A stretch of 64,000 nucleotides of DNA. Origin: Parundibacterium terreum. GTDB lineage: Bacteria; Pseudomonadota; Gammaproteobacteria; Burkholderiales; Burkholderiaceae_D. How positions within the stretch are numbered: the first letter of the stretch is position 1; each line of letters starts with the position of its first letter. This document shows positions 1 to 64,000 of the stretch, one piece after another. The stretch spans positions 124,001 to 188,000 of the forward strand of contig NZ_BMED01000003.1 in NCBI RefSeq assembly GCF_014636315.1. The letters run 5' to 3'. Under the pieces are notes generated by a model. It saw nothing but the letters and a program-made list of their open reading frames with translations, made no database searches and had not been told where the DNA came from. Position numbers and translations under genes: made by a program.

Positions 1-1398
1 AAATGTAAACCGGTCTGCGCCACCCATGTGCCGCGCGCGAATCTGCTGTATTCGCCGCGCAACAAGATATTGGCGACTTCATTGCTGGTGGAAGCCTTCC
101 TGTATGAAGAGCAGACCCGGCGCGGCATATCGATCAAGCATTGGGAAGAGTTTGAAGATGTAGCCGACCATTGCACGGTCTGCCATAAATGCGTGACGCC
201 TTGCCCGGTCGATATCGACTTTGGCGATGTCTCGATGAATATGCGCAATCTGCTGCGCAAGATGGGCAAGAAGTCCTTCAACCCCGGCACTGCCGGTGCG
301 ATGTTTTTCCTGAACGCGACTGATCCGGCGACGATCAACGCGACCCGCCAGGTGATGACGGGCGTGATGTTCAAGGCACAGCGCATGGGCCATGACCTGC
401 TGAAGAAATTTGCCAGGAAACAAACCAAGGCGCCTCCGGCTTCGGTAGGCAAGGCGCCGATCAAGGAGCAGGTGATCCACTTCATCAACAAGAAGATGCC
501 GGGCAACCTGCCGAAGAAGACCGCGCGCGCGTTGCTGGACATTGAAGATGACAAGATGGTTCCCATCATCCGCGATCCGAAAACGACCACCGCCGATACC
601 GAAGCAGTGTTTTACTTTCCCGGTTGCGGTTCTGAGCGCCTGTTCTCGCAGGTAGGCTTGGCCACGCAGGCTATGCTGTGGAATGTCGGCGTGCAGACGG
701 TGCTGCCGCCGGGCTACCTGTGCTGCGGTTATCCGCAACGCAGCGCCGGCGATTTTGACAAGGCCGAGAAGATCATTACCGATAACCGTGTGCTGTTCCA
801 TCGCATGGCCAATACGCTGAACTATCTGGATATCAAGACCGTGGTCGTGTCTTGCGGTACTTGCTACGACCAGATACAGGGCTACGAGTTTGAAAAGATA
901 TTCCCTGGCTGCCGCATCATCGATATCCATGAATATCTGCTGGAAAAAGATGTGAAGCTGGCCGGTGTCAGCGGCACCCGTTACATGTACCACGACCCTT
1001 GCCACAGCCCGATGAAGCTGCAGGATCCGTTGAAGACGGTGAATGCGCTGATCACGACCGTGGATGGCCAGAAGGTCGAAAAGAACGACAGGTGCTGTGG
1101 CGAGGCAGGTACGCTCGCGGTATCACGTCCGGATGTATCGACCCAGATACGCTTCCGCAAGGAAGAGGAAATGAGCAAGGGCGCCAGCAAGCTGCGCGCG
1201 GACGGCTTTACCGGCGAAGTGAAGATACTGACGTCCTGCCCGGCCTGCCTGCAGGGCTTGTCACGCTATAACGACGACAATAGCACCGAGGCAGACTATA
1301 TCGTGGTGGAAATGGCGAAGCACATACTGGGTGAAAACTGGATGCCGGACTACGTGGCGCGTGCCAACAACGGCGGCATAGAGCGGGTATTGGTGTAG
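1..1398 (+). CDS. C-terminal part of a large FAD/Fe-S oxidoreductase (5' end outside window)
   Basis: Open from base 1 in frame, so the gene is cut by the window edge; a GTG at 28 is internal. What remains starts inside a first 4Fe-4S motif (CKPVC) and has a second ferredoxin-type motif CTVCHKCVTPCPVD near residue 60 of the visible part. Two CCG (heterodisulfide-reductase/GlpC type) domains follow, with PGCG...CCGYPQ and HDPCHS...RCCGEAG. This order fits the C terminus of the long DUF3683/FAD-linked oxidase proteins of Burkholderiales, thought to oxidise a hydroxyacid such as lactate and pass electrons through Fe-S centres to quinone; the substrate is not visible here. The HIT gene starts 2 bases after its stop. 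Confidence 0.85.
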   Translation, partial: KCKPVCATHVPRANLLYSPRNKILATSLLVEAFLYEEQTRRGISIKHWEEFEDVADHCTVCHKCVTPCPVDIDFGDVSMNMRNLLRKMGKKSFNPGTAGAMFFLNATDPATINATRQVMTGVMFKAQRMGHDLLKKFARKQTKAPPASVGKAPIKEQVIHFINKKMPGNLPKKTARALLDIEDDKMVPIIRDPKTTTADTEAVFYFPGCGSERLFSQVGLATQAMLWNVGVQTVLPPGYLCCGYPQRSAGDFDKAEKIITDNRVLFHRMANTLNYLDIKTVVVSCGTCYDQIQGYEFEKIFPGCRIIDIHEYLLEKDVKLAGVSGTRYMYHDPCHSPMKLQDPLKTVNALITTVDGQKVEKNDRCCGEAGTLAVSRPDVSTQIRFRKEEEMSKGASKLRADGFTGEVKILTSCPACLQGLSRYNDDNSTEADYIVVEMAKHILGENWMPDYVARANNGGIERVLV

Positions 1399-1400
1399 CG

Positions 1401-1817
1401 ATGGACAACTGCGAATTATGCAATCCCAGGCTGGGGGACGTGGTGTACTCCAGCCCGAATTGGCGCGTGATCCTGGTCGACGATAAAAACTACCCCGGTT
1501 TTTGCCGCGTGATCTGGAATGCGCACGTGAAAGAGATGACGGACCTGCCTGCTGCCGAACGCAATGAAGTCATGGACGCAGTATGGAAGCTGGAAACGGC
1601 AATCCGCAAGGTTATGCAGCCCCACAAGATCAATCTCGCCAGTTTTGGTAACATGGTGCCGCATCTGCACTGGCATGTGATTCCGCGCTACCAGGACGAT
1701 GCACATTTCCCTAATCCGGTATGGGCGGCTGCCCATCCGGAAGTGCCGGACACCTCGACGCGCCAGGCGCTATTGCCCGCGTTGCGCGCCGAGATCATCC
1801 GGCAATTGCAGGCTTGA
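1401..1817 (+). CDS. HIT family protein (histidine triad nucleotide hydrolase/transferase)
   Basis: 138 aa. The histidine triad signature HLHWH is clear at His88, His90 and His92, followed by VIPR; the N terminus has CELC (Cys4, Cys7), a pair often seen in this subfamily and possibly metal binding. HIT proteins of this length cleave nucleoside phosphoramidates or dinucleoside polyphosphates; the true substrate cannot be told. Starts 2 nt after the oxidoreductase stop, so it is very probably co-transcribed with it, and the DUF971 gene follows 15 nt on. Confidence 0.9.
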   Translation: MDNCELCNPRLGDVVYSSPNWRVILVDDKNYPGFCRVIWNAHVKEMTDLPAAERNEVMDAVWKLETAIRKVMQPHKINLASFGNMVPHLHWHVIPRYQDDAHFPNPVWAAAHPEVPDTSTRQALLPALRAEIIRQLQA

Positions 1818-1832
1818 AGAATAGAGAACAGT

Positions 1833-2264
1833 ATGACAGGCTCCAAACAAAGTACCCCGGGACCCACACCTACCGCGTTGACGGTACGCACGCAATCGCG
1901 CGTGCTGGATGTCAGCTTTGACGACGGCGCCCAATTTTCGTTGCCGTTTGAACTATTGCGCGTGTATTCGCCTTCCGCCGAAGTGCGTGGACACGGACCG
2001 GGGCAGGAGACCTTGCAAACCGGCAAGCGCGACGTCAGCCTGACAGCGCTGGAGCCGGTCGGACACTATGCGGTGCAACCGCATTTTTCCGATGCCCATA
2101 ACAGCGGCATCTACACTTGGGAGTACCTGTACTGGCTGGGTGAAAACCAGGCCAGCCTGTGGCAGGACTATCTGAACCGGCTGCAAGTCGCAGGGTTTGA
2201 TCCGGAAGCCGGACGCGACACGCCCATGGTGCAGCAAGCGAGCGGCTGCGGGCACAATCACTAG
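1833..2264 (+). CDS. DUF971 / gamma-butyrobetaine hydroxylase-like N-terminal domain protein
   Basis: 143 aa. Contains the DUF971 core: a beta-rich stretch LDVSFDDGAQFSLPFELLRV, then HYAVQPHFSDAHNSGIY and TWEYLYWLGE, ending in a His/Cys tail (SGCGHNH). This domain is the N-terminal unit of gamma-butyrobetaine hydroxylases and in bacteria stands alone, often next to ubiE in Burkholderiales; it has been linked to Fe-S or zinc handling, but no enzyme activity is secure. Lies in the same small operon as the HIT gene, about 200 bp ahead of ubiE. Confidence 0.85.
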   Translation: MTGSKQSTPGPTPTALTVRTQSRVLDVSFDDGAQFSLPFELLRVYSPSAEVRGHGPGQETLQTGKRDVSLTALEPVGHYAVQPHFSDAHNSGIYTWEYLYWLGENQASLWQDYLNRLQVAGFDPEAGRDTPMVQQASGCGHNH

Positions 2265-2476
2265 GCAATACGCCTTTATTTTACGCATTCCTCCTGCTAA
2301 GTGGCCGTCTTGTTGATTGAGCAACAAACTATCGCAAAATTGGTCAAATGGGCACATTCCTGCAATGCAGGCAGGCATTCTCGTAATTTTGGCTCCCTGC
2401 GTGTGCTGCCAGACGCAGACTAGGCATGTTTTGGCCCAAAATCTGGGATAATGCGCGCATTCCATAGGTGAAAATC

Positions 2477-3211
2477 ATGACTAATACTACGCATTTCGGT
2501 TACACGACCGTAGAAGAAGACGAAAAAGTACACAAAGTAGCCGAAGTTTTTCACTCGGTTGCGGCCAAATACGACGTGATGAACGACCTGATGTCCGCCG
2601 GGCTGCACCGCGCGTGGAAAATATTCACGATTGCGCAGGCGGCAGTGCGCCCCGGCTTCAAGGTCCTGGATATTGCCGGCGGTACCGGTGACCTGGCCAA
2701 GGAATTCGTGAAGCAGGCTGGTTCCTCCGGTGAGGTATGGCATACCGATATCAATGAATCCATGCTGAGGGTAGGGCGTGACCGTCTCTTGAATAAGGGC
2801 CTGATTACCCCCACTTTATTATGTGACGCGGAAAAATTGCCTTTCCAGGACAATTATTTCGACCGGGTAACGGTAGCGTTTGGCCTGCGCAATATGACGC
2901 ACAAAGACCAGGCGCTGGCAGAGATGCGCAGGGTGCTGAAGCCGGGCGGCAAGTTACTGGTGCTGGAATTCTCCAAAGTTCCGGCGATCTTGCAAAAGCC
3001 CTACGATGTTTATTCTTTTTCCGTATTGCCATGGCTGGGGCAGCGCATTGCCAACGATGCCGAGAGCTACCGTTATCTGGCTGAATCGATACGAATGCAC
3101 CCCGACCAGGAAACTCTGAAGGGCATGATGCAGGATGCAGGCCTGGAACGCGTGCAATATTACAATCTGACGGCAGGTGTGGCCGCTTTACACACCGGTA
3201 TCAAACTTTAA
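2477..3211 (+). CDS. ubiE: Ubiquinone/menaquinone C-methyltransferase UbiE
   Basis: 244 aa from ATG 2477, chosen because AGGTG sits 7-11 nt upstream and homologs start MT...THFG; a GTG nine bases upstream adds MKI. The SAM-binding motif [14 protein letters not shown] and the UbiE hallmarks [18 protein letters not shown] and [13 protein letters not shown] are all present, and it ends with the expected AALHTGIKL. It puts the C-methyl group on the benzoquinol ring in ubiquinone synthesis. ubiJ and ubiB lie just downstream, giving a local quinone cluster. Confidence 0.97.
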
Positions 3212-3258
3212 GCGCTGCAGCTTTTATCCAGCAGTAGCGCCAGGCGGTAACTCTTATC

Positions 3259-4191
3259 ATGAAAAAATTCTTTATTGCAATGATGGTCGTCGCCAGCGCG
3301 CTGGCAGTGACAGTCTCCGATGCGGACGCAAGGCGTCTCGGTGGCGGCGGTTCAATAGGCCGCCAGTCTTCCAATGTATCGCGGCAGGTAGCTCCTCCTT
3401 CCAATGCAGCACGGCCCGCGCCTGCGCCCGCAGCCCCTGCGGCGGCACCGGGTGCTGTGGTGCCTCCCAAGCCTGCTAGCCCATGGAAAGGCATAGTCGG
3501 GGGCCTGATCGGCGGTGCCTTGCTGGGCGCGATGTTTTCCAGCCTGGGTTTTGGCGGCGCATTGAGCAGCATGCTGGGTACCATCGTCACTTTTGGCTTG
3601 CTGGCCCTGGTGGTGATGTTCATCATCCGCATGTTCCGCAAGCCTAGCCCGGCTGGAGTGCCTTCGTCGTATTCCACTTACCAGCAGCCTGCTTATGCCG
3701 GTGCCTCTGGCTCGGCTACGCCCGAGATCGGCTCCCGCATAGAGCCGCAGTCTTATGCTTACCAGTCGCCTGAGCCGGCTGCCGCCGCTGCTGTTTCTGC
3801 TGCTGGCCCTTGGGGTGTGCCGGCCGACTTCGATGTGCCTGCCTTCCTGCGCAATGCCAAGACTTACTTCATTCGCCTGCAGGCCGCTTGGGATAAAGCC
3901 GATATCAACGATATCCGCGAATTCACAACGCCGGAAATGTATGCTGAAATCAAATTGCAGATACAGGAGCGCGGAGCCAGCCCGAATGTGACGGACGTCG
4001 TGTCCATCGACGCCGAATTGCTGGGTCTGGAACAGGTGGGCAACGATCATCTGGCCAGCATCAAGTTCACCGGCATGATCAAGGAAGCCGCCAACGCGCC
4101 TGCGGAACCCTTCAATGAAGTGTGGAATCTGGCGAAGCCGCTCAATGGCCAGGGCGGCTGGGTACTGGCCGGCATCCAGCAACTGTCCTAG
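3259..4191 (+). CDS. Tim44-like domain membrane protein
   Basis: 310 aa. N-terminal signal or anchor (MKKFFIAMMVVASALAVTVS), a Pro/Ala-rich low-complexity stretch at about 50-75, a Gly-rich hydrophobic region and one or two transmembrane segments (about 80-115) ending in IIRMFRK, then a soluble Tim44-like domain (about 190-308). The fold resembles the lipid-contacting domain of mitochondrial Tim44 and MRPL45; in bacteria the role is not settled. Its conserved place between ubiE and ubiJ/ubiB in Burkholderiales suggests a tie to quinone or membrane biogenesis. An intrinsic terminator follows at 4255. Confidence 0.85.
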   Translation: MKKFFIAMMVVASALAVTVSDADARRLGGGGSIGRQSSNVSRQVAPPSNAARPAPAPAAPAAAPGAVVPPKPASPWKGIVGGLIGGALLGAMFSSLGFGGALSSMLGTIVTFGLLALVVMFIIRMFRKPSPAGVPSSYSTYQQPAYAGASGSATPEIGSRIEPQSYAYQSPEPAAAAAVSAAGPWGVPADFDVPAFLRNAKTYFIRLQAAWDKADINDIREFTTPEMYAEIKLQIQERGASPNVTDVVSIDAELLGLEQVGNDHLASIKFTGMIKEAANAPAEPFNEVWNLAKPLNGQGGWVLAGIQQLS

Positions 4192-4254
4192 CCGCTGTGC
4201 CGCATGCTGCCAGTTCTGCCATGCCGCATCCAGCGATAAGCTGTTAAACTTGAG

Positions 4255-4282
4255 ACCGCCCATGCCATCATGGGCGGTTTTT
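4255..4282 (+). terminator. Intrinsic terminator after the Tim44-like gene
   Basis: Perfect 10-bp stem ACCGCCCATG / CATGGGCGGT around the loop CCAT, followed by five T. It ends only 12 bases before the ubiJ start codon. Confidence 0.85.
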
Positions 4283-4294
4283 ATTTAAGCTCCC

Positions 4295-4876
4295 ATGATT
4301 CCACTATCACCAACTGTCGCTCCATTCATTAACCATTTGCTGGCCCCCGAGCCTTGGGCCAGGGATAAATTACGCCAGCACACAGGCAAGACCGCTGCTA
4401 TCGATATCCAGTTGCTGACATTGAAATTAAAAGTCAGCGCCGATGGCTTGGTGGAAAGCGCTGCTGGCGATGTGCAGCCGGATGTGAAAATCATCATCAA
4501 GGCCAGCGACCTGCCCTTGATCGCGCAAAACCGCGAGCGGGCCTTTTCCTATGTGAAGGTGGAGGGGGATGCCGAATTTGCGAACACGATTTCGCAATTG
4601 GGCCAGACCTTGCGCTGGGAAGCGGAAGAAGATTTGAGCAAGCTGTTTGGTGATATTGCGGCGGTGCGCATGGTGGCTGCCGCCAGATCGGTAGCTCAGA
4701 CGGTCAAAGAGACCCACCAGAAGCTGCAGGAAAATCTGGCCGAGTATTTTCTGGAAGAGAATCCCATGCTGGTAAGGCCCGCCGCAGTAAGCGCACTGGG
4801 CAATGATGTAAACAAGATTCGTGACGATGTAGAGCGTTTGACCAAGCGCATCGAAAAACTGGAAAGGCTGCGCTAG
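4295..4876 (+). CDS. ubiJ: Ubiquinone biosynthesis accessory factor UbiJ (SCP2 domain)
   Basis: 193 aa. N-terminal SCP2-like lipid-binding fold ([20 protein letters not shown]... then the [11 protein letters not shown] strand region) and a C-terminal coiled coil ([21 protein letters not shown]) typical of UbiJ. UbiJ binds ubiquinone intermediates and, with UbiK, organises the soluble Ubi complex. It overlaps ubiB by one base (TAGTG), so the pair is translationally linked. No Shine-Dalgarno is seen and a strong terminator ends 12 nt upstream, so how transcription enters this gene is an open point. Confidence 0.9.
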
Positions 4877-6435
4877 TGTTTAAATTCTTACGTTTGTTGA
4901 AGATCATCCGTATCGTCATCCTGTACGGTATTGATGAAATTGCCATATCCGGGCTGGCGGTGCCGCGCCTGGCCAAGCTGATCGATCAACTGATTTTCTG
5001 GCGCGATATCTCGGCGCCGCGCGGCGAACGCCTGCGCAAGGCGCTGGAAGAACTGGGTCCGGTATTTGTGAAGTTCGGCCAGGTATTGTCCACCCGGCGC
5101 GACCTGCTGCCGGAAGATATCGTCGATGAGCTGTCCAAGCTGCAGGACAGGGTGCCACCCTTCGATCCCGATCTGGCGATTGCGCAAATCACTAAATCCC
5201 TCGGCGCGCATCCGGAGCAATTGTTTGCCGAGTTTGAGCGCACGCCGGTTGCCTCTGCGTCTATCGCGCAGGTGCACTTTGCAGTGCTGAAAGACGGCCG
5301 CAAAGTGGCGGTCAAGGTGCTGCGCCCAGGCATGAAGGCCTCCATAGACAAGGACGTTGCCTTGATGCACGTGGCTGCAGGCTGGCTGGAAAAGTTGTGG
5401 GCCGACGGCAAGCGCCTGAAGCCGCGCGAAGTGGTCGGCGAGTTTGATAAATACCTGCACGATGAGCTGGACCTGATGCGCGAGGCCGCCAACGGCAGCC
5501 AGTTGCGCCGCAATTTTGCCGAGTCCAAGCTGCTGCTGGTGCCGGAAATGTATTGGGACTATTGCTCGTCGTCGGTGATCGTGATGGAACGCATGAACGG
5601 TATTCCCATCTCGCAAACCGCCAGGCTGCTGGAAGCCGGCGTCGACATGGAAAAACTGTCGCGCGACGGCGTGGAGATATTTTTCACCCAGGTGTTCCGC
5701 GATGGCTTTTTCCATGCAGATATGCATCCTGGAAATATCCTGGTGTCCACCGATGCGGATACTTTCGGCAGTTATATTGCGCTGGACTTCGGCATCGTCG
5801 GCACCTTGACGGATTTCGACAAGGATTACCTGTCGCAGAATTTCCTGGCCTTCTTCCGCCGCGACTACAAGCGCGTCGCCGAGGCGCATATAGAATCCGG
5901 CTGGGCGCCCAAGGAAACCCGCGTCGATGAATTGGAGTCGGCAGTGCGCGCCTGTTGCGAGCCTATCTTCGATCGTCCGCTGAAAGACATTTCCTTTGGC
6001 CAGGTGCTGTTGCGCCTGTTCCAGACTTCGCGCCGCTTCAATGTGGAAGTACAGCCGCAACTGGTGCTGCTGCAAAAGACGCTGCTGAATATTGAAGGCC
6101 TGGGGCGGCAACTGGACCCCAACCTGGATTTATGGAAAACCGCCAAGCCCTACCTGGAGCGCTGGATGAGCGACCAGGTCGGCTGGCGCGGCATGCTGGA
6201 AAAATTGAAGGCAGAAGCGCCGCGCTACAGCCATATCTTCCCGCAATTGCCGCGCCTGGCGCATCAGGCCCTGACCCTGGCCAGCGAACCGCGGCATGAT
6301 GCTGCCGTCCTGGCTAGCCTGCTGGCCGAGCAAAGGACAACCAACCGCCTGCTGCGCATCGTCATTTACTTTGGCGGCGGCATGATCGCCGGTGCGCTGG
6401 TAGCGCAATTGTTCCTGCATCTGTACTACGTATAA
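4876..6435 (+). CDS. ubiB: UbiB, atypical (ABC1/ADCK) kinase-like ubiquinone synthesis protein
   Basis: 519 aa from GTG 4876, overlapping the ubiJ stop. Contains the UbiB KxGQ-type motif ([16 protein letters not shown], about 65-80), the Ala-rich loop [10 protein letters not shown] that replaces the protein kinase P-loop, the lysine [20 protein letters not shown] catalytic loop and the metal-binding ALDFGIVG. The C terminus ends in a membrane segment ([20 protein letters not shown]). It is an ATPase-like membrane protein needed for aerobic ubiquinone synthesis, probably making lipid precursors accessible to the Ubi complex. Confidence 0.96.
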
Positions 6436-6443
6436 GGCAAGCT

Positions 6444-7040
6444 GTGGAACCCTTCGACACCCGCGATCCTACCGTCAGCCAGTTTTGGGATGAGCGTTTC
6501 AAGCGTGAATTCACGCCCTGGGACAAGGGCGGCGCCCCACAGGCGCTGCAGAATTTTGTTCGCGCATCTGCAAGGCCGCTGGTCAGCCTGATCCCTGGTT
6601 GCGGCGCTGGTTACGAGGCGGCTTTCCTGGCCGAGGCGGGGTGGGATGTGACTGCGATCGATTTTTCACCGGCAGCCGTGGCCACTGCGCGCGCCGCTGT
6701 CGGCAAGTGGGCAGACCGCATCGTGCAGGCGGACTTTTTCCAGTTCCAGCCTGCACATGCGCTGGACATGATCTACGAGCGCGCTTTCCTATGTGCGTTG
6801 CCTCGCCGCATGCGTCCGCAGATTGCTGCGCGCTGGGCCGAGTTGCTGTCAACCGGCGGTTTGCTGGCGGGGTATTTCTTTTTTGATAATTCGACCAAGG
6901 GGCCGCCTTTCGGCATCTCCGAGCAGGAGTTGCATGAATTGCTACATCCGCTGTTTGAGCTGGTCGAAGATGCGGAGGTCGAAGACTCGATTTCCGTGTT
7001 CCAGGGCAAAGAACGCTGGAAAGTGTGGCGCAGGCGCTAA
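6444..7040 (+). CDS. TPMT-family SAM-dependent methyltransferase
   Basis: 198 aa from GTG 6444, eight bases after ubiB, with AAGG upstream. The SAM motif I is SLIPGCGAGYEAAFLAEAG, followed by VTAIDFSPAAV and YERAFLCALP, the layout of thiopurine S-methyltransferase-like class I enzymes (also used for thiol, Se or Te methylation). The N-terminal FWDERFKREFTPWDKGGAP is characteristic of this family. The close spacing suggests it is the last gene of the ubiJ-ubiB unit; its substrate is unknown. Confidence 0.88.
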   Translation: MEPFDTRDPTVSQFWDERFKREFTPWDKGGAPQALQNFVRASARPLVSLIPGCGAGYEAAFLAEAGWDVTAIDFSPAAVATARAAVGKWADRIVQADFFQFQPAHALDMIYERAFLCALPRRMRPQIAARWAELLSTGGLLAGYFFFDNSTKGPPFGISEQELHELLHPLFELVEDAEVEDSISVFQGKERWKVWRRR

Positions 7041-7078
7041 ATTAGCGGCAGAATCAGGATGTTGGGGCCAGACTCTAA

Positions 7079-7106
7079 TTGCATCCCTCCAGCTTGGCTT
7101 TATAAT
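7079..7106 (+). promoter_or_regulatory. Candidate sigma70 promoter with a perfect -10
   Basis: TATAAT at 7101-7106 with a weak -35 (TTGCAT, 7079-7084) at 16 bp. It points to the symporter gene at 7212, but the first transcribed bases would form the hairpin at 7108. Confidence 0.45.
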
Positions 7107-7107
7107 G

Positions 7108-7134
7108 CCCGCAGCAAATTGTTGCGGGTTTTTT
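7108..7134 (+). terminator. Intrinsic terminator-like hairpin
   Basis: Stem CCCGCA / TGCGGG with a 9-nt loop followed by six T. It may end the ubiB-methyltransferase unit or act as an early attenuator for the symporter gene, because a perfect -10 box lies directly in front. Confidence 0.65.
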
Positions 7135-7211
7135 CATTGTGGGCTGGATGCTCCAGTCCGTATGTAAATATACAGTCGGCCATGCGGCCATCCTTATAGC
7201 TAATTACTCTC

Positions 7212-8642
7212 ATGAACACTCTGATCTGGTTCGTCGTACTTTATTGGGTCATCTCGGTCGGGATAGGCCTGTATGCCGCCCGCTATGTGAATAACTCCAA
7301 GGACTATGCCGTTGCCGGGCGTTCGCTGCCTATGTATGTGGTGACGGCCACTGTGTTTGCGACCTGGTTCGGTTCTGAAACCGTGCTTGGCATTTCCTCC
7401 ACCTTCGTCAAGGAAGGCCTGAGCGGCGTCGTGGCCGATCCTTTCGGCTCTTCGCTGTGCCTGATTTTTGTCGGCCTGTTCTTTGCCCGCCCGCTGTACC
7501 GGATGAACCTGCTGACGATAGGTGACTATTACCGTAATAAATTCGGTCGCGCGGTCGAGGTGCTGGTCACCATCTGTATCGTGATTTCCTACCTGGGCTG
7601 GGTTGCCGCGCAGATCAAGGCCCTGGGCCTGGTTTTCAATGTGGTATCCGGCGGCGACATTTCGATGAATGTCGGCATGATGATAGGTGCCGCCAGCGTG
7701 CTGGTATATACGCTGATGGGCGGCATGTGGTCGGTGGCGATTACCGATTTCATCCAGATGATCATTATCGTGATCGGCATGCTGTACATAGGCTGGGAAG
7801 TTTCCGGCATGGTGGGCGGTGCGGGCACGGTGATCGAGCATGCGCGCAATGCCGGCAAGCTGGAGTTCTGGCCGGCGCCAACCGGCAAGGAAATGCTGTG
7901 GTTCTTTGCCGCCTGGATCACGATGATGCTGGGTTCCATCCCCCAGCAGGACGTTTTCCAGCGTGTGGCCTCTTCCAAGAATGAAAAGATCGCCGGACGT
8001 GCGTCGGTACTGGGCGGCGTACTGTATTTCTGTTTCGCCTTTATCCCTATGTTCCTGGCTTATTCTGCAACATTGATCGATCCAAAAATGGTCGCCAGCC
8101 TGATAGACAAGGATTCGCAATTGATCCTGCCTACGCTGATCATGACCAAGGTGCCGATTTTTGCACAGGTGATGTTCTTTGGCGCGCTGCTGTCGGCGAT
8201 CAAGAGCTGTGCCAGTGCGACGTTGCTGGCACCGTCGGTGACCTTTTCGGAAAATATCCTGAAAGCAATGTTGCCCAAGCAAAGCGACAAGCAATTCCTG
8301 TTCATGATGCGTGTTGTTGTCTTGGTGTTCACTGCGATTGTAACTATTTTTGCAATGAATACCGGTTCCAGCATCTATAAGATGGTGGAAAATGCCTACA
8401 AGGTGACCTTGGTTGCAGCCTTTGTGCCGCTGGCTTTCGGCCTGTACTGGAAGCGCGCGACCAGCCAGGGAGCGCTGGCCTCGATGATTCTGGGCCTCGC
8501 AGTATGGATCAGCCTGGAGATCGTGGCGCCGGAAGGCTATTGGCCACCGCAACTGGTTGGCGTCATTGTCAGTCTGGCTGGCATGATCCTGGGTTCGCTG
8601 CTGCCGCAATTCGTGCGCAAGCCGGTAACAGCGGAGGCCTGA
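7212..8642 (+). CDS. Sodium:solute symporter (SSS) family permease
   Basis: 476 aa, almost wholly hydrophobic with about 12-13 predicted membrane segments. SSS signatures are visible: the N-terminal GLYAARYVNNSKDYAVAGRS and then TVFATWFGSETVLGISSTF and LTIGDYYRNKFGR, as in PutP-like and related carriers. It should drive uptake of an organic solute with Na+; the substrate cannot be read from the sequence. No strong Shine-Dalgarno precedes ATG 7212. It stands alone between hairpins, with the fmdB gene about 120 bp downstream. Confidence 0.9.
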   Translation: MNTLIWFVVLYWVISVGIGLYAARYVNNSKDYAVAGRSLPMYVVTATVFATWFGSETVLGISSTFVKEGLSGVVADPFGSSLCLIFVGLFFARPLYRMNLLTIGDYYRNKFGRAVEVLVTICIVISYLGWVAAQIKALGLVFNVVSGGDISMNVGMMIGAASVLVYTLMGGMWSVAITDFIQMIIIVIGMLYIGWEVSGMVGGAGTVIEHARNAGKLEFWPAPTGKEMLWFFAAWITMMLGSIPQQDVFQRVASSKNEKIAGRASVLGGVLYFCFAFIPMFLAYSATLIDPKMVASLIDKDSQLILPTLIMTKVPIFAQVMFFGALLSAIKSCASATLLAPSVTFSENILKAMLPKQSDKQFLFMMRVVVLVFTAIVTIFAMNTGSSIYKMVENAYKVTLVAAFVPLAFGLYWKRATSQGALASMILGLAVWISLEIVAPEGYWPPQLVGVIVSLAGMILGSLLPQFVRKPVTAEA

Positions 8643-8759
8643 GCGGCTCGTCTCGCCAAGGAAAGCAGGGGCGAAAGGAAGTGAAAGCTGTGCAGTGCGC
8701 AAATTAAGCCAAAAAACCTTTATAATTCAGGGTTTTATCAGCTTTTTTTGGGGCGAGAT

Positions 8760-9119
8760 ATGCCGATTTATGCTTACCGCTGTGAAGATTGTGGTTTTGC
8801 CAAAGACGTATTGCAAAAGATGTCCGATGCACCATTGAGTGATTGCCCAAATTGCGGCAAGGCCAGTTTCAAGAAGCAGGTGACTGCTGCCGGTTTCCAG
8901 CTCAAGGGCTCGGGCTGGTATGTGACTGATTTCCGTGGCGGCGCCAATGGCAGTAATGGTGCAGCAGGTACTTCGGCGCCTGCAGTAGGGACCGGCAGTT
9001 CGGAATCGGGTGGATCCAGTTCTTCTGCTTCCGGTGAGTCCGCCAGCGCAGGCAGCAGCGCAGCCAGCCCAAGTTCGACGAGCACAACCAGCGCAGGTGG
9101 CGACACCAAGGCAGCCTGA
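8760..9119 (+). CDS. FmdB family zinc ribbon protein
   Basis: 119 aa from ATG 8760 (homologs start MPIYAYRC; in-frame starts upstream are not needed). The zinc ribbon uses Cys8, Cys11, Cys29 and Cys32. After GSGWYVTDFRGG the chain becomes a Ser/Gly/Ala-rich disordered tail. FmdB-type proteins are thought to be small regulatory or metal-related factors; the name comes from the formamidase operon and no role is proven. Its place ahead of DUF502 and aspS is conserved in Burkholderiales. A TATAAT at 8721-8726 is a possible -10, without a clear -35. Confidence 0.9.
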   Translation: MPIYAYRCEDCGFAKDVLQKMSDAPLSDCPNCGKASFKKQVTAAGFQLKGSGWYVTDFRGGANGSNGAAGTSAPAVGTGSSESGGSSSSASGESASAGSSAASPSSTSTTSAGGDTKAA

Positions 9120-9140
9120 GCGTCTTTTTTGGCTTGGCGG

Positions 9141-9161
9141 GGGTTTGCAACGGGTTTGCAA
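9141..9161 (+). repeat. Short tandem direct repeat upstream of DUF502 gene
   Basis: GGGTTTGCAA occurs twice with an 11-bp period (9141-9150 and 9152-9161), just ahead of the DUF502 start. It could be a same-face protein site; function unknown. Confidence 0.4.
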
Positions 9162-9187
9162 TGTAATTTAATAGAATGGCGAGTGTA

Positions 9188-9811
9188 ATGCGTAAATATT
9201 TCATTACCGGTTTGTTGATACTGGTGCCGCTGGCAATCACCCTGTGGGTGCTGAACGCCATCATCAGTACGATGGACCAGTCCCTGTTGCTATTGCCTGC
9301 ACAATGGAGGCCGGAAGCTGTTGTCGGCTTCCATATTCCAGGCCTGGGTACGATACTGACGCTGCTGATCATTTTCGTTACCGGTTTGCTGACGCAAAAC
9401 TTTATCGGTAACTATGTGGTCTCGGTATGGGAAGCATTGTTGAACCGCATTCCCATCGTCAACTCGATCTACTCCAGCGTCAAGCAGGTATCGGACACGC
9501 TGTTTTCCTCTTCCGGTAATGCCTTCCGCAAGGCAGTGCTGGTACGATATCCGCACCAGGGTTCCTGGACCATCGCTTTCCTGACCGGTGTGCCCGGCGG
9601 CGACGTGGCCAACCATTTGCAAGGCGAGTATGTCAGCGTATATGTGCCGACCACGCCGAATCCGACTTCCGGCTTCTTCCTGATGATGCCTAAGGAGGAT
9701 ACGATAGAGCTGGATATGAGCGTCGATGCAGCGCTTAAATACATCGTATCGATGGGTGTCGTTGCTCCAGAGCACTTGCCGGTCAAAAAAGACGATGAAG
9801 TTTTGCAGTAA
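9188..9811 (+). CDS. DUF502 family inner membrane protein
   Basis: 207 aa from ATG 9188, preferred because homologs start M(K/R)KYFITGLL and GGCGAG lies in front; ATG 9176 would add four residues without a Shine-Dalgarno. Two membrane segments at the N terminus (LLILVPLAITLWVL and the LGTILTLLIIFVTGLL region), then the conserved NRIPIVNSIYSSVKQVSDT and a soluble domain ending near VVAPEHLPV. DUF502 proteins are broadly conserved, function unknown. Sits in the conserved fmdB-DUF502-aspS order. Confidence 0.92.
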   Translation: MRKYFITGLLILVPLAITLWVLNAIISTMDQSLLLLPAQWRPEAVVGFHIPGLGTILTLLIIFVTGLLTQNFIGNYVVSVWEALLNRIPIVNSIYSSVKQVSDTLFSSSGNAFRKAVLVRYPHQGSWTIAFLTGVPGGDVANHLQGEYVSVYVPTTPNPTSGFFLMMPKEDTIELDMSVDAALKYIVSMGVVAPEHLPVKKDDEVLQ

Positions 9812-9918
9812 CGATAGACCCACGAATACAAGTACACCACGAATATAAGCGCAGGCATGCACCCGCGGCAGGCCTGCCGGAATAATTGATAACTTTGAAC
9901 AAAGACAGGTAATTAGAT

Positions 9919-11724
9919 ATGTCCATGCGTACCCACTATTGCGGCCTCACCACTGAGGCTCTTCTCGGTCAAACCGTCAGCCTGTGCGGCTGGGTGCACC
10001 GTCGCCGTGACCACGGTGGCGTGATTTTCATCGACTTGCGCGACCGTGAAGGCCTGGTACAGGTTGTTTGCGATCCTGATCGTGCGGACGTATTTGCCGC
10101 CGCAGAATCCGTCCGTAGCGAATTCTGCCTGCGCATTACCGGCCTGGTGCGTAACCGCCCGGAAGGTACCAGCAATGCCAACCTGAACTCAGGCAAGATC
10201 GAAGTTCTGTGCCAGCAACTGGAAGTGCTGAACCCATCCGTGACGCCACCGTTCCAATTGGATGATGACAACCTGTCCGAAACCACACGCCTGACACACC
10301 GCGTGCTGGATCTGCGTCGTCCGCAAATGCAAAACAATCTGCGCCTGCGTTACAAGGTAACGATGGAAGTGCGCAAGTTCCTGGATGCCAATGGCTTCAT
10401 CGACATCGAAACACCGATGCTGACCAAATCCACGCCAGAAGGCGCGCGTGATTACCTGGTGCCTTCCCGTGTGAATGCCGGTGAATTCTTCGCGTTGCCG
10501 CAATCGCCGCAGTTGTTCAAGCAATTGCTGATGGTTGCCAACTTCGACCGCTATTACCAGATCACCAAATGCTTCCGCGATGAAGATCTGCGCGCTGACC
10601 GCCAGCCTGAATTCACGCAGATCGATTGCGAAACCTCGTTCATGAATGAGCAGGAAATCCGCGACATGTTCGAAGGCATGATACGCCTGGTGTTCAAGAA
10701 CACGCTGGATATCGAGCTGCCTAATCCTTTCCCTGTGATGAACTTCGACACGGCAATGGGCCTGTATGGTTCCGACAAGCCGGACATGCGCGTCAAACTG
10801 CAATTCACCGACCTGACCGATGTCATGAAGGATGTGGACTTCAAGGTCTTCTCCGGCGCCGCGAACATGCCTAACGGCCGCGTGGTTGGTCTGCGCGTAC
10901 CGGGCGGCGGCAATATGCCACGTTCCGAAATCGACGCATACACGCAGTTTGTTGCGATCTACGGCGCCAAAGGCCTGGCTTACATCAAGGTCAATGAAAA
11001 AGCATTGGGCCGCGACGGCCTGCAATCGCCTATCGTGAAAAACCTGCACGATGCAGCCTTGACACAGATCCTGGAGCAAACCGGTGCGCAAGACGGCGAC
11101 CTGATTTTCTTCGGTGCGGATAAAGCCAAGGTTGTCAACGATGCGATCGGTGCATTGCGCGTGAAAATCGGCCACAGCGAATTCGGCAAGAAAAACGGCC
11201 TGTTCGATGACGTATGGAAGCCATTGTGGGTCATCGATTTCCCTATGTTTGAATACGATGAAGCGAATGAGCGCTGGTCTGCAACCCACCACCCATTCAC
11301 GGCCCCGAAAGACGGCCATGAAGACCTGATGGAAACAGATCCGGGCAAGTGCGTGGCCAAGGCTTACGACATGGTATTGAACGGCTGGGAACTGGGCGGC
11401 GGTTCTGTCCGTATCCACCGTGCAGACGTACAGAGCAAGGTATTCCGCGCATTGAAGATCGATGCCGAAGAAGCGCAACTGAAATTCGGCTTCCTGCTGG
11501 ACGCACTGCAATACGGCGCGCCTCCGCACGGCGGCCTGGCATTCGGCTTGGATCGTATCGTGACGATGATGACAGGTTCGGAATCCATCCGTGACGTGAT
11601 CGCCTTCCCGAAAACCCAGCGCGCGCAAGATTTGCTGACGCATGCTCCATCCCCAGTGGATGAGAAGCAACTGAAGGAATTGCATATCCGTTTGCGTAAT
11701 CCGGAGCCGGTCGTCAAGTCCTGA
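9919..11724 (+). CDS. aspS: Aspartate--tRNA(Asp/Asn) ligase
   Basis: 601 aa, the full bacterial length. Order: N-terminal OB anticodon-binding fold ([20 protein letters not shown]), class II catalytic core with motif 2 ([18 protein letters not shown]), the bacterial GAD insertion in the middle, and motif 3 ([14 protein letters not shown]). It charges tRNA-Asp; in many betaproteobacteria AspRS is non-discriminating and also makes Asp-tRNA-Asn for GatCAB, which this sequence alone does not settle. A textbook terminator follows. Confidence 0.98.
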
Positions 11725-11758
11725 TAAATCCGGATGCTGTTTTCAATGGCATAATGAA

Positions 11759-11783
11759 GGCGCGGAATTCCGCGCCTTTTTTT
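11759..11783 (+). terminator. Intrinsic terminator after aspS
   Basis: Self-complementary GGCGCGGAATTCCGCGCC (11759-11776) followed by seven T. Confidence 0.92.
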
Positions 11784-11947
11784 ATCGCTGTTTGCTTCTT
11801 TTATTTTTCATGCTGGACATGGTTTGATACGCTGCAGACCGCTTGTGCTAACTACCGTACTGATTGCATCAGAAAATACGCTTAAAATGCCTTGCAATAC
11901 TGCAACGGGGTTGGAGTGCAATTGCAGCTCCCAAGCCATTATTGTGG

Positions 11948-12415
11948 ATGACAATGCCTTATAAAATTCCCGAGTCGGTCCTGGTGGTGATACACACTGA
12001 GGACCTGCAAGTATTGTTGATAGAACGTGCCGATAAGCCGGGTTTCTGGCAGTCGGTAACAGGATCAAAAGATAGTCCCGACGAAATCCTGTCAGAAACT
12101 GCCAGGCGCGAGGTGCAGGAAGAAACCGGCATCATCGCAAGCGCGCAGCCGGGTGCATTGCTGGACTGGAATTTGTCGAATATTTATGAGATTTATCCGG
12201 TGTGGCGGCATCGTTATGCGCCCGGCATTACGCAGAATACCGAACATGTGTTCAGCCTGCAGGTGCCGCGCGATATAGAGGTGACGCTGGCGCCGCGCGA
12301 ACATTTGCAGTATCTGTGGCTGCCTTACCGCGAGGCGGCTGATCGCTGCTTTTCTTCGTCGAATGCAGAAGCGATACTGCAATTGCCCAGGTTTGTCGGC
12401 GCCGCCGGTAGCTAG
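11948..12415 (+). CDS. nudB: Dihydroneopterin triphosphate diphosphatase NudB (Nudix hydrolase)
   Basis: About 155 aa. IPESVLVVIHTEDLQVLLIERAD and FWQSVTGSKD are NudB hallmarks; the Nudix box runs G...E...REVQEETGI, with one residue more between G and E than in E. coli NudB, as I recall for other betaproteobacterial NudB. The enzyme removes pyrophosphate from dihydroneopterin triphosphate in folate synthesis. The start is uncertain: ATG 11948 or 11954, neither with a good Shine-Dalgarno; the open frame reaches to 11864 but that part has no homolog-like sequence. Confidence 0.9.
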   Translation: MTMPYKIPESVLVVIHTEDLQVLLIERADKPGFWQSVTGSKDSPDEILSETARREVQEETGIIASAQPGALLDWNLSNIYEIYPVWRHRYAPGITQNTEHVFSLQVPRDIEVTLAPREHLQYLWLPYREAADRCFSSSNAEAILQLPRFVGAAGS

Positions 12416-12514
12416 TGCTTTAGCTGAAGGCCATGACAGGCAAGAACGGGCGGTACTTTTGACACTTTTGACTGAGCGAATTTAACTGAACGAATATCCT
12501 GGAACTGGTCTTCA

Positions 12515-13351
12515 ATGAAACTGCGCATCGCCACTTATAACATCCATAAAGGCGTCACCGCCTTTGGCCGGCGTGCCCGCATACACGGCATCAAGGAAGC
12601 GATAGACATGCTGGACGCCGACCTGGTCTTCCTGCAGGAAGTCCAGGGCCAGCACGATCACCATGCATTCAAGCATACGCAATGGCCGGTAGAGGCGCAG
12701 CACCATTTCCTGGCAGGTGAAAACCGGCACTCTGCCTACGGTATGAATGCCGTCTATGAACACGGCCACCATGGGAATGCCCTGCTGAGCCGTTTTGAAA
12801 TTGCGTCCACGGCCAACCATGACGTGTCCGACCATGCATATGAGCAGCGAGGCATCCTGCATACGGTGATCCGTGCTCCTGCTGCAGAGATTCACTGTTT
12901 CGTCATCCATCTGGGCCTGTTTGCGGCCAGCCGCAGGCGGCAGGTGCAGGCACTGATACGCGAGATACAGACCAGTTTGCCGCCGGATGCGCCGCTGATC
13001 ATCGCCGGTGACTTCAACGACTGGAGCAATAGCCTGAATCATACGCTGTACGCCGAGCTGGGCGTGAGCGAGGTATTTGACGATGGCAAGCATCGTGGGG
13101 GCATCGCATCCAGCATTGCCTCCATGCCGCAGCGTGTTGCCGCGATGGCGGGCCTGGGCGGCGGCGTCAAGCCCAAAATCAAGACTGGCCGCACTTTTCC
13201 TGCTGGCCTGCCCTGGCTGCGGCTGGACCGCATGTATGTACGCGGCTTCAAGGTGGAGCATGCACAGGTAATGAGCGGTGCACCATGGACAAAACTATCA
13301 GACCACGTGCCAATTGTGGCAACATTGGAATATTCTCCGCGCCAGTCCTGA
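12515..13351 (+). CDS. Endonuclease/exonuclease/phosphatase (EEP) family protein
   Basis: 278 aa. EEP fold motifs: ATYNIHKG (N-terminal metal site), LVFLQEV, HGNALLSR, IHLGLFAASRRRQ, IIAGDFNDW and the closing LSDHVPIVATL, which supply the catalytic Asn, Glu, Asp and His residues. Such proteins next to clsB are sometimes annotated as endonucleases; a phospholipid- or nucleic-acid-directed phosphodiesterase are both possible. Spaced 9 bp before clsB and likely co-transcribed with it. Confidence 0.9.
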   Translation: MKLRIATYNIHKGVTAFGRRARIHGIKEAIDMLDADLVFLQEVQGQHDHHAFKHTQWPVEAQHHFLAGENRHSAYGMNAVYEHGHHGNALLSRFEIASTANHDVSDHAYEQRGILHTVIRAPAAEIHCFVIHLGLFAASRRRQVQALIREIQTSLPPDAPLIIAGDFNDWSNSLNHTLYAELGVSEVFDDGKHRGGIASSIASMPQRVAAMAGLGGGVKPKIKTGRTFPAGLPWLRLDRMYVRGFKVEHAQVMSGAPWTKLSDHVPIVATLEYSPRQS

Positions 13352-13360
13352 AACCAACGC

Positions 13361-14524
13361 ATGCGCAAACTGAACTTTGTCGGTGGCAATGATGTCCGGC
13401 TCTTGCACTGCGGTGCGGAGTTCTTTGCCGCATTGATAGCCGATATCGACCAGGCGCAGCAGGATATCCATCTCGAAACCTACATCTTTTCTTCCGATGC
13501 GACCGGCCTGCAGGTGCAGGCGGCGTTGGAGAGAGCCGCCCAGCGCGGCGTCAATGTCAGGGTAATCGCTGACTGGCTGGGTAGCGGCGATCATCAATCC
13601 AAAGCGTTGACGGAGACTTTTGCCCGGGGCGGCGTCAAGTTCCGGCGTTTTAATCCCTGGTTCCGGCGCGGCCTGGCCCGCACCCACAGGAAGATATGCG
13701 TGATCGACCAGAAGATTGCGCTGGTCGGCGGCCTGAACATCAATGACGACATGCTCTCCGATGATGATGCGGCCATCCCGCTGGAGTTTCCACGCTGGGA
13801 TTTTGCCGTGCGCGTAACCGGCCCGCTGGTCAACCAGATACAACTGGAGATTTATGCGCAATGGCTGAGGATGGGCAAGCTGGGCTTGAAATCACGTCTG
13901 CAATTACTGCTGAATCTGCGCGACGAAGAGCAGGTAGCGTCACACGAACCCAGCCTGGCTGCCTTTATCGTCAGGGATAACCTGAGGCACAGGGCGACCA
14001 TACAGCGCGCCTATTTGCAGGCATTGGGCCTGGCCAGGAAGAAGGCGATCCTGGCCAATCCTTATTTTGCGCCAGGCCGTAAGTTCAGGCGGGCGTTGAT
14101 CTCAGCCGCCTCGCGCGGTGTCGATGTCACGCTGCTCATCGGTGTCGGTCAGTTCCATCTGCAGGATGCGGTTGCGCATTCCTATTATCCGAAGCTGATG
14201 AAATACGGCGTCAAGATCGTCGAATATCGCAAGACACAATTACATGCAAAAGTGGCCGTGGTGGATGAGGAATGGGCGACCGTGGGTTCCAGCAATTTTG
14301 ACGGGCTTAGCCTGTTTGTCAACCAGGAAGCCAATGTGGTGATCAGGGACGCTGCATTTTCGCAGGAGCTGACTACGCATCTGGAGCAGGGTATTGCCGA
14401 CGGCGTATTGATCGCTGCGGAAGACTACAATAACAAGCCCTGGTACAAGCGTGCCTGGTATGGCACTGCCTATCTGATTTATCGCAGCGTGATGCGGATT
14501 GCGACCCTGGGAGGCTATGCGTGA
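13361..14524 (+). CDS. clsB: Cardiolipin synthase B (phospholipase D superfamily)
   Basis: 387 aa with two HKD motifs: HxK(x4)D at His109/Lys111/Asp116 followed by GGLNI, and LHAKVAVVD at His295/Lys297/Asp302 followed by GSSNFD. This arrangement without N-terminal membrane helices is typical of ClsB, which joins phosphatidylglycerol with another phospholipid to make cardiolipin. Its stop overlaps the next gene (GTGA), and it follows the EEP gene by 9 bp, so the three form one operon. Confidence 0.92.
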   Translation: MRKLNFVGGNDVRLLHCGAEFFAALIADIDQAQQDIHLETYIFSSDATGLQVQAALERAAQRGVNVRVIADWLGSGDHQSKALTETFARGGVKFRRFNPWFRRGLARTHRKICVIDQKIALVGGLNINDDMLSDDDAAIPLEFPRWDFAVRVTGPLVNQIQLEIYAQWLRMGKLGLKSRLQLLLNLRDEEQVASHEPSLAAFIVRDNLRHRATIQRAYLQALGLARKKAILANPYFAPGRKFRRALISAASRGVDVTLLIGVGQFHLQDAVAHSYYPKLMKYGVKIVEYRKTQLHAKVAVVDEEWATVGSSNFDGLSLFVNQEANVVIRDAAFSQELTTHLEQGIADGVLIAAEDYNNKPWYKRAWYGTAYLIYRSVMRIATLGGYA

Positions 14525-15318
14525 TACTGCACGGCGTAGACTTCACTTCTGCACCGTCCAAGCGCAAAGGCATCACGATAGCCACCGGGGTAATGCAGAA
14601 TGATGTTTTCGTGCTGCAGTCGCTGCAATACTTGCATGATTTTCCTTCCTTTGAAGCCTGGTTGCGCCGGCCCGGCCCCTGGCTGGCCGGTTTCGACCTG
14701 CCTTTCTCCTTTCCGCGCGAACTGGTTGAATATCTGGGCTGGCCGGTGCAGTGGGCCGAGCTGATAAGTCACCTGCGGGAAATACCACGGCCTGAATTGC
14801 GATTGATCTTCAAGGCGTTCTGCGATGAACGGCCCGTGGGCAATAAATTTGCACACCGGGCTACCGATATCCCCGCCGGTTCTTCGCCGTCGATGAAATG
14901 GGTCAATCCTCCGGTTGCATATATGCTGCACGCCGGTGCGCCGCGTCTGCTGGATGCCGGAGTGACCATTCCCGGCATGCTGGCTGGGGATGACCGTATT
15001 GCGCTGGAGGCTTATCCGGGGATGCTGGCTCGGAGCATTACGCGGGCTTCCTACAAGAGTGATGACAAGGCCAAGCATACGGCTGAGCGGGTGCAGCGGC
15101 GCTTGGAGATTGTTGCTGCGCTGGAGGCGGGGCAATATGTGCTGGGTGTGCCTTTAGTGTGCGGGTCGTTTCGGGATTTGTTGATTGCGGATGGCAGTGG
15201 AGATTTGCTGGATGCAGTGCTGTGTGGGTTGAGCGCGGGGTGGGGCTGGATGCGGAGGGATGAGGGGTTTGGGTTGCCGGAGTTTGATAGCTTGGAGGGG
15301 TGGATAGTGGGGGCTTAG
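14521..15318 (+). CDS. DUF429 domain-containing protein
   Basis: 265 aa from GTG 14521 inside the clsB stop overlap. The sequence has the DUF429 pattern: ILHGVDFTSAPSKRKGI at the start (RNase H-like beta hairpin), WLAGFDLPFSFP, LEAYPG and a late DAVLCGLSAGW. DUF429 proteins are predicted RNase H-fold nucleases with unknown targets. The last 250 bp are visibly richer in G (runs such as GAGGGGTTTGGG) than the rest of the gene. Confidence 0.85.
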   Translation: MILHGVDFTSAPSKRKGITIATGVMQNDVFVLQSLQYLHDFPSFEAWLRRPGPWLAGFDLPFSFPRELVEYLGWPVQWAELISHLREIPRPELRLIFKAFCDERPVGNKFAHRATDIPAGSSPSMKWVNPPVAYMLHAGAPRLLDAGVTIPGMLAGDDRIALEAYPGMLARSITRASYKSDDKAKHTAERVQRRLEIVAALEAGQYVLGVPLVCGSFRDLLIADGSGDLLDAVLCGLSAGWGWMRRDEGFGLPEFDSLEGWIVGA

Positions 15319-15654
15319 CGCTTGCTCTCTTACTTGGTGCCTGCTTGTTGTATCTTGGGATTGCTGGCCGGGGGTAGCCCGTCGGCTACTTACTTCTTCT
15401 TGCTTCGCCAAGAAGAAGTAAGCAAGAAGAAGGCGACCGCAGACTTGCCCTTCGGGTGATGACGCTGCGCGTCATCACATTTTGCGCACTGCCAAAAATG
15501 GGAAATGGGCGAAACTCGCTGCGCTCAGACAACACCCATTTCTAATCCATTTTCGGCAGAGCGCAAAATGCTGCGTCCGAGCGGGGGTACGTCAAAAGCA
15601 AATCAAAAACAACTTCAAAAGCAACTGCAACGTCGAAACCAGATTGTTGGTTTC
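15319..15654. repeat. Hairpin-rich intergenic repeat region
   Basis: No gene. Three nested structures: a perfect 14-bp stem CTTACTTCTTCTTG / CAAGAAGAAGTAAG (15389-15422), a 9-bp stem TGATGACGC / GCGTCATCA (15457-15477), and a long imperfect inverted repeat whose arms (15478-15501 and 15547-15570) differ at two of 24 positions. The pattern resembles dispersed intergenic repeats that I recall from several beta- and gammaproteobacteria. It separates convergent genes. Confidence 0.7.
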
Positions 15655-17640
15655 TTAGCTTCGCGCTGCCGCAAATTTTTCAAAATAGCCAAGGCTTCCC
15701 GGGTTTGCCATCGCGTCGCGGTTGGCGATTTTGTCTATCGGGGTGCCCATCAGTAGTTTCTTGACCGGCAGTTCCATTTTTTTGCCGGACAGTGTGCGGG
15801 GGATTTCCGTTACGGCGAAAATTTCGTTCGGCACATGGCGCGAGGATAATGCCGTGCGGATTGTGGTTTTGATGGCGGTGACCAGTTCTTCATTGAGTTG
15901 CAGCCCGGCGCGCAGCACGACAAAGAGCGGCATATAGGATTCGCGGCCCAGGTATTCCAGGTCCACCACCAAGCTGTCCAGCACTTCGGGCAGGCTTTCC
16001 ACGGCGCGGTAGATTTCGCTGGTGCCCATGCGTATGCCGTGGCGGTTGATGGTGGTATCGGAGCGGCCGTAGATGACGGCGCCGCCGCGTGGCGTGATCC
16101 TGATCCAGTCGCCATGCCGCCACCAGCCGGGATAAACGTCGAAGTAGCTGTCCAGGTAGCGCCGGTTGCCGGCGTCGTTCCAGAAAAACAGCGGCATCGA
16201 CGGCATAGGCTTGGTGACCACCAGTTCGCCTACTTCATCATGCAGCGGCTTGCCTTGTTCATCCATCGCATATACCGCGATACCCAGGCTGCGGCTCTGT
16301 ATTTCTCCGGAGTACAGCGGCATGATGGGGCAAGAGCCGACAAAGCTGGCGGCGATATCGGTGCCGCCGCTGATGGAGGCCAGCATGATGTCGCTGCCGA
16401 CCTGTTGGTATATCCATTCAAAGCCTTCTTCCGATAGCGGAGAGCCGGTGGAACCTACCGAGCGTATGCGGTCCAGATTGGCAAGCTTGCGCGGCTCTAT
16501 GCCTGCCTTCACGCAGTTGGCGAAATAGGCGGCGCCGGCACCGAAGAACGTGGCCTGGGTTTGCGCCGCAAATTTCCACAATGTTCCCATGTCCGGATAA
16601 CCGGGATTGCCATCGAACAGGCAGATGGTGGCGCCCAGCAGCAGGCCGGTGACTTGAGAGTTCCACATGATCCAGCCGGTGGTCGAAAACCAGTGGAAAC
16701 GGTCTTGTTCACCCAGATCCATTTGTAGCCCGTGCCCCTTCAGTGCCTCCAGCAACGTGCCGCCCTGGCTATGCACGATAGGCTTGGGCATGCCCGTGGT
16801 GCCGGATGAATAGACTATCCACAAGGGATGGTCGAAAGGCAGAGGCTCAAACTGGATGGGGACTTCATGCTGCAGGAGGCTGTCCCAGGAAGCAAAATTC
16901 CCTGCGGGAAGCGCGGTATGCAGCACCGGCAGCAGAATTGTATGCTCGACACTGGGCAGCGACTGCTGCAGGGTTTCCACCACGCTCAGCCTGTCAAAAT
17001 TCTTGCCGCCATAGCGGTAGCCGTCCACCGCGATCAATACCTTGGGGTTGATCTGCGCAAAGCGGTCCAGTACGCTGGGGCTGCCCATGTCCGGCGAGCA
17101 GCTGGACCAGATCGCGCCTATGCTGGCGCAGGCATAAAAGGCAATCACGGTTTCGGGAATATTGGGCAGATAGGCAGCGACGCGATCGCCGCGCTGCACA
17201 CCCATCTGGCGCAGTGCGTGCGCGACCGAGGCGATCTGGCGGCGCATCTCTTTCCAGCTGATGCTGTGGGTCTTTCCTTCGGCAATATCCGGTTCGGACT
17301 GGAAAATGATTGCCGGCCTTTGCTCCTCTGCATCATCCCGGTGGAAGCGGAACAATTGTTCCGTCAGGTTCAATTGCGCCCCCTCAAACCAGCGTGCTCC
17401 CGGCATCTTGTGCGTATCCAGTATGCGTGTGTAAGGCTGCGTGCTGTGTATGTCGAAATACTGCCACACGGTTTCCCAGAATTCTTCCAGATGCTCCACG
17501 GACCACTGCCATAAGCTGTTGTAGTCGCTGAATTGCAGCCCCTTGTCCTTTTGCAGCCATTGCATATAGTCGTGCATGCGTGTCTTGCTGATGCGTTCTG
17601 CGGACGGCGTCCATAAAAGCTTGAGGCTGCTATCGTTCAT
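15655..17640 (-). CDS. Acetoacetate--CoA ligase (acetoacetyl-CoA synthetase)
   Basis: 661 aa, starting at ATG 17640, inside an ATGA overlap with the TetR gene; the frame stays open further upstream but that part is TetR coding sequence in another frame. Acyl-adenylate motifs: YSSGTTGMPKPIVHSQGG (about 270-290), GRSDTTINRHGIRMG, and the C-terminal SGKKMELPVKKLL with the catalytic lysine. The N-terminal WFEGAQLNLTEQL is that of the acetoacetyl-CoA/acetyl-CoA synthetase group; GWIMWNSQVTGLLLGA favours acetoacetate. It activates acetoacetate for entry to acetyl-CoA or PHB metabolism. Confidence 0.9.
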   Translation of the reverse strand: MNDSSLKLLWTPSAERISKTRMHDYMQWLQKDKGLQFSDYNSLWQWSVEHLEEFWETVWQYFDIHSTQPYTRILDTHKMPGARWFEGAQLNLTEQLFRFHRDDAEEQRPAIIFQSEPDIAEGKTHSISWKEMRRQIASVAHALRQMGVQRGDRVAAYLPNIPETVIAFYACASIGAIWSSCSPDMGSPSVLDRFAQINPKVLIAVDGYRYGGKNFDRLSVVETLQQSLPSVEHTILLPVLHTALPAGNFASWDSLLQHEVPIQFEPLPFDHPLWIVYSSGTTGMPKPIVHSQGGTLLEALKGHGLQMDLGEQDRFHWFSTTGWIMWNSQVTGLLLGATICLFDGNPGYPDMGTLWKFAAQTQATFFGAGAAYFANCVKAGIEPRKLANLDRIRSVGSTGSPLSEEGFEWIYQQVGSDIMLASISGGTDIAASFVGSCPIMPLYSGEIQSRSLGIAVYAMDEQGKPLHDEVGELVVTKPMPSMPLFFWNDAGNRRYLDSYFDVYPGWWRHGDWIRITPRGGAVIYGRSDTTINRHGIRMGTSEIYRAVESLPEVLDSLVVDLEYLGRESYMPLFVVLRAGLQLNEELVTAIKTTIRTALSSRHVPNEIFAVTEIPRTLSGKKMELPVKKLLMGTPIDKIANRDAMANPGSLGYFEKFAAARS

Positions 17641-18305
17641 GCGGGGTATTCCTGATTGGGAGTGTAGGTGGAAGAGAGCGCCGCCGCACGTATGCCGGCG
17701 GTGATGAAGCGCTGCAAATGCGGCGCAGCCACGGCGGCGTTGCGGGCAGGGCAGCGGCCCTCGGAGAGTCTTTCTATGCGGGTATCGACGACGTGGTGCA
17801 GCAAGGCGCCCAAGGCAAACTGGTAGCACCAGAATATGGTTTCTACCGGCGCCGCCGGTAGTGCGCTGCTGAGCGCTGCAATGAATTCCTTCGCCATGGG
17901 GTCGTAGAATTCTCGCGTGATGCGCGCACTGGCTTCATGCTGATCAATGACGCCGCGCATGACCATGCGTGAAAAATTGACGCCATCCGGCTCTTCATTC
18001 AATTTCAGTACGGGGGTAATGAAGGCGGCGATGATCGCGCTGACAGCCATGTCCGGATCGGTATGCAGGCGCGCCTTATGCAGTTCAGACAGGCGCTCTG
18101 CGATATAGCTACTGCGATGTTCATATATGGCGTGGTAGAGCTCGTTCTTCGCGCCAAAGTAGTAGCCCACCAGTGCAATCGGTACCTGTGCCTCATGGGC
18201 GATATCGCGTATCGATACGCCTTCATAGCTTTGCATCGCAAAGCATTTTTCTGCAGCGACCAGGATAGCCCGCTTTTTTCCGCTTAAATCATTCACTGAG
18301 CTCAT
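17637..18305 (-). CDS. TetR family transcriptional regulator
   Basis: 222 aa from ATG 18305 (MSSVNDLSGKKRAILVAAEKCF). N-terminal TetR helix-turn-helix: YEGVSIRDIAHEAQVPIALVGYYFGAKNELYHAIYE. The ligand domain (about 75-222) resembles DUF1956/CerR-type C-terminal domains. It overlaps the acetoacetate--CoA ligase gene by ATGA, so the two are one unit and the regulator most likely controls ketone-body or short-acid use, perhaps sensing an acyl-CoA. Inverted repeats upstream (18353, 18404, 18495) are candidate operators. Confidence 0.9.
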   Translation of the reverse strand: MSSVNDLSGKKRAILVAAEKCFAMQSYEGVSIRDIAHEAQVPIALVGYYFGAKNELYHAIYEHRSSYIAERLSELHKARLHTDPDMAVSAIIAAFITPVLKLNEEPDGVNFSRMVMRGVIDQHEASARITREFYDPMAKEFIAALSSALPAAPVETIFWCYQFALGALLHHVVDTRIERLSEGRCPARNAAVAAPHLQRFITAGIRAAALSSTYTPNQEYPA

Positions 18306-18352
18306 CGGCTTCTTTCTTGTGAAGATCCGGGGTGGTTGGTGCGATGCACAGG

Positions 18353-18369
18353 CTATCCGGTCCGGATAG
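18353..18369. promoter_or_regulatory. Candidate TetR operator (perfect inverted repeat)
   Basis: CTATCCGG-T-CCGGATAG: two perfect 8-bp arms around one base, about 50 bp ahead of the TetR start codon. A third half-site, CCGGATAG, lies at 18404-18411, 42 bp (four helical turns) from the previous half. Confidence 0.55.
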
Positions 18370-18494
18370 GCAGGCCCGACCAAAAACCGTCACCGCCATC
18401 TCGCCGGATAGGCATGCGGATGACGACTGCGCCTTTGCAATTGCGGACCAGCCTATAGGCAAGGTCAATGAAAAGCATTTGCTTGGCGAATTGA

Positions 18495-18510
18495 TTGTAC
18501 GTTCGTACAA
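18495..18510. promoter_or_regulatory. Inverted repeat, possible repressor site
   Basis: TTGTACG-TT-CGTACAA: perfect 7-bp arms, the shape and size of TetR-family operators. It lies 190 bp from the TetR start and 211 bp before the Hsp15 start; which promoter it serves is not clear. Confidence 0.45.
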
Positions 18511-18720
18511 GCTTTTGTCTATGCGCGCTGCAGCATTTGCAGCGCACAATGCACCCGCACAGTGCGTTACATGCATAAATGTCTTGTGTTTGAAGGGGCG
18601 CTAAAATACAGTGCAGAAAATGGAATGATCGCGCTAAAAAATGCAGCGGCATGCAGCAGAAAGCAAAGCCTGCAGCGGTCTTTCGATTCATGGCAAGCTG
18701 AGTCAAACCGGGTAAAACCA

Positions 18721-19098
18721 ATGAGCGATAGCATCAGATTAGATAAGTGGCTGTGGGCAGCCAGATTCTTCAAGACAAGGACGCTGGCAACAACAGCAGT
18801 GGAACTGGGGCGGATTTTGCAGAACGGCCAGCGGGTAAAGCCGGCGCATGGCGTGAAGCTGGACGACATGCTGCAGATAGAGCATGCGGAGCAAGTCTGG
18901 GAAGTGAAAGTGTTGCGTGTGCTGGAGGTGCGTGGCTCTGCCACCGTGGCGCAAACCATGTACCAGGAGACAGAAGAAAGCGCGGAAAAGCGCGCCAAGG
19001 CGGCGCAGGATAAAAAATATTACCGCGAACCGGGTGCCTCTGTGGCTGGCCGTCCTACCAAGCGCGACCGGCGTCAACTGGACTTCACCAGAAACTGA
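18721..19098 (+). CDS. hslR: Hsp15-like S4 domain RNA-binding protein
   Basis: 125 aa from ATG 18721. The S4 RNA-binding domain covers about 4-70 (IRLDKWLWAARFFKTRTLATTAVELGRILQNGQRVKPAHG), and the basic C-terminal tail (GRPTKRDRRQLDF) is the Hsp15 signature. Hsp15 binds free 50S subunits that carry a stalled peptidyl-tRNA and helps recycle them after heat stress. It stands alone as a single-gene unit. Confidence 0.92.
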   Translation: MSDSIRLDKWLWAARFFKTRTLATTAVELGRILQNGQRVKPAHGVKLDDMLQIEHAEQVWEVKVLRVLEVRGSATVAQTMYQETEESAEKRAKAAQDKKYYREPGASVAGRPTKRDRRQLDFTRN

Positions 19099-19334
19099 GC
19101 GCCATTTCAGATCCCGCCGGAAATAGCATTCCCAACAGAAAGGAAACGCCGGAAACCCCACAAATCCCGATAATTCCGAATAAACAAGTAGATACTCTCC
19201 TCTAAACGGGGCTACATAGCCGTTTCTGGTTTGACTTTTATAGCGCCGTGCCTAATAGTACGAGCGTTCGATTAATTCACATAGTGGCATCACCAATATG
19301 CCTTTATGAATCATTCAACACGATTAAATGCATT

Positions 19335-19961
19335 ATGAATATGACATCGAAATTCATGCGTAAAGGTGAGCTGACTCGTGCAGCGATTCTTGATGTGGCA
19401 CTGGACGCAGCCAGCCGTGACGGCATAGAAGGGCTGACGATAGGCTTGCTTGCAGACAAGATGAATATGAGCAAATCAGGTGTATTTGCTCATTTCGGCT
19501 CGCGCGAAGATTTACAGATCGAAGTGCTGAAGCTGTACCACCACCATTTCGAGCAGGAAGTGTTTTACCCCAGCATGAAGGAAGAGCGCGGCTTGCCTCG
19601 CCTGCAATCGATGTTCGCGTTGTGGGTTAAGCGCGTCACGGTTGAAATCGCCTCCGGTTGCATCTACATCAGCGGTGCGGCGGAATACGACGACAGGCAA
19701 GGGCCGATACGCGATGAACTGGTTGGCATGATACACGCGTGGCAGGGCGCTCTGCGCCGTGCGACGACCCAGGCGATACAGCTGGGCCATCTGCGTGAAG
19801 ATGTAGATCCGGAACAGATAGTCTATGAAATGTATGGCCTGATCCTGGCGCTGCACCACGATGCGCGTTTCTTGCGCAAGCCGGGCAGTGTGGAAAGGGC
19901 GCAGATCGGGTTTGAACGCCTGGTCGAAAACTATTCGCGGCAGGCTGCAGAACACGCCTGA
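19335..19961 (+). CDS. TetR family regulator of the beta-oxidation operon
   Basis: 208 aa from ATG 19335; ATG 19341 or 19356 are equally possible as none has a clear Shine-Dalgarno. HTH: GLTIGLLADKMNMSKSGVFAHFGSREDLQIEVL at about 32-64. The C-terminal domain (WVKRVTVEIASGCIYISGAAEYDDRQGPIRDEL) matches the TetR_C group that precedes acyl-CoA dehydrogenase genes in Burkholderiales. It sits 145 bp upstream of, and in line with, the beta-oxidation genes, so acyl-CoA-responsive control of them is the likely role. Confidence 0.88.
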   Translation: MNMTSKFMRKGELTRAAILDVALDAASRDGIEGLTIGLLADKMNMSKSGVFAHFGSREDLQIEVLKLYHHHFEQEVFYPSMKEERGLPRLQSMFALWVKRVTVEIASGCIYISGAAEYDDRQGPIRDELVGMIHAWQGALRRATTQAIQLGHLREDVDPEQIVYEMYGLILALHHDARFLRKPGSVERAQIGFERLVENYSRQAAEHA

Positions 19962-20037
19962 TCCCTCAGGATAGGCGGTGCCTGCGGAAGCAGGCCGGGT
20001 GAGCTGCAACAGCAACAGGAATAGACCGCGCTGGAAT

Positions 20038-20060
20038 TTTATTCGCTAATTTATTCGCTA
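20038..20060. promoter_or_regulatory. Direct repeat in front of the beta-oxidation genes
   Basis: TTTATTCGCTA occurs twice, at 20038-20048 and 20050-20060 (12-bp period), about 47 bp before the acyl-CoA dehydrogenase start. Candidate regulator or promoter element. Confidence 0.4.
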
Positions 20061-20106
20061 TAACAATTTTACTTAATCTTATTTAAACGGTTGTCAGGAG
20101 AAAATC

Positions 20107-21897
20107 ATGGGTCAATACGTCGCTCCCTTGCGTGATATGCAGTTCGTCTTGCATGAATTGCTGCAAGTGGAAAATGAATTCAAGAACTTGCCCAAGTATG
20201 CAGAAATCGATGCCGACATCATCAACCAGGTATTGGAAGAGGGCGGCAAATTCACTTCTGAAGTATTGTTCCCGCTGAACCACTCCGGCGACCGCGAAGG
20301 CTGCCATCACGACAAGGCCAATCATACTGTCACGACGCCAAAAGGCTTTAAAGAAGCATACAAGCAGTATGTGGAAGCCGGCTGGCCTGCGCTGTCCTGC
20401 GATCCAGAATACGGCGGCCAGGGCTTGCCGCTGGCGCTGAACAATTCTTTCTACGAGATGCTGAACTCGTCCAACCAGGCATGGACCATGTACCCAGGCC
20501 TGTCCCATGGCGCCTACGAGTGCATCCATGAGCACGGCACTGACGAACAAAAATCTCTGTACCTGCCTAAACTGATCTCCGGCGAGTGGACAGGCACCAT
20601 GTGCCTGACTGAAGCGCATTGCGGTACCGATCTGGGCATGCTGCGTTCCAAAGCAGAACCGCAAGCCGACGGCTCCTACAAAATCACCGGCAGCAAGATT
20701 TTCATCTCCGCCGGCGAACACGACATGTCGCACAACATCGTGCATCTGGTGCTGGCACGCCTGCCAGGCGCTCCGGAAGGCTCCAAGGGCATCTCGCTGT
20801 TCATCGTACCTAAGTTCCTGCCAAATGCGGACGGTAGCAACGGCGACCGCAATCCAATTTTCTGCGGCGCGATCGAAGAAAAAATGGGTATCCACGGCAA
20901 TGCAACCTGCCAGATGAATCTGGACGGCGCAACCGGCTGGCTGATCGGCGGTCCGAACAAGGGCCTGAACGCGATGTTCGTGTTCATGAACGCGGCCCGT
21001 CTGGGCGTGGGCATGCAAGGCCTGGGCTTGACGGAAGTGGCTTACCAGAACGCGCTGGTATATGCAAAAGACCGCATCCAGATGCGCAGCCTGTCCGGCA
21101 TCAAGGCGCCGGATCGTCCTGCCGATCCTATCATCGTGCATGCCGACGTACGCCGCATGCTGCTGACAGCAAAAGCCTATGCAGAAGGCGCGCGCGCTTT
21201 CACCGGCTATGTTGCCCTGCAACTGGACAAGGAACTGAATCACCCTGATGAAGAAGTGCGTAAAGACTGCGCCGACGAAGTCGCGCTGCTGACTCCGGTG
21301 ATCAAGGCCTTCATTACCGACAATGCATGGACAGCCACTTCCGAGTGCCTGCAGGTCTACGGTGGCCACGGTTTCATCTCCGAATGGGGCATGGAGCAGT
21401 ATGTACGCGACGCCCGCATCAACATGATCTACGAAGGTACCAACACCGTGCAATCGCTGGATTTGCTGGGCCGTAAGATCCTGATGGACAACGGCGCAAA
21501 ACTGCGCAAGTTCGGCGCCAAGGTTCAGGCATTTGTCGAAGCAAACGGCACTAATGAAGAATTGGCTGAGTTCATCACACCGCTGGCTGACCTGGGCGAC
21601 AAGGTCACCAAGCTGACAATGGAAATCGGCATGAAGGCTTTCCAGAACCCGGATGAAGTTGGCGCTGCTGCGGTACCTTACCTGCGTGTGGTAGGCCATC
21701 TGGTGTATGCCTACTTCTTCGCGCAAATGGCAAAAATCGCTCTGGAGAAAAAAGATTCCGGCGACACTTTCTATACATCCAAACTGGCAACAGCGCGCTT
21801 CTATATCGGCCGCCTGCTGCCGGAAACAGCGATGCTGATCCGTCAGGCACGTTCCGGTTCCGCCAACCTGATGGCACTGGAAGCAGACCTGTTCTAA
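20107..21897 (+). CDS. Acyl-CoA dehydrogenase (600-aa DmdC/FadE-like class)
   Basis: 596 aa, with CAGGAG 8-12 nt before ATG. Long-form ACAD: N-terminal helical extension (YVAPLRDMQFVLHEL), middle domain (TMCLTEAHCGTDLGMLRSKAEP, FAD/substrate site), and C-terminal domain with IYEGTNTVQSLDLLGRKIL, where Glu443 is the likely catalytic base. It introduces the first double bond into acyl-CoA and passes electrons to ETF. First structural gene of the beta-oxidation group; the HAD/ECH fusion follows 76 bp later. Confidence 0.95.
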   Translation: MGQYVAPLRDMQFVLHELLQVENEFKNLPKYAEIDADIINQVLEEGGKFTSEVLFPLNHSGDREGCHHDKANHTVTTPKGFKEAYKQYVEAGWPALSCDPEYGGQGLPLALNNSFYEMLNSSNQAWTMYPGLSHGAYECIHEHGTDEQKSLYLPKLISGEWTGTMCLTEAHCGTDLGMLRSKAEPQADGSYKITGSKIFISAGEHDMSHNIVHLVLARLPGAPEGSKGISLFIVPKFLPNADGSNGDRNPIFCGAIEEKMGIHGNATCQMNLDGATGWLIGGPNKGLNAMFVFMNAARLGVGMQGLGLTEVAYQNALVYAKDRIQMRSLSGIKAPDRPADPIIVHADVRRMLLTAKAYAEGARAFTGYVALQLDKELNHPDEEVRKDCADEVALLTPVIKAFITDNAWTATSECLQVYGGHGFISEWGMEQYVRDARINMIYEGTNTVQSLDLLGRKILMDNGAKLRKFGAKVQAFVEANGTNEELAEFITPLADLGDKVTKLTMEIGMKAFQNPDEVGAAAVPYLRVVGHLVYAYFFAQMAKIALEKKDSGDTFYTSKLATARFYIGRLLPETAMLIRQARSGSANLMALEADLF

Positions 21898-21973
21898 TCA
21901 AAATGGCAGGCGCTGCCGCTCATCAACAAGAGCGGTAGTGCTGCTGTTCCACATGATACACATGAGGTAAAAA

Positions 21974-24361
21974 ATGACTAATTTCATCGTTAAAAAAGTG
22001 GCGGTACTGGGCGCCGGCGTGATGGGCGCGCAAATCGCAGCGCACTGCGTCAATGCCAAAGTACCTGTTGTGCTGTTCGACCTGCCGGCCAAGGAAGGCC
22101 CGAAGAACGGCATCGTACTGCGTGCTATCGAAAATCTGAAAAAGCTCAACCCTGCGCCGCTGGGCAACAAGGATGACGCTGCGTATATCGAAGTTGCCAA
22201 CTACGAAGACAACCTGGATATCCTGAAGGGCTGCGACCTGATCATTGAAGCGATCGCGGAACGCATGGACTGGAAGCATGACCTGTACAAGAAGGTTTCT
22301 CCTTACATTGCACCTAACGCGATCTTCGCTTCCAATACATCGGGCCTGTCGATCACCGCACTGTCCGAAGGTTTTGATGCAGAATTGAAAGCGCGTTTCT
22401 GCGGCGTGCATTTCTTCAATCCGCCGCGCTACATGCATCTGGTAGAACTGATTCCTACCGTTGCCACCCGCCCGGAAATCATCGACCAACTGGAAGGCTT
22501 CCTGACTACAACCCTGGGTAAAGGTGTTGTGCGCGCCAAGGATACGCCTAACTTCATCGCCAACCGTGTCGGTATTTTCGGCATGCTGGCAACCATCTAC
22601 GAAGCTGAAAAATTCGGACTGAGCGTAGACGTGGTGGATGACCTGACCGGCAAAAAATTGGGCCGTGCCTCTTCCGGCACTTTCCGCACGGCGGACGTCG
22701 TGGGCCTGGATACCATGGGCCACGTGATCAAGACCATGCAGGACAACCTGGAAAGCGATCCTTTCTTTGCTGTTTATAAAACACCGGAAGTGCTGGCCAA
22801 GCTGGTTGCTGCTGGCGCGCTGGGTCAAAAAGCCGGTGCAGGTTTCTACAAAAAAGTAGGCAAGGATATCCAGCGCCTGGATTTCGCTAAAGGTGAGTAC
22901 GTCGCCGGCGGCGCCAAGGCGGATGAAGTTGTTGCCCGCATGCTGAAAGAAAAAGATCCGGTCAAGCGCATGAAGACCCTGCGTGAATCGACCAACCCTC
23001 AGGCGCAGTTCCTGTGGGCGATCTTCCGCGATGCTTTCCACTACATTGCCTTCCACATGGAGTCCATCGCCGACAATGCGCGCGATATCGACTTCGCGAT
23101 GCGCTGGGGCTTTGGCTGGAATGTCGGTCCTTTCGAAACATGGCAGGCATCCGGCTGGCAAGAGATTGCTACCTGGGTCAAGGAAGATATCGATGCAGGC
23201 AAGGCATTGTGCAATGCAGCTTTGCCAGCCTGGGTATTTGATGGCCGCACCGGCGTACATACGCCGGAAGGTTCCTGGTCCGCCAGCAGCAAGACTTATG
23301 TGCCGCGTTCTGAACTGGCGGTGTACCAGCGCCAGGCTTTCCGCGCACCAGTACTGGGTGCGGGCGTGGCTGACGGCAAGACTGCCGGCACCACTGTATT
23401 TGAAGATGATTCCGTACGCATCTGGCACCAGAACGATGAAGTGCTGATCCTGTCGCTGAAGACCAAGATGCATGTTATCGGGCCAGGCGTCATCGACGGC
23501 ATGGAAAAAGCGATTGCAGAAGCCGAGAAAAATTACAAGGGCTTGGTGATCTGGAATTCCGACGCAGCCGAAGGCGGTGCCTTCTCTGCCGGCGCCGATC
23601 TGCAGGCAATGCTGCCGCTGTTTATGTCCGGCGGCGTGAAAGCTATCGAACCGGCAATCTCCCGCCTGCAGCAAGCGCATATGGCGCTGAAGTATGCGAA
23701 CGTACCTGTGGTTGCTGCAGTAGCCGGACTGGCTCTGGGCGGCGGTTGCGAACTGATGATGCATGCTGCAAAACGCGTTGCCTCGATCGAATCCTACATC
23801 GGCCTGGTGGAAGTCGGCGTGGGCCTGGTTCCTGGCGGCGGCGGCTTGAAAGAAGCGGCAGTGCGTGCAGCGAAAGATGCCAAAGGCACGGACCTGTTGC
23901 AGTTCCTGAAGAACTACTTCACCAATGCAGCGACCGCAGCAGTTTCCAAATCTGCGCTGGAAGCGCAGAAAATGGGCTACCTGTTTGCAGACGACGTGAT
24001 CGTGTTCAATGCCCATGAATTGTTGCATGTGGCAAAAGTGGAAGCGCGCGCGATGTTTGACGCGGGCTACCGTCCGCCGCTGAAAGCGCAAGTGCCGGTA
24101 GCAGGCCGTTACGGCATGGCCACCATTTCTGCACAGTTGATCAATATGCGTGACGGCGGCTTCATTTCTGCGCACGACTACAAACTGGGCACGATGATCG
24201 CCGAGATCGTTTCCGGTGGTGAAGTGGAGCAGGGCAGCGTGGTCAGCGAGCAATGGCTGCTGGACATGGAACGCAAGGCCTTCATGGAATTGCTGAACCA
24301 TCCGAAAACGCAGGAACGCATCATGGGCATGATGCAGACCGGAAAACCTGTACGTAACTAA
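21974..24361 (+). CDS. 3-hydroxyacyl-CoA dehydrogenase / enoyl-CoA hydratase fusion (FadN-like)
   Basis: 795 aa. The order is dehydrogenase first, hydratase last: Rossmann GAGVMG at 13-18, catalytic His146 in GVHFFNPPRYMHLVELIP, a second 3HCDH domain at about 310-420, then a crotonase fold with GGAFSAGADL (about 534) and LALGGGCELMMHA (about 585) forming the oxyanion hole. This is the opposite order to E. coli FadB and fits FadN-type proteins. It hydrates enoyl-CoA and oxidises the 3-hydroxyacyl-CoA with NAD+. Confidence 0.95.
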   Translation: MTNFIVKKVAVLGAGVMGAQIAAHCVNAKVPVVLFDLPAKEGPKNGIVLRAIENLKKLNPAPLGNKDDAAYIEVANYEDNLDILKGCDLIIEAIAERMDWKHDLYKKVSPYIAPNAIFASNTSGLSITALSEGFDAELKARFCGVHFFNPPRYMHLVELIPTVATRPEIIDQLEGFLTTTLGKGVVRAKDTPNFIANRVGIFGMLATIYEAEKFGLSVDVVDDLTGKKLGRASSGTFRTADVVGLDTMGHVIKTMQDNLESDPFFAVYKTPEVLAKLVAAGALGQKAGAGFYKKVGKDIQRLDFAKGEYVAGGAKADEVVARMLKEKDPVKRMKTLRESTNPQAQFLWAIFRDAFHYIAFHMESIADNARDIDFAMRWGFGWNVGPFETWQASGWQEIATWVKEDIDAGKALCNAALPAWVFDGRTGVHTPEGSWSASSKTYVPRSELAVYQRQAFRAPVLGAGVADGKTAGTTVFEDDSVRIWHQNDEVLILSLKTKMHVIGPGVIDGMEKAIAEAEKNYKGLVIWNSDAAEGGAFSAGADLQAMLPLFMSGGVKAIEPAISRLQQAHMALKYANVPVVAAVAGLALGGGCELMMHAAKRVASIESYIGLVEVGVGLVPGGGGLKEAAVRAAKDAKGTDLLQFLKNYFTNAATAAVSKSALEAQKMGYLFADDVIVFNAHELLHVAKVEARAMFDAGYRPPLKAQVPVAGRYGMATISAQLINMRDGGFISAHDYKLGTMIAEIVSGGEVEQGSVVSEQWLLDMERKAFMELLNHPKTQERIMGMMQTGKPVRN

Positions 24362-24494
24362 GCCTGAGAAACTATTGCGAATATTGGGAAACAACCCTGG
24401 CGCGTTGCGCTGCTGGCCTGGTGATGAATACCCCCGGGTCAGCTCAGTTCGCAACAGCCTCTATGCACGTAAAGAATGAATCAGGAGAAATGAA

Positions 24495-25691
24495 ATGACA
24501 AAACAACTTCAAGACGCCTACATCGTCGCCGCTACCCGTACTCCTATCGGTAAGGCGCCGCGCGGCATGTTCAAGAATGTGCGCCCGGACGACTTGCTGG
24601 TGCGCGCGCTGCAATCCGCATTGTCACAGGTGCCTAACCTCGATCCTAAGCTGATCGAAGACGCCATCGTCGGCTGCTCCTTCCCGGAAGCCGAACAGGG
24701 GCTGAACCTGGCACGTATGGGCGTGTTGCTGGCAGGCTTGCCGAACACCATCGGCGGCGTCACCATCAACCGTTACTGCGCCTCCGGCATCACTGCCGTG
24801 GCAATGGCGGCAGACCGCATCCGTGTCGGCCAGGCTGATGTGATGATCGCAGCAGGCGCTGAATCGATGTCCATGGTGCCTATGATGGGCCACCATCCAT
24901 CGATGAACATGGCCATCCTGAAGGATGAAAACGTGGGCATGGCCTACGGGATGGGCCTGACCGGTGAAAAAGTTGCGAACCAGTGGAAAATCTCGCGTGA
25001 AGCGCAGGATGCATTTGCATTGGCTTCCCACCAGAAAGCATTGGCAGCACAAGCCGCCGGTTACTTTGATGCTGAGATGACTTCGTTTGACATCGTCGAG
25101 CGTTTCCCCAACCTGGCCACCGGCCAGATCGATATCAAGACCCGCACCGTCAATAAAGACGAAGGCGCACGTCCTGATACCTCGCTGGAAGGCCTGGCAA
25201 AATTGAAACCTGTATTCGCCGCCAAGGGCAGCGTTACTGCAGGTAACAGCTCGCAGACATCCGACGGCGCAGGCGCGCTGATTCTGGTCAGCGAAAAAAT
25301 CCTGAAGGAATTCAACCTGACGCCGCTGGCGCGTTTTGCATCCTTCGCAGTGCGTGGCGTACCGCCGGAAATCATGGGTATCGGTCCCAAGTTTGCAATC
25401 CCTGCGGCTTGCCGCGCGGCTGGCATCACGCAAGACCAGTTGGACTGGATCGAATTGAACGAGGCTTTTGCCGCACAGGCACTGGCTGTAATTCAGGATC
25501 TGGGTCTGGATCCTTCCAAGGTCAACCCTATGGGCGGCGCGATTGCTTTGGGCCATCCGCTGGGCGCCACCGGTGCGATCCGTTCTGCAACAGCTATCCA
25601 CGGCATGCGCAGGAACAAGCAGAAGTACAGCATGGTGACTATGTGCGTGGGTACCGGTATGGGTGCAGCAGGTATTTTCGAAAACATGTAG
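24495..25691 (+). CDS. Acetyl-CoA C-acyltransferase (thiolase)
   Basis: 398 aa, AGGAGA 9-14 nt before ATG. Thiolase catalytic residues are all present: Cys95 in NRYCASGITAVAMAADRI, His354 in GHPLGATGA and Cys384 in MCVGTGMGAAG. The length and the EAEQGLNLARM segment favour the FadA-type 3-ketoacyl-CoA thiolase over PhaA-type acetoacetyl-CoA thiolase. It cuts 3-ketoacyl-CoA to acetyl-CoA and a shorter acyl-CoA, completing the cycle with the two genes upstream. Confidence 0.95.
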   Translation: MTKQLQDAYIVAATRTPIGKAPRGMFKNVRPDDLLVRALQSALSQVPNLDPKLIEDAIVGCSFPEAEQGLNLARMGVLLAGLPNTIGGVTINRYCASGITAVAMAADRIRVGQADVMIAAGAESMSMVPMMGHHPSMNMAILKDENVGMAYGMGLTGEKVANQWKISREAQDAFALASHQKALAAQAAGYFDAEMTSFDIVERFPNLATGQIDIKTRTVNKDEGARPDTSLEGLAKLKPVFAAKGSVTAGNSSQTSDGAGALILVSEKILKEFNLTPLARFASFAVRGVPPEIMGIGPKFAIPAACRAAGITQDQLDWIELNEAFAAQALAVIQDLGLDPSKVNPMGGAIALGHPLGATGAIRSATAIHGMRRNKQKYSMVTMCVGTGMGAAGIFENM

Positions 25692-25727
25692 AGTGGTTCG
25701 CCGCCAATCTACTGCGCGACGCAATCT

Positions 25728-25777
25728 CGCGTTTGCGATGCTCGCTGTACTTCAGTACAGCTGCGCTTCTCAACGCG
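25728..25777. repeat. REP-like palindromic element
   Basis: Perfect hairpin GCTGTACT-TC-AGTACAGC (25744-25761) inside a larger symmetric unit bounded by CGCGTT (25728-25733) and AACGCG (25772-25777). It lies directly after the thiolase gene, a usual spot for dispersed extragenic palindromes. Confidence 0.5.
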
Positions 25778-25841
25778 ACCTTGCGCCGCTCGCTACGATT
25801 GACAACGATCCACAGCGGCACGTAATTTAGCCACAACAACG

Positions 25842-25871
25842 ACCGCACACGATTTTTCTGTGCGGTTTTTT
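25842..25871 (+). terminator. Intrinsic terminator after the thiolase gene
   Basis: Stem ACCGCACA / TGTGCGGT with a 9-nt loop, then six T. It ends 12 bases before the GTG start of the next gene, whose Shine-Dalgarno lies right behind the T run. Confidence 0.85.
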
Positions 25872-25883
25872 ACTGGAGGCAGC

Positions 25884-26765
25884 GTGGAGAGTATTCAGCT
25901 TGTTACCCGTGATGGCGTGAGCCTGGCGGCGACGCGGTTTGCGCCGGCGGGGGAGGTGCGGGCGGTGGTGGTGGTATTGCCGGCCGCGATGGGTGTGAAG
26001 CAGAGTTTCTATCAGCCGTTTGCCGAGTTCCTGGCGGAGAATGGCATTGCGGTGCTGAGCTTTGATTATCGTGGCATGGGCGAGTCCCGTCCTCCGCGCT
26101 TCAGTAATTCACTGCGCGGTTTTGATGCGACGGTGTTTGACTGGGCTGAGCTGGATTACAATGCGGCGCTGCAGGCGGCCAAAGCCTGGCAACCCGGTGT
26201 GCCCTTGCAGGTGATAGGACATTCCCTGGGTGGACAATTGCCCGGCCTGGTGCCCGACAATCACCTGATTGACGGCTTGATTACCGTTGGTGCCGGCAGC
26301 GGCTACTGGCGCGACAATGCGCCGCAACTGAAGCGCTTTGTCTGGTTCATGTGGTATTTCGCCGTGCCTTTGTACACGCGCCTGTGGGGATATTTTCCGG
26401 GTAAAAAAATGCGCAAGGTCGGCGATTTGCCGAAGGGCGTGATCTTCCAGTGGTCGCAGTGGTGCCGCAGCCCGCATTATGTGGTGGATGCACAGGGCGC
26501 GCCTATCCGCGCCGGCTATGAAAAAATCCGCGCACCGATACTCAGCCTGAGCTTCACCGATGACGAAATGATGAGCCGGCGCAGCATAGACAGCCTGCAT
26601 GATTTCTACAAGAATGCTCCTGTGGAACGCCGCTATATCTCACCGCAGCAGGTAGGCGCCAGGCGCATTGGCCACTTCGGCTTTTTTCGCCCGCAATTCC
26701 GCACCACGCTATGGCAGCAGGCTCTGGACTGGCTGCAAGCGCCGGCCCTCAATAAAGCGGCATAA
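25884..26765 (+). CDS. Alpha/beta hydrolase
   Basis: 293 aa from GTG 25884, chosen for the strong TGGAGG at 25874-25879; an upstream in-frame GTG at 25860 lies inside the terminator hairpin. Alpha/beta-hydrolase features: VVVVLPAAMGV, LSFDYRGMGES and the nucleophile elbow IGHSLGGQ (GxSxG), with a late HFGFFRP that can give the catalytic His. Probably a thioesterase, esterase or lipase-like enzyme; the setting among beta-oxidation genes favours fatty-acyl substrates, but that is inference. Confidence 0.88.
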   Translation: MESIQLVTRDGVSLAATRFAPAGEVRAVVVVLPAAMGVKQSFYQPFAEFLAENGIAVLSFDYRGMGESRPPRFSNSLRGFDATVFDWAELDYNAALQAAKAWQPGVPLQVIGHSLGGQLPGLVPDNHLIDGLITVGAGSGYWRDNAPQLKRFVWFMWYFAVPLYTRLWGYFPGKKMRKVGDLPKGVIFQWSQWCRSPHYVVDAQGAPIRAGYEKIRAPILSLSFTDDEMMSRRSIDSLHDFYKNAPVERRYISPQQVGARRIGHFGFFRPQFRTTLWQQALDWLQAPALNKAA

Positions 26766-26867
26766 TAGGCAGGTGGGCAGCAGCCAACAATCGACCAAGC
26801 AGCGCAAAGATTGAATCACGGTTTTTATTACAACGACGACAGAGACGAACAGGAATTAAGGACTACT

Positions 26868-27644
26868 ATGGATATCTTGACCCAAAAAGAAAACGGCGTA
26901 TTGACGATCAACTTCAATCGCCCGGAAAAGAAAAATGCGATTACCGCCGCAATGTACCAGGCGATGGCCGATGCGCTGAAGGATGCGGAAACAGACGCCA
27001 CGGTGCGCGCCATCCTGATAACCGGCAAGCCTGAGATTTTCACTGCCGGTAATGACCTGGAAGATTTCATGAAAAATGCACCGGGCGCTGCTGCACAAAG
27101 CGGCGTGCCTGCGGTGTATCAATTCATGCAGGCCCTGAGCCAATCCAGCAAGCCAGTTGTGGCTGCAGTATCGGGCGCAGCGGTCGGCATAGGCACCACC
27201 TTGCTGCTGCATTGCGACCTGGTCTACCTGGCGGACAATGCCAAGCTGTCCATGCCTTTCACGCAACTGGGATTGTGCCCGGAGTTCGCGTCCAGCATGC
27301 TGTTGCAACAAGTCGTCGGTTATCCGCGGGCGGCAGAAAAACTGATGCTGGGCGAGGCTTTCTCGGCGCAGGATGCGTGGGACATGGGCTTTGCAACCAA
27401 GGTCTTGCCGCTGGAAGAGTTGCTGCCTTATGCACAGAAGCAGGCCGCTAAACTGGTCGCCTTGCCTGCCAGCTCCATCCGCACCACCAAGCGTCTGATG
27501 AAGAGCAATCAGACAACGGTCATCATTGCGAAGATGGAAGAAGAAAATAAAAACTTCGGCACGATGCTGACTGCGCCTGAAGCGAAAGAAGCTTTCACTG
27601 CTTTCTTTCAAAAGCGCAAGCCGGATTTTTCGCAGTTTTCTTGA
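26868..27644 (+). CDS. Enoyl-CoA hydratase/isomerase family protein
   Basis: 258 aa from ATG 26868, with AAGGA 6-10 nt upstream; an open extension to 26811 lacks family similarity. Crotonase motifs: FNRPEKKNAITAAMY, IFTAGNDLEDF (first oxyanion-hole part) and SGAAVGIGTTLLLHCDLVYL (second). The family glutamates are only partly evident: LGLCPEFASSM carries one, fitting enoyl-CoA isomerase/hydratase members acting on unusual acyl-CoAs. Probably helps unsaturated chains enter the beta-oxidation pathway above. Confidence 0.9.
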   Translation: MDILTQKENGVLTINFNRPEKKNAITAAMYQAMADALKDAETDATVRAILITGKPEIFTAGNDLEDFMKNAPGAAAQSGVPAVYQFMQALSQSSKPVVAAVSGAAVGIGTTLLLHCDLVYLADNAKLSMPFTQLGLCPEFASSMLLQQVVGYPRAAEKLMLGEAFSAQDAWDMGFATKVLPLEELLPYAQKQAAKLVALPASSIRTTKRLMKSNQTTVIIAKMEEENKNFGTMLTAPEAKEAFTAFFQKRKPDFSQFS

Positions 27645-27768
27645 GATATCTTTTGCGATAAGTCGCACCGTAAAGTGCCACAGTAAGTGAGATTTATGTC
27701 GCAGAAGTTGAGGCTTAGGTTTTAGGCTGTAAGTACTCTGAAAGTGCTAGAAAACAAGGTCGCTGCAA

Positions 27769-27800
27769 GGAAAAAATCCGTATTGTTGCGGATTTTTTCC
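27769..27800 (+). terminator. Strong bidirectional terminator
   Basis: Perfect 12-bp stem GGAAAAAATCCG / CGGATTTTTTCC around an 8-nt loop, A-rich on one side and T-rich on the other; it can work on both strands and closes the enoyl-CoA hydratase unit. Confidence 0.85.
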
Positions 27801-28008
27801 TTTGAAGACATTGATGTTCTTTTGCTCGCTGAACTGATTCGGTCAGTTTGAGCCCATTCTCCATTGCCTGGCAAAGATTGTCATTCGGTCGTACGACCCC
27901 ACTAATTCCAATTTCTTAAGCTCCAGGTGCTTTGTTTCAGGCTGCATCGCTGCTTCCAGTTTTTACCTATCCGCGTCTTTAACCAGCCCGAAAGCTGGAA
28001 ACCTTATT

Positions 28009-28197
28009 TTATGATGGCACAGGTGCGTCACTGCTCAGCATAGGCCGGCTCGGTGATTTCGAGCGCAGATCGCGCCGGACGGTATTTCGTGAGAGGCCCA
28101 GCCTTCTGCGGATATCTCAATGGGACCTAGTCACGAATGTGCCGGCGTCGAATAATTCCTGGTAATGCCACATCGATCGCCCCAATCGCCTACTCAT
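28009..28197 (-). pseudogene. Fossil of a transposase/IstA-like helix-turn-helix domain
   Basis: Read on the minus strand from ATG 28197, 63 codons hold one in-frame TGA (codon 27). The part after it, DIRRRLGLSRNTVRRDLRSK, is a near-textbook HTH of IS21 IstA or related transposases (RLGxSRNTVRRxLR); before it HYQELFDAGTF fits the N-terminal helix. The rest of the element is gone. The remnant suggests past IS activity next to the cyanophycin genes. Confidence 0.45.
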
Positions 28198-28384
28198 CAC
28201 GATAAGAAGGATTGCGTTTTAAGAGTGGCTCAGTTTTCTGCGCAAATCAATACACTAGCGGCCTTTCTGCTTAACCGGTTGCTGGACAAGCTACCGAAGT
28301 GCGGTAGAACTTAGATTAGCAGTTTGTCCCAAGTGCTCAGGTTGCAATGCAGAACAATAGATTGTGCAAAACTGGAATGTAAAT

Positions 28385-28415
28385 TATTTTCCACAATTTT
28401 ACTTTGTGAAAAATA
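28385..28415. promoter_or_regulatory. Inverted repeat ahead of cphZ-like gene, possible RpiR operator
   Basis: Arms TATTTTCCACAA (28385-28396) and TTGTGAAAAATA (28404-28415), 11 of 12 matched, 7-bp spacer. The flanking AAATTATTTTC (28381-28391) recurs at 31255-31265 upstream of the rpiR gene. TTTTC...GAAAA arms are common among RpiR-family sites. Confidence 0.4.
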
Positions 28416-28464
28416 TGGTGCATAATCGTTTTGTGGCTTCGTCATAACGATTAGAGATTTTTAC

Positions 28465-29592
28465 ATGCAAATCCTCAAACATCCTATTACGGGAGCCAAT
28501 GGCCCTGTAACAGCAGAGTTAGTCAGCCTGCACTTTGGTCCGCTTGACCAGGGTAAGAAAGTCTATATCCAGGCCGCGCTGCATGCGGATGAAGTACCTG
28601 GCATGCTGGTTGCCCAATTCTTGCGTGCAGAGCTTGCCTCTCTGGAGGCGAATGGGCGACTGCACGGTGAGATTGTATTGGTGCCTGCGGCCAATCCCCT
28701 CGGTCTGGCACAGGCGGTGCAGGGGACCCCCTTTGGGCGGTTTGACTTGACCACTGGAATTAATTTCAATCGTGGCTTCCGCCATGTAGGGCCAGAGATT
28801 ACACCTTTGCTCGTGCAAAGATTGGGGCAGGATGAAGCAGCAAATATCTTGATTGTTCGTGAGCAAGCATGCCAGGCCGTGGCACGCTGGAATCCTATGA
28901 CCGACTCTGATTCACTGAAGAAAATTCTGCTTGGGCTAGCCATCGACGCCGATATTGTTCTCGATCTGCATTGTGACAATGAAGCGATGGTTCATCTATA
29001 CACTGGCACTGCACTTGCCAACGCGTTGGAGCCGCTGCCCGCCATTCTCGGCGCACACGCGGTGCTGGTAACTTCCGAAGCGGGGCAGGAGCCGTTTGAT
29101 GAGGCATGCAGCCGTCTCTGGTGGGAAATAGCCGCAACATACAGAGGACTGTTCCCTATCCCATCTGCCTGCCTTGCGGCCACCGTGGAGCTGCGTGGTG
29201 AAATGGATGTGGATTACGATACCGCACGAGCCGATGCCGCGGGCATTATCCAGTTTCTGGCATTAAAAGGCATGGTGGGGCTTCAGCAAGCGGGACCGGT
29301 CGTTTTACCGCCGGCAATGTGCCAGCCGACCCCTTTGGAAGGTGTGGAGCCCTTACTTGCGCCACAGGCGGGAATCCTGGTTTACCAAAGAGCCCTCGGA
29401 GAAGACGTGCGTGCGGGAGACGTGATCGCCGACGTCATCGATCCAGTCAGCGGCTCGGTTATCCAGGTGCGTGCTTCTGTTGCGGGCCGTTTTTTTGCCC
29501 GGTCCGCACACCGTCACGTATTGAGGGGCATGAACATCGGAAAGATATCAGGAAAGACGGCTTATCGTACCGGCAATCTGATGAGCCTTTAA
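28465..29592 (+). CDS. cphZ: CphZ-like zinc deacylase: probable cyanophycin dipeptide (beta-Asp-Arg) hydrolase
   Basis: 375 aa, succinylglutamate desuccinylase/aspartoacylase (AstE/AspA, M14-like) family. Zinc ligands fit His40 and Glu43 (HADE) and His169 (LHCDN); Glu242 (ATVELRGE) is the likely catalytic base. A C-terminal beta/biotinyl-like domain (about 290-375, GILVYQRALGEDVRAGD) is present. AstE acts on N2-succinyl-glutamate; beta-Asp-Arg is an aminosuccinyl-arginine, so the fold suits it, and I recall that AotO/CphZ proteins of this family are beta-Asp-Arg hydrolases. The cyanophycinase 6 kb downstream supports this. A different N-acyl amino acid as substrate is the main alternative. 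Followed 24 bp later by a permease gene. Confidence 0.75.
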   Translation: MQILKHPITGANGPVTAELVSLHFGPLDQGKKVYIQAALHADEVPGMLVAQFLRAELASLEANGRLHGEIVLVPAANPLGLAQAVQGTPFGRFDLTTGINFNRGFRHVGPEITPLLVQRLGQDEAANILIVREQACQAVARWNPMTDSDSLKKILLGLAIDADIVLDLHCDNEAMVHLYTGTALANALEPLPAILGAHAVLVTSEAGQEPFDEACSRLWWEIAATYRGLFPIPSACLAATVELRGEMDVDYDTARADAAGIIQFLALKGMVGLQQAGPVVLPPAMCQPTPLEGVEPLLAPQAGILVYQRALGEDVRAGDVIADVIDPVSGSVIQVRASVAGRFFARSAHRHVLRGMNIGKISGKTAYRTGNLMSL

Positions 29593-29616
29593 ATAGAACA
29601 AAACCGGGTCTCCAGC

Positions 29617-31005
29617 ATGAAAAAATTACGGCTTCCGAATACCTTCGTCCTGCTTTTTTCCATTCTCGCCTGCATTGCTGCCGCGACATGGTTAATTCCC
29701 GGTGGAAAGTACGACATGCACATGGTCAATGGGAAGTCACTGATTGATCCTGCATCCTTCCACTACGTCAGCAGCAATCCGCAAGGTGCAGTCGCTCTGA
29801 TGATGGCTCCGGTAAAGGGTTTTGTTGAGGCTGCGCTCATTATCGTTTTCGTACTGGTGACAGGGGGCGCTTTCGCGGTAGTGCAAAAAACAGAATCACT
29901 GGACATGTTGATCAAATCCATTGCACGGGCGCATACCCATTCACGATTTGTCCGAGCTGCCACTATTCCCTTGTTTGTGACATTGTTTTCCCTTGGCGGG
30001 GCGACCTTTGGAATGAGTGAAGAAGCCATCGTGTTCAGTATGCTGTTTGTCCCACTGGCACTGGCGCTGGGTTACGACTCTATCGTTGGTGTCTCACTTC
30101 CTTTTATTGGGTCGCAGATAGGTTTTGCTGCAGCCTTCCTGAATCCATTCAATGTAGGCATTGCGCAGGGTATCGCGGGAATACCGATTTTTTCTGGTAT
30201 AGGGTATCGCCTGTTTGTCTGGACTGTCATAACATTTACGACCATCGCATTTCTCATGTGGTACGCCGCCAAAATACGGAAAAATCCACAGAAGAGCCCA
30301 ACCTATGGGCTGGATCTTGAGAAGCGCCAAAATGCAGCAATCAATTTCGATGATTTCAATGGAATGAACGGTACGCACAGCGTCGTACTGTGGATATTCC
30401 TGGCCAGCCTCGCGTGCATGGTATTTGGTGTCATCCAATATAACTGGTTCATTGAGGAAATTGCCGCACTTTTCCTCGTGATGGCCATTCTGATCGCTGT
30501 CGTAAGCCGTATGGACGCGGATCAGTTCGTTTCAGCCTTCATGCTCGGAGCAAAAGACCTGGTCCCTACTGCGCTGGTCATTGCACTGGCAAGGGGCACG
30601 CTGATATTAGCCCGGGAAGCTCACGTCATCGACACAATACTGCACGCGCTGATGCCCCTGGTGCAGTCGGCGCACCCTATTTTTTCAGCACAAAAGATGT
30701 ACCTGATTCAATCAGTGATCAATTTTTTCGTACACTCCGGTAGTGGGCAAGCCGCCCTGACCATGCCCGTCATGGCACCCCTCAGTGATTTGGTGGGCGT
30801 ATCACGCCAGACGGCCATTCTTGCATTTCAGCTTGGTGAGCTTTCAACACCGATCATTCCTACGTCAGGGGTAACCGTAGGCGTGCTGGCACTAGCGCGC
30901 ATACCTTGGATTACATGGGCCAGGTGGATGTTGCCGCTGCAGTTGATCTACCTTTTGCTGGCATTGCTGCTTCTTGTTCCGCCCTACTTTATCAACTGGC
31001 AGTGA
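29617..31005 (+). CDS. YfcC/ArcD-type (DcuC superfamily) permease, probable beta-Asp-Arg or basic amino acid carrier
   Basis: 462 aa with about 11-12 membrane segments. N-terminal PNTFVLLFSILACIAAATWLIPGG and the conserved FVEAALIIVFVLVTGGAFAVVQKT, GGATFGMSEEAIVF and FFVHSGSGQAALTMPVMAPL are YfcC/PF03606 marks; this family contains arginine/ornithine (ArcD-like) and peptide-like carriers. Only 24 bp behind the cphZ-like gene, hence one operon, so inner-membrane import of the dipeptide from cyanophycin is the best guess. No substrate has been shown for this protein. Confidence 0.85.
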   Translation: MKKLRLPNTFVLLFSILACIAAATWLIPGGKYDMHMVNGKSLIDPASFHYVSSNPQGAVALMMAPVKGFVEAALIIVFVLVTGGAFAVVQKTESLDMLIKSIARAHTHSRFVRAATIPLFVTLFSLGGATFGMSEEAIVFSMLFVPLALALGYDSIVGVSLPFIGSQIGFAAAFLNPFNVGIAQGIAGIPIFSGIGYRLFVWTVITFTTIAFLMWYAAKIRKNPQKSPTYGLDLEKRQNAAINFDDFNGMNGTHSVVLWIFLASLACMVFGVIQYNWFIEEIAALFLVMAILIAVVSRMDADQFVSAFMLGAKDLVPTALVIALARGTLILAREAHVIDTILHALMPLVQSAHPIFSAQKMYLIQSVINFFVHSGSGQAALTMPVMAPLSDLVGVSRQTAILAFQLGELSTPIIPTSGVTVGVLALARIPWITWARWMLPLQLIYLLLALLLLVPPYFINWQ

Positions 31006-31381
31006 AGGCCGGAATTCCTGTGACAATATTAGACCGGCCCTCTGTTGGATGAGTCGCATCCGAGTGCTAAATCATAGAGTATGGTTCGGCGTCCTTGATT
31101 GCGGGGGGGGACGGCGCGTTGTTCTACTTTTGTTTTTCGGATATTTCAATCTTGCCTGGCTTGATTTGCTCGGAGCGTCCGCCGGTGAAGGAAATAGGAC
31201 GTGCTGCTGGTCGTCTTGATGTGGTAAAAAGTTTACATGAAATTTATTTTTGCAAAATTATTTTCAAATATCGTTGATATTCGTATTCAACACATATAAA
31301 GTAAAGATCAGCATAGTACGTATCGATTCGCCTTCTCAATAGGCGAAGCTTGTTTATTCTTTTAATTTATCGCGATTGACA
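31006..31381. other. Control region ahead of the rpiR gene
   Basis: 376 bp without a convincing gene. It has a G9 run near 31105 and becomes strongly AT-rich from about 31225, with AAATTATTTTC at 31255-31265 matching the cphZ upstream site. Confidence 0.5.
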
Positions 31382-32341
31382 ATGGCCAAGAACACGACGC
31401 AGAAAAACTCTCTCAATGAAGCGGCAAGCCCCGAGCTGGCGTTCGCCAAGACACGCCTCGGAAAAGCCCTGTTGGAGATGCTGTCTGAGGGGTCTAATTC
31501 TTATCAGAGCATTGCCAACTTCCTGTTGCGTAACCACGTCAGGGTCACCGCGATGGGGATTGAGGAACTGGCGGCCAGCTGCGAGGTATCTACGGCGACG
31601 ATCAGCCGCTTTGCGAGGGATGTGGGCTTTAATAATTACGCCGCGATGCGCAACGAGGTTGCCGAAACTTTGCAAAATCTGTTTCAGCCTGTGGAAAAGT
31701 TGCGTAACACGATAGAGCGCAGGAATCATGCAACCACGCCCTCCACTGCCAGCATGGAGTACGCAATCGCCAACACTGATTCTGCAAATCAGGGCTTATC
31801 CGTGGAAACGCTGGATGGCGTAGTGGACGTGATTACCAAAGCACGTACTGTGTATGTCATGGGTTTTGGCCTCAGTGCGCATCTGGCGGCTATATTATCG
31901 CTGCACTTGCAGCCGTTTTGTCAGCACGTAGTTGAAGTAGTGGGATATGGTGGAACTGAGGTGGCTGCCGGCCATCTGGCACAGATATCCGACAAGGATG
32001 TGCTGATCGTCATCTCATTCCCGCGATATGCGCTGGACGTAATCAAGCTGACGCACTTTGCCCGCGACCATGCAACCTCCATCGTTTCCATCACCGATTC
32101 TACCGCGTCGCCACTAGCGAACCTGGGAGATTACTTGTTGCTGGCACCAAGCACGCATCCGGTTTTACCTAGCAGTTCCAGTGCTGCAATCGCTGTCATT
32201 GAAGCACTGGTCAGTAAGCTGATGGTTTCCAACAAGAAGAATGTCGAGAAAGCGCAAAAGCTGACCGAGGCCCTGTCCTCGTATTTGCACGGGGCCGAAG
32301 TTCCAACAGCAGGGCAAAAGTCCAAGCGCAAGAATGAATAA
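31382..32341 (+). CDS. MurR/RpiR family transcriptional regulator
   Basis: 319 aa from ATG 31382. N-terminal HTH_6 domain (YQSIANFLLRNHVRVTAMGI, then ELAASCEVSTATISRFARDVGF) at about 40-110, and a SIS sugar-isomerase-type ligand domain at about 150-285 (VYVMGFGLSAHLAAILSLHL, DVLIVISFPRYALDVI). RpiR regulators usually sense phosphosugars but some sense other metabolites. Placed between permease and TonB receptor genes, it is the natural regulator of the cyanophycin-type locus; possible sites are the A/T-rich repeats noted upstream. Confidence 0.9.
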   Translation: MAKNTTQKNSLNEAASPELAFAKTRLGKALLEMLSEGSNSYQSIANFLLRNHVRVTAMGIEELAASCEVSTATISRFARDVGFNNYAAMRNEVAETLQNLFQPVEKLRNTIERRNHATTPSTASMEYAIANTDSANQGLSVETLDGVVDVITKARTVYVMGFGLSAHLAAILSLHLQPFCQHVVEVVGYGGTEVAAGHLAQISDKDVLIVISFPRYALDVIKLTHFARDHATSIVSITDSTASPLANLGDYLLLAPSTHPVLPSSSSAAIAVIEALVSKLMVSNKKNVEKAQKLTEALSSYLHGAEVPTAGQKSKRKNE

Positions 32342-32533
32342 ACCTTAGGTCTTCTCTTCCCCTCCCAGTGAAAAAGGGTTGCTATAAGCAGCCGGGGCGA
32401 ACTCGTCTTAAAAAAAATGTTTCACCTTAAAAGTAGTTGCATTTCGTAGTTTTTTCTTTGCTTTGGTTTATGAATTCTGCTTGTAGTTCAGATTGTCCTT
32501 CAAATTTAAAAATGAAAAAAATGGGAGTAAGCA

Positions 32534-35245
32534 ATGAAGCACGGACGTAAAGAGCATCAACTAAGATATAAGGCCTTGTCGTGGGCAGTCCGGAGCGCTA
32601 TTGGCGCCGGAGTGGGACTGGTAGCGATCAATTCCAGCGCGTTGGCGCAGACTAGCGATCAAAATCCGCCGGTACAAAAAGTGGAAATAACCGGCTCATC
32701 AATCAAACGTATTGATGCTGAAACGGCGTTGCCGGTGCAAATCATCCGACGTGAAGACATCGATAAAAGTGGCGTAACCACGGCAGCCGAACTTCTGTCC
32801 AAGATTAGCGCCAGTGCCGCCGGCCTCACCGACGGCGCCAGCTTTAGCGATATTTCGGGACAGCGGGGATTCAACGGCGCCAATCTACGCGGTATAGGCG
32901 TTTCCTCCACTCTGGTGTTGCTGAACGGACGTCGGTTGGCCAATTTTGCTTCGCCCGGTGGTAATGCGGGTGTTGATTTGAATTCCATTCCTGCGGCAGC
33001 GATTTCGCGCGTAGAAGTATTGAAAGACGGCGCCTCGGCTATCTACGGTACCGACGCCATCGGCGGCGTGATCAACTTCATCACCCGCAATGATTACCAG
33101 GGAGCAGAGATTTCTGCCTACTACGGGGATACTCAGCATGGTGGCGCGGCCAAGGATATACTCACGGTATCCGGCGGTTTCGGTAGTCTTGCAAGCGACA
33201 AATATAATGTCATGGCAGTACTGGACTACCAGAACACCAAGAGCCTGCGTTCCACCCAGCGTGACTGGATAGGGTCCGCTTACCAGCCGGATATCAATCT
33301 GGATGTGGGCAGCTCCAATACCTATCCTGCCAATGTACGTCTTACCAAGCCGAGCGGAAGTGCCACAGGTCCAAGAATGAATCCCAGTGCGCCCAATTGC
33401 AATCCCCCGGCAACCGTATATGCACCCGGCAGTTTTGTCGGCAGCAAGGCCTGCCTGTACGACTACATGCACGATACTGAAATATTCCCAGAGTCCCAGC
33501 GCCTGTCTCTATTAACGCGCGGCCAGTTAGCGGTTAGTGCAGACCATACGCTTTTTGCAGAAGCCTTGCATAGCGATACGAAGACCACTTATCGCATCAG
33601 CCCGTTGACAATTACCGACTTAAACTATCCGCTGGGAGGCCAGTATTATCCTAATGCGCTGATTCCGACAGGGCAGACACCACTACGCGTCAGCATGCGC
33701 CTGACGGAAGCCGGTCCGCGGACTAATGAGGTTGAATCCAAGGCGGACCGGCTTCTACTAGGTGCCAAAGGAACCTCCGGTGACTGGGACTACGACACTG
33801 CGATTAACCACAGCGTCAATACTGTGGATGATAACTATATCAATGGCTACGTGAAAACATCGGTTTTCAACTCAGCCTTCCTGAGTGGAAAAATAAATCC
33901 ATTCGGTCCTTCTGGTGGCGACGGGCTCGCTTTGCTCAATGCCGCCAAGATCAGCGACGCGGCACGCCATTCCCGCGGCACGACCGACTCGGCAGATATC
34001 AAGGCTAGCCGGGACCTTTTCGCCTTGGCAGGTGGCAATGCTGCAGTCGCTTTAGGTGCAGAATACCGGCGGGAAAAAATGACATTCACTCCTTCCGCGC
34101 TGCTCGCTGCAGGCGAGATAAGGGGAGATGGAACGGCCTCTGCTTTCAGTGGTGATCGTACTGTGAAGGCTGTATATGCGGAATTCAATTTTCCCATATT
34201 GAAAAATCTGGAAACCCAGCTAGCCGTTCGCCACGATAGTTACGATGACGTTGGCAGTACCACCAACCCTAAAGTGGGCCTGCGCTGGAATCCTGTGAAA
34301 GAAGTCGTGGTGCGTGCTTCCTATGGAACCGGCTTCCGGGCGCCGTCCCTGTCGGACCTATATGGCCCGCCGCGTCTTGGACAAACCAACGGTATCTATA
34401 ACGATGCGCTGGGATGTATTAAGACTGCGGCGATCGACAATACCAATAATCCAGACTATTGCGGACTACAGCCTGATAAATTGCAGGGAGGTACAGCGGG
34501 TCTGAAGCCGGAAAAATCCAAGCAATTCTCTGCCGGTATGGTATTTGAGCCTAATCGCAACCTGACTGCATCGCTCGACTACTGGCGCATAGAAAAAACC
34601 GACGTCATTGTAGCGCCCGAAGGTTCGTATTTTGATGACCCTGCACGTAATGCAGCATATATCGTCAGGGATGTTCCCGACCCAGCTTTACCCGGTATTC
34701 CAGGGCGCATCTTGTCGATTGATTCCCGTTTGCGTAACATCGGTTCATTGAAAACGTCCGGTCTTGATCTGAGCCTGGACTGGCGCTTACCTGCCAGCAG
34801 CTGGGGGAAATTCGGGATTACACTTAATGGCACCTATGTAATCGACTATAAAACCCAAGAAAACAACGGTGGTTCTGAGATCAATGGCGTGGGAGTGTTT
34901 GCCAATGACCAGGTCGTGCAGCGCTGGCGCCATACCCTGACGTTTGACTATGAGCGTGGCCCTTGGGGAGCAACATTGCAACAGACTTTCTATCAAGGAT
35001 ACAACGATCAGGCACTTTTGCCGGATGGCTCGATACATCGTGTCAGTTCTTATTCACTATGGGATTTAAGCAGCAGTTTTAAATGGTCTGAAGCTTTGCG
35101 TTTGCGCGTCGGTATTAAAAATCTGTTCGATACCAACCCGCCACGGTCAAACCAGGTCTATAGCTTTCTGGCGGGCTATGATCCTAACTACACTGATCCG
35201 CGCGGCCGCTATTTCTATACATCGCTGAACTACGCGTTTAAGTAA
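32534..35245 (+). CDS. TonB-dependent outer membrane receptor
   Basis: 903 aa. Signal peptide (to about AlaLeuAlaGln, residue 39), TonB-box region, then a plug domain with VEITGSSIKRID, LRGIGVSSTLVLLNGRR and VEVLKDGASAIYGTDAIGGVINFITR, and a 22-strand barrel ending in FYTSLNYAFK with the expected C-terminal aromatic residue. The GSSIKRID type is common among receptors for complex organic polymers and peptides rather than siderophores. Its place next to the secreted cyanophycinase suggests uptake of cyanophycin fragments. A terminator follows at 35255. Confidence 0.93.
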   Translation: MKHGRKEHQLRYKALSWAVRSAIGAGVGLVAINSSALAQTSDQNPPVQKVEITGSSIKRIDAETALPVQIIRREDIDKSGVTTAAELLSKISASAAGLTDGASFSDISGQRGFNGANLRGIGVSSTLVLLNGRRLANFASPGGNAGVDLNSIPAAAISRVEVLKDGASAIYGTDAIGGVINFITRNDYQGAEISAYYGDTQHGGAAKDILTVSGGFGSLASDKYNVMAVLDYQNTKSLRSTQRDWIGSAYQPDINLDVGSSNTYPANVRLTKPSGSATGPRMNPSAPNCNPPATVYAPGSFVGSKACLYDYMHDTEIFPESQRLSLLTRGQLAVSADHTLFAEALHSDTKTTYRISPLTITDLNYPLGGQYYPNALIPTGQTPLRVSMRLTEAGPRTNEVESKADRLLLGAKGTSGDWDYDTAINHSVNTVDDNYINGYVKTSVFNSAFLSGKINPFGPSGGDGLALLNAAKISDAARHSRGTTDSADIKASRDLFALAGGNAAVALGAEYRREKMTFTPSALLAAGEIRGDGTASAFSGDRTVKAVYAEFNFPILKNLETQLAVRHDSYDDVGSTTNPKVGLRWNPVKEVVVRASYGTGFRAPSLSDLYGPPRLGQTNGIYNDALGCIKTAAIDNTNNPDYCGLQPDKLQGGTAGLKPEKSKQFSAGMVFEPNRNLTASLDYWRIEKTDVIVAPEGSYFDDPARNAAYIVRDVPDPALPGIPGRILSIDSRLRNIGSLKTSGLDLSLDWRLPASSWGKFGITLNGTYVIDYKTQENNGGSEINGVGVFANDQVVQRWRHTLTFDYERGPWGATLQQTFYQGYNDQALLPDGSIHRVSSYSLWDLSSSFKWSEALRLRVGIKNLFDTNPPRSNQVYSFLAGYDPNYTDPRGRYFYTSLNYAFK

Positions 35246-35254
35246 TCAAGGCCG

Positions 35255-35300
35255 ACGGCGCGGCATCCTTACAATATTGAAGAGATGTCCGCGCCGTTTT
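35255..35300 (+). terminator. Intrinsic terminator between receptor and cyanophycinase genes
   Basis: Stem ACGGCGCGG.CAT / ATG.CCGCGCCGT with one mismatch and an 18-nt loop, then four T. Partial read-through could set a lower level for the cyanophycinase. Confidence 0.65.
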
Positions 35301-35336
35301 CTGACCAGATTGGTAATCACATGTGGGGACGTGCGA

Positions 35337-36590
35337 ATGAAGAGCAGGAGCAGCAAAATTTGGATTGGAATCGCTATGGCGACAGCTTTTTTCGGTGCCC
35401 AAGCGGCGGAGATAGCTGCAGCGACCAAAGACGCAGAAGCAAAGACCAAAGGTTCGCTGGTGATTATTGGTGGAGCGCTGCGCATAGACAACGTCCCGGT
35501 TTGGCAACGTATCGTTAATTTGGCTGGAGGGAAGGGGGCGCGGATTGCTGTTTTTCCCACTGCGGCAGCCAATCCCGAACGTTCGGGGCAGGCAACTATT
35601 GATGTGCTGAATGGCTATGGAGCCCAGGCTTTTCTGGTCCCCCTGTCGGCGAAATTCCCGAGTACTGATTTTCGCTCGGTAGCCCGTGATACCGTCTTGG
35701 CCGCTACTGTCCGCAGTGCCGGAGGAGCTTACTTCGTTGGTGGCGACCAGGGCCGAATTACGCAGGCTTTGCTGGAGCCCAATGGAGGCAGAACGCCTTT
35801 GCTGCAGGCGGTGTGGGATATGTACCGCAGCGGCGGAGTAGTCGCGGGCTCCAGCGCGGGGGCGGCAATCATGAGCGAGACCATGTTTTATGATGCCAAA
35901 GAGGTGTTGCCGACGCTACAGCAGGGAATCACCGATGGCAAGGAGATTGCTCCCGGGCTGGGTTTTATTGGATCCGAGGTTTTTGTGGATCAGCATTTGA
36001 TCGTCCGAGGACGCTTTGCTCGCATGATTCCGGCCATGCTCAAGAAAAATTATAAGCTGGGGTTGGGGGTCGATGAAAATACAGCAATGGTCATCAACCC
36101 GCAGCATGAGTTAGAGGTATTGGGGTATAAGGGAGTGATCGTTGTTGACCTTGCCGAAGCGAAGACTGATCCTAAGCAGCAATACTTTAACATTCAGAAC
36201 GCTAAATTGAGCTATCTTGACCGCGGAGATAAATTCAATTTTCATACTAGGCACCTTACGGTGGCGGCAGACAAGGAAAAGGGGAAAGTAGATCCCGACA
36301 GACCTTACTACGAGGACGTTAAGTATTATGCCGATGTCCTGGGCAACACTGCTGTAGTCGATTTGATGCAAAAGTTAGTAGACAGCAGGCAACAACAAGT
36401 GACAGGTCTGGCATTCGGGTCGCCGCAAAGTGCAATGCCTGAACTCGGATTTGAGTTTTTGTTTAAGCGAACACCAGAGAGCCTTGGATATTTTTCCAGC
36501 GCTTCCGGGGCCGAAGCCTATACCGTTATGAATATACGACTGGATATTCGACCGGTCGAAATGAATTTTCCCCTATATCGTGGTAAATAA
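35337..36590 (+). CDS. cphE: Cyanophycinase with signal peptide (peptidase family S51)
   Basis: 417 aa from ATG 35337, chosen because it begins a good signal peptide (MKSRSSKIWIGIAMATAFFGAQA); the open frame starts at 35277. S51 core: GSLVIIGGALR, ARIAVFPTAAANP, YFVGGDQGRITQAL, the nucleophile motif VVAGSSAGAAIMSE (Ser173) and DQHLIVRGRFARM. A C-terminal extension (about 285-417) is longer than in cyanobacterial CphB. Cyanophycinase cuts the Asp/Arg polymer to beta-Asp-Arg dipeptides; the signal sequence points to the periplasmic or extracellular CphE type, which degrades polymer from other cells. Confidence 0.9.
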   Translation: MKSRSSKIWIGIAMATAFFGAQAAEIAAATKDAEAKTKGSLVIIGGALRIDNVPVWQRIVNLAGGKGARIAVFPTAAANPERSGQATIDVLNGYGAQAFLVPLSAKFPSTDFRSVARDTVLAATVRSAGGAYFVGGDQGRITQALLEPNGGRTPLLQAVWDMYRSGGVVAGSSAGAAIMSETMFYDAKEVLPTLQQGITDGKEIAPGLGFIGSEVFVDQHLIVRGRFARMIPAMLKKNYKLGLGVDENTAMVINPQHELEVLGYKGVIVVDLAEAKTDPKQQYFNIQNAKLSYLDRGDKFNFHTRHLTVAADKEKGKVDPDRPYYEDVKYYADVLGNTAVVDLMQKLVDSRQQQVTGLAFGSPQSAMPELGFEFLFKRTPESLGYFSSASGAEAYTVMNIRLDIRPVEMNFPLYRGK

Positions 36591-36870
36591 AGGCTGTCCG
36601 AGCTACGCGAAGATATGTGCAGGAGCCGTTTGCCCTGAATCCGGCGACCAATACGTCTAACAATTGCTTGTTTTTACTCAAAAGTGGTTAGCTCAGAAAA
36701 TCTCATTTTCTTTGGAAAGACTTCGGAAAACCTTATCTTGCGTGGCAATCGGTCTCAACATCAGTGGCAAATGTTTTTGAAGCTTACTATTTTGAGACAT
36801 TCTGGCCTCACCTTCCGTGGCGCTTTACGTCAATCCAGATGCTGGTGAAGATGTCGACATTAAATAGGAA

Positions 36871-36898
36871 AGGTCAGCCACGCGGCTGACCTTTTTTT
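36871..36898 (+). terminator. Intrinsic terminator downstream of the cyanophycinase gene
   Basis: Perfect 9-bp stem AGGTCAGCC / GGCTGACCT with loop ACGC, then seven T. Lies 280 bp after the cyanophycinase stop. Confidence 0.85.
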
Positions 36899-37140
36899 AT
36901 GCGGATCAAGTCTTAGTTAGGCCTCCTAAAGACCGTCCGTTGGCGTGAATGTCAAGCTGGATAGGCTGACATGTGCCAGTTGAGATGTCGCACAGATGTT
37001 GCTTGGAGATAAGGGGCGGACCGCTTCGAAATGCCCCCAATGACGAATGCCAACTCCACATCCGTGCGCATATTGATTATGTTGGGCTCGGCTTTCCTAT
37101 TACGCACTGAGCTGCCTTGACCTATCCATCGTATAAGGGT

Positions 37141-37160
37141 CATTATTGATGATAATAATG
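37141..37160. promoter_or_regulatory. AT-rich palindrome upstream of LysR gene
   Basis: CATTATT-GATGAT-AATAATG: perfect 7-bp arms. Its reverse complement contains ATTATCATCAATA, which occurs exactly at 41080-41092 ahead of the quinone oxidoreductase gene, so both may bind the same regulator. Confidence 0.5.
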
Positions 37161-37226
37161 TCATAAAGCAGGCATCTATTCCTGCTATGCGTATAGTTGC
37201 GATACCTTGGATTGTAGGAGAGAAAG

Positions 37227-38141
37227 ATGGACTATTTCACCGCAGTTAAAACCTTTACGCGAGTGGTAGAGACGGGCAGTTTTGCCAAGGCAGCGGATTC
37301 GCTGGAAGTTCCCCGGAACATGGTGACGAAATTGGTCCAAAGCCTGGAGGCACATCTTCGCGTCAAGCTATTGAATCGAACGACGCGCCGTGTGTCGATG
37401 ACCAATGACGGGGCAGCTTATTACGAACGCATGTCTCGTCTGATGGAGGAATGGCTGGAAGTCGAGTCGGATCTGGCCAGTGCGCAGTCTAATCCCAGGG
37501 GAAGATTGAGGGTGGATATGGGGGCGACTCTGGCATCGTTTCTGGTTATTCCTGCACTCGCGTCATTTCACGCACGCTATCCCGATCTGCAATTGGATAT
37601 AGGCGTTAGCGATCGCCCGGTTGACCTGATCAGTGATCGCATAGATTGCGTGGTGCGGGCAGGAAAAGTGACCGACCCGTCATTGATTGCCCGCCATATC
37701 GGCGACCTGCCTTTCGTGACATGTGCGGCACCGGGCTATATGAAGGGGCGCGAATTTCCAGAACATCCTGCGGATCTGGAGCGTGGCCATACCTTGATAC
37801 GCTATTTTTTTGCAGGCTCCGGCCGGCAATCGCCCGTAGTGCTGAACTTCGGCGATGAGCAAGCCACCTTGCGCGGCCGGCATTTTGTTTCCGTTAACGA
37901 CACCAACGCATTGCTTGCTGCCGGCCTCGCAGAATTGGGTATTCTTCACCTTCCTGCATTCGCAGCCCAATCGCATATTGAAGCGGGCCGCCTGGTTTCC
38001 CTATTGGATAATTGGACGGCCGAACCCGTTCCGATTTCCATCGTCTACTCGGCCAACCGGCATCTCAGCAGCCGCGTACGCGTATTTGTCGACTGGATGG
38101 TTGAGCTCTTCAAGTCAAACGCTTACGCCATCATAAGATAA
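37227..38141 (+). CDS. LysR family transcriptional regulator
   Basis: 304 aa; AGGAGA 8-13 nt before ATG. HTH at 1-60 (MDYFTAVKTFTRVVETGSFAKAADSLEVPRNMVTKLVQSLE) and an effector domain of the CrgA/DsdC-like group (LRVDMGATLASFLVIPALASFHARYPDLQLDIGVSDRPVDLI). This LysR subgroup often controls nearby reductase or quinone-stress genes. A sequence in its promoter is repeated in front of the quinone oxidoreductase gene at 41247, pointing to that cluster as a target. Confidence 0.92.
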   Translation: MDYFTAVKTFTRVVETGSFAKAADSLEVPRNMVTKLVQSLEAHLRVKLLNRTTRRVSMTNDGAAYYERMSRLMEEWLEVESDLASAQSNPRGRLRVDMGATLASFLVIPALASFHARYPDLQLDIGVSDRPVDLISDRIDCVVRAGKVTDPSLIARHIGDLPFVTCAAPGYMKGREFPEHPADLERGHTLIRYFFAGSGRQSPVVLNFGDEQATLRGRHFVSVNDTNALLAAGLAELGILHLPAFAAQSHIEAGRLVSLLDNWTAEPVPISIVYSANRHLSSRVRVFVDWMVELFKSNAYAIIR

Positions 38142-38165
38142 AGCGCCTCTGGCTGGATGCTGGAT

Positions 38166-39056
38166 TCAATGCTGCTTCAGCTTGCTGACAAACCAGCGTC
38201 CTGCCGGTCCCGGCGGTGCATCCTTGCGATGTATCGCATGCATAGAGAATGCCACGCCAACCGTGGGGCTGGCCTCGATTTCGATTTCAACCAGATCCCC
38301 GCGCTGTATATCCTCTTCCACCATATGCCGTGGCATGTGGCCCCATCCCAATCCGGCGCGCAAGAAAGCATGCTTTGCGCCCAGATCGGCCAGCCGCCAG
38401 ATCTGTGATGACACGACGCCGAAGTTGCGGCCTTCCGTCAGGGTAGAGCGATCCGTGAGCACCAACTGCACGTGCTCTATTGCTGTTGAGCGCAGGATCG
38501 CGCCGCGAACCGCGGCCAAAGGATGCTGAGGCGCAACCACGGTGACGGCAGGAACGCTCAGCAAGTGTTCTGACCCGCACTCATCCGGCACATCAGGCAA
38601 TGAGCCTATGACGCCTATGCGGCAACGGCCATCCAGCACCGGTTGCACAACGGCTCCCAGCGCCTCTACATACAGGCGCAACGGGGTAGTCGGAAAAGCC
38701 GCATGAAAAGCGCGCACTGCTTCGGTCAAACGGGCAATCGGAAACATCACATCGACAGCAACTGCCAGTTCCGGCTCCAATCCTTCTGCCAGCGTGCGGG
38801 CCTTGGCCTTGAAGGCATCCATGCTGCCGGCCGCCATCCTGGCATCTGCCAGCAAGGCGCGGCCAGCCTCGGTCAATTGGGGATAGCGGCCGGTCCGTTC
38901 GAATAGGGCAAAACCGACTTGCTGCTCCAGATTTGCCAGCGTATGACTCACTACCGACTGCGCCCGGCGCAATTTGCGGCCTGCTGCAGAGAAGCTGCCT
39001 TCATCGGCTGCGGCAATAAAAGTACGCAGTTGATCCATTGACATCGCATCTAACAT
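38166..39056 (-). CDS. LysR family transcriptional regulator, divergent from pirin
   Basis: 296 aa from ATG 39056 (AGGAGAG just upstream on the minus strand); MSMDQL at 39044 is an internal alternative. HTH: MDQLRTFIAAADEGSFSAAGRKLRRAQSVVSHTLANLEQ; effector domain from about 95. Converges with the LysR gene at 37227 (24 bp between stops) and diverges from pirin-DoxX with a 149-bp shared control region, so control of pirin-doxX is likely. Confidence 0.92.
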   Translation of the reverse strand: MLDAMSMDQLRTFIAAADEGSFSAAGRKLRRAQSVVSHTLANLEQQVGFALFERTGRYPQLTEAGRALLADARMAAGSMDAFKAKARTLAEGLEPELAVAVDVMFPIARLTEAVRAFHAAFPTTPLRLYVEALGAVVQPVLDGRCRIGVIGSLPDVPDECGSEHLLSVPAVTVVAPQHPLAAVRGAILRSTAIEHVQLVLTDRSTLTEGRNFGVVSSQIWRLADLGAKHAFLRAGLGWGHMPRHMVEEDIQRGDLVEIEIEASPTVGVAFSMHAIHRKDAPPGPAGRWFVSKLKQH

Positions 39057-39205
39057 ATATCTCTCCTATGGATACATACCATCTAAATATATAGGCTTTT
39101 ACGATAACTGACTAGAGCCTATTATTCGCTCATCAGCTTCACAGCACGAACCACGGTGGAGCCGGACAGGAATATTTGCAGCAATTAAGACAACAGGAGA
39201 ATCGA

Positions 39206-40060
39206 ATGAACGTCATATCCGAAAGCGCTACAGCAACCGTTGCAAGCTTGCCAAAACGAAAAATTTTATATCGCACCAAAGGCAAGACCCATGGCGGGAT
39301 TACTCGCCTGGTTAGCCCTTCCGATATGGGCGAGTTGATCAAACCGTTCGTATTCCTTGACTTGTTCAAGCTCAAGTCGAGTGGTCCGAGCATGGGCATG
39401 CATCCGCACTCCGGCATTGCAACAATCACCGTCATTCTTTCCGGAAATCTGGAGTATCGGGAAACTACCGGCCGCCAAGGAACGCTACCGGTCGGCGGTG
39501 TGGAATGGATGAGCGCCGGCGGTGGTGTTTGGCACGGTGGAAACGCCGGCGACGCAGGCCAGGTGGAGGGATTTCAATTGTGGATCGCTCTGCCGGAAGC
39601 GGATGAAAACATCCCGGCACACAGCCATTACATGGCGCCGGAAGAAGTGGAGTCGGAAGGCCCTGCACGCGTCATTCTTGGCTCTTACGGCAGTGCGAAA
39701 AGCAAAATCCGCACAAGTGCATCGATCAATTATTTGCATGTGCAATTGCGCGACGGCGAGCATTGGCGGTATCAACCACCGGCAGAGCATACCGTCGGCT
39801 GGGTATCTAACAGCAGCGGCAAATTGCATGTTGCGGGTGCAGTGCTGGACAAAGATGTCGCCATCTTTGAAGAGTCCAATACTGCGCTGGAGTTTGTGGC
39901 TGAGGGGGATACCGAGTTCGTCATCGGCTCCGCTGTCAAACATCCGCATGAACTGGTCATGGGGTATTACTCGGTGCACACCAGCAGGCAAGCCCTGAAC
40001 CAGGGCGAGGCAGAAATTCAGCGCATCGGCGCGCAATTTAGAGCAGCCGGCCAACTGTGA
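39206..40060 (+). CDS. Pirin family protein
   Basis: 284 aa from ATG 39206 with CAGGAGA in front. Bicupin pirin: N-terminal domain with MGMHPHSGIATITVILSGNLEYRE (metal-binding His pair) and GGVEWMSAGGGVWHGG, C-terminal cupin ending in HELVMGYYSVHTS. Pirins are iron proteins; several bacterial ones act as quercetinases or redox sensors. Adjacent to a DoxX gene, a pairing often seen under LysR control. Confidence 0.92.
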   Translation: MNVISESATATVASLPKRKILYRTKGKTHGGITRLVSPSDMGELIKPFVFLDLFKLKSSGPSMGMHPHSGIATITVILSGNLEYRETTGRQGTLPVGGVEWMSAGGGVWHGGNAGDAGQVEGFQLWIALPEADENIPAHSHYMAPEEVESEGPARVILGSYGSAKSKIRTSASINYLHVQLRDGEHWRYQPPAEHTVGWVSNSSGKLHVAGAVLDKDVAIFEESNTALEFVAEGDTEFVIGSAVKHPHELVMGYYSVHTSRQALNQGEAEIQRIGAQFRAAGQL

Positions 40061-40166
40061 TTTTTACAGTGATGCCGTCGGCCCGGCGGCATCACTGTCA
40101 AGCAAAATCAGGGCATGTTTCTTATTTAAATTTTACTTTAATTTTATTTCAAACTTAGGAGCTATC

Positions 40167-40586
40167 ATGACAAACACATTTAAAACACCAACCTCGATCC
40201 CAGTTATCGGCCGCCTGCTGATGTCGTTTATTTTCTTATTGAGCGGCGTAGGCAAACTCGCTGCGCCGACTATGACCATAGGCTACATCGCAGCGATGGG
40301 CTTGCCGTTCGCAACACTGGGATTCATCCTGGCAGTCGTTACCGAAATCGGTGGTGGCCTGTTGCTGGCACTGGGTTATAAAACCCGCTTGACAGCATTG
40401 GTACTGGCAATCTTCTCGGTTGTTACCGGCCTTGTTTTTCACCATGCATTTGGTGACCAGAATCAAATGATTCATTTCCTGAAAAATCTGGCGATGGCGG
40501 GCGGCCTGTTGCAAGTGGTAGCGTTTGGTGCAGGCGCCTTCAGCCTCGATGCTCGCAGCCCGAAACTGGCAGCGCAGGCAGCGTAA
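40167..40586 (+). CDS. DoxX family membrane protein
   Basis: 139 aa with four predicted membrane segments. IGRLLMSFIFLLSGVGKLAAP and LALGYKTRLTALVLAIFSV, then FHHAFGDQNQMIHFLKNLAMAGGLLQV are typical DoxX marks. DoxX proteins take part in quinone-linked or thiol redox work in the membrane; the precise role here is unknown. It follows pirin by 106 bp with AGGAG before its ATG. Confidence 0.92.
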   Translation: MTNTFKTPTSIPVIGRLLMSFIFLLSGVGKLAAPTMTIGYIAAMGLPFATLGFILAVVTEIGGGLLLALGYKTRLTALVLAIFSVVTGLVFHHAFGDQNQMIHFLKNLAMAGGLLQVVAFGAGAFSLDARSPKLAAQAA

Positions 40587-40606
40587 CTCCCGGCATTACG
40601 AAAAAT

Positions 40607-40628
40607 CCCCGGCCGTCCTCGGCCGGGG
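40607..40628 (-). terminator. GC-rich hairpin after doxX
   Basis: 9-bp stem CCCCGGCCG / CGGCCGGGG, loop TCCT. The T-run lies on the minus-strand side (AAAAAT upstream on the plus strand), so it is better as a minus-strand terminator than as the end of doxX. Confidence 0.5.
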
Positions 40629-40757
40629 AAAATCGTTTGTAGTGCAATACCGCTCTTTGTATTTATGTTTTAATCAAACAAGCAGCCTGCTGGTTATTTT
40701 TGCTATCAATTCGTCGACTGTTCTTGTAAAAAGTTTGAGCTGAGTTAATTTCAGAAC

Positions 40758-40925
40758 TCACTCCCCGTCGATACCTCCCTCTGGTGCACGAGCTACTTTC
40801 AAAAGAGGCGTGGATTCACAAATTATTCCACAGCCCCACGTCACTCTCGTCGCCACGACCCACTTATCCTCGATGAGCCAGGCGGCAATTTCTGCCCCAA
40901 GGTGTTTAAGCATTGCTGAGCACAT
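40758..40925 (-). CDS. Possible small protein, 55 aa, unknown
   Basis: Open from ATG 40925 to TGA 40758 on the minus strand, preceded by an in-frame stop. The product begins MCSAMLKHLGAEIAAWLIED and ends APEGGIDGE; composition is protein-like (amphipathic AAWLIEDKWVVATRV) but I know no family and the Shine-Dalgarno is weak. It may be a decayed remnant. Confidence 0.25.
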   Translation of the reverse strand: MCSAMLKHLGAEIAAWLIEDKWVVATRVTWGCGIICESTPLLKVARAPEGGIDGE

Positions 40926-41079
40926 TTAGTCTCGAATCCTCTCAAAAAATTGTTCTTGCTGCTCCCCAGTGGTCCTGGAAGAGGCAAGCAATGAACTCTC
41001 CGCTATAGAGCGGTGGCCTCCCGTCTCAGAGATTTTCTCGCTTATCTGCCGATCAATTGATGTCAGTTAATACCCCACA

Positions 41080-41092
41080 ATTATCATCAATA
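41080..41092. promoter_or_regulatory. 13-bp motif shared with the LysR promoter
   Basis: ATTATCATCAATA, identical to part of the palindrome at 37141-37160 (opposite strand). Located 155 bp before the quinone oxidoreductase start and flanked by the CCACAATT/AATTGTGG inverted pair. Confidence 0.45.
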
Positions 41093-41246
41093 TGGGAATT
41101 ATGAAGCATCGAATGCATCATTTATCACCAATTGTGGCGACTATATACTGGGTTCATCAAAGCTTGAAAGCGAGGCAAATTGCTTCGCTGGCCTGATACG
41201 AAACCAGGATTTGAGCCTGGCTTCGTCCTACTTTCAAGGAACAGTC

Positions 41247-42224
41247 ATGACTCAACATCGTGTTCGCATCTATGAACAAGGCGCTCCCAGTGCGCTACGG
41301 TATGAATCCCTTCCTGCGCCGATTGGCGCGCCCGGATCCGGCGAGGTCCGTTTGCGCCATGATGCGGTCGGCCTGAATTTTGTGGACACCATGTTCCGCA
41401 ACGGTACTTTCGATGTACGCCTTCCGTTTGATATGGGCATTGAAGGAGCAGGCGTTGTGGAAGCGGTTGGCGCTGATGTGGAGAACGTCAAAGTCGGCGA
41501 TCGCGTCGCTTACTTTTTTTCTTTCGGCGCGTATTCCGACGTCAGGCTGATCGCTGCCGATGTCCTGATCAAACTTCCAGAATACATTTCTACGCGTGTA
41601 GCTGCTGCCTTGGTGACCAAAGGCCTCACGGCGTGGATGCTGCTGAAACGGGTTCATGTCGTGCAGCCAGGCGAATACGTGCTGGTTCAAGGGGCTGCCG
41701 GCGGTGTTGGCTCCCTGCTCGCGGCTTGGGCGAAAGCACGCGGTGCGATTGTCATCGCCGGAGTCGGTTCTCCCTCCAAGCTTGCCAGCGTGAAAAAAGG
41801 CGGGATAGAACATGTGCTGCTCAATAGCGATCCGGAATTCGGGCAGAAGGTCGCTGCCATCACCCAGGGCCAAGGGGTGCATGTCGCTTACGAGTTCGTC
41901 GGCAAGTCCACATTCAGGCAGTCGGTTTCCGCTTTGCGGGATGGCGGCACCATGGCGCACGTGGGCAGCGCCTCCGGTGCGCCGGCACCGATCGACATGC
42001 TTCCAATCACCGCACGCTCCATCCGTTATGTGCAGCCCAGCACATCGCAATATGTCAATGACAGGAACAGCCTGGAAGCGGCAAGCGGCGAATTGTTCGA
42101 GGCTTACCGCGACAAGGTATTTGGCGAAGTGCAGGCCACAGCTTATGCATTGGCCGAAGTAGCGCAGGCGCATGAGGATCTGGCCGCGCGCCGCATTACC
42201 GGGTCAGCCATCCTGATTCCCTGA
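41247..42224 (+). CDS. Quinone oxidoreductase-like zinc-independent medium-chain dehydrogenase
   Basis: 325 aa from ATG 41247 (AAGGA in front). QOR family: GVGLNFVDTMFRNGTFDVRLPFDMGIEGAGVVEAVG type N-terminal, NADPH-binding VLVQGAAGGVGSLLAAWAK (about 145-165), no structural-zinc cysteine cluster. Related to NADPH:quinone reductase QorA, which reduces quinones by one electron or alkenals. First gene of a six-gene set all on the plus strand with short gaps. Confidence 0.92.
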   Translation: MTQHRVRIYEQGAPSALRYESLPAPIGAPGSGEVRLRHDAVGLNFVDTMFRNGTFDVRLPFDMGIEGAGVVEAVGADVENVKVGDRVAYFFSFGAYSDVRLIAADVLIKLPEYISTRVAAALVTKGLTAWMLLKRVHVVQPGEYVLVQGAAGGVGSLLAAWAKARGAIVIAGVGSPSKLASVKKGGIEHVLLNSDPEFGQKVAAITQGQGVHVAYEFVGKSTFRQSVSALRDGGTMAHVGSASGAPAPIDMLPITARSIRYVQPSTSQYVNDRNSLEAASGELFEAYRDKVFGEVQATAYALAEVAQAHEDLAARRITGSAILIP

Positions 42225-42298
42225 CTGCAATCAGGTCTGTTCACCTGTCATCCCCTCTTTTAAAACACGCACACATTGATCGAATACAAGGAATCCAA

Positions 42299-42934
42299 AT
42301 GAAAAACCCATCCATCTCCGCAAATAGCAACAATCTGCATGTAGGCATCATAGGCGCGGGCGCCATCGGCCAGGCATTCGCCAAGCAACTGATCAAGGCC
42401 GGCATCTCGGTCACACTCAGCAATAGCCGCGGGCCGGAGTCACTGGCCGGCATCGTAAAAGAATTGGGACCGAAAGCGCGCGCCGGTAGCGTCTCCGAGG
42501 CTGCCGAGGCCGACATCGTTCTTCTCAGTGTCAACTGGGCTCATTTACCTTCAGCCGTTGCGAATCTTCCCTCCTGGGACGGACGCATCGTAATCGATGC
42601 CACTAACCCCGTGCTGCTGCCGGGCTACCGTCTGGCCGAACTGGGAGGCCGCAATTCCAGCCAGGTCGTCAGCGACCTATTGCCGGGCGCTCGTCTGGTA
42701 AAGGCATTCAACACCTTGCTGGCTGCAGTATTGGCAAGCGACCCGGCGCAAGACGGCGGCAAGCGGGTGGTCTTCATGTCCGGCGACGACGCCGCTGCGA
42801 AAGACATAGTCGGCCAACTGATTGACCGCCTTGGTTTTGCGCGGATCGACCTGGGCGGACTTGAGATAGGTGGAAAACTGCAGCAATTCCCTGGCGGTCC
42901 TTTGCCCGCCGTGAATCTGATCAAACTTGGCTGA
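42299..42934 (+). CDS. F420-dependent NADP reductase-like Rossmann protein
   Basis: 211 aa. HVGIIGAGAIGQAFAKQLIKAG is a dinucleotide-binding start; SNSRGPESL, DIVLLSVNW, VIDATNP and LVKAFNTL match the NADPH-dependent F420 reductase (NPR/FNO)-like family. Proteobacteria lack bulk F420, so these relatives probably use another redox partner or are NADP-dependent reductases of unknown substrate. Second gene of the redox cluster. Confidence 0.88.
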   Translation: MKNPSISANSNNLHVGIIGAGAIGQAFAKQLIKAGISVTLSNSRGPESLAGIVKELGPKARAGSVSEAAEADIVLLSVNWAHLPSAVANLPSWDGRIVIDATNPVLLPGYRLAELGGRNSSQVVSDLLPGARLVKAFNTLLAAVLASDPAQDGGKRVVFMSGDDAAAKDIVGQLIDRLGFARIDLGGLEIGGKLQQFPGGPLPAVNLIKLG

Positions 42935-43012
42935 TCGCTGGGAATCGTAGCACCGCCGGCGCGCCGCGTCGGCGAAAAATGCAATTCAATTTTTGACTAT
43001 TGGAGAATGAAC

Positions 43013-43447
43013 ATGAATAACGCTATTACAGAAGCTGCAAAAGCTGTCATCCGCCGCAACACCGAGGAGGTTCAGGGCGGCGGTAATTTCGCCCTGTTCG
43101 ACGAATTGTTCGCCGACGACTTCCTTGACCATACGCCGCAACCTAACTGTACTCCCGACAAAGCCGGCGCCCGTGCCCTGTATCAAGTGCTGCGGACAGC
43201 TTTTCCCGACTTTCACGCGACTATCCATTGGCAAACAGGAGATGGCGACCGGGTTACGACCTATAAGACCTATCACGGCACTCACCGTGGCGAGTTCCTG
43301 GGCGTGGCGCCGACTGGCCGCAAGATCCATTTCGAAACCGTCGATGTGATGCGCGTGCAAGATGGAAGGATCACCGAACACTGGGGCGTCGCAAACCTGT
43401 TTTCCCTGATGCAGCAGCTGGGTGGCGATTTCGCGGCATCTAAATAA
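43013..43447 (+). CDS. SnoaL-like ester cyclase family protein (first copy)
   Basis: 144 aa from ATG 43013, preferred over 43007 because TGGAG is 7 nt in front. SnoaL/NTF2-like fold: LFDELFADDFLDHTPQP, FPDFHATIHWQTGDGDRVTTYKTYHGTHRGEFLGVAPTG and ITEHWGVAN. The family covers polyketide cyclases and many small hydrolase/isomerase-like proteins with unknown substrates. A paralog closes the cluster at 45122. The SDR gene follows after 11 bp. Confidence 0.88.
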   Translation: MNNAITEAAKAVIRRNTEEVQGGGNFALFDELFADDFLDHTPQPNCTPDKAGARALYQVLRTAFPDFHATIHWQTGDGDRVTTYKTYHGTHRGEFLGVAPTGRKIHFETVDVMRVQDGRITEHWGVANLFSLMQQLGGDFAASK

Positions 43448-43458
43448 GGAGACGCATC

Positions 43459-44232
43459 ATGTCGGAAGAATTCAAAGGAAAGGTCGTACTTGTCAGCGGT
43501 GCCGGATCGGGCATAGGCCGGGAGGCGGCGCTACTATTTGCAAGGCAAGGTGCAATGGTGTTTGGGGCCGATTTGAGTGAAAAGGGACTGAGCGAGACGC
43601 AGGAATTGGCGCGGGAAGCCGCTGGAACAATTCAAGCTGCTCTCGTAGACGTTTCCAAGGAAACCGAAGTGGCTGCGCTGATCAAGCGCATAGACCAGGA
43701 AGCGGGCCGCCTGGATGCCGCATTTAACAATGCGGGTATTACAGGCGGAACCTTCCGGCTTGAGGATTATCCGACGGATGACTTTGACCGCGTATTGAGC
43801 GTCAACTTGCGCAGTGTGTTCCTTGCCATGAAATACGAATTGCCCTTGCTCAAGCGTAGTGGCGGCGGGACGATTGTCAACACGGCTTCTGTTGCCGCTC
43901 TGACCGGCCCTGGAGGTATGAGTGCGTATGCCGCATCCAAACACGGTGTGCAGGGGCTGACTCGCGTCGCTGCGATGGAAAATGCAGCACAAAATATCCG
44001 CATCAACGCCATTGCGCCAGGATGGACCGAAACGCCGATGGTGATTGCCAATAGCGCACAAAACCCGGCCTTCGCAGAACTCGCCCGCAAGGCTATCCCT
44101 GCCAAGCGGGGTGGACAGCCCTCTGAAATAGCGGCAGCCGCGGTGTGGCTCAGCTCGCCGCAATCCAGCTATGTCTTTGGCCAGATGCTGGTGGTTGACG
44201 GCGGCATGACCATAGGCGGGTTCGAGTTTTAA
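43459..44232 (+). CDS. SDR family oxidoreductase (first copy)
   Basis: 257 aa. Classical short-chain dehydrogenase: VLVSGAGSGIGREAALLFARQG (cofactor GxxxGxG), FNNAGITGG, catalytic SAYAASKHG (YxxxK) and the end SYVFGQMLVVDGGMT. NAD(P)H-dependent, substrate unknown. GGAG-type Shine-Dalgarno (AAGGAGACGCATC) precedes ATG. Lies in tight order with the SnoaL genes. Confidence 0.93.
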   Translation: MSEEFKGKVVLVSGAGSGIGREAALLFARQGAMVFGADLSEKGLSETQELAREAAGTIQAALVDVSKETEVAALIKRIDQEAGRLDAAFNNAGITGGTFRLEDYPTDDFDRVLSVNLRSVFLAMKYELPLLKRSGGGTIVNTASVAALTGPGGMSAYAASKHGVQGLTRVAAMENAAQNIRINAIAPGWTETPMVIANSAQNPAFAELARKAIPAKRGGQPSEIAAAAVWLSSPQSSYVFGQMLVVDGGMTIGGFEF

Positions 44233-44298
44233 TCGATGCACTTGGCGCCGGGAGCACGGTATCCAATTGCCTGATGAACAATTTAAAAGGAAATCAAA

Positions 44299-45069
44299 AT
44301 GAGTAATCTTTTAAAAGAAAAAGTCGTTATTGTTACCGGCGCCGCCAGCGGGATTGGCCGTGCTATTGCCATCCAGGCCGCGCGTCATGGCGCCAAAGCA
44401 GTGCTCGTTTCCGATGTCACCGAGCTACCCCGTGAAGGCGGCACTCAGACGACGGCGGAAATTGAAGCACTAGGTGTGGAGGCCCGCTTCGTTCGCACCG
44501 ACGTCAGCAAGTATGCTGAGGTGGATGCCCTGGTGGACACCGCTGCAGAATTCGGCGGTGTTGATGTGATGGTGGCCAATGCAGGAATTAGCTTGCATGA
44601 AGACGGCGCAGATGTCGCCGAAGATCAATACCGCCGGCTGATGGCAGTCAATCTGGACGGCGTACTGTTCAGCGCACAAGCTGCCGCGCGGCAGATGAAG
44701 GCGAACGCCAAGTCCGGCAGCATCGTTCTGATGGCCAGCATGGGTGGCATCGTTGGCGCCGGCATGACAGTCGCCTACTCTACCAGTAAGGGCGGGGTCG
44801 TATTGATGGCCAAGGCGCTTGCCGATGCCCTAGGGCCGGACGGTATCCGGGTCAACTCTGTGGCACCGGGTACGATAGACACGCATCTGCTGCGCACCGC
44901 ACCCGGCATTTCGGAGGCGGCGGAAGGATTTCGTCAGCGCACCCCGCTACGCCGACTGGGCAAGCCTTCGGAAATCGGAGATGCGGTGGTCTGGCTAGGT
45001 TCGGATATGTCCAGTTATGTCACCGGCATATCGCTGCTGGTGGATGGCGGATTGCTGTCTGTGATATGA
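44299..45069 (+). CDS. SDR family oxidoreductase (second copy)
   Basis: 256 aa. VIVTGAASGIGRAIAIQAARHG, VANAGISLHEDGADV, YSTSKGGVVLMAKALADALG and YVTGISLLVDGG show an intact classical SDR; it is clearly diverged from the SDR encoded 66 bp upstream (different NAG-loop and substrate segments), so it is likely to act on another step rather than being a plain backup copy. AAAGGA precedes ATG. Confidence 0.93.
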   Translation: MSNLLKEKVVIVTGAASGIGRAIAIQAARHGAKAVLVSDVTELPREGGTQTTAEIEALGVEARFVRTDVSKYAEVDALVDTAAEFGGVDVMVANAGISLHEDGADVAEDQYRRLMAVNLDGVLFSAQAAARQMKANAKSGSIVLMASMGGIVGAGMTVAYSTSKGGVVLMAKALADALGPDGIRVNSVAPGTIDTHLLRTAPGISEAAEGFRQRTPLRRLGKPSEIGDAVVWLGSDMSSYVTGISLLVDGGLLSVI

Positions 45070-45121
45070 ATTTTCTACATACCTGCGCCGAAAATTCGAT
45101 CGATAAGTCTGGAGAGTCAGC

Positions 45122-45634
45122 ATGCTTGAATATCCCTCAGGCGACACAGCGAAAGCGCTAGTTCGGCGCAGCATTCACGAGTTGTTGAATGAGGGGGAAT
45201 TTGCTTCCTTCAATGAACTGTTTGCGCCGGACTTTATCGATCACACGCCGCAAGGCGACTTTGTGGATGATCAGAAACCGGGCGATAGGAAAGCAATACG
45301 AGCATGGTACCAAAGCCTGCGCCATGCCTTTCCTGATTTGCGCGTAGAAGTACATTGGCAGCTGGAAATCGCGGCCATGGTTACAACATATTCTAGGTTT
45401 CAAGGAACGCACTTGGGAGTTTTCCTTGGAGTAGAAGCGACAGACAAGAGATTGCGTTTTGACAGCGTTGACGTGATACGAGTCCAGGACCACAAAATAA
45501 AAGAGCATTGGGGGCTGGTCAACCTTCACTCTTTGGGAAAACAGTTGACCGTAAATATTTCGACGAGACGTCACAGGAAAGCCTATGCTGATCTGGTGCG
45601 AGATTCGCTGATTAAAGAAATAATCGGAGGATGA
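45122..45634 (+). CDS. SnoaL-like ester cyclase family protein (second copy)
   Basis: 170 aa. Same NTF2-like layout as the protein at 43013: FNELFAPDFIDHTPQGDF, FPDLRVEVHWQLE, GTHLGVFLGVEAT and IKEHWGLVNLHSL, but with a longer basic C terminus (STRRHRKAYADLVRDSLIKEI). GGAGAG Shine-Dalgarno in front. Last gene of the six-gene cluster; a hairpin follows. Confidence 0.88.
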   Translation: MLEYPSGDTAKALVRRSIHELLNEGEFASFNELFAPDFIDHTPQGDFVDDQKPGDRKAIRAWYQSLRHAFPDLRVEVHWQLEIAAMVTTYSRFQGTHLGVFLGVEATDKRLRFDSVDVIRVQDHKIKEHWGLVNLHSLGKQLTVNISTRRHRKAYADLVRDSLIKEIIGG

Positions 45635-45682
45635 TCGGAGGGAGAAAAATCCTTGGGGATTCTAGCCTTGTTGAGCTTGAGG

Positions 45683-45699
45683 TCGGGGCGCAGCCCCGA
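45683..45699. terminator. Hairpin between convergent genes
   Basis: TCGGGGC-GCA-GCCCCGA. It separates the redox cluster from the convergent 539-aa gene and may end both; T-runs are poor. Confidence 0.5.
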
Positions 45700-45702
45700 T
45701 CT

Positions 45703-47322
45703 TCATTTTCTGATCAGCACTGTTTTCATCAGGTCCTGCTTTTCGTCCTGCAAACGCGCCGGATCCGTTTGCAGGAAAATCATGTCGTTGGTTGCTGACA
45801 GCATTTGCTGCCGCTGGTAGCGTTCCAGAGGCGTTCTGGTTTCATCTTTCTTGGTATCCGGCATCAGCGTTTTGACCAGATCTTGCGTGAGCGTAGTCTG
45901 GCTTGGCGTGGTCGTGTCATCCGTCAGGTGGCCATGCACATATTTCTGGATGCGGGTGGACTGGCTGGCGGACTGGGTCAGATTGGCCTTGACCAGTATG
46001 CCCTTTTGATAGGCCATATCCACGCTGCTGCTTGCCGTGTCATTGATGGTGTAATAGCTGTAATTCTGTGATTCGGCAGCGGTGGTGAGTACCAGGCGTA
46101 CATTCGGCGACGGGGGCTGGTGGTAGCTGGCCTGCAATGAGGATTGCTGGGTTTGCGAAATCGAGCGGTCTGCCTGGTCGGGGCCTTTTATTTCAGTGTG
46201 CTGGGATAGTTGATACGAGAAACTGTCCTTTTCACTGGGGCGCATGGGGTTCGGCGAAGTTTTTGCCTGGGTGACAGACGCGCTAAAGTCAGCCAGCCCG
46301 GTCAGCATCGAGTAATCCTGGTCTTCCAGCGAGATGGATGGCAATGCCCCTGCCTGTGCTTGTGCAGACGCTCCGTAGCTGCTGTTCATTTCGGTGAAGG
46401 CGTCTTTAAACATTGCCATCAGCGAGGCGTCGGCCTTGCCGCGAGAGCCGGCCTGGTCAAATTGCTTCAGGTAGTTGGCGATCGCCTTGCTCTGCTGGGC
46501 CGGGCTGCCCCGCCCAAGCGGGCTACTCAAATCCACGCTGACCTGTGCCTGGCCCGCCGGTCCGTTCAGACTCATCGTTCTTTTTGCTGCGTCCGCGTGG
46601 AAATCCAGTGACTGGCTTGCGTTTGCGCCTTGCTGGATGCTGGCATGGAAATCCACCGAGGCCAGCACCGAGGGATCGAACTGGGTGAGGCCGTCGAGTG
46701 CAATTTTCGGCTGGCCGGATGAGATGCCGTCAATGGCGTCTTGAAAGCCCTGGGCAAGCTTGGCCAGCGCGCCGCGTTCCGCGTCGCTCAATTCCCCGTC
46801 GCTCTTCATCTGGACTGCTATGCCGTCTTCCCGGCTATCCAGGGACAGGCTGACCTTCACGCCGCTTTTGGTGGTGATGTTGAGTGTCATCTGGTTGTCG
46901 CCCAGACCGTGCAGTGGCGCAGGGGTATCCAGCACAACGCCGCCATACGGATTCAATTGCGTTGCGGGTGAGCCCTGCTGCACCGTTTGCGATATTTGCG
47001 TTACTCCACTTTTGAACTGGTCCAGCATGGCTGCGCCAATTCCAGCAAACCGGCCGGCTGAGGGCTGAAAAGTATAGTTATACGCCATCAGATAACTAAG
47101 GGCGTCACTGGATTTGCTTTCCCATACCAATTGCTTGGCGGCCTCCAGCATGCCGGCCCCGTCCTGTGCGGAAGCTGCCGCTCCCGACTGGCTGAGCGTG
47201 ACGATGGACGCGGGCGCTGTAGCGGCTGTCGCAGTACTTTTTGCCGTGGAAGGAGATGAAGCGATAGCCTGCCGCTGTGCACCGAGTGCCGGACTGGAGT
47301 TAATCGAGGAAAGTGAAGTCAT
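45703..47322 (-). CDS. Unrecognised 539-aa protein
   Basis: I do not recognise this family. There is no signal peptide or membrane segment. The first 50 residues are Ser/Ala/Thr-rich and look disordered; the body is acidic-to-neutral with alternating Ser/Gln-rich beta-like segments (QMTLNITTKSGVKVSLSLDSREDGIAVQMKS) and a helical C terminus (TPLERYQRQQMLSATNDMIFLQTD). That composition recalls hook-length, flagellar or secreted effector-type proteins, but no motif supports a function. Codon use is like the neighbours. It converges on the redox cluster and has a 415-bp spacer ahead. Confidence 0.75.
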   Translation of the reverse strand: MTSLSSINSSPALGAQRQAIASSPSTAKSTATAATAPASIVTLSQSGAAASAQDGAGMLEAAKQLVWESKSSDALSYLMAYNYTFQPSAGRFAGIGAAMLDQFKSGVTQISQTVQQGSPATQLNPYGGVVLDTPAPLHGLGDNQMTLNITTKSGVKVSLSLDSREDGIAVQMKSDGELSDAERGALAKLAQGFQDAIDGISSGQPKIALDGLTQFDPSVLASVDFHASIQQGANASQSLDFHADAAKRTMSLNGPAGQAQVSVDLSSPLGRGSPAQQSKAIANYLKQFDQAGSRGKADASLMAMFKDAFTEMNSSYGASAQAQAGALPSISLEDQDYSMLTGLADFSASVTQAKTSPNPMRPSEKDSFSYQLSQHTEIKGPDQADRSISQTQQSSLQASYHQPPSPNVRLVLTTAAESQNYSYYTINDTASSSVDMAYQKGILVKANLTQSASQSTRIQKYVHGHLTDDTTTPSQTTLTQDLVKTLMPDTKKDETRTPLERYQRQQMLSATNDMIFLQTDPARLQDEKQDLMKTVLIRK

Positions 47323-47737
47323 GGCCGGTGCGTGCTTTTGTCTATTTATACATTTTCGGCGTCAAAGCAAAAATCTTTAATTAGGGCAACTGCCTTGCCC
47401 TACTCAGGGGCTCGCATGGACGCATTTCTCTCGTGCGCTCACGCAGATGCCCGACATTGAGCGCAATCTATATTGCTTGTGTAGCAACCAAGGTGAATGT
47501 AATATTGACAATAAATGTCATTATTTCATTTGCAATAAAATCCTGGCACTAAATATTTTCAGGTGGGATTCAGGTGTGATGCCGCCTCTTTCGCATCCGC
47601 TGTTCGGTAAGGTAATTCATAGGTAAGTAGCATGATCTTCATAAGGCGGTGCTCTCTTGATTTTGTTCTTGAGTTTGTGCCGGTAGAAAAACAAACAAAA
47701 CCGTAGCAGCCTTTGCTATGATTTTTACAGTAAATCC
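47323..47737. other. 415-bp divergent intergenic region
   Basis: No gene. AT-rich in the middle, with imperfect symmetry AAATG-N9-CATTT at 47513-47531 and TGACA-ATAAA-TGTCA at 47506-47520. These could be operators for the TonB receptor gene but do not match Fur well. Confidence 0.4.
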
Positions 47738-49924
47738 ATGCAAAATTATTTAAAGTGCTTCAGCTTCTTATTACTGGTCAATTCACTTTCTTACGCAGAG
47801 GAAACACAAAAAAAGCCGTCGTCCGCGCAACAGGTGCTCATCAATGGAGCACAGACCGATATTGAAAAGAGCCGTGATTTTGTTGCGGGCAAACTCATCA
47901 TTAGTGCAAAAACCATCGCCGATAGCGGATTGCAAAATGTGGGAGAAATTTTGCGCCGTGAACCGGCAATCACGATAGGCAAGGATGGCCGTTTAGGGCT
48001 CATGGGCTTGCCGGGTTATACGCAAGTCCTTATTGACGGGATGCCGCCTTCAGGAAAAGATCCTTATGAACTGGATCTGGTGCACGTCGAAAAAATTGAA
48101 ATCATTAAATCCGCCACCGCGGCAACCGGCCCTTTCGGCATTGCGGGCACCATCAATATCATCCAGCGCAAAGTAGCTCCGACACGCTATACGCAAGTAA
48201 CTGCCGGTGGGTCTTCAACCGCTGGGCACCATGCGGCCAATCTGGCGTGGGTAAATAATCAGGCAGTGGGTGACACGCCGCTGAGCTTTAATCTCTCCTT
48301 GTCGGCAAACCGCAGTGTTAAACCGAGTTCCGACAGCTATCAGCAAACGCTAATTCAAACTGGATTACCTTCCCAGCCCGTTTTACAGGGCGATCGAATG
48401 TCGATTTCAACTTTCGAATATGTGACGGGGCAGGGAGAATTTTCCTGGAAATTGAATCCTAATCAGAAAATCATTTTTTCTCCCGAGGGCCTCCAGATCA
48501 ACGTGACGCAACAAGGGCATGAACAACGCCAGTGGACCGACGGCAGGACATTTTCTACGCAAGAGAATAGTAAAGAAACTTCGTCAAGCTACTCCATTCC
48601 TTTGCGGTGGACCTTGCTGACGGAGAGCGATAGCCGAATAGAATTGCAACTTAAAGCAAATCACGTCGCTGCATCTAATTCAAGTTCACAACTCTCGGAA
48701 ACCGGGCCTTCCTCAACGAGTGATCTCCGCGTGCAAAGTAGAAGGGTAGAGAGCAACAACCAATTTTTTACTCTGAACTACAAGAGCGAATTTTCAGGCG
48801 GGCATGAGCTGGAAGCGGGAGGTAACTTCACCCACAGCACTAGTGATACCACGTACGGAGATTTTATTAACGGTAGCCGGGATACGACCCTGACTATGCT
48901 GGGCACCTTGAGTACGGTCGAGAAAAAAGCCCTTCGCCTGTTTGCGCAAGATGACTGGCGTGTGAATAAGAGCCTGGCGTTTAATTTTGGCGTTTCGGCA
49001 GAGCAGCAGGATTTTCAGCTGGAAGAAGGGGTAACGCGCAGCCAGGCAAATTTCCGTATGTGGGCGCCGTCCTTCCACGTAGTCAAAAAAATCGCTGGTG
49101 ACACCAAACGCCAGTTTCGCGCTTCCCTGGCTAGAACCTTCCAGGCGCCTACCTCCAGCCAGTTGGTGCTGCATCCGCGTGTCAACTCTCTGGCCCCTTG
49201 CGATGCCAATCAGTTGTGCAGTGCCAATAGTCCCGACACTGCCGATAACGCCGGCAATCCAAACTTGCAGCCAGAAAGGGCACTGGGCCTGAACCTCTCT
49301 TACACGCAAGGTTTAAGTGACAATAGTGAATTATCCGTGGAGTACTACCGGCGCGACATCGACCGCAAAATCGGCAGCGAATTGATACTCGAAGACGTCG
49401 TCTGGGCGAGCGTGCCGCGCTATGTGTTCCGCCCGGCGAATCTGGGGCAGGCCAGGATAGAGGGTATCGATTTGAGCGCGCGCGTGACTGTCCGCGATTT
49501 TTGGAAAGAGTCGCCCAAGCTGGATGTAAGCGGTAAGCTGGGATTTTCTCGTTCAGAATTAAGCGACATTCCCGGCCCGGACAACCGGCTGGCCGGCCAG
49601 ACGCCGTGGAACGCCAAGTTGAACCTGGCCTATACAGCGGTAGGGTGGCCGCTTAAATTGAACCTCGATGCCAACTGGCTGCCGGGCGACTGGGTGCGCA
49701 ATAATCTGACCCAGCGCAGCTTTCAATCACGCTTATTCACGCTAAATAGCAGCGCGAGCTGGCAGATCAAGCCCGATCTTCGTTTGGTGATGAGTCTGAA
49801 TAACATACTGCCGTCAACTCGTGAGCGGGTTGATGAGTATGCGACTGCTAACGGAACATTGCAGCAAACGACACACAGTGCAGACTATAGACGCATCGGC
49901 ATGCGCCTGGAAATGAAACTCTAA
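47738..49924 (+). CDS. TonB-dependent receptor
   Basis: 728 aa. Signal peptide (MQNYLKCFSFLLLVNSLSYA), plug domain about 45-150 with VGEILRREPAITIGKDGRLGLMGL, VLIDGMPP and VEKIEIIKSATAATGPFGIAGTINIIQR, then a beta-barrel with QPERALGLNLSYTQG and the terminal RRIGMRLEMKL. Plug wording is like receptors for small organics or metal complexes; the ligand is unknown. Start codon choice is supported by the signal peptide. Followed 86 bp later by a small exported Cys protein. Confidence 0.9.
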   Translation: MQNYLKCFSFLLLVNSLSYAEETQKKPSSAQQVLINGAQTDIEKSRDFVAGKLIISAKTIADSGLQNVGEILRREPAITIGKDGRLGLMGLPGYTQVLIDGMPPSGKDPYELDLVHVEKIEIIKSATAATGPFGIAGTINIIQRKVAPTRYTQVTAGGSSTAGHHAANLAWVNNQAVGDTPLSFNLSLSANRSVKPSSDSYQQTLIQTGLPSQPVLQGDRMSISTFEYVTGQGEFSWKLNPNQKIIFSPEGLQINVTQQGHEQRQWTDGRTFSTQENSKETSSSYSIPLRWTLLTESDSRIELQLKANHVAASNSSSQLSETGPSSTSDLRVQSRRVESNNQFFTLNYKSEFSGGHELEAGGNFTHSTSDTTYGDFINGSRDTTLTMLGTLSTVEKKALRLFAQDDWRVNKSLAFNFGVSAEQQDFQLEEGVTRSQANFRMWAPSFHVVKKIAGDTKRQFRASLARTFQAPTSSQLVLHPRVNSLAPCDANQLCSANSPDTADNAGNPNLQPERALGLNLSYTQGLSDNSELSVEYYRRDIDRKIGSELILEDVVWASVPRYVFRPANLGQARIEGIDLSARVTVRDFWKESPKLDVSGKLGFSRSELSDIPGPDNRLAGQTPWNAKLNLAYTAVGWPLKLNLDANWLPGDWVRNNLTQRSFQSRLFTLNSSASWQIKPDLRLVMSLNNILPSTRERVDEYATANGTLQQTTHSADYRRIGMRLEMKL

Positions 49925-50010
49925 GCGAAGGCAGAAGGAAAAACGGATAGGTCAGAACGTCCGGGAGCAGCGCTCGTTTTTAACGAAAAAACTGAAAACA
50001 AAGGATGAAC

Positions 50011-50310
50011 ATGAAATTCGATAGGCGAATCTTTCTTGCTGCGAGCATTTTCCTCGCTCTGAATGCCGGCGCACAAACTCGAACCACACCTGAGGTATGT
50101 TACAAGCGCTGCACTGCAATACGGTTTGACGATCCTGAGGCTATCAATGATAGGTTCAGAGCAAAACTTGTGAAAATTCAAGCAAAGAAAAAGGAAGAAA
50201 CTGATCCCGAAAAAATCAAGGAATTGGAAGAAGCTGAAAAAAATGAAATAGAAAGACTCAAAGAATCACTGGAGAGAACGTGCGATAAAATGTGCAGCTT
50301 TAAAGAATAA
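50011..50310 (+). CDS. Small exported twin-CX3C alpha-hairpin protein, unknown
   Basis: 99 aa from ATG 50011 (AAAGGA 5 nt in front; ATG 50005 is too close to it). Signal peptide ends near AGAQ (residue 22). The mature 77 aa carry two CX3C pairs, Cys30/Cys34 and Cys91/Cys95, flanking a very charged Lys/Glu helix pair (about 45-90) that should fold back as a coiled-coil hairpin held by two disulfides, like mitochondrial small Tim/CHCH proteins but with a longer spacer. Located right behind a TonB receptor gene, so a periplasmic partner is possible. I know no family for it. Confidence 0.8.
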   Translation: MKFDRRIFLAASIFLALNAGAQTRTTPEVCYKRCTAIRFDDPEAINDRFRAKLVKIQAKKKEETDPEKIKELEEAEKNEIERLKESLERTCDKMCSFKE

Positions 50311-50412
50311 GTATAATAAGTTCTTTCGTCCCTCTTCTTTAGCGCAGCACAACTTTCGGGAATCTCTTGCATTGGACTCCTTTCGATCTACCACCTGCTA
50401 TAGCTGCACGCC

Positions 50413-51219
50413 ATGATCGCCGATACAGTCGCTGCCGCCGTCGCTGCATTCAATGCAGGCAATATGGAGCTTGCATCGCACATCTGCCTGCAGATTGTGC
50501 AGGGAGAAACCGGAGACCCGGGGGCGCATCAGTTGCTGTCGCTGATAGCGCTAGAACAGGGACAGTTGGCGGTTGCGCGTGAGCACATCGGCTGCAGCTT
50601 GCGCCAGCGCCCGGATCATGTTCCGGCCTTGGTCATTGCCGGTAAAGTGGCACGCGCCGAAGGCGATCTGGGCACTGCAATCGTCTATTGCCAGCAGGCA
50701 GTGGTGCTGTCGCCGGCGGATTTTGAATCCAATTATCTTTGTGCGCTGCTGATACTGGAGCAGGGTGATCTGATGGTCGCCAAGCGGCTATTCGAGCGCC
50801 TGGTCGATCTACATCCGCGCAACGCGCTTGCGTGGGCCGCGTTGGGCTCTGTGCTTCAGCAAACCGGCCTGGCGCAAACGGCTATCACAGCTTTGGAAAG
50901 AGCGTTGGCATTGGAGCCCCGCCTGGGCGAAGCGTGGTTTAATCTCGGCCTGGCCCGGCAGGATATGCAAGACATGCAAGGCGCTGCTGCCGCCTTTCTT
51001 TCGGCATTTGAACTCAGGCCTGACTATGCAGAGGCAGCGGTAAATCTTGGTATCGTTTTGCAAGAACAAGGTAAGCGGGACCAGGCGATGCTTTTCTATA
51101 GCAAGGCCTATAAGCTTCGCCCCGCCAGCTTCGCGCGCATCGCCAATGCCCTGGCTGCAAGCCCGCATGGGAAACAATGGCTGGACTTGAGTGCATTGCG
51201 CGCCGTATTGGCTGCGTGA
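50413..51219 (+). CDS. TPR repeat protein
   Basis: 268 aa with about six or seven tetratricopeptide repeats from residue 2 to 245 (for example AWAALGSVLQQTGLAQTAITALERALALEP and AWFNLGLARQDMQDMQGAAAAFLSAFELRP). No signal peptide. TPR proteins hold complexes together; no enzymatic domain follows. The next gene converges on it with no intergenic gap (stops abut at 51219/51220). Confidence 0.88.
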   Translation: MIADTVAAAVAAFNAGNMELASHICLQIVQGETGDPGAHQLLSLIALEQGQLAVAREHIGCSLRQRPDHVPALVIAGKVARAEGDLGTAIVYCQQAVVLSPADFESNYLCALLILEQGDLMVAKRLFERLVDLHPRNALAWAALGSVLQQTGLAQTAITALERALALEPRLGEAWFNLGLARQDMQDMQGAAAAFLSAFELRPDYAEAAVNLGIVLQEQGKRDQAMLFYSKAYKLRPASFARIANALAASPHGKQWLDLSALRAVLAA

Positions 51220-51936
51220 CTATTGCGTACCCGGGCCGCCGCGTTTTGCGCGGAAGCGCTTGCGGTAAATGCCGGGCGTGGTCAGCACTTCCGACACGAT
51301 GCTGGTATAGCGGCTGCTTTTTTCCGGCGACATCACTTCAAAAACCAGGGTCTGGGCCGCTCGCGGCACAGGAAAGCACTGCGCCACCGGCGTACCCTTG
51401 GGTAATATCCCGTTGAAATCCGGCTTGGTCCAGATGGCGGGAAAATTGATACCGGCATCGGTAAAGCGGTCGGAATCCACCAGACCGCTCAATAGCCGGA
51501 AAGGCAAATCGTCGCGGTTCACCGGATGCGTTGCGAACAGCGACCAGCCTGGCTCCAACTCTATCGTCCAGAAACTATTGAATTTGATGGCGGAAGAGCG
51601 GCCATCGTGAAATGGCGCACCCATGATCTGCGCCGGAGCGTGAAAGCTGAGTGGTGAACGCGGGTGTTCTTCTACGCTGAGAGGAGGCAGGTCCCAATCC
51701 CATGTGAAAGTTCCGTGCTCTACCCGGATGTCGCAAGGCAGCAGGATCATGAAGCCATGCGACATGGCATCCACAAACGGAGGACATTGCTTGACGGTGC
51801 GGATTTCGCGTTCATGCATGTCGGAAAACGCCTTGGCTGGCATGGCCCGCAGCCAGTCCGGCAGCGCTTGCTTGGCCGGGATTGGTTGCGGCAGCAGTGG
51901 GATCAGTGCAGGGTCGCAACGGAAGATGATTTGCAT
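51220..51936 (-). CDS. DUF6065-like protein
   Basis: 238 aa from ATG 51936; the frame is open to 52035 but the extra 33 residues look unrelated. Features: LPDWLRAMPAKAF, CPPFVDAMSHGFMILLPCDI, TWDWDLPPL, NSFWTIELEPGWSLFATHPVNRDDLPFRLLSGLVD and KGTPVAQCFPVPR, which as I recall are the pattern of the DUF6065 family, function unknown (some members look 2-oxoglutarate-enzyme-linked). Abuts the TPR gene tail to tail. Confidence 0.75.
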   Translation of the reverse strand: MQIIFRCDPALIPLLPQPIPAKQALPDWLRAMPAKAFSDMHEREIRTVKQCPPFVDAMSHGFMILLPCDIRVEHGTFTWDWDLPPLSVEEHPRSPLSFHAPAQIMGAPFHDGRSSAIKFNSFWTIELEPGWSLFATHPVNRDDLPFRLLSGLVDSDRFTDAGINFPAIWTKPDFNGILPKGTPVAQCFPVPRAAQTLVFEVMSPEKSSRYTSIVSEVLTTPGIYRKRFRAKRGGPGTQ

Positions 51937-52141
51937 GTGCGTTGAATGGAGGGGAGGGCGATATGCATACCTTATCAGAAAATCTTTTGCCGTTTGTTGC
52001 CAGCGGCCGCACAATTTACAAAGTGGGATGTGCATGAGTGGAAATGAAACCCGATCGGTCAGGAAGAATTTTCGACAGGCTGTAAAAATCCAGATATTCT
52101 GCCTGCATTCCTGACGCCTGCCGTTTCTTTCTTCCTATCGT

Positions 52142-53044
52142 ATGCCCACGCCTTCAATGCCTATCCGTTATTTTGCAATCTCCCTTGCCGCCCTGGCGAT
52201 CCTGCTTCCCGCCGTTGCAGAAACTGCGCAGCCGGCCGCCACTCAAGCAAGCGTACCGGCCAGCCCGCAGGCCGATGCACACACTCCCGCCGAAGAGTCC
52301 CAAGTCACCCGCAAGCACAGGATGAAGAAGCTGGAGGAGAAGCTTTTCAGCGATACGGAGACCTTGCACCATCAGTGCCGCTATGAATCGGAGATTTCCG
52401 AAGCGCCGCCGGAAAAGAAGGTCTTGCTGACCTTCGACGATGGGCCGGAACCGGAGCAGACTGAATACATCCTGTCGGTATTGAAAAAATATAATGTACC
52501 GGCGACCTTTTTCATGATCGGCGAAAAAGTACAGGCGCATCCCGAGTTGCTGGCGCTGGTCCAGGCATCGGACCATGCACTGATCGGTAACCATTCATGG
52601 AGCCATCCGAACTTCCACGATATTCCAGCGGCAGAGCAGGCAACGGAAGTGGACAAGACTTCTGCTGTGCTGGTAAAGACGGTGCAGGAGCACTATTTCC
52701 GCTACCCCTATGGAAATTCTTCTTGCGAAACCAACGAGCTATTGAAATCCCACGGCTACAAGATCGTAGGCTGGCACGTGGATACCTGCGACTGGGCCTT
52801 TGATCATAAAGGCGTGGTCGATGCCAAGGAGGCACTGAGCTGCGGCGTGCTGGCGCAGAACAGGGACAACTACTTTGAGCACGTCATCTCATCGGTGCGG
52901 GCACACAATGGCGGCATCATCCTGATGCACGAGATTCATCCGAATACGCTGAAACAACTGGACGCCTTGGTCAAAAGGCTGCTGGCGGATGGTTATGTAT
53001 TCGGCAAGCTGAATGACGCCGAGTTTGCCAAATACCTGCGCTGA
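52142..53044 (+). CDS. Exported polysaccharide deacetylase (NodB homology, CE4)
   Basis: 300 aa. Signal peptide to about residue 26, an Ala/Pro-rich linker, then the NodB domain: LLTFDDGPEPE with Asp99/Asp100, the metal site HSWSH (His151, His155), RYPYG and the late LMHEIHP. This set of motifs marks an active metal-dependent deacetylase of peptidoglycan, chitin-like or other GlcNAc polymers. Two cysteines (DTCDW, LSCGV) near the C terminus may pair in the periplasm. Single-gene unit. Confidence 0.92.
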   Translation: MPTPSMPIRYFAISLAALAILLPAVAETAQPAATQASVPASPQADAHTPAEESQVTRKHRMKKLEEKLFSDTETLHHQCRYESEISEAPPEKKVLLTFDDGPEPEQTEYILSVLKKYNVPATFFMIGEKVQAHPELLALVQASDHALIGNHSWSHPNFHDIPAAEQATEVDKTSAVLVKTVQEHYFRYPYGNSSCETNELLKSHGYKIVGWHVDTCDWAFDHKGVVDAKEALSCGVLAQNRDNYFEHVISSVRAHNGGIILMHEIHPNTLKQLDALVKRLLADGYVFGKLNDAEFAKYLR

Positions 53045-53202
53045 GCGTCGTCAGTAGCCGAACGACTGCTTCGCTTAACCAGGGGAGTATTTGCATTTTT
53101 ACTAGTGAAGGTCGCGCTAATGCCTCTTTGCTATGCTTGCTTCTTTACGCCAGGTCAGTGGCTATCTGCAGATTTATCAATCTCAATTCGTCATGTATTA
53201 TA

Positions 53203-53216
53203 TTGACGTACGGCAA
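53203..53216. promoter_or_regulatory. Near-palindrome upstream of the KfrA-like gene
   Basis: TTGACGTACGGCAA, symmetric at 12 of 14 positions, 23 bp before the start codon. KfrA proteins repress their own promoters, so this is a candidate autoregulatory site. Confidence 0.4.
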
Positions 53217-53238
53217 CATAATTTCTATTGAGATGAAC

Positions 53239-53934
53239 ATGGCACACCAGGCAGTTACATTTGACGAGGTCGCGGCGGCCGCGATCAGCATACAGAACGA
53301 TGGCAAACCGGTAAGTATTGATGCGGTGCGCGGATTCCTTGGCACCGGCTCGCCGATTGGCATCCACAAGCATTTGAGCGTATGGCGTGACAATCACGCC
53401 AAGCGGGCCGAAACGCCTAAGGCGGATATTCCGGAGACTATCCTCGCCGACCTGGGGCGTTGGGTGCAGCAATTTGCGGAACAGGCCAGCGCCGGCGTTC
53501 GCGGAGAGCTTGTACAGTCTACACGCGACCTGGAAGCACTGCTGAAGGCGGGCGAGCAACTGGAAGCCGAGCGTGATCAGGCACTGATTATGGCTGCTGA
53601 GCGAGGCGAAGCGGTCGAGCGTCTGACAATCGGGTTGAACGATGCGCGCCAGGTTGCGGCCGATGCGCTGGTCGGCAAGGCAAAAGACCGGTTGGCCATT
53701 GACGGCAAGGACAGTCAGTTGACGGATCTGCGCTTGCAGATCGAACGTAATGTGACCGCGTCGGCGGCCGAGTCCGACGCCCGTCTTGCGGCTGAGATGG
53801 AGCTGATCGGGGCTGTCACGGCGCGCGACAATTTCGCGGCAGAAATCAGGGAGCTGCGAGCACAGCTCGCTGCCTCGGATACCGAACGCAGCGCGTTGCG
53901 GGCCGAGATAGAAGTACTGCGCGCGAGAACCTAG
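53239..53934 (+). CDS. KfrA-type DNA-binding coiled-coil protein
   Basis: 231 aa from ATG 53239 (GAG 6 nt in front; ATG 53233 is an alternative). N-terminal KfrA_N domain (VTFDEVAAAAISIQNDGKPVSIDAVRGFLGTGSPIGIHKHLSVWRD) is a winged/HTH DNA-binding unit; the rest (about 75-231) is a long, Ala/Glu/Arg-rich coiled coil. KfrA is best known from broad-host-range plasmids, where it autoregulates and helps partition; chromosomal relatives occur in Burkholderiales with unknown roles. Lone gene converging on the 16-TPR gene. Confidence 0.88.
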   Translation: MAHQAVTFDEVAAAAISIQNDGKPVSIDAVRGFLGTGSPIGIHKHLSVWRDNHAKRAETPKADIPETILADLGRWVQQFAEQASAGVRGELVQSTRDLEALLKAGEQLEAERDQALIMAAERGEAVERLTIGLNDARQVAADALVGKAKDRLAIDGKDSQLTDLRLQIERNVTASAAESDARLAAEMELIGAVTARDNFAAEIRELRAQLAASDTERSALRAEIEVLRART

Positions 53935-53960
53935 GGCTGGCGTTTGCTCTTGCGATGCCC

Positions 53961-56573
53961 TTAGATTCTTGCGCGCACTTCTTCTTCCAGGGCAGCGGCG
54001 ACTTTTGTCACAACGCTGGCCCAGTCTCCGCGCTCTGTCTGACGAAACAGGCGCATTACATGCGGATACCATGGCGAATCCGGCCTATCCAGGTGCCAGC
54101 GCCAGTCGGTGCCTATAGCCGGCAGTAAAACCCAGCATGGCTTGCCTAGCGCCGCAGCGAGATGCGCTATAGCCGTATCTACGCAAATCACCAGGTCGAG
54201 TTGGGCGACGATGGCAGCCGTGTCTGCAAAGTCGGCGATGTCTTTCCCCAACGACACGATTGCCTGATTGGAAGCTGCCGTATCTGCCTCGGTTTCTCCC
54301 TGCCACTTTTGCAGGCTGACGAAGGCGACTTCGGGAATATTCCACAGCGGAGCGAGCGTCTCAAGTCCGGGCAGCGAGCGATTGGCGTCGTTTTTGTGAA
54401 CAGCATTACCTTTCCAGACCAGGCCTACTTTAAATTTCGCCAGAGGCAAACGTGTTTGCCATTTATCTATACGGCTGGGCAGTGGATGCAAATAAGGAAG
54501 GGTGGCTGGTATCGACTCCAGCGTAGTTCCAAAGTGCAGCGGCAGGCTCAAGGCGAAAGACCAGTAATGGTGGGGAGGCAAAGATGCCATATCCGTGACG
54601 ACAGTGTCGACGCCTGCTGCGGTTTCCAGCAAGGCTTTGAGCGGAGGCGTGCAGAACAAACTCAGCTTGGAGACTCCACGTTCTTTGAGCAGGGGCGCGT
54701 AGCGGATAAACTGGATAAAGTCGCCGAAGCCTTGTTCGGCAAAAATCAGGATATCTTTACCTGCCAGGTCTTCTCCTTGCCATTGCGGAGAAGAGGAGAC
54801 CGCTGATATTGTGCTATGGAATTCTTTGATGGATGGCGCATAACGAGATTCGTAGTAAGGCCAGCCCTCGGCGTATTTCCCTTGTGATAGGAGCAGCATG
54901 CCAAGATTCAGCGAGGCCTTGCTGAGATTGGGGTCGATCTTCAATGCCTCCTTATAACTTAAGGAGGCTTCTTCAAACTGTCCGGCATAGTTAAGTGCCA
55001 TTGCCAGATAGATGTATGCATCGGCATAGTCCGGTTTGATTTCCAGCGCACGGCGAAAGCTTGCCACTGCCAGTTCCCACTGGCCGAGGTCTGTCAGTGC
55101 GTTGCCCAGGTTGTTGTGTGCGACGGCAAATTTGGGGTCGATTTCTATTGCGCGGCGGCAGCTCTGCACGGCTTGCTCCGCTTGCTTCAGGCCAGTCAAT
55201 ACGTTGCCGAGGTTGCTATGTGCAATAGAAGAATTAGGCTCAAGTTCCAATGCACGCCGATAGCTCGATGCGGCATCTTCCAGCAGATCAAGCTCACTCA
55301 GGGCCTTTCCCAGATTGATATGCCCGGAAAAAAAATCGGGTTTAATAGCCAAGGCTTGCCGAAGGCTCTGTACTGCCGCGTTCGTTTGGCCCAGTTCCAT
55401 CAGGGCCAGGCCGAGAGCATTGTGTGCTTCCGCGTAATCAGGCTTGATTGACAGCGCTTTGCGGCAGCTTGCCGCTGCCTCTAGCGGATGCCCCAGTTCC
55501 CGTAGTACGGTACCCATGCCGTTAAGGGCATCGACACACAAGGGATCTATGCGCAAGATCCTGGTAAAGCAGTCCGATGCATCCTCTAGCCGGCCTGCAT
55601 CCCGCAAAACACCGGCAAGGTTGATAGATGCATTGATATTTTGCGGAGAAATTGCCAGCACATTTTGGTAACACGCTATGGCGTCATCCCATTTTCTTTG
55701 AGCCCGCAGAGCGTCTCCCAGATTGATATGTGCATTGATATGCTGCGGATTAATCCCGAGGGCCGCACGGAAATGTGCTATTGCCTCATCTGGCTTTTGC
55801 AGCGCTAGCAGTGCCAAGGCAATGTCGTAGTGCAAAGAGTCTGATCTGGGGTTAAGCGACAATGCTTTCTGATAAATGGTTACCGCCTCATGCCAATTTT
55901 CTTTCTTGATATGAGTCAAAGCCAGATTGGCGAGAACTTCGGCATGATCCGGCTGAATGGCCAGCGCACTCTGAAAACTGGATAGCGCCGAATCAAACTG
56001 ATTCTCCTGGTAATACAAGTTCCCCAGGTAGAAGTGCAATTCCAGGAAATTTGGATTAAATGTGAGTCCCTGTGTCGCTACTTGTTTTGCTTCGTCTATA
56101 CGCCCAGATTGAGAAAGCAGCAGGCAAAGATCTCTACAGGCGGCTTCAAAATCCGGTACGAGCTTCAGCGCCTGACGGAAATGCGAACAGGCCTGGTCGA
56201 CCTTTCCCTTGAGTTGGCATATGGTTCCCAGCATGTAATGCGTGTCGGCATTGCTCGGATCAATGGATAGCGCTTGTGTAAGGGAGTGCATCGCATCATC
56301 GTATTGCTGCTGCTCTCTCAGTACAAAACCGAGATTGCTATACGCTTTCGCAAATTTGGGATTAATGGCAATCGCCTGCCGATAGCACTGCGCCGCCGCC
56401 GCGAAATTGCCTGCGCCAAGATGAGCATCTCCCTGCGTCTTGTGGTGGATGCTTTGATCCACAGAGGGAGCATTATTTGCTTCGGGCAGAGCTTTAGACG
56501 GAGTTGGATCAGCTTTTACTGCGGGGGACGACAGGAGCTGCTTAATCCAGTTGCGCATTGTTTGTTTTTTCAT
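53961..56573 (-). CDS. 16-TPR protein with C-terminal glycosyltransferase-like domain
   Basis: 870 aa from ATG 56573 (MKKQTMRNWIKQ); ATG 56558 is possible and the open frame upstream to 56795 is AT-rich non-coding in look. Sixteen 34-residue TPR units cover about 45-590, many close copies of AxxHxNLGxxLxxxGxxxxAxxSxRxAL. The last 300 residues (DILIFAEQGFGDFIQFIRYAP, VGLVWKGN, LVICVDTAIAHLAAALGKPCWVLLP) are a GT9/heptosyltransferase-type fold, as in TPR-linked glycosyltransferases that modify surface or flagellar proteins. Confidence 0.9.
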   Translation of the reverse strand: MKKQTMRNWIKQLLSSPAVKADPTPSKALPEANNAPSVDQSIHHKTQGDAHLGAGNFAAAAQCYRQAIAINPKFAKAYSNLGFVLREQQQYDDAMHSLTQALSIDPSNADTHYMLGTICQLKGKVDQACSHFRQALKLVPDFEAACRDLCLLLSQSGRIDEAKQVATQGLTFNPNFLELHFYLGNLYYQENQFDSALSSFQSALAIQPDHAEVLANLALTHIKKENWHEAVTIYQKALSLNPRSDSLHYDIALALLALQKPDEAIAHFRAALGINPQHINAHINLGDALRAQRKWDDAIACYQNVLAISPQNINASINLAGVLRDAGRLEDASDCFTRILRIDPLCVDALNGMGTVLRELGHPLEAAASCRKALSIKPDYAEAHNALGLALMELGQTNAAVQSLRQALAIKPDFFSGHINLGKALSELDLLEDAASSYRRALELEPNSSIAHSNLGNVLTGLKQAEQAVQSCRRAIEIDPKFAVAHNNLGNALTDLGQWELAVASFRRALEIKPDYADAYIYLAMALNYAGQFEEASLSYKEALKIDPNLSKASLNLGMLLLSQGKYAEGWPYYESRYAPSIKEFHSTISAVSSSPQWQGEDLAGKDILIFAEQGFGDFIQFIRYAPLLKERGVSKLSLFCTPPLKALLETAAGVDTVVTDMASLPPHHYWSFALSLPLHFGTTLESIPATLPYLHPLPSRIDKWQTRLPLAKFKVGLVWKGNAVHKNDANRSLPGLETLAPLWNIPEVAFVSLQKWQGETEADTAASNQAIVSLGKDIADFADTAAIVAQLDLVICVDTAIAHLAAALGKPCWVLLPAIGTDWRWHLDRPDSPWYPHVMRLFRQTERGDWASVVTKVAAALEEEVRARI

Positions 56574-56897
56574 GAAAGATGAGAATGTCGCGCCTGATTG
56601 ACAGGGCGCGTCCGTGGAAAGCCGGTACCAGCCTGGCGATCCAGTATATCTCAGACATGTGAGCGAGTGGCATTGAACATATTCTTCCGGCCACCAGGAA
56701 ATCTTATCCTGCTGGAGTTTGTTATTTTGTGAGACTGGTGAATTGCTAAGGATGCAAGCATGCAATGGCAGCTTGTGCCATTGCATGAAATCCATTTGAA
56801 TATCTTGAAACGACTGCAGGTATCAGGCAAGCCGAACCGCCCCAAGCTCAGGATGAAATGCTTGCGCCGAACCGGGTAACGGCGCACCGCCTGTGGT

Positions 56898-57554
56898 TTA
56901 GCTGGCGACCAGACCGGCCGCGATGTTGATTGTCAGCCCCAGGATAGCGACATTGAACAGAAAACTCAGCACCGACTGCGCCAGCACAGTCTTACGCATA
57001 GGCTTGCTCATCACAGTGATATCCGATGTCTGGGCGGCGACTGCGATCGTGAACGAGAAATACAGGAAATCCCAATAATCCGGATTCTGTTCATCCTCAG
57101 GAAAACGCAGGCAGTGCTGGTGGCTTTTGGATTGATAAAAAATCAGCGCATAGTGAAAAGTAAATAGTACGGCAACCAGGCACCAGGAGCCAAAGACGGT
57201 AGATGCCGTCAATGCGTAATGCAGCAGTTTGTGACTGAAGGACAGGTCCTTGATGGCCGACAGCTCCAGCACAATGGCCGCCAGGCTGGCGACGGCGGCG
57301 ATCGACATGATGGCCAGGATGGCGGCGGCGCCGCGATGCTCCTTCTCTGCTATGGTGCGTATCCTGGCGTGGCTGGCATGCGCCATCAGCCAGCCTATCA
57401 GACACAGGTAGGGCCAGATAATGGCATTCCAGCCGAGCAGGGCGCGAGTGACGGGATTGACGCTGGCCGGTATCAATAGCGTAACCGCAATGCCGAAGGC
57501 GATGGCCGACATCAGGCGTGGACGAGTGCGGATGATTCTGTGCAGGGTAGACAT
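56898..57554 (-). CDS. DUF1345 family membrane protein
   Basis: 218 aa with about five membrane segments (SAIAFGIAVTLLIPASV, IIWPYLCLIGWLMAH, ILAIMSIAAVASLAAIVLEL, STVFGSWCLVAVLFTFHYALIFY, VLSFLFNVAILGLTINIAAGLV). The DUF1345 core with DYWDFLYFSFTIAVAAQTSD is conserved; it looks like a potassium-channel pore-region relative, but no function is known. Its promoter carries a Pho-box-like repeat array at 57616-57656. Confidence 0.9.
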   Translation of the reverse strand: MSTLHRIIRTRPRLMSAIAFGIAVTLLIPASVNPVTRALLGWNAIIWPYLCLIGWLMAHASHARIRTIAEKEHRGAAAILAIMSIAAVASLAAIVLELSAIKDLSFSHKLLHYALTASTVFGSWCLVAVLFTFHYALIFYQSKSHQHCLRFPEDEQNPDYWDFLYFSFTIAVAAQTSDITVMSKPMRKTVLAQSVLSFLFNVAILGLTINIAAGLVAS

Positions 57555-57615
57555 AATGGGTATTTTCCGATGTTACTACTGAATACTGAAGATATAGCCA
57601 GATTGCTCCGCCAAG

Positions 57616-57656
57616 CTGTCAGCAGCATGACGCAATGCTGACAAAATCCTGACAAA
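57616..57656 (-). promoter_or_regulatory. Tandem response-regulator (PhoB-like) repeat array
   Basis: On the minus strand TTGTCAG, TTGTCAG, GCGTCAT and CTGACAG follow each other with an exact 11-bp period (7-bp units, 4-bp spacers); the first three match the PhoB half-site CTGTCAT at about five of seven bases. Lies 62-102 bp upstream of the DUF1345 start; TATATC at 57591-57596 may be its -10. Confidence 0.4.
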
Positions 57657-57837
57657 TAGAAATTCAAAATGCAGGTATGATCCAGTTACGCATCTCATAT
57701 GCGGCGTAGCCATGACTGGCCGCATCAGGTACTTGCCGTTACACAGAGGCTGCTCTCAAGAGTGCACTTTATGTCACACTTCATGCATCGTCTCATGATC
57801 ATGATTTACCCGAGAACCAAATTCTGGAAGGAAAGAC

Positions 57838-58944
57838 GTGGCAAATCAAAATACGGTATTGATATTGCAGGGTGGCGGTGCATTGGGCGCCTACCAGGCG
57901 GGTGTCTATCAGCAGCTGCACGAGAAGGATGTCACCGTAGACTGGGTGATAGGAACGTCGATAGGTGCGATCAATTCCGCGCTGATTGCGGGTAATCCGC
58001 CGGAGCTCCGCGTGGCCCAGCTCAAGGCATTCTGGGACAGCCTCGCTCCCTGGGCACCGAGCATGAGCAATTGGTGGGGCGCCTTTTCTCCGCTGAGCAA
58101 TCTGACGCACTCGATGAATACGCTGGGAACCCTGATGAACGGCGTGGATGGGTTCTTCAAGCCGCGTGTGGGAGCAAGCTCGGACATCAACACCGAAGTA
58201 CCGCTGAAAGAGATGGGTTTCTACGATACCTCGCCGTTGAAAACGACGCTGGAAAAATACGTTGATTTCGATTACCTGAATAACGGTAAAACCCGCATCA
58301 GCGTTTGCGCCGTTGATATCGATACAGGCCAAAGCGTTGTCTTCGACAGCAAAAACGGCAAGATCCTGCCGGAACATATCATGGCCAGCGGAGCGCTGCC
58401 GCCCGGCTTTCCGCCGATAGAAATTGAGGGCAAGGCCTACTGGGACGGCGGCATCTATTCCAACTCACCGCTGACAGTCTTCCTGGGTGACGGCGTTGAC
58501 CGGGATGCGCTGTGCTTCATGGTGGATCTGTGGGACCCCAGCGAGACGCGGCCCAAGTCCATTGCCGAGGCGCTGGCCCGCTACAAGAGCATACAGTACG
58601 CGAGCCGCTCGCAAGAGCAGCTGGAAGTGTATCAGGTGGTCAGGGATTTGCAGAAAGCGATACGCGTGCTGTCTGAGAAAATTCCCGCCGCAGAACGCAA
58701 GAAAAAAGACGTGCAGGCCCTGATGCAACTGGGCTGCGACCATACAGTCAATGTCGTCAACCTGATCATGAAGGCGGCGCCGCAGGACCAGTATTTCAAG
58801 GATATCGACTTTAGCGCTGCGACGATCCATGCTCGCTGGCAGGCAGGCATACACGATTGCCAGCGTGCTTTGAAGCACAAGACATGGCTGCAGCCTTTGC
58901 CGCCGCACGCCGGCCTGGTGATACACGAGCTTCCCCAAGAGTAA
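57838..58944 (+). CDS. Patatin-like phospholipase
   Basis: 368 aa from GTG 57838 (GGAAAGAC directly in front). Catalytic features are complete: oxyanion GGGALGAYQAG (12-22), serine elbow GTSIG with Ser41, and Asp203 in YWDGG. A helical C-terminal part (about 250-340) follows. In betaproteobacteria this patatin class is found next to acetoacetate decarboxylase and hydroxybutyrate genes and may act in PHB granule or lipid turnover; that link is inference. The next gene starts 9 bp later. Confidence 0.93.
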   Translation: MANQNTVLILQGGGALGAYQAGVYQQLHEKDVTVDWVIGTSIGAINSALIAGNPPELRVAQLKAFWDSLAPWAPSMSNWWGAFSPLSNLTHSMNTLGTLMNGVDGFFKPRVGASSDINTEVPLKEMGFYDTSPLKTTLEKYVDFDYLNNGKTRISVCAVDIDTGQSVVFDSKNGKILPEHIMASGALPPGFPPIEIEGKAYWDGGIYSNSPLTVFLGDGVDRDALCFMVDLWDPSETRPKSIAEALARYKSIQYASRSQEQLEVYQVVRDLQKAIRVLSEKIPAAERKKKDVQALMQLGCDHTVNVVNLIMKAAPQDQYFKDIDFSAATIHARWQAGIHDCQRALKHKTWLQPLPPHAGLVIHELPQE

Positions 58945-58953
58945 AGGACTGCC

Positions 58954-59712
58954 ATGACTGAAGAAGAAGTATTGCGCGATGCGTTCGCGATGCCGCTGCA
59001 TAATCCGGCTTTTCCGCCCGGCCCGTACCGCTTTGTTGACCGTGAATACCTGATCATCACCTACCGCACAGATCCCGAGCTGTTGCAGAAAATGATCCCG
59101 GCGCCGCTGAAAATGATCGATCCCATCGTCAAGTACGAGTTCATCAATATGCCGGATTCGACCGGCTTCGGCCACTATTGCGAATCGGGCCAGGTGATAC
59201 CTGTGACCCTGGATGGTGTGGAGGGCGGTTATGTGCACAGCATGTATCTGAACGATCATCCGCCGATTGCTGCCGGCCGCGAATTATGGGGTTTCCCCAA
59301 GAAGCTGGGCGACCCGGAACTTCGCGTACACAAGGATACCTTGATAGGAACGCTGGACTATAGCGATTTCCGGGTATCCACCGGCACCATGGGTTTCAAG
59401 CACAAGACACTGGATGGCGAGGCAGTCAAAAAAAGCATGGCCACGCCCAGTTTCCTGTTGAAGGTGGTTCCGCATGTGGACGGTACACCGCGCATCTGCG
59501 AGCTGGTGCAATACAGCCTGACGGATATCGTCATCAAGGGAGCCTGGAGCGGCCCGGGTGCCTTGCAACTGAATCCGCATGCGCTGGCGCCGGTGGCGGC
59601 ACTGCCGGTGCTGGAGGTCTTGTCCGCCGTGCATATCCTGGCGGACCTGACCCTGCCTTACGGCACCGTCGCCTACGACTATCTGGCACCGCCGGGATCC
59701 AGGCGGAAATAG
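58954..59712 (+). CDS. adc: Acetoacetate decarboxylase
   Basis: 252 aa. [14 protein letters not shown] carries the Schiff-base lysine pair Lys116/Lys117, as in the clostridial enzyme, and the family segments [16 protein letters not shown] and [13 protein letters not shown] are clear. It converts acetoacetate to acetone and CO2. Nine bp after the patatin gene, so one operon; together with the acetoacetate--CoA ligase at 15655 it shows two fates for acetoacetate in this genome segment. Some family members have other activities, which cannot be excluded. Confidence 0.93.
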
Positions 59713-59736
59713 GCTTGCCCTAAGGCTGCGCCTAGC

Positions 59737-60429
59737 TTAGGTCTCGCTCCATTGGCGCAGCAGGTTGTGATACACGCCTATCAATTTACGGCGGGCACTT
59801 TCCTCGGCCTGGGTCTGGTTCAAGGTCTGGATCGCATTGTCCATATCGAACAGCATCGCGCGCTGGCCGTCATCCCGAACCAGGCTCTGTATCCAGAAAA
59901 AGCATCCAGTGCGGATGCCGCGTGTAATCGGCGTTACCTGATGCAGGCTGGTGGCCGGGTAGATGACCATGTCGCCGGCGTCCAGCTTGACCGCATGCGT
60001 GCCATAGGTATCTTCCACTTCCAGTTCACCGCCGTCATAGTCTTGCTGATCGCTCAGGAATAGCGTGGCGGAGATATCGGTGCGCAGTTTGCGGCCATGA
60101 TGCGGATGGATGCGCACGCTGCCATCTACGTGCGCGCCAAAGTGCATGCCTTCGCCATAGCGGTTGAACATGGGCGGATAGACGATATTCGGTAGCGCCG
60201 CACTGATGAACAGAGGATGGCGCTCCAGTGCCGACAGGATAATGTGCTGGCATTGTTGCGCCACTTCCGAACGTTCGTCTATCTGCTGGTTGAATTTGAC
60301 CGGCGCCCCCTGATAACCCGCTGTGACCCGGCCATCGACCCAGGCATCGCCTGCCTGGGCCAACAGGGAGCGCACCGCCGCCAGTTGTTGAGCATCTAGT
60401 ACTTTGGGAATACAAACCAGCATCGGCAC
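59737..60429 (-). CDS. piuC: PKHD-type Fe(II)/2-oxoglutarate hydroxylase PiuC
   Basis: 230 aa; start ATG 60429 or 60423 (MLVCIPKVL), the latter matching homologs. The double-stranded beta-helix iron site is HxD at His100/Asp102 with distal His163 (SLHQVTP), and Arg173 binds 2-oxoglutarate; the family marks FNQQIDERS and MFNRYGEGMHFGAHVDG are present. PiuC/YbiX proteins are iron-regulated hydroxylases of unknown substrate, almost always next to a catecholate siderophore receptor, as here (57 bp behind it). Confidence 0.93.
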   Translation of the reverse strand: MPMLVCIPKVLDAQQLAAVRSLLAQAGDAWVDGRVTAGYQGAPVKFNQQIDERSEVAQQCQHIILSALERHPLFISAALPNIVYPPMFNRYGEGMHFGAHVDGSVRIHPHHGRKLRTDISATLFLSDQQDYDGGELEVEDTYGTHAVKLDAGDMVIYPATSLHQVTPITRGIRTGCFFWIQSLVRDDGQRAMLFDMDNAIQTLNQTQAEESARRKLIGVYHNLLRQWSET

Positions 60430-60485
60430 CTCTGAACAATCAACATTTACCCGTTAAACCAACATACGGAATCTACATACAGAAT

Positions 60486-62711
60486 TTACATACGATAGGA
60501 GAATGACAGCATTGCTGCACGTCCGGTACCCGGAACCGCGCGGCCGCCGTCAGACTGGATCAGCGCATCGTAATACATTTTGTTGGTCAGATTGAAGACA
60601 TTCAGGCGGATGTCGTATTTTGGCTGCTTGTAGGCAGCCGTTGCATCCCAGCGCGTGTAGCCGCCCACGCGTACGGTGTCGGTGGAATTGGCAAAGCGCT
60701 CAGACATGTAGACCGGGCCGCCGCCCAGCTCCCAGTGCGGGGCCACTTCATAGATGGTCCACGCCGTCAGCGTGTTTTTAGGCGTGTTGCCCGGTACCTT
60801 GCCCAGCGTGCCATCGAGCGCTGAGGCGCCTGCGATCTTCGCATCCAGGTAGCTATAGTTGACCGCCAGCTGCAGCTGCTTGTTGACGCGGCCGGTAGCG
60901 CCGGCGCGGAAACCGTTCACTCTCACCGTGCCCAGTAATTCATACACGCCGGTGCTGACCAGGCTGCGCGCATTATCTTTCTGAATCTGGAATATTGCCG
61001 AATTCACTGCCAGATTGCCGTCCGCCAGATCCCATTTGCCGCCTATCTCATACGAACGATTTTTTTCCGGATCCAGGTTTTGCTGGCCGGTAGTGCCGGT
61101 CAGCTGTTCCAGCGAAGGATTGAACGAAGTGCCATAAGATACATAGTAGGACTGGGTCTTGCCCGGCTGCCAGATGCCGCCCAGGCGCACGCTGGTGAAG
61201 TCTATCGACTGGCTCGCGTAGCCCAGGGTAGTGCTGCCCTTGGTGTTCTGCGAGTTGATGGAATTGGTGATGCTGGCGGAATAATGATCATAGCGCAGGC
61301 CGCCTGCCAGCTTGAATTCCGGTGTCAGCTCTATCGTGTCGTTGAAATACGTCGCCGCGGTATTGGCAGAACCTCCCGCCAGATTGCCCGTGCTGGTGGG
61401 CACATTGGCCGGAGAATCGCCATTGCCCGGATTCAGCAGCGGCACGCAGGCAACATAGCCGGCAGTGGTGCCGGCGGGGTTCAGGTTCACGCCGTTGCAG
61501 GTGCCGTTACGGTAGTAGCCCTGGTTGCGGTAGCCGTCGTGACCCAGTTCCAGCCCAAGCAGCAAATCATGCTTGGAGCCGCCCAGGCTGAATTTGGCAG
61601 ACAGTTCACTTTGGTTGAATACCGAATAGTCACGGATATCGCGGTCATGGCTCTGGATGCGCTCATACAGGCTGGACAGCGGCAGGCTGCTGGTCGCTGA
61701 CGGCGTCAGCGCGATAAAGCCGGCGGCCGAAATGGTGCCTATGGTATTCGGCGCGGTTTCAATCGCGCTGGTTTTGACGTAGTTGAACTGCGTCATATTG
61801 CGCAACGTGATATCCGAAGTCAGCTTGTGCTGTATCGATGCGTTCAATGCAGCGATGTCGGAATCGGTATGGTCGTCGTTATAGCCGTACGCGGTATTCC
61901 TGTCCACCGGTGCAGGGCGGCCGTTCAGCGGGCCTACGCCATAATCCGGCATGTCGTGATTGTGCTGCAGCAAGGCAGACAGCGTGATCTCCGTCGGTGT
62001 GCCTATGCCGAACCTGGCCGATGGCGCGAGGCCGAAATCCTGCAGCTTGCTCTGGTCACGCGTTGTTGCATCACCGTCCTGCGCCATGGCTGTTACGCGC
62101 ACCGCGGATGTTTCCGACAGCGGCGTGTTGTAGTCCACGGTTGCCCTGACCAGACCGTTGGTGGTAACGGAACCGCCGACTTCAGTGAACTGTTTCAGCG
62201 TCGGTTTTTTTGTGACTTGGTTGATCACGCCGCCGGTTGAGCCGCGGCCGAACAGCATCGATGAGGGCCCCATCAATACTTCAATGGAGTCCAGAGCAAA
62301 GGTGTCGCGGAAATACTGTCCGCGGTCACGGAAGCCGTCCAGATAAATATCGGTGCGCGCAGAGAAACCGTTCAGGTTGACGTTGTTGCCGATTTGGCCG
62401 CCCTCGGCGCCACCCAGCGTTATGCCGGAGACGTTGCGCAAGGCATCCGCCATCGAGTTTGCACCCTGCGATTGCATCAACGCCTTATTCACGACTGTCA
62501 CCGATTGAGGGATATCGCGGATATCGGCAGGCAGCTTGCCCAGAGAAACCGCACCGGGCGCGAAATCATTTTTGCTCCCCTGGATAACGACCTCAGGCAA
62601 GGCGGAACTTACGCCTGCGGCTACCTGAGGCGTCGCCTGTTGCGCTAGCAAAGGCAGAGGGCTGGCAAATAGAGTGAACAAGGCTGCTGCGATCGGGGTA
62701 CGGCGTATCAT
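60486..62711 (-). CDS. TonB-dependent catecholate siderophore receptor (Fiu-like)
   Basis: 741 aa. Signal peptide (AALFTLFASPLPLLAQ), plug domain about 50-170 with LPADIRDIPQSVTVVNKALMQSQ, LRNVSGITLGGAEGGQIGNNVNLNGF and DSIEVLMGPSSMLFGRGSTGGVINQVTK, then the barrel ending with the terminal SFSYRM. Wording fits the TonB-siderophore group (Fiu/CirA type). A Fur-box-like site lies 80 bp upstream and piuC follows on the same strand, so it is an iron-repressed uptake pair. Confidence 0.94.
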   Translation of the reverse strand: MIRRTPIAAALFTLFASPLPLLAQQATPQVAAGVSSALPEVVIQGSKNDFAPGAVSLGKLPADIRDIPQSVTVVNKALMQSQGANSMADALRNVSGITLGGAEGGQIGNNVNLNGFSARTDIYLDGFRDRGQYFRDTFALDSIEVLMGPSSMLFGRGSTGGVINQVTKKPTLKQFTEVGGSVTTNGLVRATVDYNTPLSETSAVRVTAMAQDGDATTRDQSKLQDFGLAPSARFGIGTPTEITLSALLQHNHDMPDYGVGPLNGRPAPVDRNTAYGYNDDHTDSDIAALNASIQHKLTSDITLRNMTQFNYVKTSAIETAPNTIGTISAAGFIALTPSATSSLPLSSLYERIQSHDRDIRDYSVFNQSELSAKFSLGGSKHDLLLGLELGHDGYRNQGYYRNGTCNGVNLNPAGTTAGYVACVPLLNPGNGDSPANVPTSTGNLAGGSANTAATYFNDTIELTPEFKLAGGLRYDHYSASITNSINSQNTKGSTTLGYASQSIDFTSVRLGGIWQPGKTQSYYVSYGTSFNPSLEQLTGTTGQQNLDPEKNRSYEIGGKWDLADGNLAVNSAIFQIQKDNARSLVSTGVYELLGTVRVNGFRAGATGRVNKQLQLAVNYSYLDAKIAGASALDGTLGKVPGNTPKNTLTAWTIYEVAPHWELGGGPVYMSERFANSTDTVRVGGYTRWDATAAYKQPKYDIRLNVFNLTNKMYYDALIQSDGGRAVPGTGRAAMLSFSYRM

Positions 62712-62790
62712 TTTATTGTCTTTCTAATAAAGTGCTTTGAATTAGCGCAAAATTTCCGGCGCTAATTGGTAAAAGAAGTGTAATTGTAAT

Positions 62791-62809
62791 TTAAATGAGA
62801 ATCGTTTGT
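62791..62809. promoter_or_regulatory. Fur box candidate
   Basis: AATGAGAATC (62794-62803) matches the central ten positions of the Fur consensus exactly; 12 of 19 positions match overall. It lies 80 bp upstream of the siderophore receptor start and also near the divergent binding-protein gene. Confidence 0.6.
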
Positions 62810-62944
62810 GTTTCTCTTTGTGTCATTGTTGCTAATCAAGCAGAGCAGCTTCGCATGGTGTTACATGCCAGTCCTTTGCGCAGTGCCAAGCTTGCTTGTA
62901 AGATCTATTCTTTGTTTCAATTGCAATCCTTCCAAAGAAAACGA

Positions 62945-63721
62945 ATGCCTCTTCGTTACGCCATACTCGCCATTTGCTTCTATGTTTGTCACGGTTTTGC
63001 GTATTGCGCTCCGAAAGAGGTGGTGTTGCTGATTGGTGAGGCATTGGATGAAAAAGGGAGTCCGCGAGCGTTGGCCCCAGCCAGGCGTGCCTTGCTCAGC
63101 TATCTAGAGCAGGCGCTGAATGTTAAATTTGAGATAAGGATGTACCCTTGGGCCCGCGTGGAAAGTAATGCGGCCAACGGCGAGGGAATAGTGCTGGGCT
63201 TGTCAAAAAACGTCGATCGTCTGGCCCGGTTTCATTTCTCCGAAGCGGCCTACGCCAACAACTTGTGGCTGGTGACACGCAGCGATTCCAGGTTTTCTTT
63301 TAATTCGATCCAGGACCTGAAGGGCAAGTCGATAGGGGCGGTACGCGGATTCAGTTATGGCCCCGAGTTCGATCTCGCGAAAAACAAGGTCTTCCATGTG
63401 GAGGAAGATATTTCTTCGCGCTCATCCAGGCTAAAGAAGCTGCTTAGCAAGAGGATGGATGCCTTATTGGTATATCAACTTTCGACCGACTCGGCGGAAG
63501 AGGTAGAGGCCGGTATCAATGCCTTCATGGCAAATGAGGTCAAGGACATGGCTTTGCCTGCCAAGGTGTCATTCAGCGTACTGCCCAAACCCTTGCAGGT
63601 GGATTTCATCTATTTTTGTATCGCAAAGAACAAGGATGACGGCCTCATCGCGCGCATCAATGCGGCTCTTGCAAATGGACGGAAAACAGGTGATTTGGCT
63701 CGAGCGTTGAAAGGGCCTTAG
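62945..63721 (+). CDS. Periplasmic substrate-binding protein, family 3 (orphan)
   Basis: 258 aa from ATG 62945, which opens a signal peptide (MPLRYAILAICFYVCHGFAYC); the frame is open to 62795 but that part overlaps the control region. Family 3 features: ALLSYLEQALNVKFEIRMYPWARVE, SIQDLKGKSIGAVRGFSYGPEF and a final KNKDDGLIARINAALA. No permease or ATPase gene lies nearby, so it may be a sensor or an amino acid-binding protein acting with distant parts. A terminator follows. Confidence 0.85.
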   Translation: MPLRYAILAICFYVCHGFAYCAPKEVVLLIGEALDEKGSPRALAPARRALLSYLEQALNVKFEIRMYPWARVESNAANGEGIVLGLSKNVDRLARFHFSEAAYANNLWLVTRSDSRFSFNSIQDLKGKSIGAVRGFSYGPEFDLAKNKVFHVEEDISSRSSRLKKLLSKRMDALLVYQLSTDSAEEVEAGINAFMANEVKDMALPAKVSFSVLPKPLQVDFIYFCIAKNKDDGLIARINAALANGRKTGDLARALKGP

Positions 63722-63781
63722 CGGCAGAAGCTTTTTTGACGCCAGTTTTGTTGCCAACTGATCCTGCCTATGTCGATAGCA

Positions 63782-63809
63782 AAACACCAGGCCGTGGCCT
63801 GGTGTTTTT
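63782..63809 (+). terminator. Intrinsic terminator after the binding-protein gene
   Basis: Perfect 12-bp stem AAACACCAGGCC / GGCCTGGTGTTT, 2-nt loop, then further T. The remaining 190 bases of the window show no gene. Confidence 0.88.
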
Positions 63810-64000
63810 GTTTTGGCGATACGAGATGCTGCTGCTCAGTGCTGCTTGGTGCTACTGTGCATGATTGCTGGCTTCCCCTACGAAACAGCAGCTTTGATCA
63901 TTTTTAATGATTATTAGAGTAAATCCACCGTTTCCCAAAACGTAACCGATCAACAAGCGAGTACCGTAGTATACTTATTCCGTAAAGCAATTTTGCTGAA

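Follow-up and report, generated by a model that had tools for sequence, protein, structure and literature searches.

Cyanophycin serves as a nitrogen store in cyanobacteria and many heterotrophs. A PNAS study of 2023, cited in PMC10206079, reportedly describes CphZ and AotO as cyanophycin dipeptide hydrolases, and the Pseudomonas CphZ/AotO gene is said to sit with the aot ABC transporter. CphE of Pseudomonas anguilliseptica is an extracellular cyanophycinase according to the accessible text of PMC10206079, and a secreted cyanophycinase is predicted for Pseudoalteromonas tunicata in that of PMC2536512. The same part of PMC10206079 cites the cyanophycin utilization locus of Ben Hania et al, in which IadA is the dipeptidase. 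For Citromicrobium sp. JLT1363, the accessible part of PMC3400609 reports a TonB receptor near a cyanophycinase gene and lists cyanophycin as a likely substrate.

The window, i.e., the whole 64 kb stretch of Parundibacterium terreum DNA analysed here, contains five successive open reading frames on the plus strand (28465-29592, 29617-31005, 31376-32341, 32534-35245, and 35277-36590; longest-ORF bounds), and their family matches confirm the five consecutive genes described in the first-pass annotation. They likely constitute an RpiR-controlled locus for cyanophycin uptake and breakdown that is conserved in Oxalobacteraceae. The earlier term "complete" is too strong, as TonB/ExbBD and the downstream use of arginine and aspartate are not part of the locus.

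The first gene (28465..29592, + strand) encodes a predicted CphZ-type beta-Asp-Arg dipeptide hydrolase of the Pfam family AstE_AspA_cat (55.4 bits). By sequence and by predicted fold, its nearest solved structures are those of CphZ from Acinetobacter baylyi. phmmer scores amount to 235 bits for 8ein and 232 bits for 8eip, which is CphZ E251A with beta-Asp-Arg, and to 90 bits for the next solved relative; the predicted fold matches 8eip with a Z of 32.0 (rmsd 3.3, 347 aligned residues) and 3fmc with a Z of 25.4. Both comparisons thus favor the proposed CphZ type over other solved AstE/AspA members. The HADE and LHCDN motifs and Glu242, noted earlier as intact, are all present in the sequence (H40-A-D-E43, L168-H169-C-D-N172, and E242). 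E242 aligns with the catalytic glutamate E251 of 8eip, as do H40, E43, and H169 with the zinc-ligand positions, the ligands being His, Glu, and His. These four residues do not vary across a 13-row alignment with two solved chains among its rows, and a 22-row alignment of close relatives shows D171 as invariant and N172 as almost so. In the 13-row alignment, the hydrolases of loci L088 and L090 deviate at D171/N172, and L088 CphZ deviates at the PFDEACS motif as well. Since no signal peptide is seen, the hydrolase is probably located in the cytoplasm.

Adjacent to it lies the gene of a DcuC/YfcC-like inner-membrane permease (29617..31005, + strand), a probable importer of beta-Asp-Arg as judged from its PF03606 (DcuC) match (332.9 bits), NCBIfam comparison, and linkage. 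With 382.7 bits, the protein stays under the cut-off of 500 of the NCBIfam YfcC model; it is a member of the DcuC superfamily and is not filed as a YfcC basic amino acid antiporter equivalog. A search by sequence at E<=0.01 yielded no solved relatives. YfcC adjoins CphZ in 43 of the 46 named loci holding CphZ. At L088, CphZ and the receptor are followed by a Dpp-type peptide ABC transporter without YfcC, and this replacement hints that YfcC does a job that a peptide importer can do.

The fourth gene (32534..35245, + strand) codes for a TonB-dependent outer-membrane receptor with Plug and TonB_dep_Rec_b-barrel domains, which, together with the neighborhood, make it a probable importer of cyanophycin fragments. 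It stays under the cut-off of each of the 25 NCBIfam models listed for it, so that no substrate class can be assigned on this basis. Its nine closest relatives in 294 genomes of the family (71-75% identical) all adjoin a CphZ or S51 gene. Among 118 listed receptor relatives, 34 lie away from the listed CphZ and cyanophycinase matches; on closer inspection, three of these (G009, G106, and G219) adjoin an S51 or cyanophycinase gene, and two (L093 and L099) have no such neighbor. The L088 genome (86% complete) contains CphZ and the receptor and no relative of the window's cyanophycinase at E<=1e-20; the receptor there may therefore serve another peptide or the dipeptide. The remainder of the L088 contig (L181) contains no relative of any of the five genes.

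The last gene encodes an exported, CphE-like S51 cyanophycinase (35337..36590, + strand), which probably starts at the ATG at 35337 and not at the TTG of the longest ORF at 35277. It matches Peptidase_S51 and exceeds the TIGR02069 cyanophycinase cut-off (149.7 versus 126.6 bits). Q158, S193, D238, Q239, H240, R244, R246, and R249 are invariant in a 27-row cyanophycinase alignment, and the residues aligned with the active-site motifs are kept in the alignment to 3en0; the known active site comprises Ser132, Gln101, D-Q-H, and three Arg. The predicted fold reaches Z values of 29.2-29.4 with 7uqv, 3en0, and 7uqw, the C-terminal part (residues ~330-437) lying outside the structural matches. Inspected by eye, the N-terminus MKSRSSKIWIGIAMATAFFGAQAA is a Sec-like signal peptide with a hydrophobic stretch and an A-x-A site, in line with the signal peptide noted before. 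Such a hydrophobic N-terminal stretch occurs in all 85 parsed cyanophycinases of the 93 in named loci. A lipobox-like stretch is found in six of the 93: it reads LQGC in L108 and L109, where the enzyme is the leading copy of a tandem pair within a five-gene locus, and LAAC in four solo copies (L119, L134, L137, and L140). The enzyme encoded in the window lacks one.

Between permease and receptor, an RpiR/MurR-type regulator with HTH_6 (PF01418) and SIS (PF01380) domains is encoded at 31382..32341 (+ strand), probably from the ATG at 31382 rather than the TTG at 31376 of the longest ORF. In all 28 five-gene loci, the stretch separating the divergent genes carries a palindrome, TTTTTTCAC-N12-TGAAAAAA. 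With a matrix built from relatives only by an iterated site set (L065 was omitted owing to overlapping ORF ends), the top place in the window is TATTTTTCACAAAGTAAAATTGTGGAAAAT (28385..28415, read on the - strand), 50 bp upstream of cphZ, whose score of 25.8 was reached by 0 of 2000 first-order resamples of its 400-bp region. The next-best separate place, before rpiR (31229..31258, + strand), is a weaker copy with a score of 15.2, which 12 of the 2000 sequences resampled from its region attain. In all 28 named five-gene loci, 20 of which have no tested stretch in common with the training set, the highest-scoring site anywhere in the locus falls between the start of CphZ and that of RpiR or TonB (scores 16.2-48.4). 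CphZ starts were placed by alignment for this test, as several longest ORFs begin too early; the site then lies 47-67 bp before CphZ in 24 loci and 184-194 bp in the remaining four. In each of the 18 CphZ loci without RpiR in the stretch, the best score is at most 12.2, and some of these (L125, L128, and L129) keep the left half of the palindrome. Operator and regulator hence occur or are missing together in the named relatives, which suggests that the palindrome is a candidate operator of the RpiR protein, coupled to it across loci.

Co-occurrence of the families across genomes had been chosen beforehand as a refutation test, and the proposal withstands it. Of 294 family genomes, 122 contain cyanophycinase, 127 CphZ, 113 both, and 158 neither (Fisher p 1.7e-53, kinship ignored); cyanophycinase is thus present in 113 of the 127 CphZ genomes. 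Among 150 listed cyanophycinase matches, 97 have a CphZ match and 80 a receptor like that of the window at a distance of at most 10 kb. At E<=1e-60, cyanophycinase relatives occur in two of 398 genomes of the phylum, namely the source genome and another from its family. Hydrolase and cyanophycinase are linked with TonB receptor, YfcC-like permease, and RpiR in 28 of the 80 named loci, related loci not being independent samples, and cyanophycinase stands alone in 26, the absence of neighbors being uncertain on short contigs (L102, L119, L131, L139, L141, L152, L157, L161, L175 among others). Linked, conserved genes for cyanophycinase, dipeptidase, and transporter, as in a cyanophycin utilization locus, are therefore found here. 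Eleven of 13 loci of same-genus relatives hold all five genes; the other two, L090 and L092, have a different order of the CphZ, cyanophycinase, receptor, and YfcC genes and no RpiR match. L090 additionally carries AstA, AraC, and M20 genes. On the cyanophycinase tree, the label "all five" requires 10 changes compared with 26.8 expected by shuffling, and with 10 changes the five-gene set is not stably inherited. The five genes recur together in relatives, though not in the one-direction order: YfcC-CphZ is divergent from the other three genes in every relative seen with all five. The window's all-plus order is a rearrangement, and a search for inverted repeats flanking the turned CphZ-YfcC unit gave nothing convincing. 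Gene identities, catalytic residues, conserved linkage, and operator-regulator coupling are shown at the sequence level.

Elsewhere, the genome encodes CphA1 (966 bits, cut-off 850) next to a further CphA-like gene (709 bits, under the cut-off), a second CphZ-cyanophycinase pair without signal peptide, and the type II secretion protein GspD (645 bits, cut-off 351). An IadA-type dipeptidase was sought and gave a weak match only (22.6 versus a cut-off of 331 bits). There is also an Asparaginase_2/IaaA-type gene, and CphZ therefore need not be the sole dipeptidase.

From this arrangement we infer transporter substrates, cleavage site, RpiR effector, and growth on the polymer, bearing in mind that linkage alone does not prove the substrate of a transporter. 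Soluble cyanophycin chains or fragments from lysed cells would pass the outer membrane through the TonB receptor. The exported cyanophycinase would then, with roughly even chances, cut the fragments to beta-Asp-Arg mainly in the periplasm, the YfcC-like permease would probably move the dipeptide inward, and CphZ in the cytoplasm would very likely release Asp and Arg from it. The RpiR protein would bind the palindrome ahead of the two transcription units and switch both in response to an internal cue, which could be the dipeptide or a product. The first-pass annotation had the polymer cut outside the cell, but a Sec signal alone leads to the periplasm. As a dipeptide of ~290 Da should pass ordinary porins, a TonB receptor is easier to understand if it takes in longer fragments that are then cleaved in the periplasm. 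An enzyme acting beyond the outer membrane, type II secreted or surface-anchored, with the receptor importing short products, is conceivable if doubtful: GspD is encoded, CphE is described as extracellular in the accessible text of PMC10206079, and the six cyanophycinases with a lipobox-like stretch might sit on the surface. Yet the receptor should be needless for a dipeptide, the window's enzyme lacks a lipobox, and export past Sec is unreadable from sequence.

That YfcC exports surplus arginine, ornithine, or aspartate, the dipeptide entering via another peptide transporter, appears rather unlikely. The NCBIfam name, putative basic amino acid antiporter, would fit this role, though the permease falls under that cut-off; a signal-less CphZ requires its substrate to be brought in, and both the frequent YfcC-CphZ neighborhood and the peptide ABC transporter in L088 argue for import. 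It is improbable, despite CphA1 and its CphA-like neighbor, that the locus recycles cyanophycin made by the strain itself, whether leaked or set free by dead kin, instead of foreign polymer: the signal-less cyanophycinase and second CphZ are available for the inside, and an outward role is indicated by receptor and signal peptide. Feeding on dead kin would, however, look alike. That the hydrolase has other N-acyl amino acids as substrates, in the manner of AstE/AspA, and adjoins cyanophycinase incidentally is very improbable: its Pfam family is that general catalytic domain, but CphZ is far closer than other solved members (235 vs 90 bits; Z 32.0 vs 25.4), and most CphZ genomes contain a cyanophycinase. 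Taking periplasmic cutting with dipeptide import as our preferred reading, we tentatively propose a "selfish" uptake of a nitrogen polymer, in which a TonB receptor takes oligomers into the periplasm and works with an exported cyanophycinase, a YfcC-type dipeptide importer, and one RpiR operator. Of the two copies of the enzyme pair in the genome, one would serve the outside and the other, which has no signal peptide, the store of the cell itself.

Earlier publications already cover extracellular cyanophycinase, CphZ, loci for scavenging, and a TonB receptor next to a cyanophycinase; the coupling of receptor and cyanophycin, earlier thought undescribed, was reported as a neighborhood in 2012 (accessible part of PMC3400609). 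Our literature search found no accessible paper joining cyanophycinase to YfcC or to Massilia, and the YfcC/RpiR/operator part and its conservation appear new, with predicted roles in transport and control. If correct, Oxalobacteraceae (Massilia, Duganella, Janthinobacterium, Undibacterium) would be identified as cyanophycin recyclers, part of the YfcC/DcuC superfamily would gain a substrate, and the diet of TonB receptors would widen by a peptide-like polymer. The candidate RpiR operator is directly testable.

Compared with CphZ/AotO (8ein, 8eip), the locus agrees in sequence, predicted fold, zinc ligands, catalytic glutamate, and cyanophycinase linkage, and differs in that a YfcC-like permease, TonB receptor, and RpiR stand where Pseudomonas reportedly has the aot ABC transporter. 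It shares with CphE and the P. tunicata enzyme an exported S51 cyanophycinase thought to act in scavenging, for which the accessible texts of PMC10206079 and PMC2536512 describe no five-gene context. In Citromicrobium sp. JLT1363, the receptor-cyanophycinase neighborhood is alike, and CphZ, YfcC, and RpiR are unnamed in the corresponding part of PMC3400609. The Ben Hania locus, as far as PMC10206079 presents it, likewise combines cyanophycinase, dipeptidase, and transporter for scavenging, with IadA there in contrast to CphZ and an outer-membrane receptor here.

ORF reading together with family profile matches bears out the five consecutive plus-strand genes proposed in the first-pass annotation: a CphZ-type hydrolase (28465-29592), a YfcC/DcuC-like permease (29617-31005), an RpiR regulator (31382-32341), a TonB receptor (32534-35245), and an S51 cyanophycinase whose N-terminus resembles a Sec signal (35337-36590); for the regulator and the cyanophycinase, the coordinates take the preferred, probable ATG starts. 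The source is a 6.37 Mb Undibacterium draft genome (window at 124001-188000 of contig C3), with same-genus relatives including Undibacterium hunanense (L101, G187) and U. pigrum (L104, G241). Genes upstream (alpha/beta hydrolase, enoyl-CoA hydratase) and downstream (LysR regulators, pirin) look unrelated to the function of the locus. A 14-bp perfect inverted repeat 3' of the enoyl-CoA hydratase gene (27767-27802) is possibly a terminator separating this gene from the locus.

In a sequence search of solved structures, residues 19-365 of the hydrolase score 235 bits against 8ein and 232 against 8eip; the next members reach 90 and 86 bits. Both top entries are titled cyanophycin dipeptide hydrolase CphZ from Acinetobacter baylyi, and 8eip is the beta-Asp-Arg-containing E251A variant. 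The hydrolase model, predicted with a mean pLDDT of 76, superimposes on 8eip and 8ein with Z scores of 32.0 and 31.8 (rmsd 3.3, 347-348 aligned residues), compared with 25.4 for 3fmc. E242 aligns with the position at which 8ein and 8eip differ. In the alignment, the window hydrolase and 8ein share two motifs that 3fmc lacks, PFDEACS and the H-x-D-N that follows the LDLH start. Two CphZ-like proteins of relatives depart from these motifs, with LHCDC (L090) or LHCSL (L088) at the place of H-x-D-N and, in L088, SFDETHS at that of PFDEACS; they may thus differ in specificity.

The cyanophycinase scores above the TIGR02069 cut-off and, aligned to 3en0, keeps its active-site residues. Its predicted fold resembles 7uqv, 3en0, and 7uqw; the 7uqw entry carries a covalently attached cyanophycin dimer. 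The C-terminal part of the window cyanophycinase (~residues 330-437, 36264-36590) is conserved and mostly confident in the model, and lies outside the structure-search matches. Among 93 cyanophycinase ORFs in 80 named loci, a crude test detects a hydrophobic N-terminal stretch in all 85 that could be parsed; the remaining eight have a similar N-terminus as judged by eye. Lipobox-like stretches occur in 6 of the 93. In one locus with tandem cyanophycinases (L054:8499-11028), the first is perhaps an outer-membrane lipoprotein because it carries a lipobox-like LQGC.

The genes are linked across relatives. In 294 family genomes, sampled evenly out of a larger group, relatives of the cyanophycinase (E<=1e-20) are found in 122 and of the hydrolase (E<=1e-60) in 127, both in 113 and neither in 158. 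All five genes are whole in 18 of 40 loci read around cyanophycinase matches (L043-L082, including the genome's own second copy), and L057 additionally has the set with only a receptor fragment. Of 13 same-genus loci, L043-L053 carry all five, while in L090 and L092 RpiR gives no match and the other four genes stand in a different order. The 80 named loci, the best of at least 520 relatives and all Burkholderiales by title (mostly Oxalobacteraceae), contain within ~10 kb CphZ in 46, YfcC and the receptor in 43 each, and RpiR in 33; 28 have all five genes and 26 the cyanophycinase alone. These two sets overlap, and their counts are non-independent through kinship. On a 96-row cyanophycinase tree, the label "all five" changes 10 times versus 26.8 with shuffled labels: the set is clustered, yet with several gains or losses.

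The receptor's nine closest relatives in the 294 genomes (71-75% identical) all adjoin a CphZ or S51 gene; in L086, the S51 neighbor reaches 55.5 bits, under the cyanophycinase cut-off, and the receptor is split over two frames. Among 118 relatives listed at E<1e-200, 84 lie <=10 kb from a listed CphZ or cyanophycinase match and 34 do not. Five of these 34 were inspected: an S51/cyanophycinase gene stands alongside in G009, G106, and G219, and none alongside in L093 and L099. The genus also has a second type of locus, L090:5548-15959, with additional AstA (arginine succinyltransferase), AraC regulator, and M20 peptidase genes. One of its strands carries AstA, AraC, CphZ, the M20 peptidase, and the cyanophycinase in that order, the opposite strand the receptor followed by YfcC. 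L088:1276-11448 comprises a CphZ-like gene, a 71% identical receptor, a beta-propeller protein, and a peptide ABC transporter of the Dpp type; its genome (86% complete) yields no cyanophycinase at E<=1e-20.

Among the loci examined, the YfcC-CphZ pair of relatives with all five genes always lies on the strand opposite to RpiR, TonB receptor, and cyanophycinase. Since all window genes are co-directional, unlike these divergent relatives, the CphZ-YfcC unit of the window appears inverted. The relatives' intergenic region contains a palindrome, TTTTTTCAC-N12-TGAAAAAA, from which a matrix was built on 18 relatives (11 same-genus), leaving the window out. Its top score in the 64 kb, 25.8, marks a candidate operator at 28385-28415, 50 bp 5' of cphZ, and the second separate place (15.2) is a candidate copy before rpiR (31229-31258). 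Both align to one same stretch of the relatives' intergenic region, suggesting duplication of the site during the rearrangement. Six first-order resamples of the whole window peak at 3.9-10.4; in per-promoter-region resampling, 25.8 is reached in 0 of 2000 and 15.2 in 12 of 2000, and the weaker copy is suggestive only. A third match (13.1), distant from the locus at 47344-47373, may be chance or a further RpiR target; it is followed by one of 9.4 at 32492, immediately 5' of the receptor gene. Elsewhere in the genome (contig C6, L091:12590-12620), a strong match (21.2) lies 5' of a gene encoding 308 aa; a further TonB receptor of 43% identity is nearby.

In all 28 five-gene named loci, 20 of which share no sequence with the training loci (8 do), the locus-best site (16.2-48.4) falls between the aligned starts of CphZ and of RpiR or TonB. 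Named loci with CphZ and without RpiR in the stretch score at most 12.2 (18 of 18; 12 form one receptor-bearing group, mostly Duganella, and a few of them are on short contigs); the left palindrome half persists in L125, L128, and L129. Thus, regulator gene and palindrome are gained or lost jointly in the named loci, and this co-occurrence is the strongest evidence that RpiR would control the five-gene set.

The same genome holds a second, divergent CphZ-cyanophycinase pair (L062:8486-9622, minus strand, and 9837-11006, plus strand; C3:673491-675978), 54% and 60% identical to the window counterparts, respectively. This cyanophycinase begins MSDEIKGTL without a signal and is the sole signal-less one among L043-L082, setting aside L077 with its ambiguous start; its position on the cyanophycinase tree is uncertain. 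The pair is probably an intracellular version. Further, because CphA1 and a CphA-like gene adjoin (L083, C2:52657-57553), the strain can probably make cyanophycin; relatives of the five window genes were not found in the 20 kb around them. In the simplest reading, the second pair would serve the cell's own store and the window locus outside polymer.

Beyond the gene identities, catalytic residues, linkage, and operator coupling evident from sequence, the TonB receptor would bring in cyanophycin fragments, YfcC is fairly likely to import beta-Asp-Arg, and RpiR would respond to an internal signal, perhaps the dipeptide or a product. Whether cutting is mainly periplasmic is close to an even call. 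The cyanophycinase may instead cut outside the cell, in view of the GspD of type II secretion in the genome, the known extracellular CphE, and the lipobox-like stretches in six relatives; however, the resulting dipeptide (~290 Da) should need no TonB receptor, and we therefore prefer periplasmic cutting.

Titles and abstract openings disclosed no published receptor-YfcC-RpiR-CphZ-cyanophycinase set, weak evidence of absence with subscription journals largely outside the scope, and the accessible parts of PMC12661447, PMC3951458, and PMC10687191 add nothing on such a locus. Components are described in portions of other reports: the extracellular enzyme CphE, the CphZ family, and loci for scavenging that combine cyanophycinase, dipeptidase, and transporter (PMC10206079), a secreted cyanophycinase predicted for scavenging in Pseudoalteromonas tunicata (PMC2536512), and extracellular cyanophycin use inferred for Thalassotalea (PMC7564069). 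As far as the available text of PMC3400609 goes, Citromicrobium sp. JLT1363 has a TonB receptor near a cyanophycinase gene, with cyanophycin listed as a likely receptor substrate, and thereby shares the receptor-cyanophycinase neighborhood of the window locus.
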